From: Microbacterium murale
Lineage (GTDB): Bacteria; Actinomycetota; Actinomycetes; Actinomycetales; Microbacteriaceae
NCBI RefSeq assembly: GCF_030815955.1
Contig: NZ_JAUSXK010000001.1
Location: 434,001-498,000, forward strand
Direction of reading: 5' to 3'
DNA length: 64,000 nt
Shown: in pieces, positions 1 to 64,000 of the stretch
How positions within the stretch are numbered: the stretch's first letter is position 1
Layout: every line of letters starts with the position of its first letter
Translations under genes and position numbers: made by a program
Notes under the pieces: generated by a model
What the model saw: only the letters and a program-made list of their open reading frames with translations
Databases searched by the model: none
What the model was told of the DNA's origin: nothing

Positions 1-193
<193 letters not shown>

Positions 194-248
194 CGACCTG
201 TGATGACAGGTCGCCTCTCGGCGCCTCACCGTCATACGATGGAGGGCT

Positions 249-3200
249 ATGTCTTCTGCCGATCTCGTCATCACCTATCCCCCGGAGCTGCCCGTCAGCG
301 CGGCCAGGGATGAGATCGCCGACGCCATCCGCGACAACCAGGTGGTCGTGGTCGCCGGCGCGACCGGATCAGGCAAGACCACCCAGCTTCCGAAGATCTG
401 CCTCGAACTCGGCCGCACGAACATCGCGCACACCCAGCCGAGGCGGCTCGCCGCGCGCACGATCGCCGAGCGCGTCGCCGAGGAGCTGCAGGTCGAGCTC
501 GGCGGCGTCGTCGGCTACAAGGTGCGCTTCACCGACAAGGTGTCGGATGCGACCAAGGTCGCCCTGATGACCGACGGCATCCTGCTCAACGAGATCCACC
601 GCGACCGGTTGTTGCGCCGCTACGACACGATCATCATCGACGAGGCGCACGAACGCTCCCTCAACGTCGACTTCCTGCTCGGCTACCTCACGCGCATCCT
701 TCCCGAGCGGCCCGACCTCAAGGTCATCATCACCTCGGCGACGATCGACCCGGCGAGCTTCGCGAAGCACTTCGCCACCCCTGGCGGCGAGCCGGCGCCG
801 GTCATCGAGGTGTCAGGGCGCACCTACCCGGTCGAGATCCGGTACCGCGCACCCTCCGAGGACGAGAGCGAAGACGAGGTCTCAGCGATCGTCATCGCGC
901 TGCGCGAACTCGATCGCGAGGCGCCGGGCGATGTCCTCGTGTTCCTCCCGGGAGAGGCCGAGATCCGGGATGCCGCGGATGCCGTGCGAGCGGCCTATGC
1001 GTCCAGCAAGGCACCGGTCGAAGTGCTTCCGTTGTACGGCAGACTGTCGGCCGCAGAGCAGCATCGTGTGTTCGAGCCGAGCCGCGTTACAGGGGTGCGA
1101 CGCCGCGTCATCCTCGCCACCAACGTCGCCGAGACGAGCCTCACCGTCCCCGGCATCAAGTACGTCGTCGACACCGGCACCGCGCGCATCTCGCGCTACA
1201 GCAATCGCTCGAAGGTGCAGCGGCTGCCGATCGAGCCGATCTCGCAGGCATCAGCGAACCAGCGCTCCGGCCGTGCCGGCCGCACCAGCGACGGCATCGC
1301 GATCCGCCTCTACGGCGAAGACGACTTCGACAAGCGCGCGGAGTTCACCGAGCCCGAGGTGCTGCGCACGTCACTCGCCTCGGTAGTGCTGCAGATGCTG
1401 TCGCTCGGGTTCGGTGACATCTCGGCGTTCCCGTTCCTCACCCCGCCGGATTCCCGCGGCATCAAGGCGGCGTTCGACCTCCTCACCGAGCTGGGAGCGG
1501 TCGATCTGGGTCGCGACACCCCGCGACTCACCCGGGTGGGGCGCGATATCGCCCGGATGCCGATCGATCCGCGCTTCGCACGCATGCTGTTGGAGGCGCA
1601 GAAGAGCGGCGTCACAGACCCGGTGCTCGCGATCGTCGCCGGCCTCACCATCCAGGACGTCCGCGAGCGTCCTTCTCAGGAGGCGCCCCAGGCCGTGCGG
1701 GATGCCGCGGATCGGATGCACGCGCGCTTCACCGACCCGACGAGCGACTTCCTGGCGACCCTGAACCTGTGGAACCATCTTCGCGAGCAGCAGCGGAAGC
1801 TGGGCTCGAGCGCGTTCCGACGCCTCTGCCGCTCCGAGCATCTGAATTACGTGCGTGTGCGGGAGTGGTTCGACGTGCACCGCCAGTTGCGCTCACTGGT
1901 CAAGGCCGCACCGGCTTCGAAGAACGAGGGCGCGGCAGATCCCGACGCCATTCACCGCGCCCTGTTGTCCGGTCTGCTCTCCCAGATCGGCATCCTCGAT
2001 GAACGCAACACCAAGACTCCGCCGAAGGGGCAGACGAAGAGCCAGAAGGATCCGAAACGCCGGATCGCCGAGTACCGAGGAGCACGCGGCATCCGCTTCT
2101 CGATCTTCCCCGGCTCCGGACTGCGCAAGCAGAGCCCGCAGGCCGTCATGGCCGCCGAGATCGTCGAGACCTCCCGCACCTTCGCGCGCACTGTCGCGGC
2201 GATCGACCCTGCCTGGGCGGAGTCGCTCGCCGGTGACCTCGCCAAGCGATCGGTGTCGGAACCGCACTGGTCGAAGGATGCCGGCGCCGCTGTCGCCTTC
2301 GAGAAGGTCACGCTGTTCGGGGTCGAGATCATCCCGCGCCGGCGCATCCAGTTCGCGCGAATCGATCGCGCTGCCTCCCGTGAACTCTTCGTGCGGCATG
2401 CACTCGTCGAGGGCGAGTGGGATCCGACCAGGCTCGACAAACGCGTCAGCGCGTTCTGGCGCAGCAACGGCGAACTCCGCAAGCGCCTCGAGAAGCTCGA
2501 GGAACGCGAACGCAGACGCGACATCCTCGCCGGCGACGAGGAGGTGTTCCGCTTCTACGACGAGCGGATCCCCGCCGAGGTGTTCGACGTGCGCTCTTTC
2601 GAGAGCTGGTGGCGCGAGACGCTGCAGAAGACGCCGAAGCTGCTCGTCATGCGCGAGCGCGACCTGATCGAAGACGAGGAGCGCGCGGACCAGAACGACT
2701 TCCCCACGCGCTGGACGCAGGGCGACCAGGTGCTCGGTCTCGCCTACCGGTTCGAGCCGGGAGCTGACGATGACGGCGTCAGCGTTGTCGTGCCTCTCGC
2801 TCTCCTCGCGCAGATCGAGAACCGCGGGTTCGACTGGCAGGTGCCCGGACTCCGCGCAGACCTCGTCACCGCGCTGCTGCGTGCACTGCCGAAGACCATT
2901 CGCCGGCACGTCGTGCCCGCCGCGGACTGGGCCGACAAGTTCGGTGAAACGCTCGCCCCTGAAGGGCCGGAGAACCACGGAGGGCTCCCCCAGCGCTCGC
3001 TGAAGGAAGCCCTGGCCAGGATGATCCAGCCGCTGGCGAATCAGCCGGTGTCGGCCGCCGACTTCGACGACGAGCGCGTTCCGGGACACCTGCGCATGAA
3101 CTTCCGCGCGGTCGACGAGCGAGGCCGCGTCGCCGGATCCGCACGGGACCTCGGCGACCTGCAGCGCTCGCTCTCGGATCGCGCGAGAGCCAGCGTCGCG

Positions 3201-4154
3201 CGATCGATCTCACGTCCGGAACGAACCGGCGCGCGGCCGGGCACGGGTGCCGTCGCCGCGGCGTCCGCTGCCCCACAGGCACAGGCCAGGGGCGCGATCG
3301 AGCAGAACGGCCTCACCGGCTGGACGTTCGGCGACCTGCCGGAGGTGCTCGACACCAAAGTCGCCGGCGGCGTCGTGCGCGGATACCCGGCGATCATCGA
3401 TCAGGGCAAGACGGTCTCGGTGCGCGTAGAGGCGACGGCGGATGCGGCGACAGCAGCCACTCGGGACGGCGTGCTGCGGCTCGTGCTGTTGAACGTGCCG
3501 TCTCCTGCGTCGTACGTGCAGCAGCACCTGACCGCGCAGGAGAAGCTCGCGCTGGCCGCGTCACCGTATTCGTCGGCCGCAGCGCTGATCGAAGACGCCA
3601 GGGCCGCCGTCGTGCGCGCGGCGCTGCCTGTGGACCCGATCCGCACCGAGGCCGAGTTCGTCCGAGCACGTGATGCCGTGAACAACACCCTCGTGGACCA
3701 GTTGTTCGCGACGGTCTCACTCGTCGCGCGCGTTCTCACGAAGTCCCGTGACGTAGAACGTGGCATCAAGACGGAGAACTCGCTCGCGCTGCTCGGTCCG
3801 TTGAACGACATCCGTTCGCAGCTCAGCGGGCTGCTGCATCCGGGGTTCATCTCGGCGACGGGCACCGAACGACTCGCTCACTTCCCCCGGTACCTCGATG
3901 GCATGCTCGATCGGCTGAAGATGCTGTCGAACGAACCGGGCAAGGATCGGGCACGGATGACCGAGTACGAGAGGGTCTCGAAGGCCTTCGAGGATGCCGG
4001 GGGCACGATCCCGCTCCCCACCGGCGCCGCCCCCGCACTCGTGGAGGTGCGCTGGCTGCTCGAGGAATACCGGATCAGCGTTTTCGCGCAGCGCCTCGGC
4101 ACCGCACAGCCGGTGTCTCCGCAGCGCATAGCAAAGATCCTGCGAGAGAACTGA
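249..4154 (+). CDS. hrpA: ATP-dependent RNA helicase HrpA (DEAH box)
   Basis: A full-length 1,301-residue DEAH-box helicase, the usual size for HrpA. Visible motifs are Walker A GATGSGKT at residues 37-44, TQPRRLAA (motif Ia), DEAH followed by ERSLNVDFLLGYL near residue 130, TSATID (motif III), TNVAETSLTVPGI (motif V) and QRSGRAGR (motif VI, near 340). Helicase-associated and OB-fold regions and a long C-terminal HrpA-specific region (DUF3418-like) follow. HrpA proteins act on RNA or ribonucleoprotein; HrpA in E. coli has been linked to mRNA processing and ribosome rescue. The ATG at 249 is preceded by GGAGGG very close to the start and by TACGAT eight bases upstream. It is a single-gene unit, divergent from the aldo/keto reductase. 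Confidence 0.95.
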   Translation: MSSADLVITYPPELPVSAARDEIADAIRDNQVVVVAGATGSGKTTQLPKICLELGRTNIAHTQPRRLAARTIAERVAEELQVELGGVVGYKVRFTDKVSDATKVALMTDGILLNEIHRDRLLRRYDTIIIDEAHERSLNVDFLLGYLTRILPERPDLKVIITSATIDPASFAKHFATPGGEPAPVIEVSGRTYPVEIRYRAPSEDESEDEVSAIVIALRELDREAPGDVLVFLPGEAEIRDAADAVRAAYASSKAPVEVLPLYGRLSAAEQHRVFEPSRVTGVRRRVILATNVAETSLTVPGIKYVVDTGTARISRYSNRSKVQRLPIEPISQASANQRSGRAGRTSDGIAIRLYGEDDFDKRAEFTEPEVLRTSLASVVLQMLSLGFGDISAFPFLTPPDSRGIKAAFDLLTELGAVDLGRDTPRLTRVGRDIARMPIDPRFARMLLEAQKSGVTDPVLAIVAGLTIQDVRERPSQEAPQAVRDAADRMHARFTDPTSDFLATLNLWNHLREQQRKLGSSAFRRLCRSEHLNYVRVREWFDVHRQLRSLVKAAPASKNEGAADPDAIHRALLSGLLSQIGILDERNTKTPPKGQTKSQKDPKRRIAEYRGARGIRFSIFPGSGLRKQSPQAVMAAEIVETSRTFARTVAAIDPAWAESLAGDLAKRSVSEPHWSKDAGAAVAFEKVTLFGVEIIPRRRIQFARIDRAASRELFVRHALVEGEWDPTRLDKRVSAFWRSNGELRKRLEKLEERERRRDILAGDEEVFRFYDERIPAEVFDVRSFESWWRETLQKTPKLLVMRERDLIEDEERADQNDFPTRWTQGDQVLGLAYRFEPGADDDGVSVVVPLALLAQIENRGFDWQVPGLRADLVTALLRALPKTIRRHVVPAADWADKFGETLAPEGPENHGGLPQRSLKEALARMIQPLANQPVSAADFDDERVPGHLRMNFRAVDERGRVAGSARDLGDLQRSLSDRARASVARSISRPERTGARPGTGAVAAASAAPQAQARGAIEQNGLTGWTFGDLPEVLDTKVAGGVVRGYPAIIDQGKTVSVRVEATADAATAATRDGVLRLVLLNVPSPASYVQQHLTAQEKLALAASPYSSAAALIEDARAAVVRAALPVDPIRTEAEFVRARDAVNNTLVDQLFATVSLVARVLTKSRDVERGIKTENSLALLGPLNDIRSQLSGLLHPGFISATGTERLAHFPRYLDGMLDRLKMLSNEPGKDRARMTEYERVSKAFEDAGGTIPLPTGAAPALVEVRWLLEEYRISVFAQRLGTAQPVSPQRIAKILREN

Positions 4155-4260
4155 CAACGGCGTCACGGAGCGTCACGCGAATTGGCGTTCGGCCCGCCGA
4201 TCAGGTGGAATTGTCTCCTACCCTCCTTCTCTTCCCCCGAAAGGGGCCTTCAGCATTCCC

Positions 4261-5238
4261 ATGATCACCATCGAGCACGTCAGCCGAGCCTTCGGCGGCA
4301 CCCGCGCACTCGCAGATGTGTCGCTCGAGATCGGCCGCGGCCAGATCTTCGGCGTCGTCGGCCAGTCGGGGGCGGGCAAATCGACCCTGCTGCGCACCGT
4401 GAACGCGCTGGAGCGCCCTGATTCCGGCAGTGTCACTGTCGACGGCGTGCAGGTCTCGCACCTGACAGGGCAGGAGCTGCGCGCCGCGCGGCACGGAATC
4501 GGCATGGTGTTCCAGCATTTCAATCTGATCGGCAACCGCACCGTGGCGCAGAACGTCGAGTTCGCGCTGGAGGCCGTCGGTCGTGGCCGCGGCGACCGTG
4601 CGCAGGAGGCGCGGGAGATGCTCGATCTGGTGGGTCTCGCCGCGCGCGCCGACGCCTACCCTGCTCAGCTCTCCGGCGGTCAACGTCAGCGTGTCGGAAT
4701 CGCCCGCGCGTTGGCGTCGCGTCCGAGCGTGCTGCTCTCGGACGAGGCCACCAGCGCGCTCGATCCGGACACCACGCGTCAGATCCTCGCGCTGATGCGG
4801 CGCCTCTCCGGCGAGCTGGGACTCACGATCATGCTGATCACGCATGAGATGGCGGTCGTGAAGCAGATCTGCGACGCCGCCGCGCTCCTCGAGCACGGCA
4901 AGATCATCGAGCAGGGCACCCTCACCGACCTGATCCGCACGCCAGGCAGCCGCCTCGCACGCGATCTGTTCCCGCTCGGCGAGGTGCCGGACATTCCCGG
5001 CTCCGTTGTCATCGATCTCACATTCGCCGGCGAGGAGGCGCAGAAGCCGACCATCGCGCTGCTCTCGCGTGCGCTGGACCTGGATGTCTCCATCCTCGGC
5101 GCCACGATCGAGAACATCGGCGGCGCACAGGCAGGACGCACGCGCCTCGCGTTGCCGGCCGATCCTGCGATCGTCGCCCGCGCGGAGGCGTTCCTCGCGG
5201 AGCACAGCGTCGCCGTCGAGGTGGTGAAGGCAGCATGA
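4261..5238 (+). CDS. metN: Methionine ABC importer, ATP-binding subunit MetN
   Basis: A 325-residue ABC ATPase that powers methionine uptake at the inner face of the membrane. It has Walker A GQSGAGKS at residues 34-41, Q-loop near FQHFNLIGNRTV, signature LSGGQRQRVGIARAL, Walker B VLLSDEATSALD and the switch His in LITHEM. The last 80 or so residues form the NIL domain that binds methionine and gives trans-inhibition in MetN proteins. It overlaps the next gene by the ATGA junction at 5235-5238, and metI and metQ follow directly. I searched the 106-base leader for a SAM riboswitch and saw none. Confidence 0.95.
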   Translation: MITIEHVSRAFGGTRALADVSLEIGRGQIFGVVGQSGAGKSTLLRTVNALERPDSGSVTVDGVQVSHLTGQELRAARHGIGMVFQHFNLIGNRTVAQNVEFALEAVGRGRGDRAQEAREMLDLVGLAARADAYPAQLSGGQRQRVGIARALASRPSVLLSDEATSALDPDTTRQILALMRRLSGELGLTIMLITHEMAVVKQICDAAALLEHGKIIEQGTLTDLIRTPGSRLARDLFPLGEVPDIPGSVVIDLTFAGEEAQKPTIALLSRALDLDVSILGATIENIGGAQAGRTRLALPADPAIVARAEAFLAEHSVAVEVVKAA

Positions 5239-5978
5239 TCGACTACACCTCCCCCGACTTCTGGCCGCAGCTCTTCGACACGATGCTCAAGGGCACGCTC
5301 GAGACGCTCTGGATGACGGGCGTGGCGATCCTGTTCACGATCATCGTCGGCCTCCCGCTCGGTATCGTCCTGGTCGGCACCGAGAAGGGGCGGTTCCTTT
5401 CCGCTCCCCTCGGCTCCCCAGCTCTCGGCGTCACCATCAACCGCGTCCTCGGATTCATCGTGAACCTCGGTCGTTCGGTGCCGTTCATTGTGCTGATGAT
5501 CGCGTTGATACCGCTGACCCGCCTGCTGCTGGGCTCATTCATCGGCACGGGCCCCGCGATCTTCCCTCTCACCCTCATCGCGATCCCGTTCTTCGCCCGC
5601 GTGGTCGAGATCGCCGTCAAGGAGGTCGATTCGGGCCTGCTGGAAGCGGCGGACTCCATCGGCGCCACGCGCTGGCAGCTCGTCCGCCGCGTCATCCTCC
5701 CCGAGACGGCACCGGCGATCGTGCTCGGCATCGCAACCACGATCACTTCGATCATCAACTTCTCCGCGATGGTCGGCGTGGTCGGCGGTGGCGGACTCGG
5801 CAATGTCGCGCTCACGTACGGATTCCAGCGCTACAGCTGGGTGCACATCGTCGCCGTCGTCGTCGTGCTGTTCGTGATCGTGCTGCTCGTGCAGTGGGCA
5901 TGCAATGCGCTCGCACGGTCACTCGACCATGCGAACAGGGCATCGCATGCCGCCGACGTCATCGGCGCCGACGCCTGA
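5235..5978 (+). CDS. metI: Methionine ABC importer, permease subunit MetI
   Basis: A 247-residue membrane permease with five or six hydrophobic helices. It carries the EAA-type coupling loop (EAADSIGATRWQLVRRVILPETAPAI, around residues 135-160), which docks on MetN. The start overlaps the metN stop as ATGA, so translation is coupled. Order and content (metN-metI-metQ) fix the assignment. The substrate of the complex is L- or D-methionine. Confidence 0.95.
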   Translation: MIDYTSPDFWPQLFDTMLKGTLETLWMTGVAILFTIIVGLPLGIVLVGTEKGRFLSAPLGSPALGVTINRVLGFIVNLGRSVPFIVLMIALIPLTRLLLGSFIGTGPAIFPLTLIAIPFFARVVEIAVKEVDSGLLEAADSIGATRWQLVRRVILPETAPAIVLGIATTITSIINFSAMVGVVGGGGLGNVALTYGFQRYSWVHIVAVVVVLFVIVLLVQWACNALARSLDHANRASHAADVIGADA

Positions 5979-6036
5979 CACCCTGCATCCCGTCCCCTCT
6001 GCATCCCTTCACACAGACATCAAAAGGAGCACCACC

Positions 6037-6864
6037 ATGTCCTTCTCCTCCCTCGCCCGCGGCGTCGCCATCGTCGCAGCCGGTGCACTCGCGCTCGGCC
6101 TCACCGCCTGCGCCGGCTCCGCGCCCGCTCCCGCTGAGGACGGCTCGGAAGGACTCGGCACGCTGAAGGTCGGCGCGCTGCCCGTTCCCGCCGGCGACAT
6201 CCTGAAGTGGGTCTCCGACAACCTCGCCGAGGATGCCGGACTCACGATCGAATGGCAGGAGTTCACCGACTACAACACTCCGAATCCTGCGCTCTCTGAC
6301 GGTTCGGTCGACGCGAACCTGTTCCAGAACTCGACGTTCCTCGAGACGTACAACGAGCAGTCCGGCGACGATCTGATCTCGGTCGGCGAGATCTACCTCC
6401 CCGCCGCCGCGTTCTACAGCGAGAAGCTCGACAGCCTCGACGACCTCGACAAGGGCGCCACCATCGCGATCCCGAACGACCCGACGAACGAGGGACGCGC
6501 GCTGAAACTTCTCGCCGCCGAGGGCATCATCGAGATCTCAGACGGCGCCACCACGCTCGCCGAGATCACCGAGAACCCGAAGGATCTGCAATTCGTCGAG
6601 ATCGAGAACGCGTCGCTCGCGCTGGCCCTTCCCGACAACGACGCCGCGTTCGTGACCGCGTCGTTCGCGATCCCGGCCGGGCTCTCCGAGGATCAGGCGA
6701 TCCTGCTCGAGGGCACCGACAGCAAGTACTACAACATCCTCGCGACGCGCGCGGACATGAAGGATGACCCGCGCATCGAAGCTCTCGTCGAGCTGCTGAA
6801 CGATGACCGCACCAAGGAGTACATCCTGGAGACCTGGAAGGGCCTGATCGTTCCGGTCGACTGA
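6037..6864 (+). CDS. metQ: Methionine-binding lipoprotein MetQ (NlpA family)
   Basis: A 275-residue substrate-binding lipoprotein. The start at 6037 follows AAAGGAGC at a good distance and gives a short signal peptide ending in lipobox LTAC, so the mature protein is anchored to the outer face of the membrane at that Cys. The body matches the NlpA/MetQ family (LKVGALPVPAGDIL near the mature N-terminus; VDANLFQN; IAIPNDPTNEGRALKLL). It delivers methionine to MetNI. The frame is open for 132 bases upstream, but those codons read through the metI end and lack the lipoprotein signal context. Confidence 0.95.
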   Translation: MSFSSLARGVAIVAAGALALGLTACAGSAPAPAEDGSEGLGTLKVGALPVPAGDILKWVSDNLAEDAGLTIEWQEFTDYNTPNPALSDGSVDANLFQNSTFLETYNEQSGDDLISVGEIYLPAAAFYSEKLDSLDDLDKGATIAIPNDPTNEGRALKLLAAEGIIEISDGATTLAEITENPKDLQFVEIENASLALALPDNDAAFVTASFAIPAGLSEDQAILLEGTDSKYYNILATRADMKDDPRIEALVELLNDDRTKEYILETWKGLIVPVD

Positions 6865-6882
6865 CCTCTCTGCTGTGATGAA

Positions 6883-6908
6883 GCCCTCGCGCCGTTCGGT
6901 GCGGGGGC
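6883..6908 (+). terminator. Probable terminator after metNIQ
   Basis: An 8-bp stem (GCCCTCGC at 6883-6890, GCGGGGGC at 6901-6908, one G-T wobble) with a 10-base loop lies 18 bases after the metQ stop. The following T content is modest. Confidence 0.5.
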
Positions 6909-6922
6909 CTCGTCATTCCAGG

Positions 6923-6928
6923 TAGCCT
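6923..6928 (+). promoter_or_regulatory. -10 element, leaderless promoter (MDR oxidoreductase)
   Basis: TAGCCT lies exactly six bases upstream of the ATG at 6935. Confidence 0.5.
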
Positions 6929-6934
6929 GGCCGC

Positions 6935-7879
6935 ATGGCTCGCGCGATCGTTCACACCGAAATCGGCTCCCCTGACGTCCTCCACCTCGTGGAGATCCCC
7001 GATCCTGTCGCCGGTTCCGGCGAGGTCGTGGTGAAGATCGAGGCGGCAGGCGTCAACCCGCTCGATGCGAAGCGACGCAGCGGCAAACGTCCCATGCCGC
7101 CCATCACCGAACCGCGTCGCGTCGGCTTGGACGGGGCGGGCGTGGTCGATTCCATCGGTGAAGGAGTGACGGAGTTCGCGGTCGGCGACCGAGTCGCGAT
7201 CGGCGACACCGTCGGAACGTATGCGACGCACCTGGTCGTGCCCGTGGCGCACCTTTCACTCCTTCCGGATGCTGTCACCGCCGCGGAAGGCGCCGCTCTG
7301 AGCATCCCGGTGGGAACGGCGTATCAGTGCCTGCGCTCGCTGAGTGTCGGTGAAGGCGACACACTGCTGATCCACGCCGGATCCGGCGCGGTCGGGCAGG
7401 CCGCCATCCAGTTCGCGGTCGCGTGGGGCGCGACCGTGATCGCCACCGGTAGCCCCGCGCGTCACGAGCAGCTGCGCGAACTCGGCGCGATTCCCGTCGC
7501 ATACGGCACCGGCCTTGCCGACCGCGTGCGCACGGCAGCACCGGATGGCGTGACTGTCGCGCTGGACTGCATCGGCACCGACGAGGCTGTCGAGGTGTCG
7601 AAGGAACTCGTCAGCGACCACGATCGCATCGCGACGATCGTCCGCGGGCCGGACGCCGCAGCCCTCGGCATCCGCGCCTTCAGTGGTGGTGCTCCCACTC
7701 CGCTGACGGAGCAGGAACTCGCGTGGCGTCACGAAGGCGTCGACGTCGCGATCGCCTTGATCGCGGCGGGCGATTTCCAGATCGAACTCGGTGCCGAACT
7801 ACCTCTCTCGGAGGCGGCGCAGGCGCACGAGCTGATCGAGGCGCATGCCGCTCGAGGCAAGATCACGCTGGTGCCGTGA
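6935..7879 (+). CDS. NADP-dependent oxidoreductase, MDR superfamily (quinone oxidoreductase-like)
   Basis: A 314-residue medium-chain dehydrogenase/reductase. An N-terminal GroES-like domain (GEVVVKIEAAGVNPLDAK near residues 28-45) is followed by a Rossmann domain with IHAGSGAVGQAAIQFA near residue 145. No structural or catalytic zinc Cys cluster is visible, which fits the zinc-independent zeta-crystallin/quinone reductase branch. Its TGA overlaps the GTG of the next gene, an alpha/beta hydrolase, by GTGA. The substrate is unknown. Confidence 0.88.
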   Translation: MARAIVHTEIGSPDVLHLVEIPDPVAGSGEVVVKIEAAGVNPLDAKRRSGKRPMPPITEPRRVGLDGAGVVDSIGEGVTEFAVGDRVAIGDTVGTYATHLVVPVAHLSLLPDAVTAAEGAALSIPVGTAYQCLRSLSVGEGDTLLIHAGSGAVGQAAIQFAVAWGATVIATGSPARHEQLRELGAIPVAYGTGLADRVRTAAPDGVTVALDCIGTDEAVEVSKELVSDHDRIATIVRGPDAAALGIRAFSGGAPTPLTEQELAWRHEGVDVAIALIAAGDFQIELGAELPLSEAAQAHELIEAHAARGKITLVP

Positions 7880-8689
7880 CCTCTGTGCGCGTCGAGTCGG
7901 GCCGTGCTTCGCTCGCGGTGGAAGACACCGGTCCGCGCGATGGGACGACGGTGCTGCTGCTGCACGCCGGCGTGACGGACAAGCGCTCCTGGGCACCCCG
8001 TGGTGGATCGTCTGGGTACAGCCGTCCGTTGCATCCGCTACGACAGGCGAAGCTACGGCGAGACGGAGTACAGCCCTGAGGACGGCTGGTCACCTGTGGC
8101 TGACACCGTCGCCGTGTTGGATGCCTCTGAGGCGGACACGGTGATCGCGATCGGCAGCTCGATCGGCGGCAGGACAGCGATCGACCTCGCGCTGGCGCAT
8201 CCGGAGCGCATCTCAGCGCTCGTGCTGATCGCCCCCGCGATCAGTGGTGCCCCTGAGCCGGAACTCGAACCCCTGGTCGAAGCGCTTGACGCCGAGATCG
8301 ACGCCGCCGATGCAGTGGCGGATCTCGACGCCGTCAACCGGCTGGAAGCGCACCTCTGGTTTGACGGACCCGGGCACGAGGGGCGCGTGAACGGCCCCAT
8401 CCGCGACCTCTTCCTGGATATGAACGCGCGCGCCATCTCCGCGATCGACCCCGGCACGTCGGGAGACGCATTGGACGCCTGGTCCCGACTCGACCGGATC
8501 ACCGTACCGATCCTGTTCCTCGTCGGCAGCCTCGACCTGTTGCATATCCGCGAACGGGCACGCGAGGCTGCCGCTTCCGTTCAGAACGGGCAGTTCGTGG
8601 AGCTTCCCGATTCCGCTCACCTGCCGCATCTGGAGGGTTCGCCCTCGGCGCTGGACGCCATCGCGGAGTTCCTCGCGCTCCGCGGGTGA
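7876..8689 (+). pseudogene. Alpha/beta hydrolase, split by a single-base frameshift
   Basis: Translation from GTG 7876 gives VTSVRVESGRASLAVEDTG then a LLLHAG oxyanion strand and SWAP, after which the frame goes off. The reading frame beginning at GTG 8000 continues the same fold: VVDRLGTAVRCIRYDRR, then nucleophile elbow GSSIGG, then LFLVGSLDLLH with the acid residue, then SAHLPHLE with the His. The break is at the run of four C at 7996-7999; removing one C restores SWAPVVDRLG and one frame of about 270 residues. The family comprises single-domain hydrolases and esterases of unknown substrate. It could be a sequencing error. The gene is coupled to the oxidoreductase upstream. Confidence 0.85.
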
Positions 8690-8698
8690 TTCCGCCGC

Positions 8699-9812
8699 TC
8701 ACGCGGCAGCGCGCGCCTCGTCCCGCAGACGTGCGCCCTCACGAAGCGCCGGCACCAGCTCACTACCCCAGTCGCGCACGTCGCCCAGCGGATCGAAGCC
8801 GCGGATGAGGAATCGCGTGACGCCGAGGTCGTAGTACTTCAGCAGAGCTTCTGCGACCTGTTCGGGCGTGCCCACCGGCGCGGTGGAATTGCCGGCTGGG
8901 CCGGTGAGGCGGGTGATCCCGGTCCACAGCCGCTCGTCGTGCACGTCGCCGCGTTTCGCGATCTGCTGCAGGCGATCGGCCGACACCGCGTTCCGCCTCC
9001 GGTTCACGCGATCGGGCGAAGGACAGTGTGTTGCCGTCCTTCTGCGCCGCGATCAGCTCTTCGGTCTCGGCGTAGATCCGGTCGGCCTTCGCCCACGCCG
9101 CCTCTTCGGTGTCGGCGACGATCGGTCGCGTCGAGAGGCTGAACTCGATCGTTCTGCCCTCTTTCGCGGCGGCAGCGCGGATCGTGCGGATGTGTTCCGC
9201 GACCTCGGCGAGCGGCTCGCCGAACAGCATGTAGACGTCGGCGTTCTTGGCCCCGACTTCGACCGCACCGCCTGAGAGACCGCCGAAGAAGATCGGGATC
9301 CCCGCATCCGTCGCCGGCTTCGCCGCCGAGTACGCACCTTCGAAACGGTAGAACTCGCCTTCGTGATCGAAGGGCTCGTCCTCGGTGAGCGTCTTGCGCA
9401 GCACGTCGATGAACTCGCCGGTGCGGCGGTAGCGGTCCTGCTTCTCGCTGTAGTCGCCGTCACGGCGCTGATCGGCCTCGCTGCCGCCGGTGATGTGGTG
9501 GATCGCCACCCTTCCACCACCGGTGAGATGGTCGAGCGTGGCGAGCTTGCGCGCGACGATCGTCGGCGGGACGAAGCCGGGGCGGTGCGCGATGAGCACC
9601 TTCAGTCGCTCTGTGGAGTGCAGCGCCGCGGACGCCACGGCGAAGCCGTCCGGCGAGCTCGCGCTGTATCCGATGAGCACTCGGTCGAATCCGGCGTCCT
9701 CGTGTGCACGCGAGAATTCGCGCACATAGGCGGGATCGACGACCGGTCCCGCGATCGCCTTCGACTCCGACCCGGCGGTCGTGGCGATCATTCCGAGAAG
9801 TTCGATGGGCAT
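8699..9812 (-). pseudogene. SsuD-like flavin-dependent monooxygenase (LLM class), frameshifted
   Basis: The N-terminal 270 residues start at ATG 9812 (MPIELLGMIATTAGSES) and match bacterial luciferase-like FMNH2-dependent monooxygenases of the alkanesulfonate type: IAHRPGFVPP, LDHLTGGGRVAIHHITGG, IFFGGLSGGAVEVG and DVYMLFGEP. After FARSREPE the frame degenerates, and the true C-terminus (NAVSADRLQQIAKRG, then GNSTAPVGTPEQVAEALL) continues in the next frame to a stop at 8699. One extra base near 8993-8996 explains it. The intact form would be about 370 residues. It is the last gene of the leftward ABC operon, 17 bases after the ATPase. The probable role is oxygenolytic C-S cleavage of an imported sulfonate; the substrate is inferred. 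Confidence 0.85.
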
Positions 9813-9829
9813 GTCAGAAGCTCCAGTGT

Positions 9830-10633
9830 TCAGGGACGGTTGGCGGATGGTGTGTGGATGAGGGGAACGGAGTCGATGAGGCGCCTGGTGTAGGGATGCT
9901 CCGGTTGCGCGACCACGCGCCTGGTCGGACCGTCTTCCACGATGCGTCCGCGGTTGAGCACCACGAGCCGATCGCTCATGGCCGCCAGCGAGCCGATGTC
10001 GTGCGAGATCACGAGCATCGCCAGGTCGCTCCCCCGTTGATCGCGCAGCGCGATCAACGCCTGCACGACGCGGTCCCGGCTTGCGGCGTCGAGCGCACTC
10101 ACCGGTTCATCGAGCACGAGCAGCTGCGGCTCCACCACGAGAGCTCTGGCGATGGCAGCACGCTGTCGTTGCCCTCCTGAGAGACCGGACGGCAGCCGGG
10201 CGATGAGGTCTTCGTCGAGTCCGACGGCCTCGAGCGCCGCCGCGCGGCGACGGGCAGCATCCGCCGGCGGCACCTTGGCGATGCGCAAGCCCTCCACGAT
10301 GGAGTCGGCGACTGCGACGCCAGGATCCAGTGAGCGCAGCGGATCCTGGAACACGTACTGCACTGCGCCGGAGCGGCGCCAGGCGCGCAGTGCTCCGCCG
10401 CGCAACTTGGTGACGTCGCGCCCTGCCACGTTCACGCGTCCCTCTGCGGGTGCGACTGCACGCAGCACCGTGCGCGCGAGAGTCGTCTTGCCCGATCCCG
10501 ATTCGCCGACAACGCCGACGACCTCTCCGCGGCGCACGGTCAGGGAGATGTCGTCGAGCACTCTCACCTGACCGAAATCGACGGAGATCGAATCGAGGTG
10601 AAGAACGGAATCGACCGCGGGTTGAGACGTCAT
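9830..10633 (-). CDS. Oligopeptide-type ABC transporter ATP-binding protein (DppF-like)
   Basis: A 267-residue ABC ATPase with Walker A GESGSGKT, signature LSGGQRQRAAIARAL, Walker B LLVLDEPVSALD and switch His in VISHD. The C-terminal PTRRVVAQPEHPYTRRLI is the peptide/nickel transporter family ending (oligo_HPY region), which binds no extra cofactor but marks DppF/OppF. It overlaps the upstream ATPase gene by ATGA at 10630-10633. It is the partner of the DppD-like ATPase in a heterodimer. Confidence 0.92.
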   Translation of the reverse strand: MTSQPAVDSVLHLDSISVDFGQVRVLDDISLTVRRGEVVGVVGESGSGKTTLARTVLRAVAPAEGRVNVAGRDVTKLRGGALRAWRRSGAVQYVFQDPLRSLDPGVAVADSIVEGLRIAKVPPADAARRRAAALEAVGLDEDLIARLPSGLSGGQRQRAAIARALVVEPQLLVLDEPVSALDAASRDRVVQALIALRDQRGSDLAMLVISHDIGSLAAMSDRLVVLNRGRIVEDGPTRRVVAQPEHPYTRRLIDSVPLIHTPSANRP

Positions 10634-11523
10634 GCGAGATACCTCTCGAGTCCGTATGCGGCGTGCGCTGATAGCAGCTCGCGCGTGTAGGGGTGCCCCG
10701 GCGCCCGCAGCACACGGGAGGTCGCGCCGGCTTCGACGACGCGACCGTCGCGGAAGACCTGCACGCGTTCGCAGACCTGCGAGACGACCGCGAGATCATG
10801 CGAGACCAGGATGAGCGCGAGGTCGCGCTCGATCCGCAGCCGCTTCAGCAGATCGAGCAGCTCGGCCTGCACGGTGACATCCAGTGCGGTGGTCGCCTCA
10901 TCAGCGATGAGCACCGCGGGGTCTGCGGCGAGCGCCATCGCGATGAGCACGCGCTGCAGCATCCCTCCGCTGAGCTGCGACACGCGCTGGCGCAGTACGA
11001 GATCGACCCTGCGGATGCCGAGGTCATCGAGCAGTTCGCGCGCACGCTCGCGCGTCTGCCTTCTCGGGATACCCGCTGTGATGCGCAACGTCTCCTCGAG
11101 CTGGGCGCCGACGGGAATCGCGGGATGCAGATACGACGCCGGATCCTGGAACACCGCCGCCACGTGCGTGCCCCGCAGGCTCCGCCACGTCTTCTCCGGC
11201 GCGTCGGTCAGGTCCTGGTCGCCGACACGAACCGTGCCACCGGTGATCGCCAGCCCAGGGGGAAGAATGCCGAGCAGGGCGCGACAGGTCAGCGTCTTGC
11301 CGCTGCCGGACTCTCCGACGATGCCCACGGCCTCCCCCGGTCGCACCTGAACCGAGACGCCGTGCACGAGTTCGGTTCCATCGGATGCCGTGATCACCAG
11401 GTTCTCCGCCGACGCCGCTGGCGCACGCACGAGCGAGCTCTCGTCGAACGACGGTGAGAATGTCGCTCGGACATCAGGCGATGAGGGCGCCTCCGATGCG
11501 GTCGTGGTTCGCAGATCAGACAT
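10630..11523 (-). CDS. Oligopeptide-type ABC transporter ATP-binding protein (DppD-like)
   Basis: A 297-residue ABC ATPase. A 38-residue N-terminal extension precedes the domain; Walker A is GESGSGKT, signature LSGGMLQRVLIAMAL, Walker B VLIADEATTALD, and the C-terminus RVLRAPGHPYTRELLSAH is typical of the DppD/OppD family. It starts within the stop of the preceding permease gene through an 8-base ATGTCTGA overlap. Together with the DppF-like protein it energises the two permeases encoded upstream. Confidence 0.92.
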   Translation of the reverse strand: MSDLRTTTASEAPSSPDVRATFSPSFDESSLVRAPAASAENLVITASDGTELVHGVSVQVRPGEAVGIVGESGSGKTLTCRALLGILPPGLAITGGTVRVGDQDLTDAPEKTWRSLRGTHVAAVFQDPASYLHPAIPVGAQLEETLRITAGIPRRQTRERARELLDDLGIRRVDLVLRQRVSQLSGGMLQRVLIAMALAADPAVLIADEATTALDVTVQAELLDLLKRLRIERDLALILVSHDLAVVSQVCERVQVFRDGRVVEAGATSRVLRAPGHPYTRELLSAHAAYGLERYLA

Positions 11524-12379
11524 GAGCGACCTCCTTCCGCGCGGCGCGTGCGGTCACGGCATCCGCTCCGAGCACGTCACGAGCCGCATCCGCGAGCAGG
11601 TTCAGTGCTCCGACCGTGATGATGATGGCGAGCGCCGGTGCCACCGGCCCGAGCGGACGCTGGCCGAGATACCCGAGATCGCTGGAGAGCATCCCGCCCC
11701 AGGTCGGTGCAGGCGGCTGAACTCCGATGCCGAGGAACGTGAGCGAAGCCACCGCGAGCAGCGCACCCCCGAGGGCCGACACCGACGCCACGACGAGGTT
11801 CGGGGCGACCTGCCGCCACACATGGCGGCGCAGCACCCACCACGCCGATCCACCGAGGAATGTGGCGGCCTCGACGTACTGGGAGTCGCGCACCCGGAGC
11901 GTTGCCGCACGCGCGATGCGGAAGAAACTCGGCGCGATCAGGATGCCGATCGCCAGTGTCGCCTGGAAGAGGCCGTTGCCGAGCAGAGCCGCGAACACGA
12001 TGGCGAAGAGGATGAACGGCAGCGAGAGCAAAGCGTCGACGAGGCGCAGCGACAGCCACTCGCCGATCTTCGGCGCGAAAGCGCTGAGGGCTCCGGGCAC
12101 GGCACCGATCACGAGCCCGATGAGAGCCGCGCCCAGAGCACTCAGCAGCGAGGCCGGTGCTCCTGCGAGCAGCCGGGAGAGCACATCGCGGCCGAGATAG
12201 TCGGTGCCGAACAGGTGTGCGAACGACGAGTCCTGAAGGGCATTCGCGGTGTCCTGCCCGAGCGGATCGTACGGCGCCAGCGCGGGACCGGCGACGGCGA
12301 TCACGACGATTCCGAAGATGACGAGGATCGCGATGCGCACAGTCCATCCGGCGTCCCAGAGGCGAGCGAGGGCGTTCAT
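11516..12379 (-). CDS. ABC transporter permease (DppC-like)
   Basis: A 287-residue inner-membrane permease with an N-terminal helix (VRIAILVIFGIVVIAVAGPA), the ANALQDSSFAHLFGTDYLGRD segment diagnostic of the DppC/OppC family, and five further helices. The EAA loop lies around EAATFLGGSAWWVLRRH. It overlaps the DppB-like gene upstream by ATGA (12376-12379). Confidence 0.92.
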   Translation of the reverse strand: MNALARLWDAGWTVRIAILVIFGIVVIAVAGPALAPYDPLGQDTANALQDSSFAHLFGTDYLGRDVLSRLLAGAPASLLSALGAALIGLVIGAVPGALSAFAPKIGEWLSLRLVDALLSLPFILFAIVFAALLGNGLFQATLAIGILIAPSFFRIARAATLRVRDSQYVEAATFLGGSAWWVLRRHVWRQVAPNLVVASVSALGGALLAVASLTFLGIGVQPPAPTWGGMLSSDLGYLGQRPLGPVAPALAIIITVGALNLLADAARDVLGADAVTARAARKEVAHV

Positions 12380-13401
12380 GCGGCGCTCCGATCGGTGCCG
12401 CCGGTGCGGGCGATGATGAGGTTGATGATCACGCCGATGATGACGACCATGGCGATCGTGATGAGCAGCACACCCTGAACGACCGGAACGTCGCCCTGCA
12501 GCGCGGCGCGGTTCGCGAGCTGACCGAGGCCGGGCATCCCGAAGATCACCTCGGTGATGACGGCTCCACCGACCAGGCGCGGTGCGTGCACTCCGAGCAC
12601 CGACAACGCCGGCGTCGACGCGATCGGAAGCGCGTGTCTGAGCACGATCCTCCCCGGCCCGAGGCCGTGTACACGCGCGCCGATGATGTAGTTCTCCTGC
12701 AGCGTGCCGACCAACGTCGTGCGAAGCTGACGGGCGATGTCGGCCCCTGCGTCCAGGCTCAGTGCGACCGACGGCAGCACCAGGCAGAGCATCCAGCCGC
12801 CCAAGTCTTTCTCGGGCGGCACATATCCGGCGACGGGGAAGATCGGGATCGCGTAGGCGAACAGCAGGATGAGCGCGATCGCCGCGACGAACGCCGGAAC
12901 CGTCGCAGACACCGTGGTCAGCAGGGTCACCGCGCGGTCGACGATGCCTCCCCGGCTGACGGCCGCCAGGATTCCACCCGCGAACCCGAACAGCAGCGCG
13001 AGCAGGATCGCACCGCAGGCGATCGACAGACTCACCGGAAACGCCTGCGCGATGCTGTCGGCGACCGGGATGGTCGTGAACCAGCTCGCACCGAGATCGC
13101 CTGTGACAGCACCCGAGATCCAGTCGAGGTAACGCACGAGGAACGGCCGATCCAGCCCGAACACGTGGTTGAGCCGGTCGATGTCGGCCTGCGTGGCGAC
13201 CTCACCCAGTGCGACCGCTGCGGGATTGGATCCACTCGCCGCACCGAGCGCGAAAGTGGCGAAGGTGGCGAGCACGAAGACCGTGATCGCCGTGCCGAGG
13301 GTGACCAGCACCGTGCGCAGCGCAGGCCGCACGCGGCGCACGCTCAGCACATCCTCGATCTCGGGCGCGAAGGGCGCCTCGGCGGTCACGGTCGTCGTCA
13401 T
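12376..13401 (-). CDS. ABC transporter permease (DppB-like)
   Basis: A 341-residue permease of the DppB/OppB family: one N-terminal helix, then an extracellular segment (LNHVFGLDRPFLVRYLDW) and five helices with GARVHGLGPGRIVLRHALP as the coupling loop. It starts four bases after the stop of the binding-protein gene, so all five transport genes form one transcript with the flavin monooxygenase last. Confidence 0.92.
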   Translation of the reverse strand: MTTTVTAEAPFAPEIEDVLSVRRVRPALRTVLVTLGTAITVFVLATFATFALGAASGSNPAAVALGEVATQADIDRLNHVFGLDRPFLVRYLDWISGAVTGDLGASWFTTIPVADSIAQAFPVSLSIACGAILLALLFGFAGGILAAVSRGGIVDRAVTLLTTVSATVPAFVAAIALILLFAYAIPIFPVAGYVPPEKDLGGWMLCLVLPSVALSLDAGADIARQLRTTLVGTLQENYIIGARVHGLGPGRIVLRHALPIASTPALSVLGVHAPRLVGGAVITEVIFGMPGLGQLANRAALQGDVPVVQGVLLITIAMVVIIGVIINLIIARTGGTDRSAA

Positions 13402-13404
13402 GTC

Positions 13405-14925
13405 TCAGCCTTCGATCTTCACGTCTTCCCAGCGCTGCACGTCGAGCCAGTGCTGGATGCCGGTGACCTTGTCAGGGTGGATGAGGATGCGCGGCCAGCT
13501 GAACAGGAAGGTGTTCGGCTGCAGCTTCACACCGACCTCGACGGCATCCTGGATCGTCTCCGCGTATGCGGGGTCGTCCGTCGGCGTGGCGCGTGCCTTG
13601 TCGATGGCCGCCGTGAGTTCCTCCGGCGTCTCACGGCCGAGGTTCATCAGCCCTTCGGGTCCGTACAGCACTTCGAGCGCCTGCAGTGGCGACTGACGCC
13701 CCGAGTAGCTGTCGAGCACGAACGGGAACGTGCGCTGCACATAGTTCTGCGAGATCGCGGCTGCCGCCTGCACGTTCAGCGTGACGCGGATTCCGGCGTC
13801 TGCCCACTGCGCCTGCAGCAGTTCGGCGAGCGCGGTGTCGTCCTCGCCGAGAGTGAGGGTGATGTCGATCCCATCGGGGTGGCCTGCTTCGGCGAGGAGG
13901 TCCTCGGCCGCCTCGACATCGTACGGATACAGGTCGTCCAGCTCGTCGCTGTGCGCCACATAACCATCGGGGAACGGCTGCCAGTTCGCGGTGCCGTGAC
14001 CGAAGTATGTGGAGTCGATCAGCGCCTGACGATCGGTGGCATGGCTGATCGCCTGCAGGACGCGCTGATCGTCGAACGGCGCCACAGTGCCGTTCACATC
14101 CAGAGCCCGAACGGTGAGAGCCTTGATCTCCTCGACGTCGAGGCCGGCCGATTCCGCCGCCTCTGCCTGCGACGCCGGAATGATCGCGACGTCCCACTGG
14201 CCGGTGTTCACGCCGGCGACAGCCGTCGCATCGTCTGCGACCGGTACGACGGAGAAGTCGTCGATGAAGATGTGGTCGGCGTTCCAGTACTCGTCGTTCT
14301 TCTCCAGCGTCGCGTGCGCATTGGGCACGTACTCGGTCAATGCGAACGGGCCGGCGCCTTCGGGCTGCGTGGCGAGCGTGGTGACGTCATCGAAGGCCGC
14401 GGGGTTCACGATGAACCCGGTCTTGCCTGCGAAGAGGTAGGGCACCTGGTAGTCGGCTTGATCGAGGTTCACCGTGACGGTGTGATCGTCGACGGCATCC
14501 ACCGAAGTGACGATCCGCAACTGCCCCGCGAGAGTGGAGTTCTCCTGATCGCGCCCCCGCTCGAGATTGAGCTTCACTGCCTCAGCGGTCACCGGTGTCC
14601 CGTCGCTGAACGCCGCGTCCTCACGCAGGTGGAACGTGATGGCGGTTCCGTCCGCGTTGTACTCCCATGTCTCGGCCAGTCCGGGCACCGGCTCGCCCTC
14701 GGTGTCGAGCTGCGTCAGCCCGTCGTACACGAGGGCCAGCGCGTGGGTGTCCCAACCTGCTGTCGAGGTCACCGGGTCCCAGCTGGTGGGCAACCGCCAC
14801 CCCCAGGTGAGGGAGGTCGCGTCGGCGCTCTCCCCTGCCGGCGCCTGCGCCGCAGCGCAACCGGTGAAGGCGAGGGCAGAGGCAGTGAGCACGGCGAGTG
14901 ACGCGAGTCTGTGTCGTGAGGTCAT
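13405..14925 (-). CDS. ABC transporter substrate-binding lipoprotein (SBP family 5)
   Basis: A 506-residue extracellular binding protein of the peptide/nickel (DppA/OppA) family. From ATG 14925 the signal peptide ends in lipobox FTGC, so it is a lipoprotein. Family features include GLTQLDTEGEPVPGLAETWE, ITFHLREDAAFSDGTPVTAE and the ATDRQALID segment. An in-frame GTG at 14949 would add eight residues; neither start has a well-placed Shine-Dalgarno. The presence of two flavin monooxygenases and a sulfhydrylase nearby suggests an organosulfur ligand rather than peptides. That is inference only. Confidence 0.9.
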   Translation of the reverse strand: MTSRHRLASLAVLTASALAFTGCAAAQAPAGESADATSLTWGWRLPTSWDPVTSTAGWDTHALALVYDGLTQLDTEGEPVPGLAETWEYNADGTAITFHLREDAAFSDGTPVTAEAVKLNLERGRDQENSTLAGQLRIVTSVDAVDDHTVTVNLDQADYQVPYLFAGKTGFIVNPAAFDDVTTLATQPEGAGPFALTEYVPNAHATLEKNDEYWNADHIFIDDFSVVPVADDATAVAGVNTGQWDVAIIPASQAEAAESAGLDVEEIKALTVRALDVNGTVAPFDDQRVLQAISHATDRQALIDSTYFGHGTANWQPFPDGYVAHSDELDDLYPYDVEAAEDLLAEAGHPDGIDITLTLGEDDTALAELLQAQWADAGIRVTLNVQAAAAISQNYVQRTFPFVLDSYSGRQSPLQALEVLYGPEGLMNLGRETPEELTAAIDKARATPTDDPAYAETIQDAVEVGVKLQPNTFLFSWPRILIHPDKVTGIQHWLDVQRWEDVKIEG

Positions 14926-15005
14926 GGGTGTGAAGCTAGAAGGTGCCACTCCTCACCGCCAGAATGGGTGATGCAGGGCGACACAGACTGCAACAGTTCG
15001 ACACA

Positions 15006-15042
15006 TCCATATCGTGGCGGGGCAGGCTGCACTCAATATGGA
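15006..15042. promoter_or_regulatory. Inverted repeat in the divergent promoter of the sulfur island
   Basis: TCCATAT (15006-15012) and ATATGGA (15036-15042) form a perfect 7-bp inverted repeat with a 23-base spacer. It lies in the 120-base region between the divergent transporter and hydrolase/sulfhydrylase operons and ends three bases before the ATG at 15046. It may be a regulator site or a stem in the leader; no regulator gene is adjacent. Confidence 0.35.
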
Positions 15043-15045
15043 CGC

Positions 15046-15735
15046 ATGACCACGAGCTCCCCTGCTGCCCTCTGGACGCCGCCCGCCCGCGTGAGGGGCA
15101 TCCTCGCCGTCGTCACGGGTCGCGGCGAGCGTGCACCCGTGTACGAGCGGTTCGGGAGGCGCCTCAGCGCCGACGGTTATACGGTGGGCGTGTTCGAAGC
15201 GGATGCCGATGCCGCCGCCGCGTGGCTCGCCGGTGTCGACGACGTACCGGTGGTGCTGGTCGGCTCCGACACCGGAGCCGCCGCCGTACTGCGAGTGCTC
15301 TCACAGGGCGAGACACCGGACGGTGCGATCATCGCCGGCACCCCGGTCGACGTCGACGGCGCCGCCCAGCCTGCCGACGAGGAGCGTACGGCCTGCCCTC
15401 TGCACCTCGGTGTACTCGGCTCGCTCGAGGCGCGCACCTCCGACTTCGCCGTCGAGCACGTCCCGGCGTCCGCCGACCTCGCGGCCATCGCGGTGCCAGT
15501 GCTGGCGTTCCACGGATCAGCCGATGCCGTCTCGCCGATCGCCGAAGCCGGCGCGCTGCTGAGCGCTGTACCGGACATCGAACTGCTCGAGACCGTCGAC
15601 GGCCTGCACGATGCGCTGAACGACCAGTCGCACCGCAGCGTCGCAGCATCCATCGTGCTGTGGCTGGAGCGCCTGCGCAACGGAGATGTGCGCGCGCCCG
15701 TCGTGCGTGACGCAGCGGGGGTGCCCGCCGCATGA
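15046..15735 (+). CDS. Alpha/beta hydrolase-like protein with GxDxG nucleophile elbow
   Basis: A 229-residue alpha/beta hydrolase fold protein. The nucleophile elbow reads VLVGSDTGAAA, so the usual GxSxG Ser is replaced by Asp. The acid is in LAFHGSADAVSP and a His follows in VDGLHDAL. An Asp nucleophile is known from haloalkane dehalogenases and epoxide hydrolases, but those are different subfamilies, so the reaction is not assigned. The start at 15046 was chosen over upstream in-frame codons because the fold begins there. The stop overlaps the start of the sulfhydrylase gene (ATGA at 15732-15735), tying it to sulfur metabolism. Confidence 0.8.
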   Translation: MTTSSPAALWTPPARVRGILAVVTGRGERAPVYERFGRRLSADGYTVGVFEADADAAAAWLAGVDDVPVVLVGSDTGAAAVLRVLSQGETPDGAIIAGTPVDVDGAAQPADEERTACPLHLGVLGSLEARTSDFAVEHVPASADLAAIAVPVLAFHGSADAVSPIAEAGALLSAVPDIELLETVDGLHDALNDQSHRSVAASIVLWLERLRNGDVRAPVVRDAAGVPAA

Positions 15736-17024
15736 CTGCTTTCTCAACACAGCAGGTGCAGGCCGGATACACCCCTGGCATCCCGCAGAACAGTGCTGTG
15801 CCGCCGATCTACCAGACCGCCGCATACGAGTTCGCCTCGCTGGCCGATGCCGCTGATCTGTTCGCCTTGCGCCGGGCCGGCAACCTGTACAGCCGCAACG
15901 CCAGCCCCACCCAGCAGGTTCTGGAGGAGCGGGTCGCCGCGCTCGAGGGCGGAGCATCCGCCGTCGCGGTCGCGTCGGGGCAGGCAGCCGTGGCCGTCAC
16001 GCTGATGGCGCTCGCCGGCCGTGGCGGCCATATCGTCTCCGCCAGTCAGCTGTACGGCGGCACCGTCGACCTCTTCCAGGACACCTTCGACGATTTCGGC
16101 ATCCCCGTGACATTCGTCGACCAGGACGACGCGGACGCGTGGCGGGCCGCTATCCGTCCCGATACGCGCGCCCTGTTCGCAGAATCCGTCGCCAACCCGA
16201 TCGCCCAGGTGCTCGACTTCCGCCTCGTCGCCGACATCGCGCATGAGGCGGGTGTTCCGCTCGTCATCGACAACACGGTCGGCACGCCGTACCTCATCCG
16301 GCCCGGCGAACACGGCGCGGACTTCGTCGTGCACTCGGCGACCAAGTTCCTGTCCGGTCACGGCACCTCGCTCGGCGGAGTCGTCGTCGATCAGGGCTCA
16401 TTCGACTTCGGCGCACAGCCTGAGCGCTGGCCGCAGTTCACCGCGCCGTATCCGCGGTTCGGTGAGCTCGTGCTGTGGGAGCGCTTCGGCATCGGTCAGG
16501 CTTTCGCCGCGCTCGTCAAATCCAAGTACGTGCACGACCTCGGACCGTCGCTTTCGCCGTTCAACGCCTGGCAGATCCTGCAGGGCATCGAGACGCTCGA
16601 TCTTCGGGTGTCCCGCCAGAGCGCGACCGCACTGGCTCTCGCTGAGCATCTGGCGGCGCACCCGAAGGTCGCTGCCGTCCACCACCCGGGGCTCGAAGGC
16701 AACCGCTGGCATGCGCTCGCCGAACGCTACCTGCCCCGCGGAGCGCCGTCCGTGTTCTCGATCGACCTTCGTGGAGCGGAGGATGCAGAGGCCCAGGCGC
16801 GCATCGCACGCGTGGTCGACTCTCTCGAGGTCTTCCGTCTGGTCGCCAACATCGGCGACGCACGCAGTCTCGTCTCGCACCCGGCATCCATGACGCACTC
16901 GCATCTGAATGCCGAACAGCGCGCCGCGGCCGGCATCTCGTGGAACACGATCCGCCTGAGTGCGGGGTTGGAAGACTCAGCCGACCTCATCGCAGCCCTC
17001 GACCGCGCGCTCGCGCGCTTATGA
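15732..17024 (+). CDS. metY: O-acetylhomoserine sulfhydrylase (Cys/Met metabolism PLP enzyme)
   Basis: A 430-residue PLP-dependent enzyme of the Cys/Met metabolism family, full length for O-acetyl-L-homoserine aminocarboxypropyltransferase. The PLP Lys lies in [20 protein letters not shown] near residue 205; [22 protein letters not shown] and the C-terminal [13 protein letters not shown] are family signatures. It joins sulfide to O-acetylhomoserine to make homocysteine. Its place between a hydrolase and a flavin monooxygenase suggests it captures sulfur freed from organosulfur compounds. Cystathionine gamma-synthase is the main alternative. Confidence 0.9.
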
Positions 17025-17034
17025 CTGGAGCATC

Positions 17035-18093
17035 ATGAGCATCAACCTCGGATACTGGACGCCTGTCTATGGCGGATTCCTGCGCAACGTCACCGACGAG
17101 GGCCGAATGGCAGCCACGTGGGAGCACATCCGCGAGGTGTCGGTGAAGGCCGACCGCCTCGGCTTCCACACCACGCTCGTCCCAGAGCTCTATCTCAACG
17201 ACCGCAAGGGCGTCGAGGCGCCCAGTTTGGAGGCGTGGTCGTTGTCGGCGGCGATCCTCGCGGTCACCGACCGTCTGCGCGTGATGACGGCTGTACGCCC
17301 CGGTTTCCATCTTCCCGCCGTACTCGCGAAGACGGTCAGCACGCTCGACAGCATCGCCCCAGGTCGCGTGTCCCTCAACGTCGTGGCGGCGTGGTGGGCC
17401 GAAGAAGCGCGGCAATTCGGCGGGAACTTCCCCGCGCACGACGAGCGCTACACACAGGCGAAGGAGTTCGTCGATGTGCTCAACGGGCTCTGGGAACAGA
17501 CTCCGTTCTCCTACGCGGGTGATCACTACGAGTTCGAGGGCACGATCGTCGAGCCCAAGCCGTCCAGCCATCCTGTCGTGTTCGCCGGCGGTGAGAGCGA
17601 CGCCGGCCGTGAGGCGATCGCCGACTTCGCCGACGCCTACGTCATGCACGGCGGCACGCTCGATGAGGTGCGCAGCAACGTCGCCGACATGAATGCCAGG
17701 TCCGAGCGGATCCATGGCCGGCCGATCGCCGAGTTCGGGATGCCGGCATATGTGATCGTCCGCGACACCGAGGCAGAGGCGCAGCGCGAACTCGACCGGA
17801 TCACGACGGTGGACCCCGACTCCCCCGGATACGCTTCCTTCGAGGAGTTCAAACGCCACTCGAACCTCTCGCTCGAGGTCAGCCGCCGCGAGTACTCCGT
17901 GGGCACGCGCGGACTGCGCCCGAACCTCGTCGGCACGGCCGAGCAGGTCGCCGAGCGCATCAACGACTACGCCGAGGCCGGCATCACGCTGCTGCTGATT
18001 CAGGCATCGCCGTTGGACGAGGAGCTCGAGCGCATCGCCGAGCAGGTCTTCCCGCTCGTACCGCAGGAGGCACTCGCAACTGCTCTACGCTGA
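17035..18093 (+). CDS. FMN-dependent monooxygenase, LLM class (SfnG/SsuD-like)
   Basis: A 352-residue luciferase-like flavin monooxygenase. Features are NLGYWTPVYGGF at the N-terminus, AVRPGFHLPAVLAKTVSTLD, LNVVAAWWAEEARQFGG, HDERYTQAKEFVDVL, FAGGESDAGREA and the C-terminal VGTAEQVAERI. The overall pattern is closest to dimethylsulfone (SfnG) and alkanesulfonate (SsuD) monooxygenases, which use reduced FMN from a separate reductase; no reductase is encoded here. The start at 17035 follows CTGGAGCATC ten bases after the metY stop, so the two are co-transcribed. Confidence 0.88.
   Translation: MSINLGYWTPVYGGFLRNVTDEGRMAATWEHIREVSVKADRLGFHTTLVPELYLNDRKGVEAPSLEAWSLSAAILAVTDRLRVMTAVRPGFHLPAVLAKTVSTLDSIAPGRVSLNVVAAWWAEEARQFGGNFPAHDERYTQAKEFVDVLNGLWEQTPFSYAGDHYEFEGTIVEPKPSSHPVVFAGGESDAGREAIADFADAYVMHGGTLDEVRSNVADMNARSERIHGRPIAEFGMPAYVIVRDTEAEAQRELDRITTVDPDSPGYASFEEFKRHSNLSLEVSRREYSVGTRGLRPNLVGTAEQVAERINDYAEAGITLLLIQASPLDEELERIAEQVFPLVPQEALATALR
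18086..18091 (+). promoter_or_regulatory. -10 element, leaderless promoter (Gfo/Idh/MocA gene)
   Basis: TACGCT lies exactly six bases before the ATG at 18098, inside the last codons of the flavin monooxygenase gene. It suggests an internal promoter in addition to read-through. Confidence 0.4.
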
Positions 18094-18097
18094 GAGC

Positions 18098-19093
18098 ATG
18101 ACTGGTCTTCGCTGGGGAATCCTCGCAACCGGCGGCATCGCGTCCGCATTCGCCTCCGATCTGCGCACTGCGGGGCTCGATCTCGTCGCCGTCGGGTCGC
18201 GCTCGCAGTCGTCGGCCGACGCTTTCGCCGCGAAGTTCGACATCCCGCACGCTCACGCGTCGTACGAGGCCCTCGTCGCGGATCCGGACGTCGACATCAT
18301 CTACGTCTCCACGCCGCATCCGATGCACCATGCCGGCGCGAAGCTCGCCCTCGAGAACGGCAAGCACGTGCTGGTGGAGAAGTCCTTCACGGTCAACCGC
18401 GCCGAGGCGGAGGATCTGCAGCGCATCGCGGTCGAGCGCGGCCTGCTGGCGATGGAGGCGATGTGGACGCGCTATCTGCCGCATATGGTGCGCATCCGCG
18501 AGATTCTGGCGGAAGGGTCCCTCGGCGAGGTCCGGGCAGTGTCGGCGGATCACACGCAGCGCATCACCGATGACCCCACCCACAGGCTGAACGCCCTGGA
18601 GCTCGGCGGAGGCGCGCTTCTCGACCTCGGCATCTACCCGATCTCGTTCATCTGGGACGTTCTCGGCGCCCCGTCCAGCATCCAGGCGACAGCGCGACTC
18701 ATGCAGACCGGTGCCGACTCCGAGGTCGCCACGATCATGACGCATGAGGGCGGTGCGGTCTCGACCAGCCTCTCGTCCTCCAGGGCTGCCGGCCCGAATG
18801 CCGCGTCGGTCATCGGCACCGAGGCGCGGATCGACATCGACCGCGTCTGGTACACGCCGACGACCTTCCGCGTGATCGGCCCGGACGGCACGGTGCGCGA
18901 GGAATACACCTCGGACGTCGAAGGCCGCGGCATGCAGTACCAGGCGTTCGCCGCCGAACGACTGGTGAGCGAGGGCAACTTCGCCGGAGACATCCTGCCG
19001 ATTGCGGAGAGCGTCGCCATCATGGGCGCGCTCGACGAGATCCGCGCCCAGATCGGCGTCCGCTACCCCACGGAGGAGCGCAACGATGGCTGA
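18098..19093 (+). CDS. Gfo/Idh/MocA family oxidoreductase
   Basis: A 331-residue NAD(P)-dependent oxidoreductase. The N-terminal Rossmann fold opens LRWGILATGGIASAFASDL, followed by DIIYVSTPHPMHH and ENGKHVLVEKSFTVN, which contains the catalytic Lys of the EKP-type motif (here EKS). The C-terminal alpha/beta domain has GGGALLDLGIYPISF. Such enzymes act on sugars, inositols or dihydrodiols; the substrate is unknown. It overlaps the NYN gene by eight bases. Confidence 0.9.
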   Translation: MTGLRWGILATGGIASAFASDLRTAGLDLVAVGSRSQSSADAFAAKFDIPHAHASYEALVADPDVDIIYVSTPHPMHHAGAKLALENGKHVLVEKSFTVNRAEAEDLQRIAVERGLLAMEAMWTRYLPHMVRIREILAEGSLGEVRAVSADHTQRITDDPTHRLNALELGGGALLDLGIYPISFIWDVLGAPSSIQATARLMQTGADSEVATIMTHEGGAVSTSLSSSRAAGPNAASVIGTEARIDIDRVWYTPTTFRVIGPDGTVREEYTSDVEGRGMQYQAFAAERLVSEGNFAGDILPIAESVAIMGALDEIRAQIGVRYPTEERNDG

Positions 19094-20075
19094 TACCCAA
19101 GACCCCCGCGTCGCGGTCTATCTGGACTTCGACAACATCGTCATCTCCTGGTATGACCGCGTCCACGGCAGGAACGCCTACGGCAAGGATCGCCAGCGCA
19201 TCGCCGAGAACCCCCACGATCCCGAGGTCGTCGAACGGCTGAAAGCCGCGATGATCGAGGTCGGCGCGATCATCGACTACGCCGCCTCATTCGGCACATT
19301 GGTGCTCACGCGCGCCTACGCCGACTGGTCGTCGCCCGTGAACGCCGAGTACCGCTCACAGCTCGTCGCGCGCGCGGTGGACCTCGTGCAGCTGTTCCCC
19401 GCTGCGGCGTACGCGAAGAACGGCGCCGACATCCGTCTCGCCGTGGATGCCGTGGAAGACATGTTCCGCCTCTCCGACCTCACCCACGTGGTGCTCGTCG
19501 CCGGGGACAGCGACTATGTGCCACTTGCGCAGCGCTGCAAGCGCCTGGGACGCTACGTGATCGGCGTCGGGGTGGCCGGGTCCACCGCGAAGTCACTGGC
19601 CGCGGCATGCGATGAGTTCGAGTCCTACGACTCGTTGCCCGGTGTGGTGCGCCCGGCGGCGAAGAAGGTCGTGACGCGGGCAGAGCCCGTTGCCGAGGCC
19701 CCGAAGGCCGATGCCGACGTGGACGCTGAGGCAGAAGCCCCCGCGAAGGCGAAGACTCCTCGGACGCGTGCGAAGAAGACGACCAAGCCGGCAGAGCCGG
19801 AGGCGACCGCCGAGCACGAGCCGACGACGCTCACCGAGCAGGACGAGGCGACCCTGCTGCTGGAACGCGCGCTGCGCCTCGGGCACGACAAGGCCGATGC
19901 CGACGAGTGGCTGCACAGTTCGGCCGTGAAGACGCACATGCGACGCATGGATCCGTCCTTCAGTGAGAAGGCGCTCGGCTACCGGTCGTTCTCCGACTTC
20001 CTGAAGTCGCGCGACCAGATCACCGAACTCGAGGAGACAGGGCACGAGCGACTGGTGCGTCTGCGCGAGCTCTGA
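19086..20075 (+). CDS. NYN domain protein with C-terminal OST-HTH/LOTUS-like domain
   Basis: A 329-residue protein. Residues 8-185 form a NYN/PIN-like nuclease domain (AVYLDFDNIVISWYD with the catalytic acids; LVLTRAYADWSS; KNGADIRLAVDAVED; VLVAGDSDYVPLAQR). A low-complexity Ala/Lys/Pro/Glu linker of some 60 residues follows, then a C-terminal 75-residue domain (TLLLERALRLGHDKADADEWL.. ..MRRMDPSFSEKALGYRSFSDFL) matching the OST-HTH/LOTUS RNA-binding fold. This architecture is known in bacteria and suggests an RNA-targeting nuclease. The start at 19086 lies inside the end of the upstream oxidoreductase gene. Confidence 0.88.
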   Translation: MADTQDPRVAVYLDFDNIVISWYDRVHGRNAYGKDRQRIAENPHDPEVVERLKAAMIEVGAIIDYAASFGTLVLTRAYADWSSPVNAEYRSQLVARAVDLVQLFPAAAYAKNGADIRLAVDAVEDMFRLSDLTHVVLVAGDSDYVPLAQRCKRLGRYVIGVGVAGSTAKSLAAACDEFESYDSLPGVVRPAAKKVVTRAEPVAEAPKADADVDAEAEAPAKAKTPRTRAKKTTKPAEPEATAEHEPTTLTEQDEATLLLERALRLGHDKADADEWLHSSAVKTHMRRMDPSFSEKALGYRSFSDFLKSRDQITELEETGHERLVRLREL

Positions 20076-20089
20076 GCGGAAATGATCAG

Positions 20090-21043
20090 ATGAGCACCGG
20101 CAGAGTGGTGATCGGCGGCTCGTCCGGCTTCATGGGGCGGCATCTGCAGCAGAAGTACCGGGACGAGGGCCGAGAGGTGACCACGATCTCCCGCTCCGGT
20201 GCTGACCTCCGCTGGGGCGACCAGATCGGCATCGGCCAGGCGATCGACGGCGCATCCCTCGTGATCGGTCTCGCCGGGAAGAGCGTGAACTGCCGCTATT
20301 CCCCTGAGAACCGGGCGGAGATCTTCCGCTCACGCCTCGACACCACGGCATCCCTCAGCGCGGCGATCAAGTCAGCCGCGAACCCGCCGCCGATATGGGT
20401 GAATTCGTCCACCGCGACGATCTATCGGCATGCTGAGGACCGCCCGATGACGGAGAGCGGCGGTGAGATCGGCACCGGATTCTCGGTGGAAGTGGCGAAG
20501 GCGTGGGAGAAGGCACTGTTCGCCGACACGCTTCCGCTCACCCGGCGAGTGGCGCTGCGCAGCACCATCGTGCTGGGCGACGGAGGCGTTCTCAGGCCGT
20601 TGAAGAACCTCGCCAGGATCGGTCTGGGTGGCGCACAGTATGACGGCTGGTGGCCGATCAGCGGGGCGCGTCGGGCCGCGGGAACCGCGCATCTCCCTGG
20701 AGCGAAACGTGGGTCTCAGCGATTCAGCTGGGTGCATCTCGATGACGTCTCGCGGATCATCGACTTCATCGAGGAGCATCCGGAACTGGAAGGGCCTGTC
20801 AACGCGGCCGCTCCGCACCCGGTGGACAACATCACATTCATGGCCACTGTGCGTCGAGTGCTCGGAGTACGGTTCGGTCCACCGATGCCGAGGTGGATGC
20901 TGGAGATCGGTGCCATCGGCATCCGCACCGAGACCGAACTCGTTCTGAAGAGCCGGTGGGTGATTCCCGAGAAGCTCGCGGAAGCTGGATTCGAGTTCAC
21001 TTATCCGACGCTCGAGCCGGCGATCCGGGCGTCCTACGACTGA
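20090..21043 (+). CDS. TIGR01777-type NAD-dependent epimerase family protein (DUF1731), copy 1
   Basis: A 317-residue extended SDR protein of the SDR39U1/YfcH type. It has a GGSSGFMGRHL nucleotide-binding loop, VIGLAGKSVNCRY, WVNSSTATIYRH, the WDGWW-like YDGWWP segment, QRFSWVHLDDVSRII and a C-terminal DUF1731-like region (KSRWVIPEKLAEAGFEFTYP). The biochemical role of the family is not established. It lies 14 bases after the NYN gene and runs tail-to-tail into a paralogue, overlapping its last ten bases. Confidence 0.9.
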   Translation: MSTGRVVIGGSSGFMGRHLQQKYRDEGREVTTISRSGADLRWGDQIGIGQAIDGASLVIGLAGKSVNCRYSPENRAEIFRSRLDTTASLSAAIKSAANPPPIWVNSSTATIYRHAEDRPMTESGGEIGTGFSVEVAKAWEKALFADTLPLTRRVALRSTIVLGDGGVLRPLKNLARIGLGGAQYDGWWPISGARRAAGTAHLPGAKRGSQRFSWVHLDDVSRIIDFIEEHPELEGPVNAAAPHPVDNITFMATVRRVLGVRFGPPMPRWMLEIGAIGIRTETELVLKSRWVIPEKLAEAGFEFTYPTLEPAIRASYD

Positions 21044-22035
21044 TCGGCCTCACGGATGTCGCGGAGCGCTTCCTCCAGTTCGGGGTGAGCGAAGGCGTAC
21101 CCGGCGTCCGTCAGAACTCCGGGTGCGACCCACCGGCTCTTGAGGATGAGTTCCGATTCGGTGCGCAGCACCCACATGGCCGGTTCCAGCATGAAGCGCC
21201 AGGACGGCAGTCCGAACGGCATGCCGACAGTTCGCCGCAGCGCCGCCATCAGCTGCCGGTTCTCCACCGCCCCTGGAGCTGCCAGGTTGACCGGACCATC
21301 GATCTCCGGATGGTCGCGGAGGAATCGAACGGCGCCGACGAAGTCATCGACGTGGATCCAGCTGAAGCGCTGTCGCCCATGAGAGCGAACGCCCGACTGG
21401 CGGGGCTGAGTGGGGTGCGGACCGATCCCCCGGTAGCGGCGATGCGGGAACCACCATCCGTCGTGCTGCGGGCCGCCGACGCCCAGCCGAGCGAGGCGGA
21501 AGAGCAGATCGCCGACCGGCCCTTCGCCGAGAACGATGGTGGTTCGCAGCGCTATGCGGCGCGTGCCAGGCAGCTCGCCCCGGAAGAGCTCTGCCTCCCA
21601 GGCCCGGCCGACGTCGGGAGAGAATCCGGTGTCGAACTCGGTGTCCTGCTCGGTCTGCGCGCGATCGAGCGCGTATCGATAGAGGGTCGCGGTGCTCGCG
21701 TTCATCCAGACGAGGGGCGGGCGTTCCGCGCGGCTGATGGCCTCATTCAGCGCGCGGGTGGTATCAACTCTCGAGCGCAGGATCTCGTCGCGATTCGCAT
21801 CCGTGTAGCGGGCGTTCACCGACTTCCCGGCGAGTCCGATGACGAGCTCCGCACCGTCGATGAGACGCAGGATGCTGTCAGGGTCGTCCCATCGCGCGTC
21901 AGGGCCGTGACGACCGATCACCCGGACGTCGTAGCCGTCTTCGGTGAGCGCGCGAGCGAGAGCGCCGCCGAGAGCGCCGGTTCCTCCGCCCAGAACTGCG
22001 CGTCGTCCGCTCTGATTCGAACGGGAACCGCTCAC
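21034..22035 (-). CDS. TIGR01777-type NAD-dependent epimerase family protein (DUF1731), copy 2
   Basis: A 333-residue paralogue of the gene at 20090-21043, sharing blocks such as VIGLAGKSVNARY, MNASTATLYRYA, QHDGWWF, QRFSWIHVDD and ILKSRWVAP in the same order. The binding loop is GGGTGALGG. It has a longer loop after the DGWW block. It starts inside the end of the upstream small membrane protein gene (ATGA at 22032-22035). Convergent with copy 1, with a 10-base overlap of the coding ends. Confidence 0.9.
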   Translation of the reverse strand: MSGSRSNQSGRRAVLGGGTGALGGALARALTEDGYDVRVIGRHGPDARWDDPDSILRLIDGAELVIGLAGKSVNARYTDANRDEILRSRVDTTRALNEAISRAERPPLVWMNASTATLYRYALDRAQTEQDTEFDTGFSPDVGRAWEAELFRGELPGTRRIALRTTIVLGEGPVGDLLFRLARLGVGGPQHDGWWFPHRRYRGIGPHPTQPRQSGVRSHGRQRFSWIHVDDFVGAVRFLRDHPEIDGPVNLAAPGAVENRQLMAALRRTVGMPFGLPSWRFMLEPAMWVLRTESELILKSRWVAPGVLTDAGYAFAHPELEEALRDIREADQS

Positions 22036-22415
22036 GCCGTGTCCGGTTCGCCGCGCTCGCGCTTACGCGCCTCGATCTGCTGACGCAGTTCCCACTCCTC
22101 GATCTCGCGGTCGAGGTCGGCGATCTGCTGCTCGGTGGTGCGGGCTTCGGCGGGCGGCGACCATGTCTGGGCTGCCGACGCCGCCTGTGACCTCGGCGGC
22201 GCAGCGCGCCTCGGCATCCGCGGCATCGATATGCCGCCCTCGCCGTACTCGCGTCCAAGAGCGAACCAGAGCGCGCTGCCGATCAGCGGAAGCAGGATGA
22301 CGATGATGATCCAGACCATCTTCGGCAAGTACTTCACCTGCGAATCGTCGCGCTTGATGATGTCGATCAGCGCAATGATCATCAGCGCGATGATGAGAAG
22401 CGAGACGAACGGCAT
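22032..22415 (-). CDS. PLD nuclease N-terminal domain membrane protein
   Basis: A 127-residue protein with two N-terminal transmembrane helices (residues 3-20 and 33-53) and the RDDSQVKYLPKMVW..LPLIGSALWFALGREYG pattern of the PLDc_N (phospholipase D-nuclease N-terminal) family. A charged cytoplasmic tail with a predicted coiled coil follows (STEQQIADLDREIEEWELRQQIEARKRE region). Function unknown. Translationally coupled to the DUF1731 paralogue downstream. Confidence 0.85.
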   Translation of the reverse strand: MPFVSLLIIALMIIALIDIIKRDDSQVKYLPKMVWIIIVILLPLIGSALWFALGREYGEGGISMPRMPRRAAPPRSQAASAAQTWSPPAEARTTEQQIADLDREIEEWELRQQIEARKRERGEPDTA

Positions 22416-22421
22416 GCTTTC

Positions 22422-22427
22422 AGACTA
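22422..22427 (-). promoter_or_regulatory. -10 element, leaderless promoter (PLDc_N gene)
   Basis: TAGTCT on the minus strand lies six bases before the ATG at 22415, within a 35-base divergent intergenic region. Confidence 0.5.
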
Positions 22428-22438
22428 GCCGTCGCTCA

Positions 22439-22444
22439 TAGAAT
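22439..22444 (+). promoter_or_regulatory. -10 element, leaderless promoter (acetyltransferase)
   Basis: TAGAAT lies six bases before the ATG at 22451. With the opposing hexamer at 22422-22427, two divergent leaderless promoters share this 35-base gap. Confidence 0.5.
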
Positions 22445-22450
22445 GGCGCC

Positions 22451-23053
22451 ATGGATTTCCGCACCCCACCAGGACTCGTGACGCTGACAGGGCGACTGGT
22501 CGAATTGCAGCCGCTGGATCACTCGCACCACGATGGTCTCGTCGAGGCCGTCCGGGAGAACGACCTGTGGCAGACGGCCTGGTACACGTCTGTGCCCGCC
22601 CCGGATGGCATCGCCGCCGAGATCGATCGTCGGCTCGCGCTCGCAGAGAAGGGCGAGATGGTGCCGTTCACGGCCGTCGACGCGTCAGGGCGCGTGATCG
22701 GGATGACGACCTACTACGACATGGTTGCCGAGGTTCCGAGACTGCATATCGGGTACACCTGGAACCGTCCGTCCGCGCATGGCACCGGAACGAACGCGGA
22801 GTCGAAGCTGCTGCTGCTCACGCACGCGTTCGAGACGCTGGGGGTGTTCCGGGTGGGACTCACGACGCAGTGGGTGAATTTCCAATCGCGCGCAGCGATC
22901 GAGCGGCTGGGCGCCAAGCAGGACGGCGTGATGCGGGCGCTCTCGCGCTACCGCAACGGTGCGCTGCGCGATTCTGTCGAGTTCTCCATCATCGAGCCGG
23001 AGTGGCCGGCCGTGAAGGCGAACCTCGAAGCGCGTCTCGCGAAGCGCGTCTGA
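22451..23053 (+). CDS. GNAT family N-acetyltransferase (RimJ/RimL type)
   Basis: A 200-residue acetyltransferase. It begins VTLTGRLVELQPLDHSHHDG and has HIGYTWNRPSAHGTGTNAESK as the acetyl-CoA loop and LGVFRVGLTTQWVNFQSRAAIERLGAKQDG, all typical of RimJ/RimL-like enzymes that acetylate protein N-termini or small amines. The substrate is unknown. Single gene, convergent with the small membrane protein that follows. Confidence 0.88.
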   Translation: MDFRTPPGLVTLTGRLVELQPLDHSHHDGLVEAVRENDLWQTAWYTSVPAPDGIAAEIDRRLALAEKGEMVPFTAVDASGRVIGMTTYYDMVAEVPRLHIGYTWNRPSAHGTGTNAESKLLLLTHAFETLGVFRVGLTTQWVNFQSRAAIERLGAKQDGVMRALSRYRNGALRDSVEFSIIEPEWPAVKANLEARLAKRV

Positions 23054-23075
23054 ACCGACCTCAGCCGGTCACGCT

Positions 23076-23285
23076 TCAGTTGGCTGCGGGACCGCCATCC
23101 CAGTTGTCCGAACGACGGGTGGCGCCGCTGCGGCCCGCGCGCATGATCCATGCCATCGACAGGCAGAAAGCTGCGAGACCGGCGCAGAAGACCAGTGCCT
23201 GGAAATCCGGGAGGCCGTGTGAGATGCCCATCAGCACGATGCCGCCCACGAAGAGGACCAAGTAGACGATGAAGCTGAGAATCAC
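23076..23285 (-). CDS. Small membrane protein, function unknown
   Basis: A 69-residue protein starting at GTG 23285 after a strong Shine-Dalgarno (AGGAGGCAGCC). Two hydrophobic helices are visible (residues 2-20 and 30-49) with the tail GRSGATRRSDNWDGGPAAN. It is the last gene of the DoxX - aldo/keto reductase - small protein unit. I do not recognise the family. Confidence 0.7.
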   Translation of the reverse strand: MILSFIVYLVLFVGGIVLMGISHGLPDFQALVFCAGLAAFCLSMAWIMRAGRSGATRRSDNWDGGPAAN

Positions 23286-23363
23286 GGCTGCCTCCTGTTG
23301 TGAATGCCGTGTCCCAGCCTACCGCTCCGGTCCGCGCGGAGATGGCATCGGGTGCTGCGGCCC

Positions 23364-24294
23364 CTAGGGAACGCGATGTGGCCCGCGGCCCGGAACAGCT
23401 CGTACCATTCGGGACGCGTGAGGGTGACATCGGAGCCGGCCGCTGCGGCCACGAGCCGTTCCGGCGTCGTCGTGCCCATCACCACCTGCATGTCAGCCGG
23501 ATGCCTGGTGATCCATGCGACGGCGATGCCGGTGGGGGTGACGCCGTGGAGGTCGGCGAGCCGGTCGAGCACGTCGTTCAGTTCGGCGTAGTCGGGGTTC
23601 CCGACGAATGTGCCCGCGCCTGCAGCCGCCTGCATCGGTGACCATGCCTGGACTGTGATGCCGTTGATGCGGCAGTACTCCAGGATGCCTCCGCCGTCGC
23701 GGGTGATCGCCTGGTCGGCACCGCTCATGTTCGCGGCGATGCCCTGTGCGACGATCGGCGCCTGCGTGAGGGAGAACTGAAGTTGATTGGCGACCAGTGG
23801 CTGCCGCACCGCTGTGCGAAGCAGGTCGATCTGACGAGGGGTGTGATTGGAGACTCCGAAGGCGCGGACCTTCCCGGATGCTTCGAGCTCGCAGAACGCA
23901 CGGGCGACTTCTGCCGGTTCGACGAGAGCGTCGGGGCGATGCAGCAGGAGCACATCGATGCGGTCGGTGGCGAGGGCACGCAGCGATCCGTCGACTTGGC
24001 GGAGGATGTGCTCGTAGGAGAAGTCGAACGTGCCGTCCTGCGGAACGATCCCGCACTTGGTCTGGATCGTGATCTCATCGCGCTCCGCGGGCGACAGATT
24101 CAGCGCTTCCGCGAAGCGCTCCTCGCAGGCGTGCATCCGCCCGCCGTAGATGTCTGCATGATCGAAGAAGTCGATCCCAGACTCACGGGCCGCCCCGTAG
24201 AGTTCGCGGATCTGCGCATCATCTTTGTCCTTGATGCGCATCATCCCTGCGACGACGGCAGGGATGATGAGGTTCCGAACGGCACTGTCTTCAT
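23364..24294 (-). pseudogene. Aldo/keto reductase, apparently frameshifted near both ends
   Basis: The core (about residues 10-300) is a good aldo/keto reductase: NLIIPAVVAGMMRIKDKDD, GIDFFDHADIYGG with catalytic Asp/Tyr, TIQTKCGI, VLLLHRPDAL, AFGVSNHTPRQIDLL, VQAWSPMQAAAG and QVVMGTTTPERL. The expected start MKTVPFGT is encoded at ATG 24294, but in a different frame from the core; the core frame has no suitable start nearby and would run back into the DoxX gene. At the 3' end, after EWYELFRAAGHI, the core frame lacks the usual short ending and reads on to 23282 into the next gene. A TAG at 23364-23366 in a neighbouring frame gives the expected length. Lesions are inferred near 24270 and 23370. 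Family members reduce carbonyls with NADPH. Confidence 0.6.
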
Positions 24295-24324
24295 GCCGCC
24301 ACCGTACCGCGGTACTCGGGCGGT

Positions 24325-24699
24325 TCAGCGACGGCACGGCATGCGGGTACTCCACAGTGCCCAGACGACGAGGAGCAGCTGCAGGAACAACCGGAGGAGC
24401 CGCCGGCGATCGGTGTCGAGCAGCGGTGCCGATCGCCCGGTGCGCCACTGGTGCACGTTGCCGGGGAAGACTGCGACGAAGAACGCCGCGACGGCCCAGC
24501 CGACGCGCGTGCGCTCTTTCGGAAGCGCCAGGAGGGCGCCGGCGAGCAGTAGTTCCACGACGCCCGATGCGACGACGATCGCATCCTTGTCGGTGCGCAG
24601 TACGCGTGTCGCCCAATCCGGCACGGTGATGCGGAAGCCGCGGCGACCCCAGCTCAGGTGTCCGGCGCCCGCCGTGGCGGGCAGCGCCTTCACCCTCAC
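24325..24699 (-). CDS. DoxX family membrane protein
   Basis: A 124-residue protein with four hydrophobic segments (around residues 40-57, 68-85, 100-116 and a weaker N-terminal one) and the GVVELLLAGALLALP and GNVHQW patterns of DoxX-like proteins. Family members are poorly characterised inner-membrane proteins. The start is uncertain: GTG at 24699 or GTG at 24693. It is the first gene of a leftward unit, downstream of a 23-bp repeat array. Confidence 0.75.
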   Translation of the reverse strand: MRVKALPATAGAGHLSWGRRGFRITVPDWATRVLRTDKDAIVVASGVVELLLAGALLALPKERTRVGWAVAAFFVAVFPGNVHQWRTGRSAPLLDTDRRRLLRLFLQLLLVVWALWSTRMPCRR

Positions 24700-24742
24700 C
24701 GCCAGCTTCGGTCATTGCGGGTGAGGATCCCCGTGACGTGGT

Positions 24743-24793
24743 GTCACTACTTCTGGTGACACCTCGTCACTACTTCTGGTGACCCCTCGTCAC
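24743..24793. repeat. 23-bp tandem repeat built of GTCAC/GTGAC palindromes
   Basis: GTCACTACTTCTGGTGAC occurs at 24743-24760 and again, identical, at 24766-24783; a third partial copy (GTCACTTC) begins at 24789. The period is exactly 23 bases. Each full copy is itself an inverted repeat of GTCAC and GTGAC. The array lies between the divergent DoxX gene (start 24699) and the membrane protein gene (start 24829), so it may be a multi-site operator. Confidence 0.8.
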
Positions 24794-24828
24794 TTCACGA
24801 ATGGCGGCAGACAGAGTGCGATGGGAGC

Positions 24829-25491
24829 ATGACAACTGAACCCGCTCGCATCGCGCGCCCCGCGCACGTGCCGTTCTGGCGGCGCCCCTTCCGGATCATC
24901 CGCGAGAACAGGCGCGCTTATCTCATCATCAGCGCGGCCGCGTATGGTCTCGCCATCATCGGGTTCGTGATCGGACTCATCTTCCCTGACCTCAACGCGG
25001 CACAGGCCGCGTCGCTGGAAGAGGACGGCACCGGCGAACTGGTGCGCTGGCTGGTGAACATCCCGCCGCTGTTCGCGCTCACGATCCTCGGAGTCAATCT
25101 CTTCCGTCTCAGCCTGCTGACCATCGTCCTTCCGTCCCTCATCGTGCCGTTCGCGGGACTGGCGTTCTTCAGCTACTGGGCTGTCGAGACCGGCATCACC
25201 CTCTTCCCCGCCTCCGCCGAGGGGTGGGTGGCGCTCATCCCCCACTCGCTGACTTTCGTCATCGAACTCCAGGCCTACATACTCCTCCTGCTCGGCGCAT
25301 ACCTGCTCGGCAAGTACTGGCTGTTCCCCCGTACCGTCGGCGCGAAGAACCGACGCCAGGGCTATCTCCGAGGCCTGCAGCGCATCGGTCTTCTGGCGTT
25401 GCCTGCATTCGCGCTGCTCGTCGTCGGCGCAGTCTGGGAGGCGTACTCGCTGCGGTACTTCATCCACCCGCTCAGCCAGTTGATGCTGTAG
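24829..25491 (+). CDS. Integral membrane protein, function unknown
   Basis: A 220-residue protein with about five transmembrane helices: residues 35-55, 79-105, 108-128, 146-165 and 186-205. The cytoplasmic N-terminus carries FWRRPFRIIRENRRAY. The arrangement resembles stage II sporulation protein M-like or DUF95-type proteins found across actinobacteria, but I cannot assign it firmly. Its promoter region contains the 23-bp palindromic array. Confidence 0.75.
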   Translation: MTTEPARIARPAHVPFWRRPFRIIRENRRAYLIISAAAYGLAIIGFVIGLIFPDLNAAQAASLEEDGTGELVRWLVNIPPLFALTILGVNLFRLSLLTIVLPSLIVPFAGLAFFSYWAVETGITLFPASAEGWVALIPHSLTFVIELQAYILLLLGAYLLGKYWLFPRTVGAKNRRQGYLRGLQRIGLLALPAFALLVVGAVWEAYSLRYFIHPLSQLML

Positions 25492-25518
25492 GCACTGCTC
25501 ATCGGTAGGACACAGAAA

Positions 25519-25556
25519 GAGGCCCGGAACGGCAGAAATCTACAGTTCCGGGCCTC
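25519..25556. terminator. Bidirectional terminator between membrane protein and nrdF
   Basis: GAGGCCCGGAAC (25519-25530) and GTTCCGGGCCTC (25545-25556) form a perfect 12-bp stem with a 14-base loop between two convergent genes. Confidence 0.88.
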
Positions 25557-25593
25557 CCGTCAGCCCCTGCGGGGCCTGGACTGAGTCAGTGGC

Positions 25594-26601
<1,008 letters not shown>

Positions 26602-26612
26602 TCAGGAGGCGA

Positions 26613-28757
26613 TCACAACATGCAGCTGACGCACTCGGACATGTCAGTGCCCTCGAGCGCCATCTGACGAAGGCGGATGTAGTAGATCGTCTTGATGCCC
26701 TTGCGCCATGCGTAGATCTGCGCCTTGTTGATGTCGCGCGTCGACGCGGTGTCCTTGAAGAACAGCGTCAGCGACAGACCCTGGTCGACGTGCTGCGTGG
26801 CAGCGGCGTACGTGTCGATGACCTTCTCGTAGCCGATCTCGTACGCGTCCTGGTAGTACTCCAGGTTGTCGTTCGTCATGAACGGCGCCGGGTAGTAGAC
26901 ACGGCCGAGCTTGCCTTCCTTGCGGATCTCGATCTTCGACGCGATCGGGTGGATCGAGCTCGTCGAGTTGTTGATGTAGGAGATCGAGCCGGTCGGCGGC
27001 ACCGCCTGCAGGTTCTGGTTGTAGATGCCGTGCTTCTGGATGGAATCCCGAAGCTCTGCCCAGTCGGCCTGCGTCGGGATGTGCTTGCCCGCGAAGAGCT
27101 CCTTGACCTTCTCGGTCTCGGGCACCCAAGCGCGCTCGATGTACTTGTCGAAGAACTCCCCCGACGCGTACGTCGAGTCCTCGAAGCCGTCGAAGGCGAC
27201 GCCACGCTCGATGGACAGCAGGTTCGATGCCCGCAGCGCGTGGAACAGCACCGTGTAGAAGTAGATGTTCGTGAAGTCGAGGCCCTCTTCCGAGCCGTAG
27301 TGCACGTGCTCGCGAGCGAGGTAGCCGTGCAGGTTCATCTGGCCGAGGCCGATGGCGTGCGAACGGTCGTTGCCGTCTTCGATGGAGCGCACCGAGGAGA
27401 TGTGGCTCTGGTTGCTGACAGCAGTCAGACCGCGGATCGCCGTCTCCACCGTGATGCCCAGGTCATCGGCATCCATCGCCAGCGCGATGTTCATCGAGCC
27501 GAGGTTGCACGAGATGTCCTTGCCGATCTGGTCGTACGAGAGGTCTTCGTTGTACGTGGTCGGCGTGTTCACCTGCAGGATCTCGCTGCAGAGGTTGGAC
27601 ATGTTGATGCGGCCCTTGATCGGGTTCGCCTTGTTCACCGTGTCCTCGAACATGATGTACGGGTAGCCCGACTCGAACTGGATCTCGGCGATGGTCTGGA
27701 AGAACTCGCGCGCGTTGATCTTGGTCTTCTTGATGCGCGGGTTGTCGACCATCTCGCGGTACTTCTCGGTGACGGAGATGTCACCGAACGGCACGCCGTA
27801 GACCTTCTCGACGTCGTACGGCGAGAACAGGTACATGTCTTCGCCGTTCTTGGCGAGTTCGAAGGTGATGTCGGGCACGACGACGCCCAGCGACAGCGTC
27901 TTGATGCGGATCTTCTCGTCGGCGTTCTCGCGCTTCGTGTCGAGGAAGCGCATGATGTCCGGGTGGTGCGCGTTGAGGTAGACGGCACCTGCGCCCTGAC
28001 GGGCACCCAGCTGGTTCGCGTAGCTGAAGCTGTCTTCGAGGAGCTTCATGACGGGGATGATGCCGCTGGACTGGTTCTCGATCTGCTTGATCGGTGCACC
28101 CGACTCACGGATGTTCGACAGCAGCAGCGCCACGCCACCACCGCGCTTGCTCAACTGCAGCGACGAGTTGATGCCGCGCGAGATCGACTCCATGTTGTCT
28201 TCGATGCGCAGCAGGAAGCAGCTGACGAGTTCTCCGCGCTGCGCCTTGCCGGCGTTGAGGAAGGTCGGCGTCGCCGGCTGGAAGCGCCCGGAGATGATCT
28301 CCTCGACGAGGTTGATCGCCACCTGCTCGTCGCCGTCGGCGAGGCCGAGGGCTGTCATCACGACGCGGTCCTCGAAACGCTCGAGGTAGCGCTTGCCGTC
28401 GAACGTCTTCAGCGTGTAGCTGGTGTAGTACTTGAACGCGCCGAGGAACGTCTCGAAACGGAACTTCTTGCCGTAGGCGAGGTCGTTGAGCTTCTGGACG
28501 AACTCGTGCGAGTACTTCTCGAGGAGGGCACCGTCGTAATACTCCTTCTCGACCAGATAGTCGAGACGCTCCTTGAGGGAGTGGAAGAACACCGTGTTCT
28601 GGTTGACGTGCTGCAGGAAGTACTCCCGCGCTGCGCGCTTGTCGGCGTCGAACTGGATCTTCCCGTCCGCGTCGTAGAGGTTCAGCATCGCGTTGAGGGC
28701 GTGATAATCGAGGCCCTCATACGCAGCGTTCGCCTTGAATGCTGCCTGCTCTGTCAC
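26613..28757 (-). CDS. nrdE: Class Ib ribonucleotide reductase alpha subunit NrdE
   Basis: The catalytic subunit, 714 residues from GTG 28757. It has [20 protein letters not shown] at the N-terminus, [20 protein letters not shown] with the first active-site Cys, [35 protein letters not shown] with the radical Cys, [14 protein letters not shown], and a C-terminal SECVSCML carrying the CxxC pair reduced by NrdH. The GTG overlaps the nrdI stop as GTGA; an in-frame ATG at 28790 would give 725 residues and overlap nrdI by 37 bases. It reduces ribonucleoside diphosphates. Confidence 0.95.
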
Positions 28758-29206
28758 TGACTCGTGCTCGTCGACTGCGATACCCACCATCGTTCCAATC
28801 CGTCGCTCACGCGATCTACGTCGTCCTGCGTGCCGAATACTTCGAACCGGTACAAGTGCGGCACATGACACTTGCGGCTGATGATGTCACCGGCGACGCC
28901 GAAGGAGTCGCCGAAGTTGGTGTTGCCTGCGGATATCACTCCGCGGATGTTGCGCCGGTTGTCCTCGTCGTTGAGGAACCGGATGACCTGCTTGGGCACA
29001 GCGCCCTTCTCCTCGCCACGCCCCTGGCCTCCGCCATAAGTGGGTGTGACGAGCACGAAGGGTTCGTCGACCTTGAGGTCGCCGTCACCCCGATGCAGCG
29101 GGATTCGCTGCGCCGGCATGCCGAGCTTCTCGATGAACCGGGCCGTGTTGCCCGAGGTGCTGGAGAAGAAGACCAGGAGCGGCGTGTCCGTCGCGACTGC
29201 TGTCAT
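28754..29206 (-). CDS. nrdI: Flavodoxin-like protein NrdI
   Basis: A 150-residue flavoprotein needed to activate the NrdF metal-radical cofactor. The FMN phosphate loop is [16 protein letters not shown] near residues 13-28; VTPTYGGG and [18 protein letters not shown] are the remaining flavin-binding loops typical of NrdI. It ends in a GTGA overlap with nrdE. The gap to nrdH upstream is 33 bases. Confidence 0.95.
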
Positions 29207-29239
29207 GACCCACCCCGCTTCCTGAGCTGTCCGAAGGCT

Positions 29240-29473
29240 CTATGCCAGACGAGAGGCGAGAGCGTCGATCTTGTCGGGACGGAAGCCCGACCAGTGGTCC
29301 TCGTCGGTGACGACGACGGGCGCCTGCATGTAGCCCAGCGCCTTGACCTGCTCAAGCGCCGAAGCGTCTTCAGAGAGGTCGTGAATCTCGTATTCGATGC
29401 CCTTCGCATCCAGAGCGCGATACGTCGCGTTGCACTGAACGCACGAAGGCTTGGTGTAGACCGTGATCGACAT
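29240..29473 (-). CDS. nrdH: Glutaredoxin-like protein NrdH
   Basis: A 77-residue thioredoxin-fold electron donor for NrdEF. The redox motif is CVQC (residues 10-13) after ITVYTKPS, and the C-terminal part has MQAPVVVTDEDHWSGFRPDKID, the WSGFRPD signature of NrdH that replaces the glutathione site. First gene of nrdHIEF; an NrdR-like box lies 53 bases upstream. Confidence 0.96.
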   Translation of the reverse strand: MSITVYTKPSCVQCNATYRALDAKGIEYEIHDLSEDASALEQVKALGYMQAPVVVTDEDHWSGFRPDKIDALASRLA

Positions 29474-29525
29474 TTCTTTCCCCTCAGATCTTGGTTTTCC
29501 GGCAGGCCCCCCGCCGGGAGTTCAA

Positions 29526-29540
29526 TACTACATATAGGTA
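29526..29540. promoter_or_regulatory. NrdR-box-like palindrome upstream of nrdH
   Basis: TACTACATATAGGTA resembles the NrdR box consensus (ACACTATATATAGTGT-like). NrdR normally uses two boxes. A weaker ACTACA element on the minus strand lies in 29571-29588, about 46 bases away centre to centre, which is more than the usual 31-32. Confidence 0.6.
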
Positions 29541-29586
29541 CGGACATTGAGGGCGACCACAAGGGCTAGTAGTTACATCCGTGTAG

Positions 29587-29762
29587 TTTTCCACCGCTCT
29601 CCACTGATACAACACAGGTTGTCCACCATTTCATCCACAGATCGCGACCTTGTTTCGAGGGTCGCGAAGCGCATGATCTCGCGGTTCTCAGGTGGTCTTC
29701 AGCAATCCATCCACAGGTCGCACGCTACGCCGGGGTTCGGACATCCGATTTCCTGTGGAGAG
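29587..29762. promoter_or_regulatory. Cluster of DnaA-box-like motifs upstream of the nrd operon
   Basis: The 388-base gap between nrdH (29473) and the TetR gene end (29862) holds no supported gene. It carries repeated TCCAC motifs close to the actinobacterial DnaA box TTGTCCACA: TTTTCCACC (29587-29595), CTCTCCACT (29597-29605), TTGTCCACC (29619-29627), TCATCCACA (29631-29639), CCATCCACA (29707-29715), and CTCTCCACA on the minus strand (29754-29762). ACAAC-ACAG-GTTGT at 29609-29622 is a further palindrome. Confidence 0.5.
29642..29667. other. Inverted repeat in the nrdH-tetR gap
   Basis: TCGCGACC (29642-29649) and GGTCGCGA (29660-29667) form a perfect 8-bp inverted repeat with a 10-base loop. 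Further on, GGCGTGTCGC is repeated directly at 29771-29780 and 29781-29790. Neither is explained by a gene. Confidence 0.5.
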
Positions 29763-29861
29763 CGCTCTTCGGCGTGTCGCGGCGTGTCGCGATCGAAGCC
29801 CTCACAGCCCCTCTGGAAGAGGTCGCTCGCGGCCAGTCGAGACCCGCGATCCCCGACCGGA

Positions 29862-30602
29862 TCAACGAGCGAGATACTGCGCGACTCCGTCGAGGATCCT
29901 CGCGAGGCCGAAGTCGAAGTTGTCGAAGTCCTCATCGACGAGCGCCCCCGTCGCCAGCGTCGCGTGCAGCTCCGGGAATCGCTCATCGGTGATGAGGCCG
30001 CGGATCAACTCCGCTTCGTCACGAACGACCGCGCTCAGCGCCGCCTCAGCCTCGGTGACGCGTTCGCCATAGCCGCGCTCCACGAGCGCACGGAATCGCG
30101 CATGCCCCGAGACCTGCAGCACGACCGCGACGCGTTCCTTGCGAGTCAGCGATGTCGATTCGAGTGCGGCGAGCCCGGCCTCCAGCCACGCAAGATTGTT
30201 CGGTGTCGTCGCGATGCCCCTGATCGTGATGTCCAGCATCCACGGGTGAAGGCGGTAGACCTCCGCCGCCGCCGCGGCGTGAGCCTCGAGTCCGGCGCGC
30301 CACCCGTCAGCATCGGCGATCGAGCTCGGAGGCGTGCCCATCCCACGCTCCTGCAGAAGAAGCAGGAGGATCTCCTTGGAGCCCACGTATCGATAGAGCG
30401 ACATCGCTGTGAGTCCGAGAGACGCAGCGACGGAAGGCATCGTCACCGCATCGATGTCATCAGCGTCGGCGATGGCGAGCGCCGCGTCGATCACCTGGTC
30501 GAGCGTGAACTCGCGTTTCGGCCCCCGCTGGGCGGGAGGCGCGACGCCCCATGCGAGGGCAATTCCTCGCGACCATTCGGGCTTCGCCTCGTCGTGAACC
30601 AC
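29862..30602 (-). CDS. TetR family transcriptional regulator (TetR_C_1 type)
   Basis: A 246-residue repressor-like protein. The N-terminal HTH lies around residues 30-75 (FTLDQVIDAALAIADADDIDAV, MPSVAASLGLTAMSLYRYVGSK) and the C-terminal part matches the tetracycline-repressor-type ligand domain (HPWMLDI). GTG 30602 follows GGGAGGCGAC. It lies 81 bases downstream of an SDR gene on the same strand and may control the divergent SDR/MFS promoter through the TACTAGTA sites at 31468-31507; the pairing is inferred. Confidence 0.9.
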   Translation of the reverse strand: MVHDEAKPEWSRGIALAWGVAPPAQRGPKREFTLDQVIDAALAIADADDIDAVTMPSVAASLGLTAMSLYRYVGSKEILLLLLQERGMGTPPSSIADADGWRAGLEAHAAAAAEVYRLHPWMLDITIRGIATTPNNLAWLEAGLAALESTSLTRKERVAVVLQVSGHARFRALVERGYGERVTEAEAALSAVVRDEAELIRGLITDERFPELHATLATGALVDEDFDNFDFGLARILDGVAQYLAR

Positions 30603-30630
30603 GTCGCCTCCCTTCTGCGCGTTCCAGCAT

Positions 30631-30672
30631 AGGTCTCGGCCTCAGTCGAGAACGCCGCCGAAGCCGAGACCT
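30631..30672 (-). terminator. Hairpin between SDR and tetR genes
   Basis: AGGTCTCGGC (30631-30640) and GCCGAGACCT (30663-30672) form a perfect 10-bp stem around a 22-base loop, just after the SDR stop. It may attenuate or end the SDR transcript before the TetR gene. Confidence 0.6.
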
Positions 30673-30683
30673 TCCAAGCGCGG

Positions 30684-31442
30684 TCAGACCGTTGACCAAC
30701 CACCATCGGACGCCAGGATCACGCCGTTGATGTTGGCTGCCGCGTCGCTCGCCAGCCAGACGACCGTGCTCGCGATCTGCTCAGCCTCCGCCGGGGGCGA
30801 CATCGTCGCCTGGAGAACGGGACCCGTACGGCTCACGCCGTATTCGGATTTCCACGACATGTCCAGGCCCGTCAGCACCGCGCCGGGGGCGACGGCGTTC
30901 GTACGGATTCCCTGCGGTCCGTACATGAACGCGCTGCTCTTCGTGAGACCGACCACAGCGTGCTTGGACGCCGTGTACGCGGCGCCACCCACTGATCCGC
31001 GGAATGCCGCTTCCGACGCGATGTTGACGATCGATCCCGATCCGTGTTCGCGCATCAGCGGGAGGACGGCGCGCGTCGTTCGCAGTACGGCGGTGACGTT
31101 GATGTCGAAGACCCGCTGCCACGTCGCGTCGTCGACCTCGTCCGCCGGGAGCACGCCGTCCATGATGCCCGCGACATTCGCGAGGATGTCGACCTTCCCG
31201 CCTGCGGCGCTGACTATCTGCTGCACCGTCTCCTCACTGGTGATGTCGCCGGCGATCGCCTTCACATCGAACCCGGCGAGGTCAGTGGTGAGTGCCTGCA
31301 GTCGGTCTTCTGCGATGTCGGTGGCGATCACCGTCGCCCCCGCACGGGCGAGGATCTGCGTCGAGGCCCACCCGATTCCGGAGCCGGAACCCGTGACGAT
31401 GGCCGTTCGCCCATCGAAGCCGTGCGAGTTGGTGTGAGTCAT
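30684..31442 (-). CDS. SDR family NAD(P)-dependent oxidoreductase
   Basis: A 252-residue classical short-chain dehydrogenase. It has TGSGSGIGWASTQILARAG (cofactor loop, residues 17-35), NVAGIMDG, the catalytic Ser in IVNIASEAAF, YTASKHAVVG (YxxxK) and VAPGAV. Its substrate is unknown. ATG 31442 has a good Shine-Dalgarno (CAGGAGGACGCAG). It is divergent from an MFS transporter, and the shared region holds two palindromic sites. Confidence 0.92.
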   Translation of the reverse strand: MTHTNSHGFDGRTAIVTGSGSGIGWASTQILARAGATVIATDIAEDRLQALTTDLAGFDVKAIAGDITSEETVQQIVSAAGGKVDILANVAGIMDGVLPADEVDDATWQRVFDINVTAVLRTTRAVLPLMREHGSGSIVNIASEAAFRGSVGGAAYTASKHAVVGLTKSSAFMYGPQGIRTNAVAPGAVLTGLDMSWKSEYGVSRTGPVLQATMSPPAEAEQIASTVVWLASDAAANINGVILASDGGWSTV

Positions 31443-31467
31443 CTGCGTCCTCCTGAGACGAATAAAT

Positions 31468-31507
31468 TACTAGTACCGTCATAAACAGTATATGGCACTA
31501 CTAGTAG
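31468..31507. promoter_or_regulatory. Two TACTAGTA palindromes, 31 bases apart, in a divergent promoter
   Basis: TACTAGTA at 31468-31475 and CTACTAGTAG at 31498-31507 are exact palindromes whose centres are 31 bases apart, about three helical turns. They lie between the divergent SDR (start 31442) and MFS (start 31578) genes. They are candidate sites for the TetR-type regulator encoded at 29862-30602. Confidence 0.65.
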
Positions 31508-31565
31508 CCGCAACCATGGTGCCATCGCCCGGCTCCGCTCCTTCGCCGCGACCGAGCGGTGCCGG

Positions 31566-31571
31566 TATCGT
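31566..31571 (+). promoter_or_regulatory. -10 element, leaderless promoter (MFS transporter)
   Basis: TATCGT lies six bases before the GTG at 31578. Confidence 0.4.
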
Positions 31572-31577
31572 TGTCTC

Positions 31578-32789
31578 GTGGCGGGATATCGGGACCTTCT
31601 TCGCACCCCAGGGGTCGGGCGCATGATCGCCGCTCAGCTGACGGCACGCTTCCCCAGTGGCATGGCATCGCTGGCGATCCTGCTGCATGTCGAACAGCAG
31701 ACCGGCTCATACGGCTCCGCGGGACTCGTCCTCGCCGCGACCTCCGTCGGCCAAGCAGTCTCCGGACCTGTCACGAGCCGGTGGATGGGCGCGTGGGGCA
31801 TGCGCAGGGTCCTCACCCTGACCGCTGCCGTCTGCACACTCGCCGTGCTCTGTCTCGGCCTGCTGCCTCTGAATCTCGCCGGCTACATGGCGTTCGGCCT
31901 CATAGCGGGGCTGTCGACACCGCCGATCCAGTCAGCCGTGCGCACGATCTATCCGAAGCTGGTGAACTCCTCTCAACTGACGCCGCTGTTCTCTCTGGAC
32001 GCATCACTGCAGGAGATCATCTGGATCCTCGCCCCTGTGGTCATCACTCTGGTCTCGACGCAGGTCGGCACGACCGAGGGCCTCGTCCTGGTGGCGATCA
32101 TTCTGGTACTCGGCTGCGGATGGTTCATCCTCAGCCCTGAAGTGGGTCGAGTGCGCATCCCTCGCAGCCGGCGGGCACTGGGACGCGTGCTTCTCAAGCC
32201 CCCGGTTGCGCTCGCCACCGCGATCGGCTTTCTCGTGATCGGCGCGTGTTCGGCAGTGGAGGTCGGCGTCGTCGCGACTTTCGAGCACGGCAGTCTCGAA
32301 GCGGGTGTCGTGCTCGGCGTCTTCGCCTGCGGCAGCCTCGTGGGCGGGTTGTCCTTCGGCCACATACCGATCGGCCCGTGGGCGATGGCACGGCGCCTGG
32401 TCATCGTCACCGTCGGCCTCACCCTCACCATGGTCATGCTCAACGCCTACTGGCTGGGCGGGGCGCTCTTTCTCGCCGGGCTCGGCATCGCTCCCGCTCT
32501 CGCCGTGCTCTTCGCCATCACGACGGCGAGCGTGAAGTTCAGCGAGACCGCCGAAGCGTTCGGCTGGGCGGGCACGGGACAGTTGATCGGTGCGGCGGCC
32601 GGCTCCGCCATCGCCGGTTTCCTCGTCGATGGCACGGGCGGCCCGCAGGGCGCGTACTTGGCCGCGGTCCTGTTCGCTATCGTCGGTGTGATGGTCTCCG
32701 TGATCTTCGTCCGGGCGCTGCCCGATCTCCGCGATCGCGATCCCAGTCCTTTCCCTGATACCGAACCAGTGGCGGTCACCCCTTCATGA
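31578..32789 (+). CDS. MFS transporter
   Basis: A 403-residue protein with about twelve transmembrane helices in two halves. The N-terminus (RDLLRTPGVGRMIAAQLTARFPSGM) and the loop-2 segment SRWMGAWGMRRVLT resemble drug/metabolite exporters of the major facilitator superfamily. The GTG at 31578 starts the frame. It overlaps the sugar kinase gene by ATGA (32786-32789). The substrate is unknown; import of a sugar acid is possible from the coupled kinase, but the sequence looks more exporter-like. Confidence 0.88.
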   Translation: MAGYRDLLRTPGVGRMIAAQLTARFPSGMASLAILLHVEQQTGSYGSAGLVLAATSVGQAVSGPVTSRWMGAWGMRRVLTLTAAVCTLAVLCLGLLPLNLAGYMAFGLIAGLSTPPIQSAVRTIYPKLVNSSQLTPLFSLDASLQEIIWILAPVVITLVSTQVGTTEGLVLVAIILVLGCGWFILSPEVGRVRIPRSRRALGRVLLKPPVALATAIGFLVIGACSAVEVGVVATFEHGSLEAGVVLGVFACGSLVGGLSFGHIPIGPWAMARRLVIVTVGLTLTMVMLNAYWLGGALFLAGLGIAPALAVLFAITTASVKFSETAEAFGWAGTGQLIGAAAGSAIAGFLVDGTGGPQGAYLAAVLFAIVGVMVSVIFVRALPDLRDRDPSPFPDTEPVAVTPS

Positions 32790-33712
32790 GCACTTCTTCC
32801 CTTTCAGGCACGCGCACGCCCGATTCCGCCCCGGAGGTCGTCTGCATCGGCGAGACGATGGCGCTGGTCACACCCACCGACGGCGCGCTCTCCCACGCAC
32901 AGGTGGCCTCACTCGGCCTCGCCGGCGCAGAGTCGAACGTCGCTGCAGGGCTGGCCGCCGCCGGGCACCGGGCCGTCTGGGCCTCACGGCTCGGCGATGA
33001 TCCGCTCGGCGCGCGCATCTCATCGGAGCTCACCAGACGCGGGATCGAACTGTGGGTCGAGCTCGATCAGGACGCCCCCACCGGAGTCATGTTCAAGGAT
33101 CCAGGTGCCGAAGGCTCATCCGTCTACTACTACCGCCGCGGTTCGGCCGCTTCGCGGATGGGGCCGGGACAGCTGTCCGTCGAACGGCTCGCCGGTGTGA
33201 AGATCGTCCACACGACCGGCATCACCCCCGCCCTCTCCCCCTCCACCCGTGACATGGTCGATCGCCTGTTCGAAGATGCCCGCGCCGCCGGTGCACTGGT
33301 GTCGTTCGACGTCAACGACCGTCGCGCGCTGTGGCCGATGGAGGATGCCGCGGCCACACTCGCGCGGCTGGCGAACGCCGCCGACATCGCCCTGGTCGGC
33401 CGCGACGAGGCCGAGCGCATCTGGGGCACGGCGACGGCCGACGAGATCAGGGCGTTCCTGCCGGACTGCCGCATGCTCGTCGTGAAGGACGGGGACGTGG
33501 GAGCGACGGCCTTCGACGGTGACGCCGAGCCCGTGTTCGTGCCTGCACCTGTGGTCGACGTCGTCGAGCCGGTCGGCGCCGGTGATGCCTTCGCGAGCGG
33601 TTTCCTCTCGGCGACCCTGGAGGGCAGGCCGCTCGCCGAGCGCCTGTCGGCGGGGCACACAGCGGCAGAGCGCGTGCTCACGATCGCCGCGGACATGCCT
33701 CCGATCAACTGA
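32786..33712 (+). CDS. PfkB family carbohydrate kinase (2-keto-3-deoxygluconate kinase-like)
   Basis: A 308-residue ribokinase-fold kinase. Signature 1 region is LAGAESNVAAGLAAAGHRAVWASRLGDD and signature 2 is VEPVGAGDAFASGFL with the catalytic Asp. SSVYYYRRGSAASRM and VSFDVNDRRALW match 2-keto-3-deoxygluconate and related sugar-acid kinases. It would phosphorylate a sugar or sugar acid with ATP. Coupled to the MFS gene by a 4-base overlap. Confidence 0.9.
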   Translation: MSTSSLSGTRTPDSAPEVVCIGETMALVTPTDGALSHAQVASLGLAGAESNVAAGLAAAGHRAVWASRLGDDPLGARISSELTRRGIELWVELDQDAPTGVMFKDPGAEGSSVYYYRRGSAASRMGPGQLSVERLAGVKIVHTTGITPALSPSTRDMVDRLFEDARAAGALVSFDVNDRRALWPMEDAAATLARLANAADIALVGRDEAERIWGTATADEIRAFLPDCRMLVVKDGDVGATAFDGDAEPVFVPAPVVDVVEPVGAGDAFASGFLSATLEGRPLAERLSAGHTAAERVLTIAADMPPIN

Positions 33713-33827
33713 CGGTCCGGCGGAAAACGGAGAGCAACACGGCTCGAACCCGGTGTGTCTCCGGCTGACACGCCGCCGACACACTAGACGGTCTGGGTTT
33801 TCCGAACTCGGTCGTCGATTGCACTCG

Positions 33828-33833
33828 TAGGCT
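33828..33833 (+). promoter_or_regulatory. -10 element, leaderless promoter (hydrolase/acyl-CoA dehydrogenase operon)
   Basis: TAGGCT lies six bases before the ATG at 33840. Confidence 0.5.
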
Positions 33834-33839
33834 GAGGGC

Positions 33840-34598
33840 ATGCCCGTTCCGGTTCAGTTGCCGCACCTCGCTTGGGGTGATCCCGACGCTCGGAACACCG
33901 CGCTGCTCGTCCACGGTCTCGGATCCTCCGGCGCTCTCATGTGGCGGTTGGGCGACGCGCTCGCGAACGCGGGCTGGCACGCCGTAGCGATCGACCTCCG
34001 CGGCCACGGCGATGCACCCCGCGCTCTCGACTACACGGTGGGCGCCTACGCCGCAGACCTCGCCACGACATCCCCTACCCGCGGCGGCGCCTGGGATGCG
34101 GTCATCGGCCACTCGCTCGGCGGCGCGGCGAGCACAGTGGCCGCAGCATCCGATCCCCGCTGGTCGAGCAGGCTCATCCTGATCGACCCTGCCATCCTCG
34201 TCGAATCCAGAGACGCGTCGATCGTACGTCGCAGCCAGGAACGCGCGTTCGCCGACAATCGCGTCGAGGTCGTGCAGGCAGAGCATCCGCATTGGCATCC
34301 GCAGGATCTCGAGCTGAAAGTCGATGCCGTCCTGCGGGCGAGCAAATGGGCGGTCGAGCAGACCAGCACGCAGAATCAGCCCTGGGACGTGCGAGCGGAT
34401 GCTGCGCGCTTGACCGTGCCCACGCACATCCTCGGCGCCGACCCCGCCGTGTACAGCCTGTTCACCGGCAGGACCGCAGACGCGGTGCTCGCATCGAATG
34501 AGCACATCTCGATGTCGATCGTCCCCGGAGCCGGGCACTCCCCTTTCCGTGACAAGCCGGATGAGACCATCCGCCAACTGCTGGAGGCACTCTCATGA
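33840..34598 (+). CDS. Alpha/beta hydrolase
   Basis: A 252-residue hydrolase with oxyanion strand LLVHGLGSSGALMW, nucleophile elbow GHSLGG (Ser near residue 95), acid in LGADPAVY and His in GAGHSPF. The reaction is unknown. It overlaps the acyl-CoA dehydrogenase gene by ATGA (34595-34598), so the two probably act in one pathway. Confidence 0.9.
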   Translation: MPVPVQLPHLAWGDPDARNTALLVHGLGSSGALMWRLGDALANAGWHAVAIDLRGHGDAPRALDYTVGAYAADLATTSPTRGGAWDAVIGHSLGGAASTVAAASDPRWSSRLILIDPAILVESRDASIVRRSQERAFADNRVEVVQAEHPHWHPQDLELKVDAVLRASKWAVEQTSTQNQPWDVRADAARLTVPTHILGADPAVYSLFTGRTADAVLASNEHISMSIVPGAGHSPFRDKPDETIRQLLEALS

Positions 34599-35752
34599 CC
34601 TTCGACCCCGCGGCGTTCCTGCCAGACGACCTGCTCGCTCGCATCCGCGAACGGGCACCGATCCACGACCGGGAGAACACGTTCCCCGAACAGGATCTGG
34701 AAGAGCTTCGGGATGCCGGATACCTGAAGATCCTCGTACCGGTCGCACGCGGCGGCGCAGGTCTCGGCCTGGAACAGGCGGCTGTCCTGCAGCAGCGCCT
34801 CGCCACCGCGGCGCCCGCCACCGCTCTCGCGATCAACATGCACCTGGTGTGGACGGGAGTCGCGAAGGTCTTCAGCGACCGCAGCGTGCCCGGTCTGGAG
34901 TTCGTGCAGGACGGCGCCGCACGCGGGGAGGTCTTCGCGTTCGGGATCAGCGAGGGCGGCAACGACCTCGTCCTCTTCGGCAGCAACACCGTGGCCGTCC
35001 CGCTGGACGACGGCGGGTACGCGTTCACCGGCACGAAGATCTTCACTTCTCTCGCACCGGTGTGGACGAAGCTCGGTCTGCACGGCCTCGACACGACTTC
35101 TCCGGACGCCCCGAAGCTCGTTTTCGCCTTCATCGACCGCACGGATGCCGTCACGACGAGCGATGACTGGGACACCCTCGGAATGCGCGCGACGCAGAGC
35201 CGCACCACCCGTCTCGACGGCGCCGCCGCTGCGGCCGAGCACGTGGTGCGCCGCATCGACCCCGGCCCGAGCCCTGATCCGATCGTCTTCGGCATCTTCA
35301 GCGTCTTCGAGCTGCTCCTCGCCTCGGTCTACACGGGAGTCGCCCGCCGTGCGCTGGATCTCGCCGTCGAGACAGTGCAGAAGCGCACGTCGAAGAAGAC
35401 GGGCCTGACATACAGTCAGGATCCCGACATACGTTGGCGCATCGCCGGCATGAGTCTCCTCTACTACGCTCTTCCCCCGCAGATCACCGCTCTTGCACGC
35501 GACGTCGACGAGCGGGCCGACCACGGCGCGCGCTGGTTCACGCTGCTGTCCGGGGTCAAGCACCGCGCCGTGGTCATGGCGAAGCAGGTCGTCGACGAGG
35601 CGATCCTCACGGCCGGCGGCGGATCGTACTTCTCCACCAACGAGCTCTCCCGGCTGTACCGCGATGTGCTGGCGGGCATGTTCCACCCGTCCGATCCGGA
35701 GTCGGCGCACGCCACGGCAGCGAACGCGCTGCTCGGGCCGCTGGAGGGCTGA
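34595..35752 (+). CDS. Acyl-CoA dehydrogenase family protein (DszC/flavin monooxygenase-like branch possible)
   Basis: A 385-residue flavoprotein. The N-terminal helical domain has FPEQDLEELRDAGYLKILVP and GGGAGLGLEQA-like turns; the middle domain has FAFGISEGGND and FTGTKIFTSLAP; the C-terminal helical domain has YTGVARRALDLAVE and SRLYRDVLAGMFHP. The family catalyses alpha-beta dehydrogenation of acyl-CoA, or in side branches flavin-dependent oxygenation. The usual catalytic Glu cannot be placed with confidence, so the reaction is open. Coupled to the hydrolase upstream. Confidence 0.88.
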   Translation: MTFDPAAFLPDDLLARIRERAPIHDRENTFPEQDLEELRDAGYLKILVPVARGGAGLGLEQAAVLQQRLATAAPATALAINMHLVWTGVAKVFSDRSVPGLEFVQDGAARGEVFAFGISEGGNDLVLFGSNTVAVPLDDGGYAFTGTKIFTSLAPVWTKLGLHGLDTTSPDAPKLVFAFIDRTDAVTTSDDWDTLGMRATQSRTTRLDGAAAAAEHVVRRIDPGPSPDPIVFGIFSVFELLLASVYTGVARRALDLAVETVQKRTSKKTGLTYSQDPDIRWRIAGMSLLYYALPPQITALARDVDERADHGARWFTLLSGVKHRAVVMAKQVVDEAILTAGGGSYFSTNELSRLYRDVLAGMFHPSDPESAHATAANALLGPLEG

Positions 35753-36025
35753 CTACTTCCGGTCGAACTCGAACGCCTTCAGCAGTTCTCCGACAGCCTG
35801 CTCGCGTTCGTCGCCGCCTTGCTCGAACATGTGCGTCACGTGCGTGCGCAGGTGGTTCTCGAGCAGCAGGCGGTTGAGGGACTCCAGGGATTTCTGGATC
35901 GCGCGGGACTGCGTGATGATGTCCATGCAGTATTCCTCGTTGTCGATCATCCTGGCGACCCCGCGCAGCTGACCTTCAAGGATGCTGGTGCGGTGCAGAG
36001 CACGCTTCTTGATGTCTTCGATCAC
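35753..36025 (-). CDS. CsoR/RcnR family metal-sensing transcriptional repressor
   Basis: A 90-residue all-helical repressor (DUF156). The pattern is RTSILEGQLRGVARMI, then YCMDIITQSRAIQKSLESLN with the conserved Cys, then LLLENHLRTHVTHMF with a His and, four residues on, a second His. CsoR copper sensors have C-H-C at these places; this protein has C-H-H, as in the Ni/Co sensor RcnR core. It is divergent from an SDR gene with only 46 bases between, so it may repress itself and that gene. Its stop abuts the stop of the acyl-CoA dehydrogenase. Confidence 0.9.
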   Translation of the reverse strand: MIEDIKKRALHRTSILEGQLRGVARMIDNEEYCMDIITQSRAIQKSLESLNRLLLENHLRTHVTHMFEQGGDEREQAVGELLKAFEFDRK

Positions 36026-36071
36026 ATAACGAGACTAGATGCTTTGGACGCTGAACGTTCAGGAGGACGAT

Positions 36072-36908
36072 ATGAGCGACAAGAAGGTCATCGTCATCAC
36101 TGGCGGAAGTGACGGGATCGGTGCTGCCGGTGCGCGCCGGCTGCACGCCGACGGCCACCAGGTCGTCCTCGTCGGGCGCTCCCCGGACAAGACCCGTGCC
36201 GTCGCCCATGAGGTCGGAGCGGAATACTTCCTGTCCGACTTCGCACGTCTGGACGACGTCAGGGACCTCGCCGCGGCGCTCACCGCGAAGCATCCGAGAA
36301 TCGACGTCCTCGCCAACAATGCCGGTGGAATGCTCGGCGCACGAGTCGAAACCGTGGATGGGTTCGAGCAGACATTTCAGGTCAATCATCTTGCTCCGTT
36401 CCTTCTCACGAATCTCCTGCAGGACACCCTGATCGCCAGCGGCGCGACCGTCATACAGACGGCGAGTGTGGCCGCTCGGCTGTTCGGCCACATCGACATG
36501 GCCGACCTCAACAACGAGCGGGCGTACAGCCCTCTCAAGGCATACGGTGACGCCAAGCTCGCGAACATCCTCTTCACCCGTGAGCTGCATACCCGATTCC
36601 ACGCCCGCGGTGTGAGCACCGCCGCTTTCCACCCCGGCGTCATCGCCACGGGCTTCGCGGCCGGCTCGACCAACTCCGCGATGAAGTTCCTCTACACGAA
36701 CCCCGTGGCGAAGAGATTTCTCCGCAGTTCCGATGCCGGCGCCGATCAACTCGTCTGGCTGGCCGAATCGCTCCCCGGCTCGGCGTGGAAGTCCGGTAGC
36801 TACTACGAGAAACGATCCATCGCTCGGCGAGTCAACCCGCAGAGCACAGACGATCGACTGGCCGCTGCGCTCTGGCGTGAGAGCGCAGCGATGACCATGC
36901 GAGGATGA
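36072..36908 (+). CDS. SDR family oxidoreductase (retinol dehydrogenase-like)
   Basis: A 278-residue short-chain dehydrogenase starting at ATG 36072 after a strong AGGAGG. It has VITGGSDGIGAAGARRL (cofactor loop), LANNAGGM, QTASVAARLFG, a YxxxK motif as AYGDAKLANILFT and FHPGVIATGF. The pattern resembles retinol dehydrogenase/WW-domain oxidoreductase-like SDRs. It overlaps the DUF445 gene by ATGA (36905-36908). Confidence 0.9.
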   Translation: MSDKKVIVITGGSDGIGAAGARRLHADGHQVVLVGRSPDKTRAVAHEVGAEYFLSDFARLDDVRDLAAALTAKHPRIDVLANNAGGMLGARVETVDGFEQTFQVNHLAPFLLTNLLQDTLIASGATVIQTASVAARLFGHIDMADLNNERAYSPLKAYGDAKLANILFTRELHTRFHARGVSTAAFHPGVIATGFAAGSTNSAMKFLYTNPVAKRFLRSSDAGADQLVWLAESLPGSAWKSGSYYEKRSIARRVNPQSTDDRLAAALWRESAAMTMRG

Positions 36909-38191
36909 CACACATGCCGCGCACCCCGATGGCCCTCCTCTCGCCCGCTGATCAGGAGCGCCTGCGCGCCCTGCGACGCATGAAGGCGATCGCGATCGGC
37001 GCATTGGTTTTCATGGCGGTACTGTTCGTCATCGCGTTCTGGCTGGAGAGCCGGCAGCCCTGGCTCTCCTATGTCCGTGCGGCCGCCGAGGGCGGCATGG
37101 TCGGCGCGCTCGCCGACTGGTTCGCGGTCACCGCACTGTTCCGCCACCCGCTCGGCCTTCCGATCCCGCACACTGCGATCATCCCCAACCGCAAGGACGA
37201 GATCGGACGCACGCTCGGCGAGTTCGTGGAGACGAACTTCCTCGCCGCTGACGTCGTGCGCACCAAGCTCCAGGCGACCGCGATCGCCCAGCGCGCCGGC
37301 GAGTGGCTGCAGCAGATGCCGCACGCCGAACGGGTCTCCGCGGAGGGCGCGACGATCGCGACCGCCGTGCTGAACGCTCTCAGCGACGACGACGTGCGTG
37401 ATCTCATCACAGATCTCGCCCGTGAGCATCTCGTGCAACCGGAGTGGGGGCCTCCCGCGGGCGTCTGGCTGGAGAAGATCGTCGATGCCGACGCTCACCA
37501 CGGCGCGGTCGATCTCGCCGCCGACAGCATCGCGACGTGGCTGGACGCGAACGCCGAGTCCTTCACCGGTCTGGTCTCCCGGCGCCTCCCGTCATGGGTG
37601 CCGCGCCTGGCACACCGATTCGTCGACGACACCGTCTACCACGAGGCGGTCAAGTTCGTGCATGCGGTGCAGGCGGATCCGCGGCATCCGGCCCGTCTCG
37701 CGATCGACGGATATCTCGCTCGCCTCGCCGACAACCTGCAGAACGACCCGGCGACGCGCGCGAAGCTCGAGAATGCGAAAGCCTCACTCTTCGACAGCCC
37801 CCGGGTCGGTGCGCTGGCCGCTGAGGCGTGGAACACCGCGAAGGCGGGTCTGCTGAGATCCCTGGCAGATCCGGAGAGCGGGCTGCGCGTGCGCGCCGCG
37901 CGCGCCGTGCAGGAGGTCGGCGAGCGGCTGACGACGGATGCCGCTCTGCAGAACCGCGTGGACACCTGGGTGTCTGAGGCCGCAGTGTTCCTCGTCGACC
38001 GCTACCGCCACGACATCGCGTCGATCATCACCGACACGGTCGAGCGCTGGGATCCGGCGGAGACCACCGAGAAGATCGAGCTCATGGTCGGCCGCGATCT
38101 GCAGTACATCCGACTAAACGGCACCGTGGTCGGCGCACTCGCAGGGCTCGTGATCTTCAGCATCGCTCACGCCGTGATTCCCGGAGTCTGA
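36905..38191 (+). CDS. DUF445 domain-containing membrane protein
   Basis: A 428-residue protein with one transmembrane helix near residues 28-45 and another at the C-terminus (VVGALAGLVIFSIAHAVIPGV). Between them is the DUF445 region: EGGMVGALADWFAVTALFRHPLGLPIPHTAIIPNRKDEIGRTLGEFVE and repeated amphipathic helices. The family is widespread in bacteria and its function is unknown. It sits between an SDR gene and hutG with one base to spare. Confidence 0.9.
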   Translation: MTHMPRTPMALLSPADQERLRALRRMKAIAIGALVFMAVLFVIAFWLESRQPWLSYVRAAAEGGMVGALADWFAVTALFRHPLGLPIPHTAIIPNRKDEIGRTLGEFVETNFLAADVVRTKLQATAIAQRAGEWLQQMPHAERVSAEGATIATAVLNALSDDDVRDLITDLAREHLVQPEWGPPAGVWLEKIVDADAHHGAVDLAADSIATWLDANAESFTGLVSRRLPSWVPRLAHRFVDDTVYHEAVKFVHAVQADPRHPARLAIDGYLARLADNLQNDPATRAKLENAKASLFDSPRVGALAAEAWNTAKAGLLRSLADPESGLRVRAARAVQEVGERLTTDAALQNRVDTWVSEAAVFLVDRYRHDIASIITDTVERWDPAETTEKIELMVGRDLQYIRLNGTVVGALAGLVIFSIAHAVIPGV

Positions 38192-38192
38192 C

Positions 38193-39110
38193 ATGGCACT
38201 GTCCCACGATCCCCTATGGCCACGCGCCGGAGCCTGGCCCGCGTTCGAGAGTTCGGCGGATGCTGTGCTCCTCGGCGTCCCCACGTGGCGGACATCGCTC
38301 TCCCCCACCGGTGCCCACGCGACGCCAGCTGCGGTTCGAGACGCACTCCAGCGGTACAGCACCGCGCTCATGGGCCCGCCGATCACGGATCTGAACGAAG
38401 TGCTCAGCATCGCTGATGCCGGAGACGTCGCGGATCCGGATGGCGATTCCGGCGAAGCCGACGTGATCGCGCGCGTCCGCGAGATCGCCGACGGCAGCGA
38501 CCTGATCATCGCCCTCGGTGGCGACAACTCCCTGACATATCCCGTCGCGCTCGGCGCCGAGGCCACCGGGCTCATCACTTTCGATGCGCACTTCGATCTC
38601 CGCGACGGCGTGTCCAATGGCACCCCGGTGCGTCGCCTCATCGAAGACGTCCCTGCGGCCTCGGAATTGAGAACCTCGCGGATCGATCCCACCCGGATCG
38701 CGCAGATCGGTATCGCCGACTTCGCGAACTCCGCCGCCTACGCGCAGCGCGCGGCCGACTGGGGCATCCGGGTGATCACGCTCGACGAACTCCGCCGCCG
38801 CGGCATCGACGACGTGGTGGCCGAGGCTCTCGAAGTCGCAGGCGCCGGGTCGGGGGCTCGCATCCACCTCGACATCGACGTCGATGTCTGCGATCGCTCG
38901 GTCGCACCAGGATGCCCGGCCAGCATCCCTGGCGGCCTGCAGGCGTGGGAGCTTCGCGCACTCACCCGTGGCGTGGCATCCGACGCCAGCGTCGTCAGCG
39001 CCGATCTCGCCGAGGTCGATTCGACGTCGGACGCCGACGATGCTCGCACGGTACGCCTCGCGGCCCTGTGCGTCATGGAACTGCTCTCTGGGCTCTCCGC
39101 GCGACGCTGA
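38193..39110 (+). CDS. hutG: Formimidoylglutamase (arginase/ureohydrolase family)
   Basis: A 305-residue manganese ureohydrolase-family protein. Metal-binding motifs are GGDNS near residue 110, FDAHFDLRD near 128 and DIDVDVCD near 229. The Asn of GGDN stands where arginase has a metal-ligand His; such a change is known in some formiminoglutamases. It lies next to hutI, hutU and hutH, so hydrolysis of formimidoyl-glutamate to glutamate and formamide, the last step of histidine breakdown, is the best call. Agmatinase is less likely. It follows the DUF445 gene by one base. Confidence 0.85.
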   Translation: MALSHDPLWPRAGAWPAFESSADAVLLGVPTWRTSLSPTGAHATPAAVRDALQRYSTALMGPPITDLNEVLSIADAGDVADPDGDSGEADVIARVREIADGSDLIIALGGDNSLTYPVALGAEATGLITFDAHFDLRDGVSNGTPVRRLIEDVPAASELRTSRIDPTRIAQIGIADFANSAAYAQRAADWGIRVITLDELRRRGIDDVVAEALEVAGAGSGARIHLDIDVDVCDRSVAPGCPASIPGGLQAWELRALTRGVASDASVVSADLAEVDSTSDADDARTVRLAALCVMELLSGLSARR

Positions 39111-39145
39111 GCCGTCTCACGGGCGCACGCTTCGGCGGTCGACCA

Positions 39146-39151
39146 TAGTAT
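39146..39151 (+). promoter_or_regulatory. -10 element, leaderless promoter (membrane protein 39158)
   Basis: TAGTAT lies six bases before the ATG at 39158. Confidence 0.5.
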
Positions 39152-39157
39152 GTCTCC

Positions 39158-39826
39158 ATGACACTGCCGCCGGCGTTCGACCCTGCCCATTGGACCGAGC
39201 GCCTGCGACTCGCGACCGACCCCACAGCGCAGAAAGCGCTCGGGATGAAGGGCGTCATACTCGTGGCGGTCTGTGTGGTCGGCCTGGCTCTCGGTGCTCT
39301 CCTGCTCGTGCTGGGGCAGCCGATGGCGGGCATCATCCTGCTGGTTCTCGGTGCGATCGGCGCCGTCGCATGGATCATCGTCTCAGCGAACGCACGGGCT
39401 GCGAGTTCGATGACGGGCGAGGATCTGATCGAGATCGTCGTCGCGGACGAGGGCGTGCTGGTTCAGGGCGGCCTACCGGTGCTCTGGAACGAGATCTCAG
39501 AGATCGCCTACACCTGGAATGCGCCGGTCACCTACACGGGCGGACTCGCGGCTGCGGCTGCGAACGCCTCGGGACGGATGCTCGACGAAGCCGGTGTGGA
39601 TCGTTCCATGAAGGCGCTGACGATCTCGCTGCGCGACTACCCTTCCGTCAAGGCCCGCGCGACCACCAAACCCCGCCGAATGGTCCTTTTCGAACCGATG
39701 CTCGGAGGCGCCGCGACTGTGCACGTGGGCTTGCACGGCCGAAGTGCCGATGAGGTGCACCACGTGCTGCAACTCCTGGCGGCCGCGGCGACGCAGCACG
39801 GCATCCTCTTCACCCGCCGGACCTGA
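39158..39826 (+). CDS. Membrane protein, function unknown
   Basis: A 222-residue protein with two adjacent transmembrane helices (residues 28-51 and 54-72) and a 150-residue soluble C-terminal part that looks PH-like ([19 protein letters not shown], then [11 protein letters not shown]). I do not recognise a named family. Its last 17 bases overlap the end of hutI on the other strand. Confidence 0.75.
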
Positions 39827-40970
39827 CCTCGCCGTCCTTCCATACCCGAGTGATGAGCGGCACCCCTGGTCGATAGGCGAGGTGCACTTGGGTCGGCGCC
39901 TCGAGCAGTACGAGGTCGGCGCGTGCGCCTGGCGCGATCACACCGATGTCGTCGCGGCGCAGCGCACGCGCTCCTCCGGCGGTCGCCGCCCACAGCGCCT
40001 CGGTCGGAGTCATGCCCATGTCGCGCACGGCGATCGCGATGCAGAACGGCATGGACGAGGTGAAGCTCGAGCCGGGGTTGGTGTCGCACGCGAGCGCGAC
40101 AGTGATGCCGGCGTCGATCAGCCGCCGTGCATCGGGATAGGGCTGGCGGGTGGAGAACTCTACGCCGGGCAGCAGCGTGAGCACGGTGTGTGAGCCTGCG
40201 AGCGCCGCGACGTCGTCATCGGTCAGGTAGGTGCCGTGATCGACGGATGCAGCGCCGAGTTCGACCGCGAGCCTCACGCCGCCCCCAGGGCCGAGTTGGC
40301 TGGCGTGCACCCGCGGGGACAGCCCACGCGCGATTCCGGCTTCCAGCACCCTGCGGGACTGATCGACAGTGAAGGCGCCCGTTTCGCAGAAGACATCGAT
40401 CCATCGCGCGTACGGTGCGCAGGCATCCAGCATCGGCCCCGTCACCAGATCGACGTACTCGTCAGAGCGGTCCGCGTACTCCGCCGGGACCACATGCGCG
40501 CCGAGGAATGTGACCTCTGGGGTGACCTCTGCGGCGAGGCGCACGAGACGCTGCTCATCGGCGACGGTGAGCCCGTAGCCGCTCTTGATCTCCACCGTCG
40601 TCGTGCCCTGCGCGTGCATCTCATCGACGAATCCGTGCAGGCGAGAGCGCAACTCCTCGTCTGGCGCCGCGCGCGTCGCCGCGACCGTGGATCGGATGCC
40701 GCCTGCAGCATACTTCTGCCCCGCCATGCGGGCTTCGAACTCTGCGGCTCGATCGCCGGCGAACACGAGGTGGCTGTGGCTGTCCACGAAACCGGGGATG
40801 ACGGCGCGACCGGCCGCATCGACCACCTCGGCCCCGCCCGCCGAAAGAGCGTCCTCAGCCGCCCCCATCCACGAGATCCGCTCGTTCTCGATCATCACTG
40901 CGGCGTCGTGCAGCGTTCCGACGTCGGTGCAGGTCGTCAGTTCTCCGATGTTCGTGATGAGGGTGCTCAT
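39810..40970 (-). CDS. hutI: Imidazolonepropionase
   Basis: A 386-residue amidohydrolase that opens 4-imidazolone-5-propionate to N-formimidoyl-glutamate, step three of histidine degradation. Metal-binding HSH is in [22 protein letters not shown] near residue 65; [25 protein letters not shown] and [11 protein letters not shown] are HutI signatures. It overlaps hutU by ATGA (40967-40970). Convergent with the unnamed membrane protein. Confidence 0.96.
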
Positions 40971-42616
40971 AGCATCGGGATCTTCAGCCCGCGTTCACGG
41001 GCGACGTCACGTGCATGCTCGTAGCCGGCATCGACGTGGCGCATGACGCCGGTGCCAGGGTCGTTGGTGAGCACGCGCTCGAGCTTCTCGGCGGCGAGCG
41101 CGGTGCCGTCGGCGACGCACACCTGGCCGGCATGGATGCTGCGCCCGATGCCGACGCCTCCGCCGTGGTGCAACGACACCCAGGACGCACCGGATGCCGT
41201 GTTGAGCAGCGCGTTCAGCATCGGCCAGTCGGCGATGGCATCCGAACCGTCCTTCATGGCCTCGGTCTCGCGATACGGCGAGGCGACGGAGCCCGAGTCG
41301 AGGTGGTCACGGCCGATCACGATCGGCGCTTTCAGCTCGCCCGACGCGACCATCTCATTGAACTTCAGTCCTGCAAGGTGCCTCTCCTTGTAACCGAGCC
41401 AGCAGATACGAGCCGGCAGCCCCTCGAAGTGCACCTTCTCTCCCGCCCGCTGCAACCAGCGGTGGAGGGCGGCGTCTTCGGGGAAAAGCTCTGCGATCGC
41501 ACGGTCGGTCTTGAAGATGTCCTCCGGGTCGCCTGAGAGCGCCACCCAGCGGAACGGACCGCGTCCCTCTTCGAACTGCGGCCGGATGTATGCCGGGACG
41601 AAGCCGGGGAACTCGAAGGCGCGCTCGAAGCCGCCGAGCTCGGCCTCCCGGCGAATCGAGTTCCCATAGTCGAAGACGGCGGCGCCGGCATCCTGGAATC
41701 CCACCATCGCAGCCACGTGCTGAGCCATCGACTCGCGTGAGCGACGAGTGAACTCCTCCGGATCCCGCTCCGCCGCGCTCTTCCACTCCGCCACCGACAT
41801 GCCGGCCGGCAGATATGCCAGTGGGTCGTGCGCGCTGGTCTGGTCGGTCACGATGTCGATCGGTACTCCGCGGCGCAGCAGCTCGGGGAAGACCTCGGCC
41901 GCGTTGCCGACGACTCCGACAGAAAGCGCCTCGCCGGCCTCCTTCGCTGCGACAACCCGTGTCACCGCGACATCGAGGTCGGAGGTGTATTCGTCAAGGT
42001 ATCCGTGCTCCACACGGCGTGCCAGGCGCGTCTCATCGACGTCGACGATGAGCACGACGCCGTCGTTCATGGTGACGGCCAATGGTTGTGCCCCGCCCAT
42101 GCCCCCGGCGCCACCGGTGAGGGTGAGCGTGCCGGTGAGAGATTCGCGTCCGAGTGAGCGTGCCACGGCGGCGAAGGTCTCGTACGTTCCCTGAAGGATG
42201 CCCTGCGTGCCGATATAGATCCATGACCCGGCGGTCATCTGCCCGTACATGGTCAGGCCCAGCGCTTCCAGCCGCCGGAACTCCGGCCAGGTCGCCCAGT
42301 CACCCACGAGGTTCGAGTTCGCGATCAGCACGCGCGGTGCCCACGCGTGGGTGCGGAACACGCCGACCGGCTTCCCCGATTGCACCAGCAGCGTCTCGTC
42401 CGGCTCGAGCTCGTCGAGCGTGCGCACGATCGCTTCATAGGCCTCCCACGAGCGCGCAGCCTTCCCGGTGCCGCCGTACACGACGAGATCTTCCGGGTGC
42501 TCCGCGACCTCTGGGTCGAGGTTGTTCATCAGCATCCGCTTGGCGGCCTCTGCACCCCAGCTCTTCGCGGTGCGCTCGGGGCCGCGGGCGGCGCGGACGA
42601 TGCGGGACTCAGACAT
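40967..42616 (-). CDS. hutU: Urocanate hydratase
   Basis: A 549-residue enzyme, full length for urocanase, which uses tightly bound NAD+ to convert urocanate to imidazolonepropionate. It opens [60 protein letters not shown] (NAD site) and [21 protein letters not shown] are characteristic. The start at 42616 overlaps the hutH stop by the 8-base ATGTCTGA. Confidence 0.97.
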
Positions 42617-44144
42617 GTGCGTTCTCCTTCGCAGTCCGGGCGACGGCGCCCGATCGGACGAGTTCGGTGACGGCTTCCATCTCCGGCGAGAGGAAGCGAT
42701 CGGGCCCTGGTCCTTCGGCGACGGTTCGCACGAGGTCGCGCACCGCCGCGGTGGCCGGCCCGGCCTGCAGTGGCGCCCGCAGGTCGAGAGCGCGAGCGCC
42801 GGTGAGCACTTCGATGGCGAGCACACGAGTGAGACCGTCGATCGCGCGGCGCAGCTTGCGGGCGGCTGACCAGCCCATCGACACGTGGTCCTCCTGCATC
42901 GCCGATGACGGGATGGAGTCGACGGATGCCGGCACGGCGAGGCGCTTGAGCTCGGAGACGATCCCCGCCGCGGCGTACTGCGCGATCATCAGTCCGGAAT
43001 CGACGCCCACCTCGTGGGCGAGGAACGGCGGCAGGCCGCGGCTGCGCGCCGGGTCGAGGGCGCGGTCGGTGCGGCGCTCGGAAATGCTTGCGACATCGGC
43101 GACGCTGATCGCGAGGAAGTCCAGCACGGCGGCGACGGGCGCGCCATGGAAGTTGCCGTTCGACTCGATGCGCCCGTCGACGGTGATGACCGGGTTGTCG
43201 ATGACGCTGGCGAGTTCGCGCGATGCGATGGTCGCGGCGTGTTCCATCGTGTCGCGAGCGGTGCCGTGCACTTGCGGTGAACAACGCAGCGAGTAGGCGT
43301 CCTGCACACGACCGTCCTCGGGGCCCGCGTGGCTGGACACGATCGGGGAGTCGGCGAGGAACGCCCGAAGGTTCGCGGCCGAGAGCGCCTGACCGCTCTG
43401 CGGACGCAGCGCCATGAGATCGGCGGCGAACACGGCGTCCGTGCCGAACTGGCTCTCGATGGACATCGCCGCGGCGAGGTCTGCGGTGGCGAGCAGCATC
43501 TCGAGATCATGCAGCGCGAGCACGAGCATGCCCAGCATCCCGTCGGTGCCGTTGATGAGAGCGAGGCCCTCCTTCTCGACCAGCACGAGCGGTTCGATGC
43601 CCGCGGCGGCGAGTGCTTCGGATGCTCGCACGAGGGCTCCGGATGCATCGCGCACATCCCCTTCTCCGAGTGCAGCGAGCGCGATATGCGCGAGCGGGGC
43701 GAGGTCTCCCGAGCAGCCCAGCGAGCCGTATTCGCGCACCACCGGCGTGATGCCGGCGTTCAGCATTGCGGCGTACGTCTCCACGACGAGACGGCGCACG
43801 CCAGTGCGGCCGGATGCAAGAGTCTGCAATCTCAGCAGCTGCAACGCCCGCACGACCTCGGTCTCGACCTCGGCGCCAGTGCCTGCCGCATGCGATCGGA
43901 TGAGGCTCGCCTGCAGCTGATGACGGCGCTCGGGGACGATGAACGTGGTGGCGAGTGCGCCGAATCCGGTCGAGACGCCGTAATGCGGGTGCGGATCCGC
44001 GGCGAGCGCGTCGACGACTCCCCTGGTCTGCGTCACACGTTCCAGCGCTGCGGGATCGAGTGCGACGCGCTCCCCGTGACGGGCGACGGCGACGACATCT
44101 GCAGGTGACAGCGGCGCAGCGCCGACGAGAACGGAATCAGTCAT
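42609..44144 (-). CDS. hutH: Histidine ammonia-lyase
   Basis: A 511-residue enzyme that deaminates histidine to urocanate. The triad that forms the MIO cofactor is within [16 protein letters not shown] near residue 140: Cys-Ser-Gly rather than the more common Ala-Ser-Gly, as I recall for Streptomyces-type enzymes. [37 protein letters not shown] and NFHGAPVA are further family marks. First gene of hutHUI; the divergent IclR-type gene starts 58 bases away. Confidence 0.97.
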
Positions 44145-44196
44145 GCTCTGATTCCACACCGACGCGCTGGCGCCGGACAGGGGTTGGTGACATCCT

Positions 44197-44988
44197 TTGT
44201 CTGTGATCCCAGACAGCGAGCATCCGCAGGTGCCGGCCGCCGAGCACACGCTGCGCATTCTGCGTCATCTCGCCGCGCGCACCGCTCCCGTAGCGGCATC
44301 CGCGATCGCACGGGACCTCGGCCTGCCCCGATCCACCGTATATCACCTGCTCACGACGCTCGCAGCGTACGGGTTCGTGCTCCATCTTCGCGAAGAGCAG
44401 CGCTGGGGTCTGGGCACGTCGGCCTTCGAACTGGCCGGTGGCTACGCACGCCAGCAGCCCCTCGCCCGGCTCGGGCGACCGCTCATCGCGTCACTCGCCG
44501 ATCGGATCGGTGAGAGCGCGCACCTCGCCGTGATGAGCGGAAGCGATGTGCTCTACATCGTCGAGGAACGCGCCCCGCGACGTCCGGCGCTGGTGACGGA
44601 GGTCGGTGTGCGGCTGCCGGCGCACCTCACAGCGACGGGTCGTGCGATGCTCGCCGCCCTCCCCCGCGAGCAGGTGCGAGCGCTTTATCCGGATGCCTCC
44701 GCCTTCCCCTCGCGAACGGGACTCGGCCCCACTCGTCCGAGCGAACTGCGTGAACTGCTGCGCAGCATCCGCGCCACCGGTTTTGCCACCGAAGACGGCC
44801 AGGTGAGCGCCGGTCTCTCCTCCGTCGGCGTCGCTGTCATCGACCGCTCCGGCTGGCCGGTTGCCGCCGTGGCCGTCACGTGGCCGGAGGATCAGACGGC
44901 CCGACGCGACGTCGACGAGCTCGCCGCGGTGGTCGACGACACCGCGCGCGAACTCGCCAGGCGACTTCAAGGCCGAACCGGAACCTGA
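44197..44988 (+). CDS. IclR family transcriptional regulator, probable hut repressor
   Basis: A 263-residue regulator with an N-terminal winged HTH (EHTLRILRHLAARTAPVAASAIARDLGLPRSTVYHLLTTL) and a C-terminal IclR effector domain (LTATGRAMLAALP, GLSSVGVAVIDRSGWPVAAVAVT). It is divergent from hutHUI, which makes it the likely histidine or urocanate-responsive regulator. Start codon is TTG 44197 or GTG 44203; an inverted repeat covers both. Confidence 0.88.
   Translation: MSVIPDSEHPQVPAAEHTLRILRHLAARTAPVAASAIARDLGLPRSTVYHLLTTLAAYGFVLHLREEQRWGLGTSAFELAGGYARQQPLARLGRPLIASLADRIGESAHLAVMSGSDVLYIVEERAPRRPALVTEVGVRLPAHLTATGRAMLAALPREQVRALYPDASAFPSRTGLGPTRPSELRELLRSIRATGFATEDGQVSAGLSSVGVAVIDRSGWPVAAVAVTWPEDQTARRDVDELAAVVDDTARELARRLQGRTGT
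44198..44215. promoter_or_regulatory. Perfect inverted repeat over the hut regulator start (candidate operator)
   Basis: TGTCTG-TGATCC-CAGACA is a perfect 6-bp inverted repeat with a 6-base spacer, starting one base into the TTG start of the IclR-type gene and 54 bases upstream of the hutH start. Position suggests autoregulation and control of hutHUI. Confidence 0.55.
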
Positions 44989-44996
44989 CTTCCGCG

Positions 44997-45761
44997 TCAG
45001 AGCAACGCGCCGCCTGTCGCATCCAGATACTGACCAGTGACCCAGCGCGCGTCGTTCGAGACCAGGAAGGCCACGACATCGGCGACGTCGGGTGGCGTGC
45101 CGATGCGATTGAAAGGAGACATGGCCGAGACCGCATCCCGCGCGTCGGTGCTCGTGCGCAGCCACCCCGCGTTCATGTCGGTGTCGATCACTCCGGGGGC
45201 CACCGCGTTCACGGTGATGCCCCGCGAGCCCAGATCCTTCGCGGCACCGAGGATCATGGTGTCCAGCGCTGCCTTCGACATCGAGTACGCCAGGAGATCC
45301 GGATCGGCGCGCTTGGTCAGCCCTGTGGACATGGTCACGACGCGACCGCCGTCCGCCAGTCTGTTCTGCGCCTGCTGCAGCAGGAAGAAGACGGATCGCG
45401 TGTTCACCGCGAAGAGCTCGTCGAACCACTCGGCACTCGTGGACGCCAGCGACCCGGCTCCGGCGACGCCGGCGTTCGCGACGAGAATGTCCAAGCCTGT
45501 CGATCCGGTTCGCTCGCGAAGTTCGGCGTCGAGCTGAGCGAACAGGACGTCCGTGCCGCTCGGGGCGCTGAGGTCCGCTCCCACGGTGAACGCGCGCCCG
45601 CCCGCTGACGTGATCGCAGCGACGACGTCGCGCCCGGAGTCCGCATCCCTTCCATGCACGGCGACCAGCGCACCATCCGCGGCCAGTCGTTCGCTGATCG
45701 CACGCCCGATCCCCCGGGACCCACCTGTCACCAGGGCCGTCTTACCGTCGAGTCCACCCAT
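44997..45761 (-). CDS. SDR family NAD(P)-dependent oxidoreductase
   Basis: A 254-residue classical SDR with VTGGSRGIGRAISERLAADG (residues 11-30), VANAGVAGAG, VVTMSTGLTKR, YSMSKAALDTMIL (YxxxK) and VNAVAPGVIDTDMNAG. It resembles 3-oxoacyl-ACP reductase/glucose dehydrogenase-like SDRs; the substrate is unknown. ATG 45761 follows AAAGGAGATGTGCA. It is divergent from a TetR-type gene with two shared operator-like sites. Confidence 0.92.
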   Translation of the reverse strand: MGGLDGKTALVTGGSRGIGRAISERLAADGALVAVHGRDADSGRDVVAAITSAGGRAFTVGADLSAPSGTDVLFAQLDAELRERTGSTGLDILVANAGVAGAGSLASTSAEWFDELFAVNTRSVFFLLQQAQNRLADGGRVVTMSTGLTKRADPDLLAYSMSKAALDTMILGAAKDLGSRGITVNAVAPGVIDTDMNAGWLRTSTDARDAVSAMSPFNRIGTPPDVADVVAFLVSNDARWVTGQYLDATGGALL

Positions 45762-45777
45762 TGCACATCTCCTTTTG

Positions 45778-45793
45778 TGTATTGATCACTACA
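45778..45793. promoter_or_regulatory. Operator-like site 1 (TGTA-N8-TACA)
   Basis: TGTATTGATCACTACA is a near-perfect palindrome between the divergent SDR and TetR genes, 16 bases upstream of the SDR start. Confidence 0.65.
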
Positions 45794-45814
45794 AAATGAA
45801 ACATAGCGCATTAA

Positions 45815-45830
45815 TGTATCGACCGCTACA
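45815..45830. promoter_or_regulatory. Operator-like site 2 (TGTA-N8-TACA)
   Basis: TGTATCGACCGCTACA matches site 1 at 12 of 16 positions, centre 37 bases away. It overlaps the presumed -10 hexamer of the TetR gene, so a bound repressor would block it. Confidence 0.65.
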
Positions 45831-45832
45831 GT
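45827..45832 (+). promoter_or_regulatory. -10 element, leaderless promoter (tetR)
   Basis: TACAGT lies six bases before the ATG at 45839 and overlaps operator-like site 2. Confidence 0.5.
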
Positions 45833-45838
45833 TCAACT

Positions 45839-46384
45839 ATGGGCCGCCCACGTACGTTCGACCGTGACACCGCACTCGCGTCCGCGATGCAGCTGTTCTG
45901 GCGCAACGGCTACCAGGGCACCTCGATCAGCGATCTCACGACCACGATGGGCATCGCGCCGCCGAGTCTGTATGCAGCGTTCGGTGACAAGCGGCAGCTG
46001 TTCGACGAGGCCGCAGATCTGTACCAGAGCCATCCGGCCTCGTTCGCGACACGAGCGCTGCTCGAGCCGACCGCACGAGCGGCGATCGCCCGGCTTCTGC
46101 ACGATGCCGCCTTGGAGTACACGAAGACCGGCCAGCCGAGAGGATGCCTGATCCTGTCGGAACCTCTGCTCGGGCGCCACAGGGAACAATCTCGCCGAGC
46201 GCTGACCGAGCGCCTCGAGCAAGGACGCACCGACGGCGACCTCGACGCGGAAGTCGATATCAACGCGCTCGCGGACTACATCACAGTCGTCCTCAGCGGT
46301 CTGTCCGCTCAGGCTCGCTACGGTGCAGATCACGTCCAGCTCGTAGCCGCAGCAGACGCGGCGATGCGCTCCTGGCCCGGCTAG
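45839..46384 (+). CDS. TetR/AcrR family transcriptional regulator
   Basis: A 181-residue regulator. The N-terminal HTH has GRPRTFDRDTALASAMQLFWRNGYQGTSISDL and MGIAPPSLYAAFGDKRQLF; the C-terminal domain contains GQPRGCLI-like (TGQPRGCLILSE) found in the YcdC/TetR_C_16-like group. It most likely represses itself and the divergent SDR gene through the two TGTA-N8-TACA sites. Inducer unknown; these pairs often answer to reactive carbonyl or electrophile stress. Confidence 0.92.
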   Translation: MGRPRTFDRDTALASAMQLFWRNGYQGTSISDLTTTMGIAPPSLYAAFGDKRQLFDEAADLYQSHPASFATRALLEPTARAAIARLLHDAALEYTKTGQPRGCLILSEPLLGRHREQSRRALTERLEQGRTDGDLDAEVDINALADYITVVLSGLSAQARYGADHVQLVAAADAAMRSWPG

Positions 46385-46411
46385 ATCCTCGCCGCCTCCT
46401 CGTTCGCCCCG

Positions 46412-46433
46412 CTCTGACAAGACTCTGACAAGA
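46412..46433. repeat. 11-bp tandem direct repeat
   Basis: CTCTGACAAGA is repeated perfectly and without gap at 46412-46422 and 46423-46433, directly before the large hairpin at 46435-46486. Confidence 0.85.
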
Positions 46434-46434
46434 G

Positions 46435-46486
46435 GGGCCGGCCACGCAGGAAATCGACGAATGTCGATGCCTGCAGTGACCGGCCC
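46435..46486. terminator. Long interrupted hairpin between convergent genes
   Basis: Three nested stems line up: GGGCCGG (46435-46441) with CCGGCCC (46480-46486), GCAGG (46446-46450) with CCTGC (46470-46474), and ATCGAC (46453-46458) with GTCGAT (46463-46468) closed by a GAAT loop. It lies between the TetR gene end and the end of a small basic protein gene, so a bidirectional terminator is the simplest reading. Confidence 0.7.
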
Positions 46487-46507
46487 GAGGGAACCCGATC
46501 GCGCTGG

Positions 46508-46642
46508 TCAGCCGTTCGCACCCTTGCGAGGCTTGATGAACGATTCGGGCTCCTGCTTCGCACGCTTGGCCGCGCGCTTCTCCTTCAGTGAGGTCTGAGC
46601 GACCTTCTTGCTTCCCTTTGCTGATGGTGCTTTGCCTGACAT
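46508..46642 (-). CDS. Small basic protein, 44 residues, function unknown
   Basis: A 44-residue, Lys/Arg/Ala-rich protein starting MSGKAPSAKGSKK and ending ESFIKPRKGANG. ATG 46642 lies about 11 bases after a purine-rich GGAGGGGAAG; an upstream in-frame GTG at 46690 would add 16 residues with no family look. The lysine-rich composition suggests nucleic-acid binding, but there is no recognised domain. Confidence 0.6.
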   Translation of the reverse strand: MSGKAPSAKGSKKVAQTSLKEKRAAKRAKQEPESFIKPRKGANG

Positions 46643-46772
46643 CTGACTCGCTTCCCCTCCGGTTGGCTGGCGTGCGTGACCTCCGACCATAGCCGGTACC
46701 CACCCGAAGTCAAATCACCCGGTGAGAGGCGAAAAAATTGCCGCGTGTTCCGTCGGCTGATCCGGCGAGCGT

Positions 46773-46778
46773 TACGCT
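46773..46778 (+). promoter_or_regulatory. -10 element, leaderless promoter (AEC transporter)
   Basis: TACGCT lies six bases before the GTG at 46785. Confidence 0.45.
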
Positions 46779-46784
46779 CGAAGG

Positions 46785-47705
46785 GTGCTCGATACTCTCA
46801 CCGGATTCGTCGTCGTGGGACTCGCCATCGCCGTCGGGTACATCGTCGGTCGCATCGACCTGCTCGGCGAGCACGCCCGCTACGTCCTCGGACGCCTGAC
46901 ATTCTTCGTGCTCTCGCCGTTCCTGCTGTTCACGGTGCTCGCCCAGGCCGATGCCAGGGTGCTGTTCTCGTCATTGCTGCCGGTGTCTGCCATCGCCGCG
47001 GTGGTCGTGATCGCGGCGTACACGCTGATAGCCAGACTGATCTGGAAGCGCAACGTCGGCGAGACCGTGATCGGCGCGCTTTCCGCCGGGCAGGTCAACT
47101 CGAACAACATCGGCATCCCGCTGTCGCTGTACCTGCTCGGCAGTGCCGCGTATCCGGCACCGGTGATCCTGCTGCAACTCCTCGTGTTCACACCGATCTC
47201 ATTGACGATCCTCGACGCCGTCACGAGCGGGAAGACGTCGGCGTGGCGCACCTTCGTGCGCACGGCTACCAACCCGATCATCCTGGGCTCCGCTCTCGGC
47301 ACGCTCGTGTCGGTGCTCGGCATCGATCTGCCCGCGATAGTGATGGAGCCGGCCGTCCTGCTGGCGAACGCCTGCGTCCCGGTGCTGCTGATCAGCTACG
47401 GGATCTCCCTGCACGGGCAGCGAGTTCTCAGCTCCTCCCACCACCGCCGCGATGTGCTTCTGGCCAGCTCGTTGAAGCTGATCGTCATGCCGGTCATCGC
47501 CTGGGTCGTCGCCCAGTTCGTCTTCGGTCTGTCCGCACACGAGGTACTGATCGTCGTGGTGCTCGCGGCTCTGCCCACCGCGCAGAACGTCTTCAACTAC
47601 TCGCAGCGCTACGACATCGGCGAATCGATCTCGCGAGACACGGTGTTCATCACGACGGTAGGTTGCGTTCCGGTGCTGCTGGCCGCGACGCTGCTGCTGG
47701 GTTAG
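46785..47705 (+). CDS. AEC (auxin efflux carrier) family transporter
   Basis: A 306-residue membrane protein with about ten helices in two inverted halves. It starts LDTLTGFVVVGLAIAVGYIVGR and carries GQVNSNNIGIPLSLYLLG in the first half and LAALPTAQNVFNYSQRY in the second, both typical of the AEC/MleP family of malate or auxin-like carriers. The substrate is unknown. It begins at GTG 46785. Confidence 0.9.
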   Translation: MLDTLTGFVVVGLAIAVGYIVGRIDLLGEHARYVLGRLTFFVLSPFLLFTVLAQADARVLFSSLLPVSAIAAVVVIAAYTLIARLIWKRNVGETVIGALSAGQVNSNNIGIPLSLYLLGSAAYPAPVILLQLLVFTPISLTILDAVTSGKTSAWRTFVRTATNPIILGSALGTLVSVLGIDLPAIVMEPAVLLANACVPVLLISYGISLHGQRVLSSSHHRRDVLLASSLKLIVMPVIAWVVAQFVFGLSAHEVLIVVVLAALPTAQNVFNYSQRYDIGESISRDTVFITTVGCVPVLLAATLLLG

Positions 47706-47745
47706 TGCTCTTGGGTTGAGCGGGCGGGCCTGCAAGAGTGTGAGC

Positions 47746-48627
47746 ATGAGCGCACTCCGCATCCTGCACCTCAGCGATACGCACTTCTCCGGTGACGGCG
47801 GCCGCCACTACGGCGTGGTCGACACCGGCGAGCACCTTCGGCGTGCTCTCTCCCACGTCGGGCACCTCACGTTCGATCTGGTCGTCGTCTCCGGCGACAT
47901 CAGCCAGGACGGTTCGGAGGAGTCATACATTCAGATTCGGGATGCTGTCACACCGTGGGCCCTCGCCCGAGGAGCTCGCGCCGTCTTCGCGATGGGCAAT
48001 CACGATCGGCGCGACGCCTTCCGCGCGGTGCTGGGCGACGGACAACCGGATGCCGATGAGCGGCAGTTGCCCGGAATCGACCTCGACCGCCCGGTGGCAT
48101 CGGTCGTCGACCACGACGGCTGGCGAATCGTGGTCCTTGACAGCTCGGTTCCGGGCGCCGGGTACGGCAGCCTGGAACCCGAGCAGCTCGCCTTCCTGAA
48201 GGAGGCCGTCGCCGCACCCGCCGTTCACGGCACAGTGGTGGTCGTGCACCACCCGCCGCTGCGCGCGCAGACCGAGCTGCTGCAGGCGCTTGCGCTGGAC
48301 GAGCACGACGGGCGAGCGCTCCTCGACGTCGTCCGGGGCACGGACGTGCGTGTCATCCTCAGCGGCCACTATCACCTCCCGATCACCGAGATCGTCGCCG
48401 GCGTGCCCGTGACCGTGGCACCCGGCGTGACGAACATCTCACGCGCATTCGCAGATCCGGCTGAGGAGTCCGCGATCGACGGCTTCGGAGGCGCCGTCGT
48501 GACCGTCGAGCACGACAGCGTGCGCGTCGTACCGTTCCTCGAACGTCTGACGCCCGACGACGTCGTCTTCCATTACGACGCCGATGTCGTCGCGCAGATC
48601 ATCCAGGAGGCGGGACGCGCAAGTTGA
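47746..48627 (+). CDS. Metallophosphoesterase (CpdA-like cyclic nucleotide phosphodiesterase family)
   Basis: A 293-residue calcineurin-like phosphoesterase. Motifs in order are LHLSDTHFS (DxH), VVVSGDISQDG (GDxxxxG), AMGNHDRRD (GNHD), VVHHPPL and LSGHYHLP (GHxH), giving the two-metal site. It resembles the 3',5'-cyclic-AMP phosphodiesterase/Icc group; the actual substrate is not shown. Convergent with the acyltransferase-CapA fusion gene, 19 bases away. Confidence 0.9.
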   Translation: MSALRILHLSDTHFSGDGGRHYGVVDTGEHLRRALSHVGHLTFDLVVVSGDISQDGSEESYIQIRDAVTPWALARGARAVFAMGNHDRRDAFRAVLGDGQPDADERQLPGIDLDRPVASVVDHDGWRIVVLDSSVPGAGYGSLEPEQLAFLKEAVAAPAVHGTVVVVHHPPLRAQTELLQALALDEHDGRALLDVVRGTDVRVILSGHYHLPITEIVAGVPVTVAPGVTNISRAFADPAEESAIDGFGGAVVTVEHDSVRVVPFLERLTPDDVVFHYDADVVAQIIQEAGRAS

Positions 48628-48646
48628 CGCAGCCTGGTGGATCTCA

Positions 48647-50806
48647 CTACGGCACTGTGATCGTGTTGCCCGGGCCGACGGTCACGGCATTCTCGGCGAA
48701 GTCACGGCGACCTCGCTCGTTCATGAGTTCGGCCGCCCGAGTGTCGGGGTCGGGCATGGGCACGCCGTCGTCGTAGCCGAACCGGACGGAGTGGAGTTGT
48801 CCGTCGATCATCGTCCCGTCGGCGCGGAGCCGCACGGACAAGTAGGCGCCGTAACGCGTCGAGGCGTCGACTCCGAAGACTCCGCCGCCGCCGAAATTGC
48901 CAAGACTGTAGGCGATGAGTCGGCCGCGGTACCACTCCATGCCGCGCAGCACGTGCGGTCCATGACCGATGACAAGGTCCGCGCCCGTGTCGATGGCTGC
49001 GTGGGCGAACGCGACCGGATCGCCGCGGTTTTCGCCGTACATGTATTCGGTGCCGGGCGTCACGACATCCGCGGCAGCGCCTTCGGCGCCCATGTGCGCC
49101 TGCACGACCACGATGTCCGCATGTTCGGTGGCGGTGCGCACGATCGAGCGCACGTGGCGCAAGTCGGTGACCCGGTTGAAGTCCGCATACGGCGCGAACC
49201 CGATCATCGCAACGGTGACGTCGCCCACCTGAGTGTATTCGATCTCATCGCGGTCGCCCACGGTGCGGATGCCGACGGCGTCGAGTGCGGCTCGCGTCTT
49301 CTCGTACCCCGCCTGCCCGAAGTCGCGACTGTGGTTGTTCGCAAGGTTCAGGATGTCGAACCCGACCAGACCTTCGGCTGCGACGGGGTCGCTGCGGAAG
49401 GCGAAGCAATCTGAACTCTGTCCGCATTTGTCGTATCCCGTGTCCGGGGAGATCGCCTGCTCCAGATTTCCGGTGACGATGTCCTGTGTGAACCATGGGC
49501 GCACGCTCTCGAAGTGGCTGGCGCCGTGGTCGGCCGGGACTGCGTGTCCGACGTCGTAGAGCAGGATGTCGCCCACGGCCCCGATGCTGACCTCCCCGGC
49601 GCGCGAAGCGGGCTGGGTCGTGATCTCGGAGGTGTGGGGCGGCACCGCTGCGGCACTGGTTGCCGAGATGCCGATCGCCGCGAGGATGAGGATCATCGCC
49701 GGGGTGCGCCACGGGAGACGATGCGCAGGGCGGTGCACGTCACCCGCCCTGGCAGGTGGCCGCGTCAGCCGGCGAGCGGGCAGGTCGAGCAGCCAGGACA
49801 GCCGATCACGGGAGATGAAGTCGCCGATCGCCGCGCTGACGGCGATGACGACCGTGGTGAGCACGACGGGAAGCAGGACGGCAGCGATCAGTTGCACGGC
49901 CATCCTGGCATCCGAGATCCAACCCACCAGCACGGCATCCGCAAGAGCGAGGACGGGCATGTGGATGACGTAGATCGGAAGCGTCCGCCTGCCAAGCCAG
50001 GCCAGGCCCCGCCCGAGCTGCGCGACCTCAGCCAGCAGGGGTGCGATCGCGACCCCTGCGGCGACGCCGAGCAGCGAGACGGCGAGCCAGACGCCGGGTA
50101 CCGTCTCCAGTCCCACGACCCGTACGACTGCGAAGGCTGCCAGGTAGACCATGAGGGACGCCGCCGCGAAGCGCGGACGGACGCGAGAGGCGAATCGGCG
50201 GATCTGTGTCGAGAAGCGGGTGCCGATCAGGAAGAAGAGCAGGTTGGCGATCAGTGAGCCTCGGTTGCTCACGATGTCGATGAGACCCGCTGCGACCGCG
50301 ACGGACAGCGCCGCAGCACCGGTGAGCAGAAGCCATGACGGCAGTCGCCGCAGCCCCTTGGCCACGATGAAGTACAGGGCGAGCGCGTAGAGGTACCAGA
50401 CATTCGGCGGGCTGATCGTCACGGCTTCTATGAACTCGGCCACGCTGCGTGGGACAAGGGTGGGGAAATCGGGAAACGCCCAGAGCGCCGCCGTATGGAT
50501 GAGTGTCCACAGCACGTACAGATACAGGTAGCGCACGACGCGCCCCCGGAAGCACGCGGCCCAGGACCGCTCGACCGCACTCGCGGCGAAGCAGCCGGAG
50601 ATGAGGAAGAAGAGCGGCATCCGCACCGGGTAGGTGACGTCGGCGATCACGCCCCAGACCCCGGGGATGGGGACACCGATGCGCCAGTCGATCTGCAGGT
50701 AGGTCTTCAATACGACATGCCAGAAGACGACGAGGATGATCAGCAGGCCTTTAGCTGTGTCCGCCCAGGCCAGTCGGGCACCAGGGCCCGCCGCAGGGCC
50801 GATCAC
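48647..50806 (-). CDS. Fusion of acyltransferase-3 membrane domain with CapA-type phosphatase domain
   Basis: A 719-residue protein with two parts. Residues 1-345 are an acyltransferase-3/WecH-like integral membrane domain of about ten helices (LAWADTAKGLLIILVVFWHV; VRMPLFFLISGCF; NVWYLYALALYFIVAKG; RRTLPIYVIHMPVLAL). A further helix (MILILAAIGISATSAAA, about 370-387) leads to an extracellular CapA/PgsA-like domain, residues 405-719: GAVGDILLYD, VTGNLEQAI, LNLANNHSRDFG, VVVQAHMGAE, VIGHGPHVLRG and AYSLGNFGG. CapA proteins belong to poly-gamma-glutamate or capsule systems. It begins at GTG 50806 in a GTGA overlap with the ligase gene, so it is co-translated with D-alanine enzymes. Substrate unknown. 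Confidence 0.88.
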   Translation of the reverse strand: MIGPAAGPGARLAWADTAKGLLIILVVFWHVVLKTYLQIDWRIGVPIPGVWGVIADVTYPVRMPLFFLISGCFAASAVERSWAACFRGRVVRYLYLYVLWTLIHTAALWAFPDFPTLVPRSVAEFIEAVTISPPNVWYLYALALYFIVAKGLRRLPSWLLLTGAAALSVAVAAGLIDIVSNRGSLIANLLFFLIGTRFSTQIRRFASRVRPRFAAASLMVYLAAFAVVRVVGLETVPGVWLAVSLLGVAAGVAIAPLLAEVAQLGRGLAWLGRRTLPIYVIHMPVLALADAVLVGWISDARMAVQLIAAVLLPVVLTTVVIAVSAAIGDFISRDRLSWLLDLPARRLTRPPARAGDVHRPAHRLPWRTPAMILILAAIGISATSAAAVPPHTSEITTQPASRAGEVSIGAVGDILLYDVGHAVPADHGASHFESVRPWFTQDIVTGNLEQAISPDTGYDKCGQSSDCFAFRSDPVAAEGLVGFDILNLANNHSRDFGQAGYEKTRAALDAVGIRTVGDRDEIEYTQVGDVTVAMIGFAPYADFNRVTDLRHVRSIVRTATEHADIVVVQAHMGAEGAAADVVTPGTEYMYGENRGDPVAFAHAAIDTGADLVIGHGPHVLRGMEWYRGRLIAYSLGNFGGGGVFGVDASTRYGAYLSVRLRADGTMIDGQLHSVRFGYDDGVPMPDPDTRAAELMNERGRRDFAENAVTVGPGNTITVP

Positions 50807-51807
50807 TCAGGCTGCCCGATCGGCGCGAGTACCGCACCCTGCTGCGGCCGATGCCCGACGGCGTGAAGGAGCTCGGCGATGAATCCGGCGTAGTCGAGGC
50901 CGGTCGCCGCATACATCAAAGGCACCTGGGACCGTTCGGTCATCCCGGGTGCGGTGTTCACCTCGTTGAGCACAGGGCCTCGGTCGGTGAGGAAGAAATC
51001 GAAGCGTGCCACACCGGCGCACCCGAGCCCCTCGTACATCAGCACGGCCGCGTGACGGATCGCCGTCTCGTCGGCGTCGCTGATCGGCGCGGGCACAGTG
51101 AACTTCGCACTGCCGTCGTACTTCTCCGCTGCGCCGAACACGCTGCCAGGGGTGACGCCGATCTCGAGTGCGGCCCCGAAGCGCAGTACGCCGTGACGAT
51201 CGCGGAAGACCGCGATGTCCACTTCCCTCCCGGCCACGTACTCCTCGATCAGCACGGTGTCGCCGAACACCCGTGCCCGGCTCACCGCCTGGGCGACGCC
51301 GTTCGGATCGGCGACGACGAAGACGCCGTTGCTGGAACCGCCGGCTGCGGGCTTGACGACGAACGGAGGTTGCAGGCCCATCACAGCGGCATCGATTCCT
51401 GGCCTGGCGACCCGCGCCTTCGCCGTCGCGATGCCGAGCGATTCGGCGATCAGTTTCGTGGCGTGCTTATCCATCCCGAGCGCCCCGGCGCGCACTGGAG
51501 AGCCCGCGTAGGGGACGCCGCACAGTTCGAGCAGGCCCGCGATCGCACCGTCCTCACCACCGACTCCGTGCAGCACGGGAAACGCGATGTCACAGCCGGT
51601 GAGCGTCTCGACGGCGCGATACGCGGGCAGAACGGTGCCGTGCTCGTCCTGCCAGGATCCGTCTTCGCCGATGCTCAGCGGGACAGCCGTGTGGTTCAGC
51701 TCGCGGATCGCGCGAACGACGGAGGCAGCGGATGCGCGGGAGACGGCGTGCTCGTCATTCGAGCCACCACCGACGACGGCGATCCGAATGGGCGTGGACT
51801 GTGACAT
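50803..51807 (-). CDS. D-alanine--D-alanine ligase family protein (D-Ala-D-X ligase)
   Basis: A 334-residue ATP-grasp ligase from ATG 51807, with AAGGAG 9 bases upstream. Motifs: HGVGGEDGAIAGLLELCGVP (substrate 1), PPFVVKPAAGGSSNGV (ATP), IEEYVAGREVDIAV, the omega-loop region VFGAAEKYDGSAKFTVPA, ARFDFFLTDRGPVLNEVNTAPGMTERS with metal ligands. The EKY triplet and NEVNT segment recall VanC/VanG-type D-Ala-D-Ser ligases as well as ordinary Ddl, so the second substrate is open. Its start lies 112 bases inside the alanine racemase frame and its stop overlaps the acyltransferase-CapA gene. Confidence 0.88.
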   Translation of the reverse strand: MSQSTPIRIAVVGGGSNDEHAVSRASAASVVRAIRELNHTAVPLSIGEDGSWQDEHGTVLPAYRAVETLTGCDIAFPVLHGVGGEDGAIAGLLELCGVPYAGSPVRAGALGMDKHATKLIAESLGIATAKARVARPGIDAAVMGLQPPFVVKPAAGGSSNGVFVVADPNGVAQAVSRARVFGDTVLIEEYVAGREVDIAVFRDRHGVLRFGAALEIGVTPGSVFGAAEKYDGSAKFTVPAPISDADETAIRHAAVLMYEGLGCAGVARFDFFLTDRGPVLNEVNTAPGMTERSQVPLMYAATGLDYAGFIAELLHAVGHRPQQGAVLAPIGQPE

Positions 51808-52955
51808 GAGGTGTCTCCTTGCAGCTGGTGCGATTCGCGCTGTGTCGCGTCGAGGGTGCGGTGAATGCGATGGGCGCGGGTGCCGACGCGGGTGAGCATC
51901 TCGTGTTCGATCGTGTGCGACCATTCGGCCCACTCCGCGACGGTGGGCTCGCCGTCCCGTCCGGGGCCGAAGATCGTCACCGTCTCGCCGGGCTGCAGCA
52001 GTTCGTCGCCGGTGTCGACGACGACCATGTCCATCGAGATCCTGCCCACCAACGAGCGCCGCCTGCCTCGTGCGAACACCTGCGCCCGCCCGGACGCGGC
52101 GCGGGGAAGACCATCGCCGTACCCGATAGGCAGGAGCACCAGATGGGTGCGGGCCGGTGTGGTGAAGTCATGCCCGTAGCCCACACCGGTGCCCGCCGCC
52201 ACCTCGCGGGAGGACACGACCGTCGAGGTCAGGGTCAGCGCGGGCTGCAGGAAGTCGGTCGTGCGGGACGGATCGACCCCGAAGAGACCCGCGCCGATCC
52301 GATGGATACCGAACCCGCTTCCCTCACCTGTCAGCGTCGCCGCGGTCGCGGCGAGATGGAGCATGTGCGGGTTCAGAGCGCGGCGTCTGGCAGTGCGCAC
52401 CGCATTCTCGAAGACCAGGCGTTCGCGCGCGTTCTGCGGATTGCCCGGGTCATCCGCGCACGACATGTGCCCCATCACCCCGACCACACGGATGATGCCG
52501 GCCGCCTCGTACTCTCGCGCGAGCGTGCACAGCGCCGGCCAGTCGCGTGCCGCGCAGCCGTCCCGGCCGATACCTACGTCGATGTGCAGATGCACCCGTG
52601 CCGTTGTTCCCGCGTGCCGTGCCGCCCTGGCGACGGCGTACAGCAGTTCGAGACTCGGTACGGCCAGTTCGATGCGCTCGCGCAGTGCCGTCTCGAAGTC
52701 CGCGTCCAGGGTGTTGAGCCAGCTCAGGATCGGGGAATCGATGCCCACTGCACGCAGCGCGAGCGCCTCGTCGATGCAGGTCACGCCGATCGAGCCCGCC
52801 CCGGACTCGAGCACCGAGCGAGCGACGTCCCCGTGCCCGAATGCGTCAGCCTTGAGGACGGCCATGAGCCGTCCCCCGGTCAATGCGTGAAATCGCTTGG
52901 TGTTCTCACGGATCGCATCGTCATGGACGATGAGTTCCGAGGCGGGTGATCGCAT
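51696..52955 (-). CDS. alr: Alanine racemase
   Basis: A 419-residue fold-type III PLP racemase. The PLP Lys is in MAVLKADAFGHGD near residue 35 (Tyr of the usual KADAYGHG is Phe), VHLHIDVGIGRDG, GVMGHMSCADDP, the catalytic Tyr in TGVGYGHDF, LLPIGYGDGLPR and VGRISMDMVVVD. Usual length is about 370; the frame here runs some 37 codons into the downstream ligase gene because no stop occurs in any of the three frames near the expected end. It supplies D-alanine for cell wall synthesis, or possibly another D-amino acid. A palindrome lies 35 bases upstream. Confidence 0.92.
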   Translation of the reverse strand: MRSPASELIVHDDAIRENTKRFHALTGGRLMAVLKADAFGHGDVARSVLESGAGSIGVTCIDEALALRAVGIDSPILSWLNTLDADFETALRERIELAVPSLELLYAVARAARHAGTTARVHLHIDVGIGRDGCAARDWPALCTLAREYEAAGIIRVVGVMGHMSCADDPGNPQNARERLVFENAVRTARRRALNPHMLHLAATAATLTGEGSGFGIHRIGAGLFGVDPSRTTDFLQPALTLTSTVVSSREVAAGTGVGYGHDFTTPARTHLVLLPIGYGDGLPRAASGRAQVFARGRRRSLVGRISMDMVVVDTGDELLQPGETVTIFGPGRDGEPTVAEWAEWSHTIEHEMLTRVGTRAHRIHRTLDATQRESHQLQGDTSCHSPRPFGSPSSVVARMTSTPSPAHPLPPSFARSAS

Positions 52956-52989
52956 GGGATCAAGTCAAATGATCAGCGTGTTGCCGCAG

Positions 52990-53009
52990 CGTATCCGGAT
53001 TCGGATACG
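52990..53009. promoter_or_regulatory. Palindrome upstream of alr (candidate operator)
   Basis: CGTATCCGGATTCGGATACG is an inverted repeat of 8 bp with a 4-base centre, 35 bases upstream of the alr start. It stands alone in the 217-base gap between alr and the tRNA and may control the alr-ddl-CapA operon. Confidence 0.55.
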
Positions 53010-53122
53010 GAAACGATATGAGGCCTGGGCGCACCGACTGCACGCGCTTCGCGGTCGCGGTATGCAGTGGGCTTCCGCCTCGATGCCGGGCCGCACGAAA
53101 CACGACAGGCCCCGCGGAAACA

Positions 53123-53152
53123 GAACAGGCCCCGCCGAAGCGGAGCCTGTTC
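53123..53152 (-). terminator. Terminator of tRNA-Ala
   Basis: On the minus strand GAACAGGC and GCCTGTTC (53123-53130, 53145-53152) close a hairpin with an inner CGC-TTCG-GCG stem-loop, followed by TGTTT. It starts 21 bases after the tRNA 3' end. An imperfect copy of the left arm (ACAGGCCCCGC) precedes it at 53105-53115. Confidence 0.75.
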
Positions 53153-53172
53153 TTCACTGTCTCAACACAGTG

Positions 53173-53245
53173 TGGACCTAAGGGGATTCGAACCCCTGAC
53201 CTCCTCGATGCGAACGAGGCGCGCTACCAACTGCGCCATAGGCCC
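53173..53245 (-). tRNA. tRNA-Ala (anticodon CGC)
   Basis: A 73-base cloverleaf: acceptor GGGCCTA/TAGGTCC with the G3-U70 wobble pair that identifies alanine tRNA, D-arm GCGC...GCGC, anticodon stem CCTCG/CGAGG with loop TTCGCAT (anticodon CGC, codon GCG), five-base variable loop, T-arm AGGGG-TTCGAAT-CCCCT and discriminator A. CCA is not encoded. Confidence 0.97.
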
Positions 53246-53299
53246 GTGAACCTCAGCTAGATTATCACGCTCGAAAGGTGCGCCGCGCCGAGGCGGTGC

Positions 53300-54157
53300 T
53301 CAGCCAGCAGCACGGCGCTCGAGAAGCTGTCGCACGTGCTGTTCGATCTCTGCGTCATCCACGAACCCCATCCGGGCATATGGAGAGGAGGCTTCCTTGG
53401 CAGCGGGCAACGGCACCGGTGCCGGCGCCGCCATCTGCTCCGCGCGCTCCCGAAGTGCGGCCACTCGAGCGGCGCGACGCAGCTCCTGCTGCGCCTCGAT
53501 CTCCGCCCTCGCGATCTGGGCGGCTGACCCGGCGACAGCCACCAGCGGCTCGGGCAACCGCCGCGGCGTCCAAGACGCCCGACCTTGATCATGCAACGGA
53601 GGAGAGACCCGCACCGGTGCGTCCTCGATGACGACGGGCGCAGGCCGGTTCGCGGCACGGCGAGCCACCGATGCCATCTTCTGCAGGGTCGCAGCAGCCA
53701 CGAACGCGAGGGCACCGCCGACCCAGATCAGCAGTTGTGTGCCACCGATCAGCAGCTGCCACACACCCAGCCCCGCCACGGCGAGGCCGGCCGACAACAG
53801 CACGGTGCCGACCACCCGCACGCGCCGGCGGGCACGCGCCTGTCGCACCACGGGGTCGGCGCGTGTCGCGGCCAACTCCTCACGGAGCCGCACCAGTTCG
53901 ACCGCTTCCTTCTCCGACTGCAGTCGCTTCGCGAGCTTCTGCTGCGCGTGCGCGGTGCGTGCGTTGAGCTCGAGATGCACCTCTGCCGGCGTCTCACTCG
54001 TCTCCGCGAGCACGCGCAGGGCCTGGTTCAGCCGCACTGCGTTCCGCTCGGAGGCGTTGTACTGGTAGCGTCCGCGCCACGACGGCAGCAGATACAGCAT
54101 CCAGAGCAGCACGGCGACGAGGACGATAACGCCCCCACTCAGCACCGGCCCATCCAT
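53300..54157 (-). CDS. Membrane protein with coiled-coil regions, function unknown
   Basis: A 285-residue protein. A helix at residues 6-24 is followed by a 90-residue cytoplasmic stretch rich in Glu/Arg/Ala (coiled coil), two close helices (about 115-135 and 140-157), and a long basic/Ala-rich tail ending AEIEQHVRQLLERRAAG. I do not recognise a family, though similar proteins sit next to tRNA genes in related genomes as far as I recall. Upstream of the tRNA on the same strand. Confidence 0.75.
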   Translation of the reverse strand: MDGPVLSGGVIVLVAVLLWMLYLLPSWRGRYQYNASERNAVRLNQALRVLAETSETPAEVHLELNARTAHAQQKLAKRLQSEKEAVELVRLREELAATRADPVVRQARARRRVRVVGTVLLSAGLAVAGLGVWQLLIGGTQLLIWVGGALAFVAAATLQKMASVARRAANRPAPVVIEDAPVRVSPPLHDQGRASWTPRRLPEPLVAVAGSAAQIARAEIEAQQELRRAARVAALRERAEQMAAPAPVPLPAAKEASSPYARMGFVDDAEIEQHVRQLLERRAAG

Positions 54158-54232
54158 AGGGTCAACGGTATGCGACCGGGCGCCGCCTGCCCCTCAGTCC
54201 CGGGCGCGTGTCGCCACGGCGCGAAGAGAATC

Positions 54233-54862
54233 TCAGATCGAGAGACGGTCCGAGGGCGGAACCATCGCGGCTTCCTGCGGCGCGCGCCCGCTCACCCAAC
54301 GCGCGAGCACGCCCTCCGGGGCGTCCTCACGAGTGAGCGCGAAGGCGTAATGATCACGCCAGTCGCCATCGATGTGGATGTAGCGACGCCGCAGCCCCTC
54401 GTATCGGAAGCCGAGCTTCTGGACGACGCGCAGGCTCGCCTCATTCTCCGGCCGGATGCAGATCTCCATCCGGTGCAGTCCGAATTCTCTGAACGACGCG
54501 TCCGTCGCGAGCGCCACGGCCGTCGGCGTGATGCCCTTACCGGCGAATCGCTCACTGACCCAATAGCCGATGGTGGCCGAGCAGAGAGATCCGCGCGCCA
54601 CACCCCAGACATTCAGCTGCCCGGCGATCTCACCCTCGTGTTCCATCACGAACGGGTATCCCCCGCCGTCACGGTACTGCTGCAGCAGGCGACGGATGCT
54701 GACGCGCATGTCGAACGACGCCGATCCGTTCGGGATCGTCGCCTCCCAGCGCTGCAGCCATGCACGGTTGCTCAGCAGCTCGTGCTGCAGCACGCGGGCA
54801 TCACGAGTTCGGATGAGCCGAAGCTCGACCGGACCGTGACGGTGCCCCTGCAGCAAGTCCAT
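54233..54862 (-). CDS. GNAT family N-acetyltransferase (RimJ-like)
   Basis: A 209-residue acetyltransferase. It has VELRLIRTRDARVLQHELLSNRAWLQRWEAT at the N-terminus, ATIGYWVSERFAGKGITPTAVALATDASF (acetyl-CoA loop) and MEICIRPENEASLRVVQKLGFRYEG, the usual RimJ/RimL ribosomal-protein alanine acetyltransferase pattern. ATG 54862 follows GCGAGGTGCGT; 23 bases separate it from the galU stop, so it is probably co-transcribed with galU. Confidence 0.88.
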   Translation of the reverse strand: MDLLQGHRHGPVELRLIRTRDARVLQHELLSNRAWLQRWEATIPNGSASFDMRVSIRRLLQQYRDGGGYPFVMEHEGEIAGQLNVWGVARGSLCSATIGYWVSERFAGKGITPTAVALATDASFREFGLHRMEICIRPENEASLRVVQKLGFRYEGLRRRYIHIDGDWRDHYAFALTREDAPEGVLARWVSGRAPQEAAMVPPSDRLSI

Positions 54863-54885
54863 ACGCACCTCGCGCTCCGGAACGC

Positions 54886-55773
54886 CTAGAGGCGCTCGCT
54901 GAATTCCTTCAGCCACGGCCGCAGCTCTGCGCCGAGGTCATCTCGGTCGGTCGCGAGCTGCACGATCGCCTTGATGTAGTCGACGCGATCGCCTGTGTCG
55001 TAGCGCCGTCCTCGGAAGATCACGCCGATCACGCCAGGGCCCTCTGCGTCTGCCGCGAGTTCCTGCAACGCGTCGGTGAGCTGGATCTCGCCGCCCTTGC
55101 CCGGCTCCGTGCGCTCCAGGATCGGGAAGACCGCGGCCGGCAGGATGTAACGGCCGATGATCGCGAGGTTGGAGGGTGCGTCCTCGGGAGCGGGCTTCTC
55201 CACGAGGTCAGTGACGCGCACGATGTCGGCATCGTCGGTCGCCTCGACGGCGGCAGCACCGTAGAGGTGGATGCTTGAGGGCTCGACCTCCATCAATGCG
55301 ACGACGGTCGCCCCGGTGCGCTCGTTGATCTCGATCATGGTGGTCAGCAGCTCATCGCGCTCGTCGATGAGATCGTCGCCGAGAAGCACCGCGAACGAGC
55401 TGTCGCCGACGTGCGCCTTGGCCCGCAGCACGGCGTGCCCCAGGCCCTTGGGCTCACCCTGGCGAAGGTAATGGATGTCAGCCAGATCGCTGGACTTCAT
55501 GACGCGCTCGAGGCGGGCCATATCGCCCTTCTCCGTGAGCTTCACTTCGAGTTCCGGCACGGAGTCGAAGTGATTGGAGATCATGTTCTTGTTGCGGCCG
55601 ATGATCACGAGGATGTCATCGATACCGGCGGCGGCGGCTTCTTCGACCACGTACTGGATAGCCGGCTTGTCCACCACCGGAAGCATCTCCTTCGGCATCG
55701 CCTTGGTCGCAGGAAGGAAGCGCGTGCCGAGGCCGGCTGCCGGAATGACTGCCTTCATTTTCTGGTGTCCCAT
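54886..55773 (-). CDS. galU: UTP--glucose-1-phosphate uridylyltransferase
   Basis: A 295-residue nucleotidyltransferase making UDP-glucose for cell-wall glycans and trehalose. It has AVIPAAGLGTRFLPATKAMPKEML (nucleotide-binding), IQYVVEEAAAAGIDDILVIIGRNK, FAVLLGDDLIDE, and VRVTDLVEKPAPEDAPSNLAIIGRYIL, all GalU signatures. ATG 55773 has TAAGCT six bases upstream; a second ATG at 55758 would remove five residues. Divergent from the 5-formyl-THF cyclo-ligase gene. Confidence 0.95.
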   Translation of the reverse strand: MGHQKMKAVIPAAGLGTRFLPATKAMPKEMLPVVDKPAIQYVVEEAAAAGIDDILVIIGRNKNMISNHFDSVPELEVKLTEKGDMARLERVMKSSDLADIHYLRQGEPKGLGHAVLRAKAHVGDSSFAVLLGDDLIDERDELLTTMIEINERTGATVVALMEVEPSSIHLYGAAAVEATDDADIVRVTDLVEKPAPEDAPSNLAIIGRYILPAAVFPILERTEPGKGGEIQLTDALQELAADAEGPGVIGVIFRGRRYDTGDRVDYIKAIVQLATDRDDLGAELRPWLKEFSERL

Positions 55774-55779
55774 CTGGCC

Positions 55780-55785
55780 AGCTTA
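55780..55785 (-). promoter_or_regulatory. -10 element, leaderless promoter (galU)
   Basis: TAAGCT on the minus strand lies six bases before the ATG at 55773. Confidence 0.45.
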
Positions 55786-55811
55786 GCGGGGGCCCTCACG
55801 GCATAGACCCG

Positions 55812-55817
55812 TAGACT
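55812..55817 (+). promoter_or_regulatory. -10 element, leaderless promoter (5-formyl-THF cyclo-ligase)
   Basis: TAGACT lies six bases before the ATG at 55824; divergent with the galU promoter across a 50-base gap. Confidence 0.5.
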
Positions 55818-55823
55818 CGAGGC

Positions 55824-56420
55824 ATGTCCACCGACATCGAGCAGGAGAAGCGCGCCTTGCGTGCGGAGCTGCGTGAGCGTCGACAGCTGCTCTCCGACGC
55901 TCAGCGCGCGGCTGCAGCCTCCGGCATCCACGATCAGCTCGATGCTCTCGTCGATGCGCACTCGGCCGCATCGATCTCATGCTTCCTCTCCGCCACGACA
56001 GAGCCCGGCACCCGGGCATTCGTCACCGCAGCCGTTCAGCGGGGCATCCGCGTGCTGTTGCCCGTCACGCGAGCCGACGGGCTGCTGGACTGGGCGGTCG
56101 CTGACGAAGAAGGCGACGTCGCCGAGGGACTGTTCGGGCTTCCGGAGCCGACCGGCGAAGTGCTCGGCCCCATCGCGGTGAACGACGTCGACCTCATGAT
56201 CATCCCCGCGGCCGCCGTCGACCTGACCGGCATGCGCCTCGGGTGGGGTCGTGGCTATTTCGACAAGACCATCGGTTCCATGGAGAAATGCCCTCCGGTG
56301 TATGCGGTGATCTATGATTCCGAAGTACTCGATTCCCTTCCGCGAGAAGTGCACGACCAGCCGGTCACCGGCGTCGTGACCCCCACTCGCACCCTCACCC
56401 TGTCGCCAGCGCGGCACTGA
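55824..56420 (+). CDS. 5-formyltetrahydrofolate cyclo-ligase
   Basis: A 198-residue enzyme that converts 5-formyl-THF to 5,10-methenyl-THF with ATP. It has EKRALRAELRERR at the N-terminus, FLSATTEPGT, LLPVTRADGLLDW, DLMIIPAAAVDLTGMRLGWGRGYFDKTI (the GxGxGYFD signature, as GWGRGYFDK) and a C-terminal HDQPVTGVVTP. It is followed by the FmdB-type and mscL genes, the order seen in many actinobacteria. Confidence 0.93.
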   Translation: MSTDIEQEKRALRAELRERRQLLSDAQRAAAASGIHDQLDALVDAHSAASISCFLSATTEPGTRAFVTAAVQRGIRVLLPVTRADGLLDWAVADEEGDVAEGLFGLPEPTGEVLGPIAVNDVDLMIIPAAAVDLTGMRLGWGRGYFDKTIGSMEKCPPVYAVIYDSEVLDSLPREVHDQPVTGVVTPTRTLTLSPARH

Positions 56421-56435
56421 TCCATCCGAGACGAT

Positions 56436-56708
56436 ATGCCCACCTATGCCTATGCCTGCACGTCGTGCGGCCACCAGTTCGACGCCGTCCAGAGCTTTTC
56501 CGAGGACGCCCTCGCCATCTGCCCGGAGTGCGGCGGAGCGTTGCGGAAGCAGTATGGATCGATCGGCGTGACGTTCAACGGCTCGGGCTTCTATCGCACC
56601 GATTCGCGGAGTGGCGGCGGCGAAAAGCCGAACTCTTCGTCATCATCGAAGTCGGAGACGTCGACGAGTTCCGCCCCGGCGCCCGCAGCGACTCCAGCCT
56701 CGACCTGA
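56436..56708 (+). CDS. FmdB family zinc ribbon protein
   Basis: A 90-residue protein. Residues 1-50 are a zinc ribbon with two CxxC pairs (YACTSCGHQFD and ICPECGG) of the FmdB/CxxC_CXXC_SSSS family; the C-terminal 30 residues are a Ser/Pro/Ala/Gly-rich tail. Often described as a putative regulatory protein. It lies 15 bases after the cyclo-ligase gene. Confidence 0.9.
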   Translation: MPTYAYACTSCGHQFDAVQSFSEDALAICPECGGALRKQYGSIGVTFNGSGFYRTDSRSGGGEKPNSSSSSKSETSTSSAPAPAATPAST

Positions 56709-56723
56709 GGTCTGCTTCGACAA

Positions 56724-57143
56724 ATGGGGGTTCCCGTGTTCCAGGGATTCAAAGAATTCATCACCAAGGGCAATGTCATCGACCTTGCTGTGGCCGTCGT
56801 CATCGGCGGTGCGTTCACAGCGATCGTGACCGCTGTCGTGGACAGCATCATCACGCCTCTCGTCGCGCTGTTCTATCAGCCGGACGCATCGGGCAACATC
56901 GGACCGACGCTCACCGGCATCTACGGCCAGTCGGTCACCTTTCCTCTGGGCAACCTGATCACCGCGCTGATCAGCTTCCTGGCGGTCGCGCTCGTCGTGT
57001 ACTTCGTGTTCGTCGTGCCGATGAACACGTACAAGGAGCGCCAGGCGGCACGCAACCCCGCCGTCGAGGAGGACACTCTGCCGAGCGAGCAGGAACTGCT
57101 CATCGAGATCCGCGATCTGCTCCGCAAGGACGCACTGAACTGA
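56724..57143 (+). CDS. mscL: Large-conductance mechanosensitive channel MscL
   Basis: A 139-residue channel protein. [31 protein letters not shown] gives the N-terminal helix and TM1 (pore), followed by a periplasmic loop, TM2 ([23 protein letters not shown]) and a cytoplasmic helix with [15 protein letters not shown]. It releases solutes under hypo-osmotic shock. The start may instead be the GTG at 56736, which has a better-placed GGGGG and gives the usual MscL N-terminus (135 residues). Confidence 0.95.
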
Positions 57144-57160
57144 CGCGATTTCCCAGTTCG

Positions 57161-57192
57161 AGGCCCTCATCTCCACGCGGAGGTGGGGGCCT
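57161..57192 (+). terminator. Terminator after mscL
   Basis: AGGCCC (57161-57166) and GGGCCT (57187-57192), with inner CTCC-ACGC-GGAG, form an interrupted hairpin followed by TTTC, 18 bases after the mscL stop. Confidence 0.7.
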
Positions 57193-57193
57193 T

Positions 57194-57394
57194 TCAATAG
57201 TGCGGGGGCACGTCTTCCTGCATGCGAGCATCGTTCGGGCCGGCGTCACGGCCGATCTTCTTCTCGCGCGCAGGGTTCGTCGCCACCTCCGGTGACGGGT
57301 CGGTGCCAGGGGCCGGGGTGAGACGGGCGCGACGACTACCCGGCACCCGCACGATCCGCTGTCGTTCGGGCTCCGGTGATGTCTGGTCAGACAT
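57194..57394 (-). CDS. Small protein, 66 residues, function unknown
   Basis: A 66-residue, Pro/Arg-rich hydrophilic protein opening MSDQTSPEPERQRIVRVPG and ending GPNDARMQEDVPPHY. It starts in the 8-base ATGTCTGA overlap with the stop of the large helicase-like gene, the same junction type seen at two other coupled gene pairs in this window, which supports it as a real gene. No domain is recognised. The 3' end meets the mscL terminator. Confidence 0.65.
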   Translation of the reverse strand: MSDQTSPEPERQRIVRVPGSRRARLTPAPGTDPSPEVATNPAREKKIGRDAGPNDARMQEDVPPHY

Positions 57395-60300
57395 CGCCGG
57401 GAAGGTCGATCGGCTGCGTGTCGGTGTCGGACTTCACGGCATCCGCAGCGATGCCGAGCACCGCCGCGATGCGCGATGCCGCTGTCACCGGGTCGCTGTA
57501 GAGGTCGAATGCGTGCACGCGCACGTAGTGCCATCCCAGGCGGCGCAGCACGTGCGGGCGCAGGCGGAGCGTCTCCCGCAGCGACTCTCCGCGCGACTCC
57601 GGATCGGACTCGATGACGACCGCCTTGCCGCCATGCTGCGCGACAAGCGGCAGAAGACCGCGGTAGTCGACGTCGACCGATGCGCCGAGTCGGCGCAGTT
57701 CGCGCGCGAGAGCGAGCGTGAGCGGGTCGGCGAGGTCCTCAAGGCGCGAATCGCGGCTGCGGGTGGCGAGTCCGCCGAGGATCGACATGAGAGTGGATGC
57801 GCCGTGCTCCAGCCGTCCGTCGTCGAACGACGAGGGACGTATCGACGAGACCAGCACCATCGAACGGCGCGCCCTGGTCATCCCGACCGTCAACAGCCGC
57901 TCCCCGTCCGGCGTGGACAGGTCACCGAAGTCGCTGAGCACGCGGCCGTGCTTCGTCAGACCGTAGCCCAGCGAGAAGATGACGCGGTCGCGACTCTCGG
58001 CCACCGATTCCTCGAGGGTGAGAACAGCGAACGGCTCAGCCGTGTCGCGGCCGACGAAGTCGGCGACATCCGATCTGCCCGCGAACGCGCTGGTCACGGC
58101 AGCCCTCACACGCTCGGAGTGGCGAGCGCTCGCGGTGATGACCATGAGCGATTCAGAGGGGCGGTGCACCGCATGCTCGACGACGAGCGTCACCACGCGA
58201 GCGACCTCGGCGTCAGGGCTTTCGACCGCACCCGAGATCGGATCGGGTGCGCCGACCCCGCCCTCGACGTAGTCGACAGTGAGACTGCCGCGCCCGAGAT
58301 AGGAACCGGCCCATGGCAGCGAGATGATCTCGCCGCCGTAGAACGCATCGTTGATGAGTTCCGCGAGGTCTTCTCCCCCGGCACGATAGCTGCGGGTGAG
58401 CGTCATGACAGGAAGCAGTTCAGCGAGGCGCTCGAACACCGAGACGTCGTCGAACGGCACCTCCGCCTCCCATTCCCGGTCGGCATCGACAGCGACCTCG
58501 AACGGGGTGGGGCGCTGCGTGACCGGGTCGCCGAAGGCGACCACCTGGCGGGCCCTCCGGATCGCCGGCGCAGCCTCGGCGAGGTTGATGGCCGCGGCAT
58601 CCACCAGCAGCACGGCGTCGAACTCGACAGAGTCGGGGATCTCAGGCACCTGGTACGGCGACGAGATCCATGCCGGGGCGAGCACGTTCATGAGGGTCGG
58701 TGCGGCGCCGATGATCTCGGCGGTCGACGGCACGCCCTGGGTGAGAGCGCGCCGCAGATGCTGTGATTCCGTGGGCTCATCGACGATGGCGATGCGCCAC
58801 TGATTCGCCAGCTGCCAGGCCAGGAGCGGACCGGCCATCGATGCGTGCGCCTCGTCCACGAGACGGAAGTCGCGCTCCAGCCGATCGACGACCGCGGTGT
58901 TCGCGCCGAGCAGGGCGCGGTCGTCCTGCAGCGCCCGCTCGAGAAGAGACTGCCACCAGGCGAACTCCAGCTCCTCCGCAACCTGGTCCTCGGCGACGTG
59001 ACGCACCGAGAGCTCTGCGAGCAGCGGTTCGAGGCCGAGCGTCGCCAGCGTGTCACGGATCGTCGCCCGCTCGACGAGATTGTCGAACACGTCGGAGCGC
59101 GCGGCGAGGCCTGCGAGGGTGCGCACCAGTCGCTCGACGGGCAGCGAGGCCAGCGGCTCACGCCGCCCGAGTGCGACGTCGAGCTCTGCCAGCTCGGCGC
59201 TCACGCGCTGCCACGATCCATAGACATCGGAGAGACCGAGCGGGATCTCCGGGGCCACACCCGCGTCGACGAACCGCTGCCACTGCGTACGCTGCTGCTG
59301 GATTCGCAGCAGCGCCTCGTGCATCTCTGTGATGTGCACGCCGGGGCGCACGTACTCCTTGGCGAGGCGGCGCAGACGACGTCGATTCGCGCCGGACATG
59401 CCTGGCGTGTCACGACGTGAGCCGTGTGCCTGGATGAGCTCACCCAGCGGGCGCTCGAAGACGGTCGGGCTGAAGCGGTCGAGCGAGTCGCGGATGCCCT
59501 CGATCAGCCGCAGGTATTCGCCCAGCTCATCGATCGTCGCGAACGGGCGCATGCGGGTCTGGGATATGAGCTCGTAACCCCGTTCCAGCAACGCAGGAAC
59601 GCTGGAGGCGTGCAGTCTGCCGGCGAGCTCATGCGCCGAGCGCGCGGCCTCGGTACTGCTGAAGGTCACTCCGTACCAGGGCGAGTCATTCGGACCGAAG
59701 CGGAACTCTCCGAGCCGAGCCGCCTGCACCAGCGCGGCAGCGGCGGCGGTACGGTCTCCGGCGAGACGGCGGAGCGTCTCGGTGCTCAGTCGTGCCGTGG
59801 TCGATGGCGGCGTGGGGAGCGATGCGAGCCTGGCGAGGTGGCGGGTGGCATCCAGCACCGACACGTCGAGCCCTGCCACCGGGGTCGTCAGGGCCTTGCG
59901 GTAGTCGCGCAGCACGGTGCGCAGGCGCACCAGCGCGTCGTCGACGTCACTGACCTTGGGCGAGGTCGCCTTCTCATTGCGTCCGATCGCACGGACGAGA
60001 TCGCGGCGGATTCCTGCCGGCGAGACAGCCAGGCTGTCCAGGGCGATCCCTGCCAGTCTGTGACGCACGCCGTCGAGCGTCGAGCGTCGGGCGGAGACGA
60101 TGAGAACGCGCTTCCCGGCCCGCACCAGCTCACCGAGCGCGTTGATCACCGTCTGCGTTCCGCCGGTTCCTGGAAGCGTGGCGACCACCAGCGAGTGCCC
60201 GGCGGAGATGCGAGCGAGCACAGACTCCTGTTCGGCATCGGCGTCGAGCAGCAGTGTGTCCGAGGCTGGTGCGCGATCATCCGCACTCGTGACGTGCGGT

Positions 60301-61100
60301 TCCGCCCGAGCCGCGGTGACCTGCTCACGGTCGGCTACGTGGCCTGCGAGCGCATTGAGAAGTGTGTGATCGAGCGACCTGCTGTCGCGAGCCATCGCCG
60401 CACCGACGTCCGCGAAAGTCGAGACGACCAGTCGTGGCAGCACGGTGAAGGTGTCGATGGATTGGGTCGCCGCGCGAAGACTGTCGATGACCGGCTGCGG
60501 TTTGAAGATGCCGCCGTCGTAGGCGAGGGAGGCAAGGGCATCGGCATCGATAGTGATGCCGAAGTGCTCGCGGGTGACGCGCACGAGCTCGGGGTTGACG
60601 ATGAAGGCGCCCTGCAGCTTCAACTCGAAGTCGGTGTGATGCCGGCGGATGGCGAGCGGGCGCAGCAGAACAGGAGCTGCGAAGTCCGCTCCTCCGATGC
60701 GCCATCCGGCAAGCCCGACGGCGAGGTGCACCGCCTCGATGCCCCGCACGGTGCGCAATTCGGTGTGCTTCGCGGTGATGCGCTCTGCGGCCAGGCGAGC
60801 GGTGCGCAATCCCACTTCGTCACGGAACAGGTTGGAGAGCAGAGTGGATCTGCCGGTGATGAATTGCGGCAGGCTCCCCGGGTGCGCGCGGGAGATGTCG
60901 ATCCCGCCCTCGACCGTGTCGCGATAGGTGACCAGCGGCGATGGTCCGCCGAGGTCCGCGGCTTCGGCGCGAAGTCTGGTGCGTTCGGCGTCGGCGATGT
61001 GTGCGACCGCGATGGCCGTCTGGTCGCCCTGCTGGTCGCCGAGAGTCATCGCGGCTTCCGCTGCCGCGGCATCCGCAGCCTTCTCTTCACGTCGCCACAC
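57387..61100 (-). CDS. UPF1-like helicase homologue with degenerate ATPase motifs and C-terminal nuclease-like domain
   Basis: A 1,237-residue protein from GTG 61100. The first part resembles the DUF4011-type N-terminus. Helicase motifs are recognisable but altered: Walker A reads LPGTGGTQT (catalytic Lys missing), Walker B reads VLLVDAAA instead of DE, while motif III FGDPVTQ and motif VI TVGMTRARRSMVLVSS are kept. The last 110 residues (LTLALARELRRLGASVDVDYRGLLPLVAQ; KAVVIESDPESRG; RRLGWHYVRVHAFDLYSDP) look like the REase_MTES_1575 fold, named from Microbacterium. It may act in nucleic-acid processing or defence without classical ATPase activity. The GTG has TAGTCT seven bases upstream. Confidence 0.82.
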   Translation of the reverse strand: MWRREEKAADAAAAEAAMTLGDQQGDQTAIAVAHIADAERTRLRAEAADLGGPSPLVTYRDTVEGGIDISRAHPGSLPQFITGRSTLLSNLFRDEVGLRTARLAAERITAKHTELRTVRGIEAVHLAVGLAGWRIGGADFAAPVLLRPLAIRRHHTDFELKLQGAFIVNPELVRVTREHFGITIDADALASLAYDGGIFKPQPVIDSLRAATQSIDTFTVLPRLVVSTFADVGAAMARDSRSLDHTLLNALAGHVADREQVTAARAEPHVTSADDRAPASDTLLLDADAEQESVLARISAGHSLVVATLPGTGGTQTVINALGELVRAGKRVLIVSARRSTLDGVRHRLAGIALDSLAVSPAGIRRDLVRAIGRNEKATSPKVSDVDDALVRLRTVLRDYRKALTTPVAGLDVSVLDATRHLARLASLPTPPSTTARLSTETLRRLAGDRTAAAAALVQAARLGEFRFGPNDSPWYGVTFSSTEAARSAHELAGRLHASSVPALLERGYELISQTRMRPFATIDELGEYLRLIEGIRDSLDRFSPTVFERPLGELIQAHGSRRDTPGMSGANRRRLRRLAKEYVRPGVHITEMHEALLRIQQQRTQWQRFVDAGVAPEIPLGLSDVYGSWQRVSAELAELDVALGRREPLASLPVERLVRTLAGLAARSDVFDNLVERATIRDTLATLGLEPLLAELSVRHVAEDQVAEELEFAWWQSLLERALQDDRALLGANTAVVDRLERDFRLVDEAHASMAGPLLAWQLANQWRIAIVDEPTESQHLRRALTQGVPSTAEIIGAAPTLMNVLAPAWISSPYQVPEIPDSVEFDAVLLVDAAAINLAEAAPAIRRARQVVAFGDPVTQRPTPFEVAVDADREWEAEVPFDDVSVFERLAELLPVMTLTRSYRAGGEDLAELINDAFYGGEIISLPWAGSYLGRGSLTVDYVEGGVGAPDPISGAVESPDAEVARVVTLVVEHAVHRPSESLMVITASARHSERVRAAVTSAFAGRSDVADFVGRDTAEPFAVLTLEESVAESRDRVIFSLGYGLTKHGRVLSDFGDLSTPDGERLLTVGMTRARRSMVLVSSIRPSSFDDGRLEHGASTLMSILGGLATRSRDSRLEDLADPLTLALARELRRLGASVDVDYRGLLPLVAQHGGKAVVIESDPESRGESLRETLRLRPHVLRRLGWHYVRVHAFDLYSDPVTAASRIAAVLGIAADAVKSDTDTQPIDLPGDV

Positions 61101-61107
61101 ACAGGAC

Positions 61108-61113
61108 AGACTA
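61108..61113 (-). promoter_or_regulatory. -10 element, leaderless promoter (helicase-like gene)
   Basis: TAGTCT on the minus strand lies seven bases before the GTG at 61100; it supports that start over upstream in-frame codons. Confidence 0.45.
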
Positions 61114-61259
61114 GGCTCCGACCCCGCGCACTCCCTGTATCCCGGGCGGGTTTCACCGGATTGGCCCACTTTTCCTGCACATTCGGCCTCTCACCGATGC
61201 TTCTCCCCCACCCGCGGCGCCGAATGCACGCGCGTCGGCCGCGCACGTCAGGATGGGTC

Positions 61260-61769
61260 ATGACGTTCCGCTACGACTTCGCCCCCACCCCGTTCGGCGA
61301 TGCGCTCGTGGTCTTCTCCGACGAGGGGATCGTGCGCTTCGATCTGTCCGAATCCGTCGATCCCACTGTCCCGTGGCTCCTTGAAGACATCTCCTCCCGC
61401 CTTCACGCGGTGCCGGTTCCCGACCCTGGCGCCGCGGATGAGCTCGCGCATCTGCTCGACGACTACTTCGCCGGCGACGCGGTGCGGTTCGCCGATCACG
61501 TGCGGCTCGACTGGCGTCTGATCGACGGTTTCCACCGCACTGCCCTGCAGGCGATCACTTCCATCGAGTGGGGCCAGACCATGAGCTACGGTGAGGTCGC
61601 CGTGGTCGCTGGCAGCCCCGGTGCGGCACGAGCCGTCGGCACGGCGTGCCGGCTGACGCCGTTCTCGATCATCGTGCCGGTGCACCGCGTCGTGCGCTCG
61701 GACGGCAGTCCCGGTCAGTACGGCGCTCATCCGGAGCACAAGCGCTATCTGCTCGATCTGGAGCGATAG
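61260..61769 (+). CDS. Methylated-DNA--protein-cysteine methyltransferase homologue lacking the active-site Cys
   Basis: A 169-residue protein of the Ogt/MGMT family. The C-terminal DNA-binding domain is clear: FHRTALQAITSIEWGQTMSYGEVAVVAG, then GAARAVGTACRLTPFSIIVPVHRVVRSDGSPGQYG. In the active site the usual PCHRV is PVHRV, so the alkyl-accepting Cys is Val. Alkyltransferase-like proteins also lack this Cys (often Trp) and bind damaged bases for other repair pathways; such a role is possible but not shown. Single gene, convergent with actP. Confidence 0.88.
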   Translation: MTFRYDFAPTPFGDALVVFSDEGIVRFDLSESVDPTVPWLLEDISSRLHAVPVPDPGAADELAHLLDDYFAGDAVRFADHVRLDWRLIDGFHRTALQAITSIEWGQTMSYGEVAVVAGSPGAARAVGTACRLTPFSIIVPVHRVVRSDGSPGQYGAHPEHKRYLLDLER

Positions 61770-61773
61770 ACGA

Positions 61774-61810
61774 CAGGAACCCCCGGGGAGTGGGCCCCCG
61801 GGGGTTCCTG
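61774..61810. terminator. Bidirectional terminator between the MGMT homologue and actP
   Basis: CAGGAACCCCCGGGG (61774-61788) pairs with CCCCGGGGGTTCCTG (61796-61810), a perfect 15-bp stem, between two convergent genes. Confidence 0.9.
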
Positions 61811-61830
61811 CTGATGGTGGATGACCGCTG

Positions 61831-63465
61831 CTAGTGCTCCGTCGCCTTCTCCGCGCCGAAGCCGGTGAGCGAGCGCACGTCCATCTCGGCCGCGAGCTGC
61901 GGCGACTCGGCCGTACGGCTCGTGATGGTGCCGAGCCACCCCAGGATGAAGCCGAGCGGGATCGACACGATTCCGGGGTTGTTCAGAGGCCAGATGGCGA
62001 TATCGATGCCAGGGATCATCGCGGTCTCCGAACCGGAGAACACCGGCGACAGGACGATCAGGATGATCGCCGATGCGAGACCGCCGTACATGCTCCACAC
62101 GGCCCCGCGGGTGTTGAAGCGGCGCCAGAAGAGCGAATACAGGATCGTAGGCAGGTTCGCCGATGCCGCGACGGCGAAGGCGAGCGCGACGAGGAAGGCG
62201 ATGTTCTGCCCCTGCGCGCCGATGCCTCCGAGGATCGCGAGAATGCCGATGACGATCACCGTTCGTCTGGCGACTCTGACCTCCGCGTTGGGGTCGGCGT
62301 CGACCGGGGTGCCATCGGTCTTCTTCCGCCCCTTCTGGATGACGTTCGCATAGATGTCGTGCGCGAACGACGCTGCCGCTGTGATGGTCAGCCCGGCGAC
62401 CACCGCAAGGATCGTCGCAAAGGCGACGGCCGAGATGAAGCCCAGCAGCAGCGGTCCGCCCAGATACTGCGCGAGCAGAGGAGCGGCCGAGTTCACGCCG
62501 CCTGGCGCCGCCGTGATGACCTCTGGCCCGACCAGGGCTCCTGCGCCGTAACCGAGCACCAGCGTCAACAGGTAGAACCCGCCGATGAGCCAGATGGCCC
62601 ACACCACCGAACGTCGCGCCTCCTTCGCCGTCGGCACCGTGTAGAACCGCATCAGCACGTGGGGCAGACCGGCGGTGCCGAGCACCAGGGCCATGCCGAG
62701 CGAGAGGAAGTCGAGCGGATTCGCGCCGTACTGCAGCCCGGGTGCGAGTATCGCCTCACCCTGCGGGGACTTCGCGACTGCGGCCTCGAGCAGCGTGTTC
62801 AGGTTGAAGCCGTTCAGCGCGAGCACCCAGATGGTCATGACGATGGCGCCGGCGATGAGCAGGACGGCCTTGACGATCTGCACCCAAGTGGTGCCCTTCA
62901 TCCCGCCGATGAGCACGTAGACGATCATCAGCACACCGACCACGCCGATGACGATCGACTGCCCGAGGCGTCCATCGATGCCGAGCAGCAGCGAGACCAG
63001 CCCGCCGGCGCCCGCCATCTGCGCGAGCAGATAGAAGAAGCACACGGCCAGTGTCGTGAGCGCTGCGGCGAGGCGGATGGGGCGCTGCTTCAGACGGAAC
63101 GAGAGCACATCCGCCATGGTGAATTTGCCGGTGTTGCGCATGAGCTCTGCGACGAGGAGCAGCGCGACGAGCCAGGCGACCAGGAATCCGATCGAGTAGA
63201 GAAAACCGTCATATCCGTTCACGGCGATCGCACCGCAGATGCCGAGAAAGGATGCCGCTGACAGATAATCGCCGGCGATCGCGAACCCGTTCTGCGGCCC
63301 GGTGAATGATCTGCCTGCTGCGTAGTAGTCGGCTGCCGTCTTGTTGTTCCGGCTGGCGCGGATGACGATGAAGAGGGTCACGGCGACGAATGCCGCGAAG
63401 ATCGCGATGTTGAGAATGGGGTTGTTGTCGGCGTCGGGTGTCGCCGTCATGGGGAGTGCGTTCAT
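61831..63465 (-). CDS. actP: Cation/acetate symporter ActP (SSS family)
   Basis: A 544-residue sodium:solute symporter with about thirteen helices. It has RNNKTAADYYAAGRSFTGPQNGFAIAGDYLSAASFLG near residues 40-75, typical of ActP acetate permeases; GLPHVLMRFYTVP and ASANLPTILYSLFWRRFNTRGA are further SSS marks. The upstream DUF485 gene overlaps its start (ATGA at 63462-63465), the common yjcH-actP pair. Takes up acetate and other short carboxylates. Confidence 0.94.
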   Translation of the reverse strand: MNALPMTATPDADNNPILNIAIFAAFVAVTLFIVIRASRNNKTAADYYAAGRSFTGPQNGFAIAGDYLSAASFLGICGAIAVNGYDGFLYSIGFLVAWLVALLLVAELMRNTGKFTMADVLSFRLKQRPIRLAAALTTLAVCFFYLLAQMAGAGGLVSLLLGIDGRLGQSIVIGVVGVLMIVYVLIGGMKGTTWVQIVKAVLLIAGAIVMTIWVLALNGFNLNTLLEAAVAKSPQGEAILAPGLQYGANPLDFLSLGMALVLGTAGLPHVLMRFYTVPTAKEARRSVVWAIWLIGGFYLLTLVLGYGAGALVGPEVITAAPGGVNSAAPLLAQYLGGPLLLGFISAVAFATILAVVAGLTITAAASFAHDIYANVIQKGRKKTDGTPVDADPNAEVRVARRTVIVIGILAILGGIGAQGQNIAFLVALAFAVAASANLPTILYSLFWRRFNTRGAVWSMYGGLASAIILIVLSPVFSGSETAMIPGIDIAIWPLNNPGIVSIPLGFILGWLGTITSRTAESPQLAAEMDVRSLTGFGAEKATEH

Positions 63466-63809
63466 GCCTGCGCCTCTGTCCTCTCGAGCTCTTCACGAAT
63501 CTCCTGCGCTTTCGGATCCAGTTTCCGGTTCGCGAACGAGACATAGGCCATCGTGATCACGAACGTCGAGACGAACTGCCCCAATCCCAACAGCAATCCG
63601 ACGGTGATATCGCCCCATACGCGCTGGGCCATGAAATCGGTCGCGAATGCCGCCAGCAGCACATACGCGAAATACCAGATGAGGAAGAACGCGGCCATCG
63701 GGAATATGAATGAACGCTGGGTCTTCTTCAGCTTCTGGAACCGCGGTGATTCCTCGACGGCGATGTAGTCGATTCCACCTGCCGGTTCAGAGTCGATTCG
63801 GTCGGTCAT
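63462..63809 (-). CDS. DUF485 domain membrane protein (YjcH-like)
   Basis: A 115-residue protein with two helices (about residues 33-55 and 70-92) and the pattern FQKLKKTQRSFIFPMAAFFLIWYFAYVLLAAFA typical of DUF485/YjcH, the small partner of ActP. ATG 63809 follows AAGGAGGCCCC. It is coupled to actP by ATGA. A further in-frame start upstream (63842) has no ribosome site. Confidence 0.92.
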   Translation of the reverse strand: MTDRIDSEPAGGIDYIAVEESPRFQKLKKTQRSFIFPMAAFFLIWYFAYVLLAAFATDFMAQRVWGDITVGLLLGLGQFVSTFVITMAYVSFANRKLDPKAQEIREELERTEAQA

Positions 63810-63919
63810 GGGGCCTCCTTGCCACATGTCGGGAGCCCGCACAGTAGTGCCGTGCGGGTGGTAGGGTCGACGCTACGAAACGGGGAGCGGCGTCGTCACC
63901 CCCGAAAGTAGGTACTTTG

Positions 63920-64000
63920 GTGAGCAGCACGATCCCATTGGATGCAGAAGCAGATCTCGTCGCTCATGCGGTGCGCGAGCTGTCTCGTCGCACCCGCTTC
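63920..64000 (+). CDS. N-terminal 27 residues of a divergent gene (cut by window edge)
   Basis: GTG 63920 (or TTG 63917) opens a frame that stays open to the edge: VSSTIPLDAEADLVAHAVRE then LSRRTRF. Weak AGTAGG precedes it. Being divergent from DUF485-actP, it may be a GAF/LuxR-type (RamA-like) regulator of acetate genes, but 27 residues do not prove this. Confidence 0.4.
   Translation, partial: MSSTIPLDAEADLVAHAVRELSRRTRF

Follow-up and report, generated by a model that had tools for sequence, protein, structure and literature searches.

Three genes of Microbacterium murale, encoding a racemase of the alanine-racemase family (alr), a D-Ala-D-X family ligase (ddl) and a protein that joins an acyltransferase-3 (AT3) membrane domain to a CapA domain, look like a van-type effector operon in a layout that was not found in the literature searched. 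Judged from sequence, the operon has a probability of about 0.7 of serving as the effector arm in a glycopeptide-type response under VanRS control. This reading is preferred because the operator at its promoter is common to vanR|vanY, vanHAX-type, vanZ and vanY promoters, because the same three genes follow vanRS-vanY in two other genera, and because the operon is an extra alr/ddl set. It would add to the van family an effector operon that is tied to vanRS by an operator searchable in Microbacteriaceae genomes, and it bears on what the AT3 half of VanT does, a question left open in the literature.

The operon and its putative VanR operator

The window analysed is a stretch of 64,000 nt of M. 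murale GCF_030815955.1 (contig NZ_JAUSXK010000001.1, 434,001-498,000; 4.1-Mb genome). The three genes are intact and, as their coordinates confirm for the first-pass annotation, lie head to tail on the minus strand with overlaps of 112 bases (alr/ddl) and 4 bases (ddl/fusion gene). The C-terminal ~55 residues of the racemase extend beyond the end of its family, into ddl, whose start is placed at the ATG at 51807, which has AAGGAG upstream, and not at the mechanical ORF start at 51933. The features are as follows:

53172..53245, minus strand: tRNA-Ala (CGC), adjoining the operon; kept in congeners, with other DNA after it there
52980..53018, minus strand: putative VanR operator, 39 bp, exact motif match, 24 bp 5' of the alr start codon
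51696..52955, minus strand: alr, alanine-racemase family, 419 aa (Pfam Ala_racemase_N/C)
50803..51807, minus strand: ddl, D-Ala-D-X ligase family, 334 aa, S-Q class (Pfam Dala_Dala_lig_N/C)
48647..50806, minus strand: AT3-CapA fusion gene, 719 aa, GTG start (Pfam, two domains)
49838..50770, minus strand: Acyl_transf_3 (AT3) membrane domain, residues 13-323 (Pfam; K19-x10-H30, R89xxR92)
49652..49708, minus strand: linking helix, residues 367-385, predicted 11th membrane helix (model; topology by AT3-SGNH analogy)
48893..49585, minus strand: PGA_cap (CapA) domain, residues 408-638, predicted extracytoplasmic (Pfam, model)
C1:2067961-2067999: second motif site, at the vanR|vanY promoter, exact match, 23 bp before the vanY start codon

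The promoter of the operon carries an exact putative VanR operator: the 39-bp motif has exactly two exact matches in the genome, one before alr and the other ~1.6 Mb away at the vanR|vanY promoter, where the vanRS-vanY set sits. Regulators of the VanRS type are present by sequence and most resemble VanR-O (433.8 bits, cut-off 505) and VanS-O (371.4, cut-off 720), both scores lying below the cut-offs. The VanY-type gene adjoins vanRS at C1:2068308, and a further PF02557 match lies at C1:2240028. The low VanR and VanS scores count against the van-type explanation, as do the score of the genome's own VanY (63.6 bits, cut-off 250) and the lack of any match to a VanX-type dipeptidase (PF01427) in this genome; VanH is absent from the operon.

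Distribution of the operator and of the gene order

Among 299 Microbacteriaceae genomes, the motif occurs in 39, at 47 sites, and the reversed-pattern control gave 0 in every row. Motif and VanY co-occur (27/33 vs 26/260, p 5.5e-18, leaving out the genomes used for deriving the motif), and all seven genomes with both fusion halves, three of which belong to one genus, fall among the 59 of the 299 with a VanY match (p 8.6e-6). Eleven extra stretches hold 14 motif sites, of which 12 could be assigned, and ten of these 12 precede vanY, vanHAX-type, VanZ or D,D-carboxypeptidase genes, one of them by likeness only. The genes concerned include vanHAX-type operons recognized by family models (L220, L223) or by similarity (L225, L229), a VanZ gene (L227) and an S11 D-Ala-D-Ala carboxypeptidase (L224); the motif also lies 5' of vanY in other Microbacteriaceae. 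Two sites precede, by eye, lipoprotein and ABC-transporter-like genes (L222, L226). The comparison with VanT drawn in the first-pass annotation is well supported by this operator, common to vanRS, vanY, vanZ and vanHAX-type genes, and by the other alr and ddl copies of the genome.

In two other genera (L012 and L097) alr, ddl and the fusion gene come directly after vanRS-vanY. One of them, Leifsonia sp. ALI-44-B (L012), has the same gene order, a 419-aa alr and the identical 112-base overlap; the operon is present in an Agromyces relative as well. A genome that has the fusion and alr with no exact operator match (G288) counts against the van-type explanation. At a further locus (L024), VanX scores of 70.3 and 49.4 bits lie under the cut-offs.

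Racemase and ligase

A further alr and a canonical ddl lie elsewhere in the genome, which makes the operon copies accessory and rules them out as the only housekeeping pair; with these other copies and the van operator present, the earlier idea that the operon pair is a second alr/ddl set serving glycopeptide tolerance has gained good support. A different use of the pair would keep the operon within a VanR regulon and leave the peptide terminus unchanged. Spare alr and ddl would then raise the supply of D-Ala-D-Ala, a need that would arise while VanY trims stems or while the housekeeping enzymes are inhibited by a drug, D-cycloserine included; AT3-CapA would decorate the wall, e.g., by O-acylating glycan. 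We consider this unlikely, though several properties of the two enzymes favour it. The D-Ala-D-Ala family models give the best scores of the ligase (246 and 241 bits), all models being below cut-off, which also counts against the van-type explanation. The scores on VanG (200.3 bits, cut-off 495), D_ala_D_ser (198.7, cut-off 520) and the D-Ala-D-Lac model (188.3 of 550) place it outside these families. Similarly, the racemase passes the TIGR00492 alr cut-off (230.1 bits of 168), falls outside the VanT racemases (vanT-G-Cterm, 181.8 bits vs 460) and has no clear serine mark in its sequence, the last again counting against the van-type explanation. Moreover, in three Mycetocola genomes the sole Ddl-like match found is an S-Q class ligase that lies beside alr in a housekeeping-looking place, so that ordinary precursors are probably within reach of this class; this, too, counts against the van-type explanation, and the Mycetocola enzymes themselves may or may not be housekeeping ligases.

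Against unchanged termini stands, first, subsite 2 of the ligase, which separates the S-Q class from the canonical copies within the same genomes and is Gln in all 118 readable near relatives, although Gln at this position is no known D-Ser mark and to that extent counts against the van-type explanation. In the ligase tree, the genome's own canonical ligase is represented by a fragment of 133 residues, sits on a very long branch and is uninformative. The omega loop keeps Lys-Tyr, unlike VanA-type rows. Furthermore, the operon occupies the place that vanHAX takes in relatives with the same operator, and D-Ala-D-Ser operons are laid out with just such a racemase-ligase pair beside vanRS and vanX or vanY.

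The AT3-CapA fusion

Both Pfam domains are found in the single 719-residue protein, as the first-pass annotation had it, and the AT3 domain belongs to its family by score (PF01757, 90.1 bits vs a cut-off of 31). K19-x10-H30, in which Lys stands for the usual Arg, and R89xxR92 are kept in at least 90% of 60 sequences. The architecture is recurrent, with both domains in 78 of 120 protein clusters among the matches listed (P0001-P0077, P0085), and because of these clusters and of the gene order in Leifsonia sp. ALI-44-B the fusion is neither chance nor a misassembly, the latter being ruled out as its source. Its occurrence is sporadic: both halves were found in 7 of the 299 genomes, and an order-wide search of 396 genomes returned, besides the genome itself, one 43% match to the AT3 half. 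At one locus (L020) the AT3-like and CapA-like parts beside alr are two adjacent genes, the first without a Pfam match. The warning that the parts might occur in relatives apart from alr and ddl is partly borne out. At 29 of 69 AT3 loci no probed gene lies within 5 kb, and three Mycetocola genomes have the fusion without alr or ddl in the surrounding 19.9-kb stretch; however, these Mycetocola copies keep the same 39-bp operator, with vanRS-vanY elsewhere in the genomes. Eight solitary AT3 loci, whose neighbours were viewed by eye, showed no van genes, which weakens an exclusive AT3-van link.

The description of the CapA part as a phosphatase was too firm; the domain assignment holds, and the nearest solved relative, by sequence and fold (E 9e-15, Foldseek matches covering the CapA part only), is the metal-dependent peptide epimerase MslH. 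The CapA domain might thus act as an MslH-like metal-dependent epimerase on the terminus of the stem peptide or of lipid II, and be a third D-amino-acid enzyme of the operon. Of eight MslH active-site residues given in the available part of PMC10406935, seven lie within two aligned stretches; six are identical in the fusion (E449, N491, H492, D495, H571, H618), and D413 was set on MslH Asp11 by eye. Nevertheless, His261 of MslH is Gly573 in the fusion, with the loss of one metal ligand, and the MslH family model gives 67.7 bits where 700 are required, which rules out membership of that family. The conserved residues are also shared by much of the CapA family and therefore not diagnostic. An epimerase is considered improbable. 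CapA proteins serve poly-gamma-glutamate synthesis elsewhere, and least probable of all is a self-standing envelope or polymer module without a glycopeptide link, making or exporting a D-amino-acid compound or modifying a capsule and using the motif as a general cell-wall stress site, which would suit the AT3 relatives without probed van-type genes and the sites before lipoprotein and ABC-transporter-like genes but not the ten assigned sites before van-type or D,D-carboxypeptidase genes, nor the operon's neighbours, among which inspection by eye showed no capsule genes. Inspection of the same neighbours gave no support to the earlier proposals of D-amino-acid dipeptide export and a poly-gamma-glutamate role.

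Proposed pathway and comparison with known systems

In the preferred, van-type reading, VanS would sense the drug or the damage and VanR would turn on alr-ddl-AT3CapA along with vanY. The racemase would provide a D-amino acid, most likely D-Ser, from which the ligase would form D-Ala-D-X through an amide bond, while VanY would trim D-Ala-D-Ala pentapeptides; the altered stem would bind vancomycin more weakly. At the membrane, AT3-CapA would take the role of the VanT AT3 half and hand an acyl group across to the outer side, where CapA would partner AT3 as SGNH domains do in OatA. A rather doubtful extension is that AT3-CapA, the VanT AT3 half and the pdx AT3 all modify a D-hydroxy-amino-acid terminus outside the membrane, e.g., through acylation of the hydroxyl on the D-Ser of lipid II. 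If true, O-acylation of the terminus would add to glycopeptide resistance as a second step, one that D-Ala-D-Lac operons cannot use because the terminal lactate has no free hydroxyl, and it would explain the recurrence of AT3 with racemase-ligase modules of different racemase folds (Alr, PALP). A PF01757 gene (89.2 bits) near the L229 vanHAX-type operon, on the opposite strand, speaks against a strict D-Ser-only rule for AT3.

The operon is ruled out as a member of the VanT, VanG, vanHAX or pdx groups by model scores or gene content, and the fusion gave no match to VanT family models. With the D-Ala-D-Ser operons (types C, E, G, L and N, with VanT), as described in the available parts of PMC8541618 and PMC12423673, it shares VanRS, a racemase, a Ddl-family ligase, a putative D,D-peptidase and AT3. 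It differs in its VanR-O/VanS-O-like regulators, in the distance to vanRS-vanY, in a ligase and racemase outside the VanG, VanC and VanT models, and in that AT3, joined to the racemase there, is joined here to CapA, the racemase being a separate gene. As a consequence, AT3 can be deleted here without touching the racemase, and the CapA partner offers a second handle on what the AT3 system modifies. The role of the VanT AT3 half is stated as unknown in a part of PMC9558356, and mutations in this half raise vancomycin resistance according to a part of PMC12423673.

The pdx operon of Micromonosporales, which according to the available part of PMC8698665 contains PALP, Ddl-like and VanX-like proteins and VanRS, likewise links a racemase-like enzyme, Ddl and a D,D-peptidase to VanRS. 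The operon described here has instead an Alr-type racemase, a VanY-type peptidase and AT3 fused to CapA, and it lacks PALP and VanX. That part of the source mentions neither AT3 nor CapA for pdx; an AT3 relative of the window protein is located in pdx clusters. It also reports rare vanRSY-racemase-Ddl sets, puts forward an analogy with D-Ala-D-Ser systems, and gives only vanHAX, vanZ and vanY among its Micrococcales layouts. Within the same family, the vanHAX operons have in common with ours the operator and the VanR-O-like regulators; the present operon has no VanH or VanX, and its ligase is of the S-Q class with a Lys-Tyr omega loop. The AT3-SGNH O-acyltransferases (OatA, OafB), so far as the available accounts go, resemble the fusion in AT3, linking helix and a second domain predicted to lie outside, whereas here CapA replaces SGNH and Lys replaces Arg in the R-x10-H motif. 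The MslH/CapA (PGA_cap) family, again as partly described, shares the fold and most active-site residues, MslH itself differing from the membrane-anchored fusion in model score and in the metal ligand.

Genomic surroundings

The metallophosphoesterase downstream of the operon, used as a synteny marker, matched at 42-45% only, in 6 of 18 congeners. Upstream, six congener stretches retain the tRNA-Ala and the gene preceding it, while the DNA after the tRNA varies without offering a clean empty site; this variation makes it likely that the operon was acquired at tRNA-Ala.

Operon structure and housekeeping copies

The operon comprises three genes, the last of which encodes a fusion of an Acyl_transf_3 (AT3) and a PGA_cap (CapA) domain:

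51696-52955, minus strand: alr
50803-51807, minus strand: ddl
48647-50806, minus strand: AT3-CapA fusion, 719 residues

This layout, proposed in the first-pass annotation with overlaps of 112 bases (alr/ddl) and 4 bases (ddl/fusion), was confirmed. The long overlap exists because alr extends about 55 residues beyond the end of its family. The alr of Leifsonia sp. ALI-44-B (locus L012) likewise has 419 residues and an identical overlap with ddl; at each of the two Agromyces loci alr is 379 residues long, and at one of them (L015) it overlaps ddl by 4 bases. The suggestion of a second alr/ddl pair was borne out, as a genome-wide search of the single 4.11-Mb contig found a further alr (C1:2897180) and a further ddl (C1:3649331), each with a Pfam score above that of its operon counterpart. 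The alr-ddl-fusion operon is accessory, not housekeeping. Besides the canonical alr, two tandem alr-like frames are present at C1:3880352 and C1:3881392 (stretch L104, C1:3876000-3886000).

A shared operator and the putative VanR regulon

An ungapped 39-bp motif, a putative VanR site hereafter called the operator, is common to the upstream regions (eleven sites). The pattern TATCNNNNNNRTATNNNNNNNNNNNWACNNNNNSKYAAC has 47 sites in 39 of 299 family genomes, and the reversed pattern, used as a control, has 0 matches in the 299. In the window genome there are exactly two operator sites, one before alr and one between vanR and vanY at C1:2067961, located 24 bp and 23 bp upstream of the start codons of alr and vanY, respectively; allowing two mismatches adds two seemingly unrelated sites. 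The vanRS/vanY locus lies 1.6 Mb from the operon. There, vanS-vanR is divergent from vanY (L103 8148-10695, about 2.066-2.069 Mb of the contig). The best models for these proteins are VanR-O (433.8 bits), VanS-O (371.4) and VanY-N (63.6), all scores being below the cut-offs. In three Mycetocola genomes the motif occurs upstream of a solitary AT3-CapA gene and of vanY, on separate contigs.

Eleven further stretches hold 14 operator sites, 12 of which were assigned to downstream genes, the other two being one site in L221 and one in L230. Operators precede vanY at three sites (L220, L221, L227) and vanHAX-type operons at four (L220, L223, L225, L229). L220 encodes VanH (469 bits of 540), a D-Ala-D-Lac ligase (575.8 of 550) and VanX (372.7 of 320), and L223 VanH (498.6 of 540) and a ligase (575.5 of 550); L225 and L229 were called by similarity, the L229 ligase by tree as well. 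Operators are also found before a VanZ gene in L227, before a near copy of that gene in L228 (by likeness), and before an S11 D-Ala-D-Ala carboxypeptidase in L224. By eye, those at L222 5106 and L226 8150 precede small lipoprotein and ABC-transporter-like genes, which are possible further regulon members. The match in genome G015 looks like chance. VanY is found in 33 of the 39 motif genomes vs 26 of the 260 others (p 7.7e-22, ignoring kinship between genomes), and in 27/33 vs 26/260 once the six motif-derivation genomes are removed (p 5.5e-18, kinship again ignored). In L012, a two-mismatch operator (about 10155-10193) stands directly before a DUF418 membrane protein gene downstream of AT3-CapA.

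An exception is genome G288, which has no exact operator match and carries the fusion with alr at one locus and, at another, alr, ddl and VanY together with a two-component system that by eye is of NarL type. At the latter (L161 4107-9112, contig C4), alr and a ligase with Gln after the conserved C-terminal-motif serine (S-Q class) are followed by the two-component system and VanY, an arrangement that may represent a second kind of control over the same alr/ligase pair.

Gene company and genomic site

Full-length fusions were found in 6 of 69 named loci:

L012: Leifsonia sp. ALI-44-B
L013, L015: Agromyces
L014, L016: Mycetocola
L017: Microbacterium oxydans

The presumed linkage to alr and ddl stood in part, both genes adjoining the fusion in three of the six loci (L012, L013, L015). 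In L012 and L097 (genome G260), vanRS is divergent from vanY-alr-ddl-AT3CapA. The L012 regulators score 421.3 bits on VanR-O (cut-off 505) and 388.7 on VanS-O (cut-off 720), both below, with runner-up models at 180.4 and 161.0 bits.

Among the 299 Microbacteriaceae genomes, fusion matches occur in nine, seven with both halves and two (G225, G175) with one half only. These seven are not independent cases, as G098, G160 and G210 are Mycetocola and G115 is the L012 genome. alr adjoins the fusion in four of them (the window genome G000, G115, G260 and G288) and ddl in three. VanY is matched in 59 of the 299 genomes, including all seven, in six of which a VanR-like gene adjoins it. The Mycetocola contigs (G098:C3, L164; G160:C20, L162; G210:C17, L163) end within about 1 kb past vanY, and in both G160 and G210 a single in-frame stop lies within the VanY match.

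The 5 kb around AT3 were probed at 69 loci: 35 showed a match to ddl, alr, PALP, VanX or VanY (L077 among them, on a weak 29% PALP match), five showed nothing but CapA or a two-component system, and 29 showed no probed gene. Recurrent layouts are AT3-alr-ddl (15 Micromonospora loci), vanRS-AT3-PALP-ddl-VanX (eight Micromonospora loci) and ddl-AT3 divergent from alr, with CapA and VanX (three Promicromonospora loci).

None of the five congeners in the 299-genome draw has both fusion halves; in an order-wide draw the AT3 half was matched at 43% in one of 17 congeners listed (G563). The operon adjoins a tRNA-Ala that, with the gene before it, is kept in six congener stretches; iclR-hutH lies 3.7, 6.0 and 5.1 kb onward in three of these vs 8.2 kb in the window genome. 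No clean empty site was found in the six stretches. The arrangement fits acquisition at a variable site beside tRNA-Ala.

Ligase and racemase

In 118/118 readable ligases of the 120 nearest (two are unreadable at this position) the conserved C-terminal-motif serine is followed by Gln, where canonical and PALP-linked copies have Met and VanA-type ligases Arg. The five ligases of alr-ddl-fusion sets form one group in the tree (support 100/100), and a moderately supported branch (83/93) has all readable S-Q ligases on one side, together with three short divergent rows. The omega loop retains Lys-Tyr, which three VanA-type rows lack. From these residues we infer that the operon ligase would form amides and have an altered second site; reading the Gln as a sign of D-Ser is a guess. 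Against D-Ser, D-Ala-D-Ala models outscore D-Ser models for this ligase, and three Mycetocola genomes each yielded a single Ddl-like match, an S-Q class ligase adjoining alr. In two of them (G098, G160; L233, L234) the pair sits amid housekeeping-looking genes. No clear serine mark was seen in the operon racemase by sequence comparison.

The accessible text of PMC8698665 describes a pdx operon and rare vanRSY-racemase-Ddl sets, likened there to D-Ala-D-Ser, and Micrococcales layouts with vanHAX, vanZ and vanY; in that text acyltransferase occurs once, in the reference list, and CapA is absent as a gene name. Racemase, acyltransferase, CapA, pdx and D-Ser are all absent from PMC9689679. A search by title and abstract start, with most subscription papers outside its scope, found no AT3-CapA van operon.

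The fusion protein and its possible role

Acyl_transf_3 spans residues 13-323 and PGA_cap residues 408-638. The architecture recurs across genomes, both domains being present in 78 of the best 120 of 139 protein clusters; in Leifsonia sp. Leaf336 fusion and ligase carry consecutive locus tags (ASF88_09915/ASF88_09920). For 16 of 77 such clusters, the window genome's among them, the longest contig is as long as that recorded for one of the 120 nearest ligases, an agreement in length alone. In an alignment of 60 both-domain proteins, K19, H30, R89 and R92 of AT3, D413, N447-E449, N490-H492, D495, H571, E575 and G614-H618 of CapA, and also C461 and C467, are conserved in all sequences or in 90% or more of them. 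The AlphaFold2 model (pLDDT 85.1, pTM 0.82) shows a helix bundle, a separate helix (367-385) and a CapA fold. The closest solved structure to the CapA part, by sequence and by fold (E 9e-15), is the lasso-peptide epimerase MslH. AT3-SGNH proteins place their SGNH domain outside through an 11th helix (accessible text of PMC9558356, PMC9833829), and the CapA domain is therefore predicted to be extracytoplasmic.

According to the accessible text of PMC8541618, glycopeptide binding is 3- to 8-fold weaker for D-Ala-D-Ser and vancomycin binding about 1000-fold weaker for D-Ala-D-Lac. An additional step at the same terminus would thus benefit an operon of the D-Ser type, and an AT3 domain passing acyl groups outward, with CapA on the outside, would be a candidate for it. 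AT3-PALP fusions also occur, in at least five of the clusters listed. In Actinoplanes italicus (L043 9911-13025), three consecutive frames may represent the AT3-CapA protein in unfused form: the first is an AT3 gene, the second is AT3-like but has no Pfam match, and the third contains CapA.
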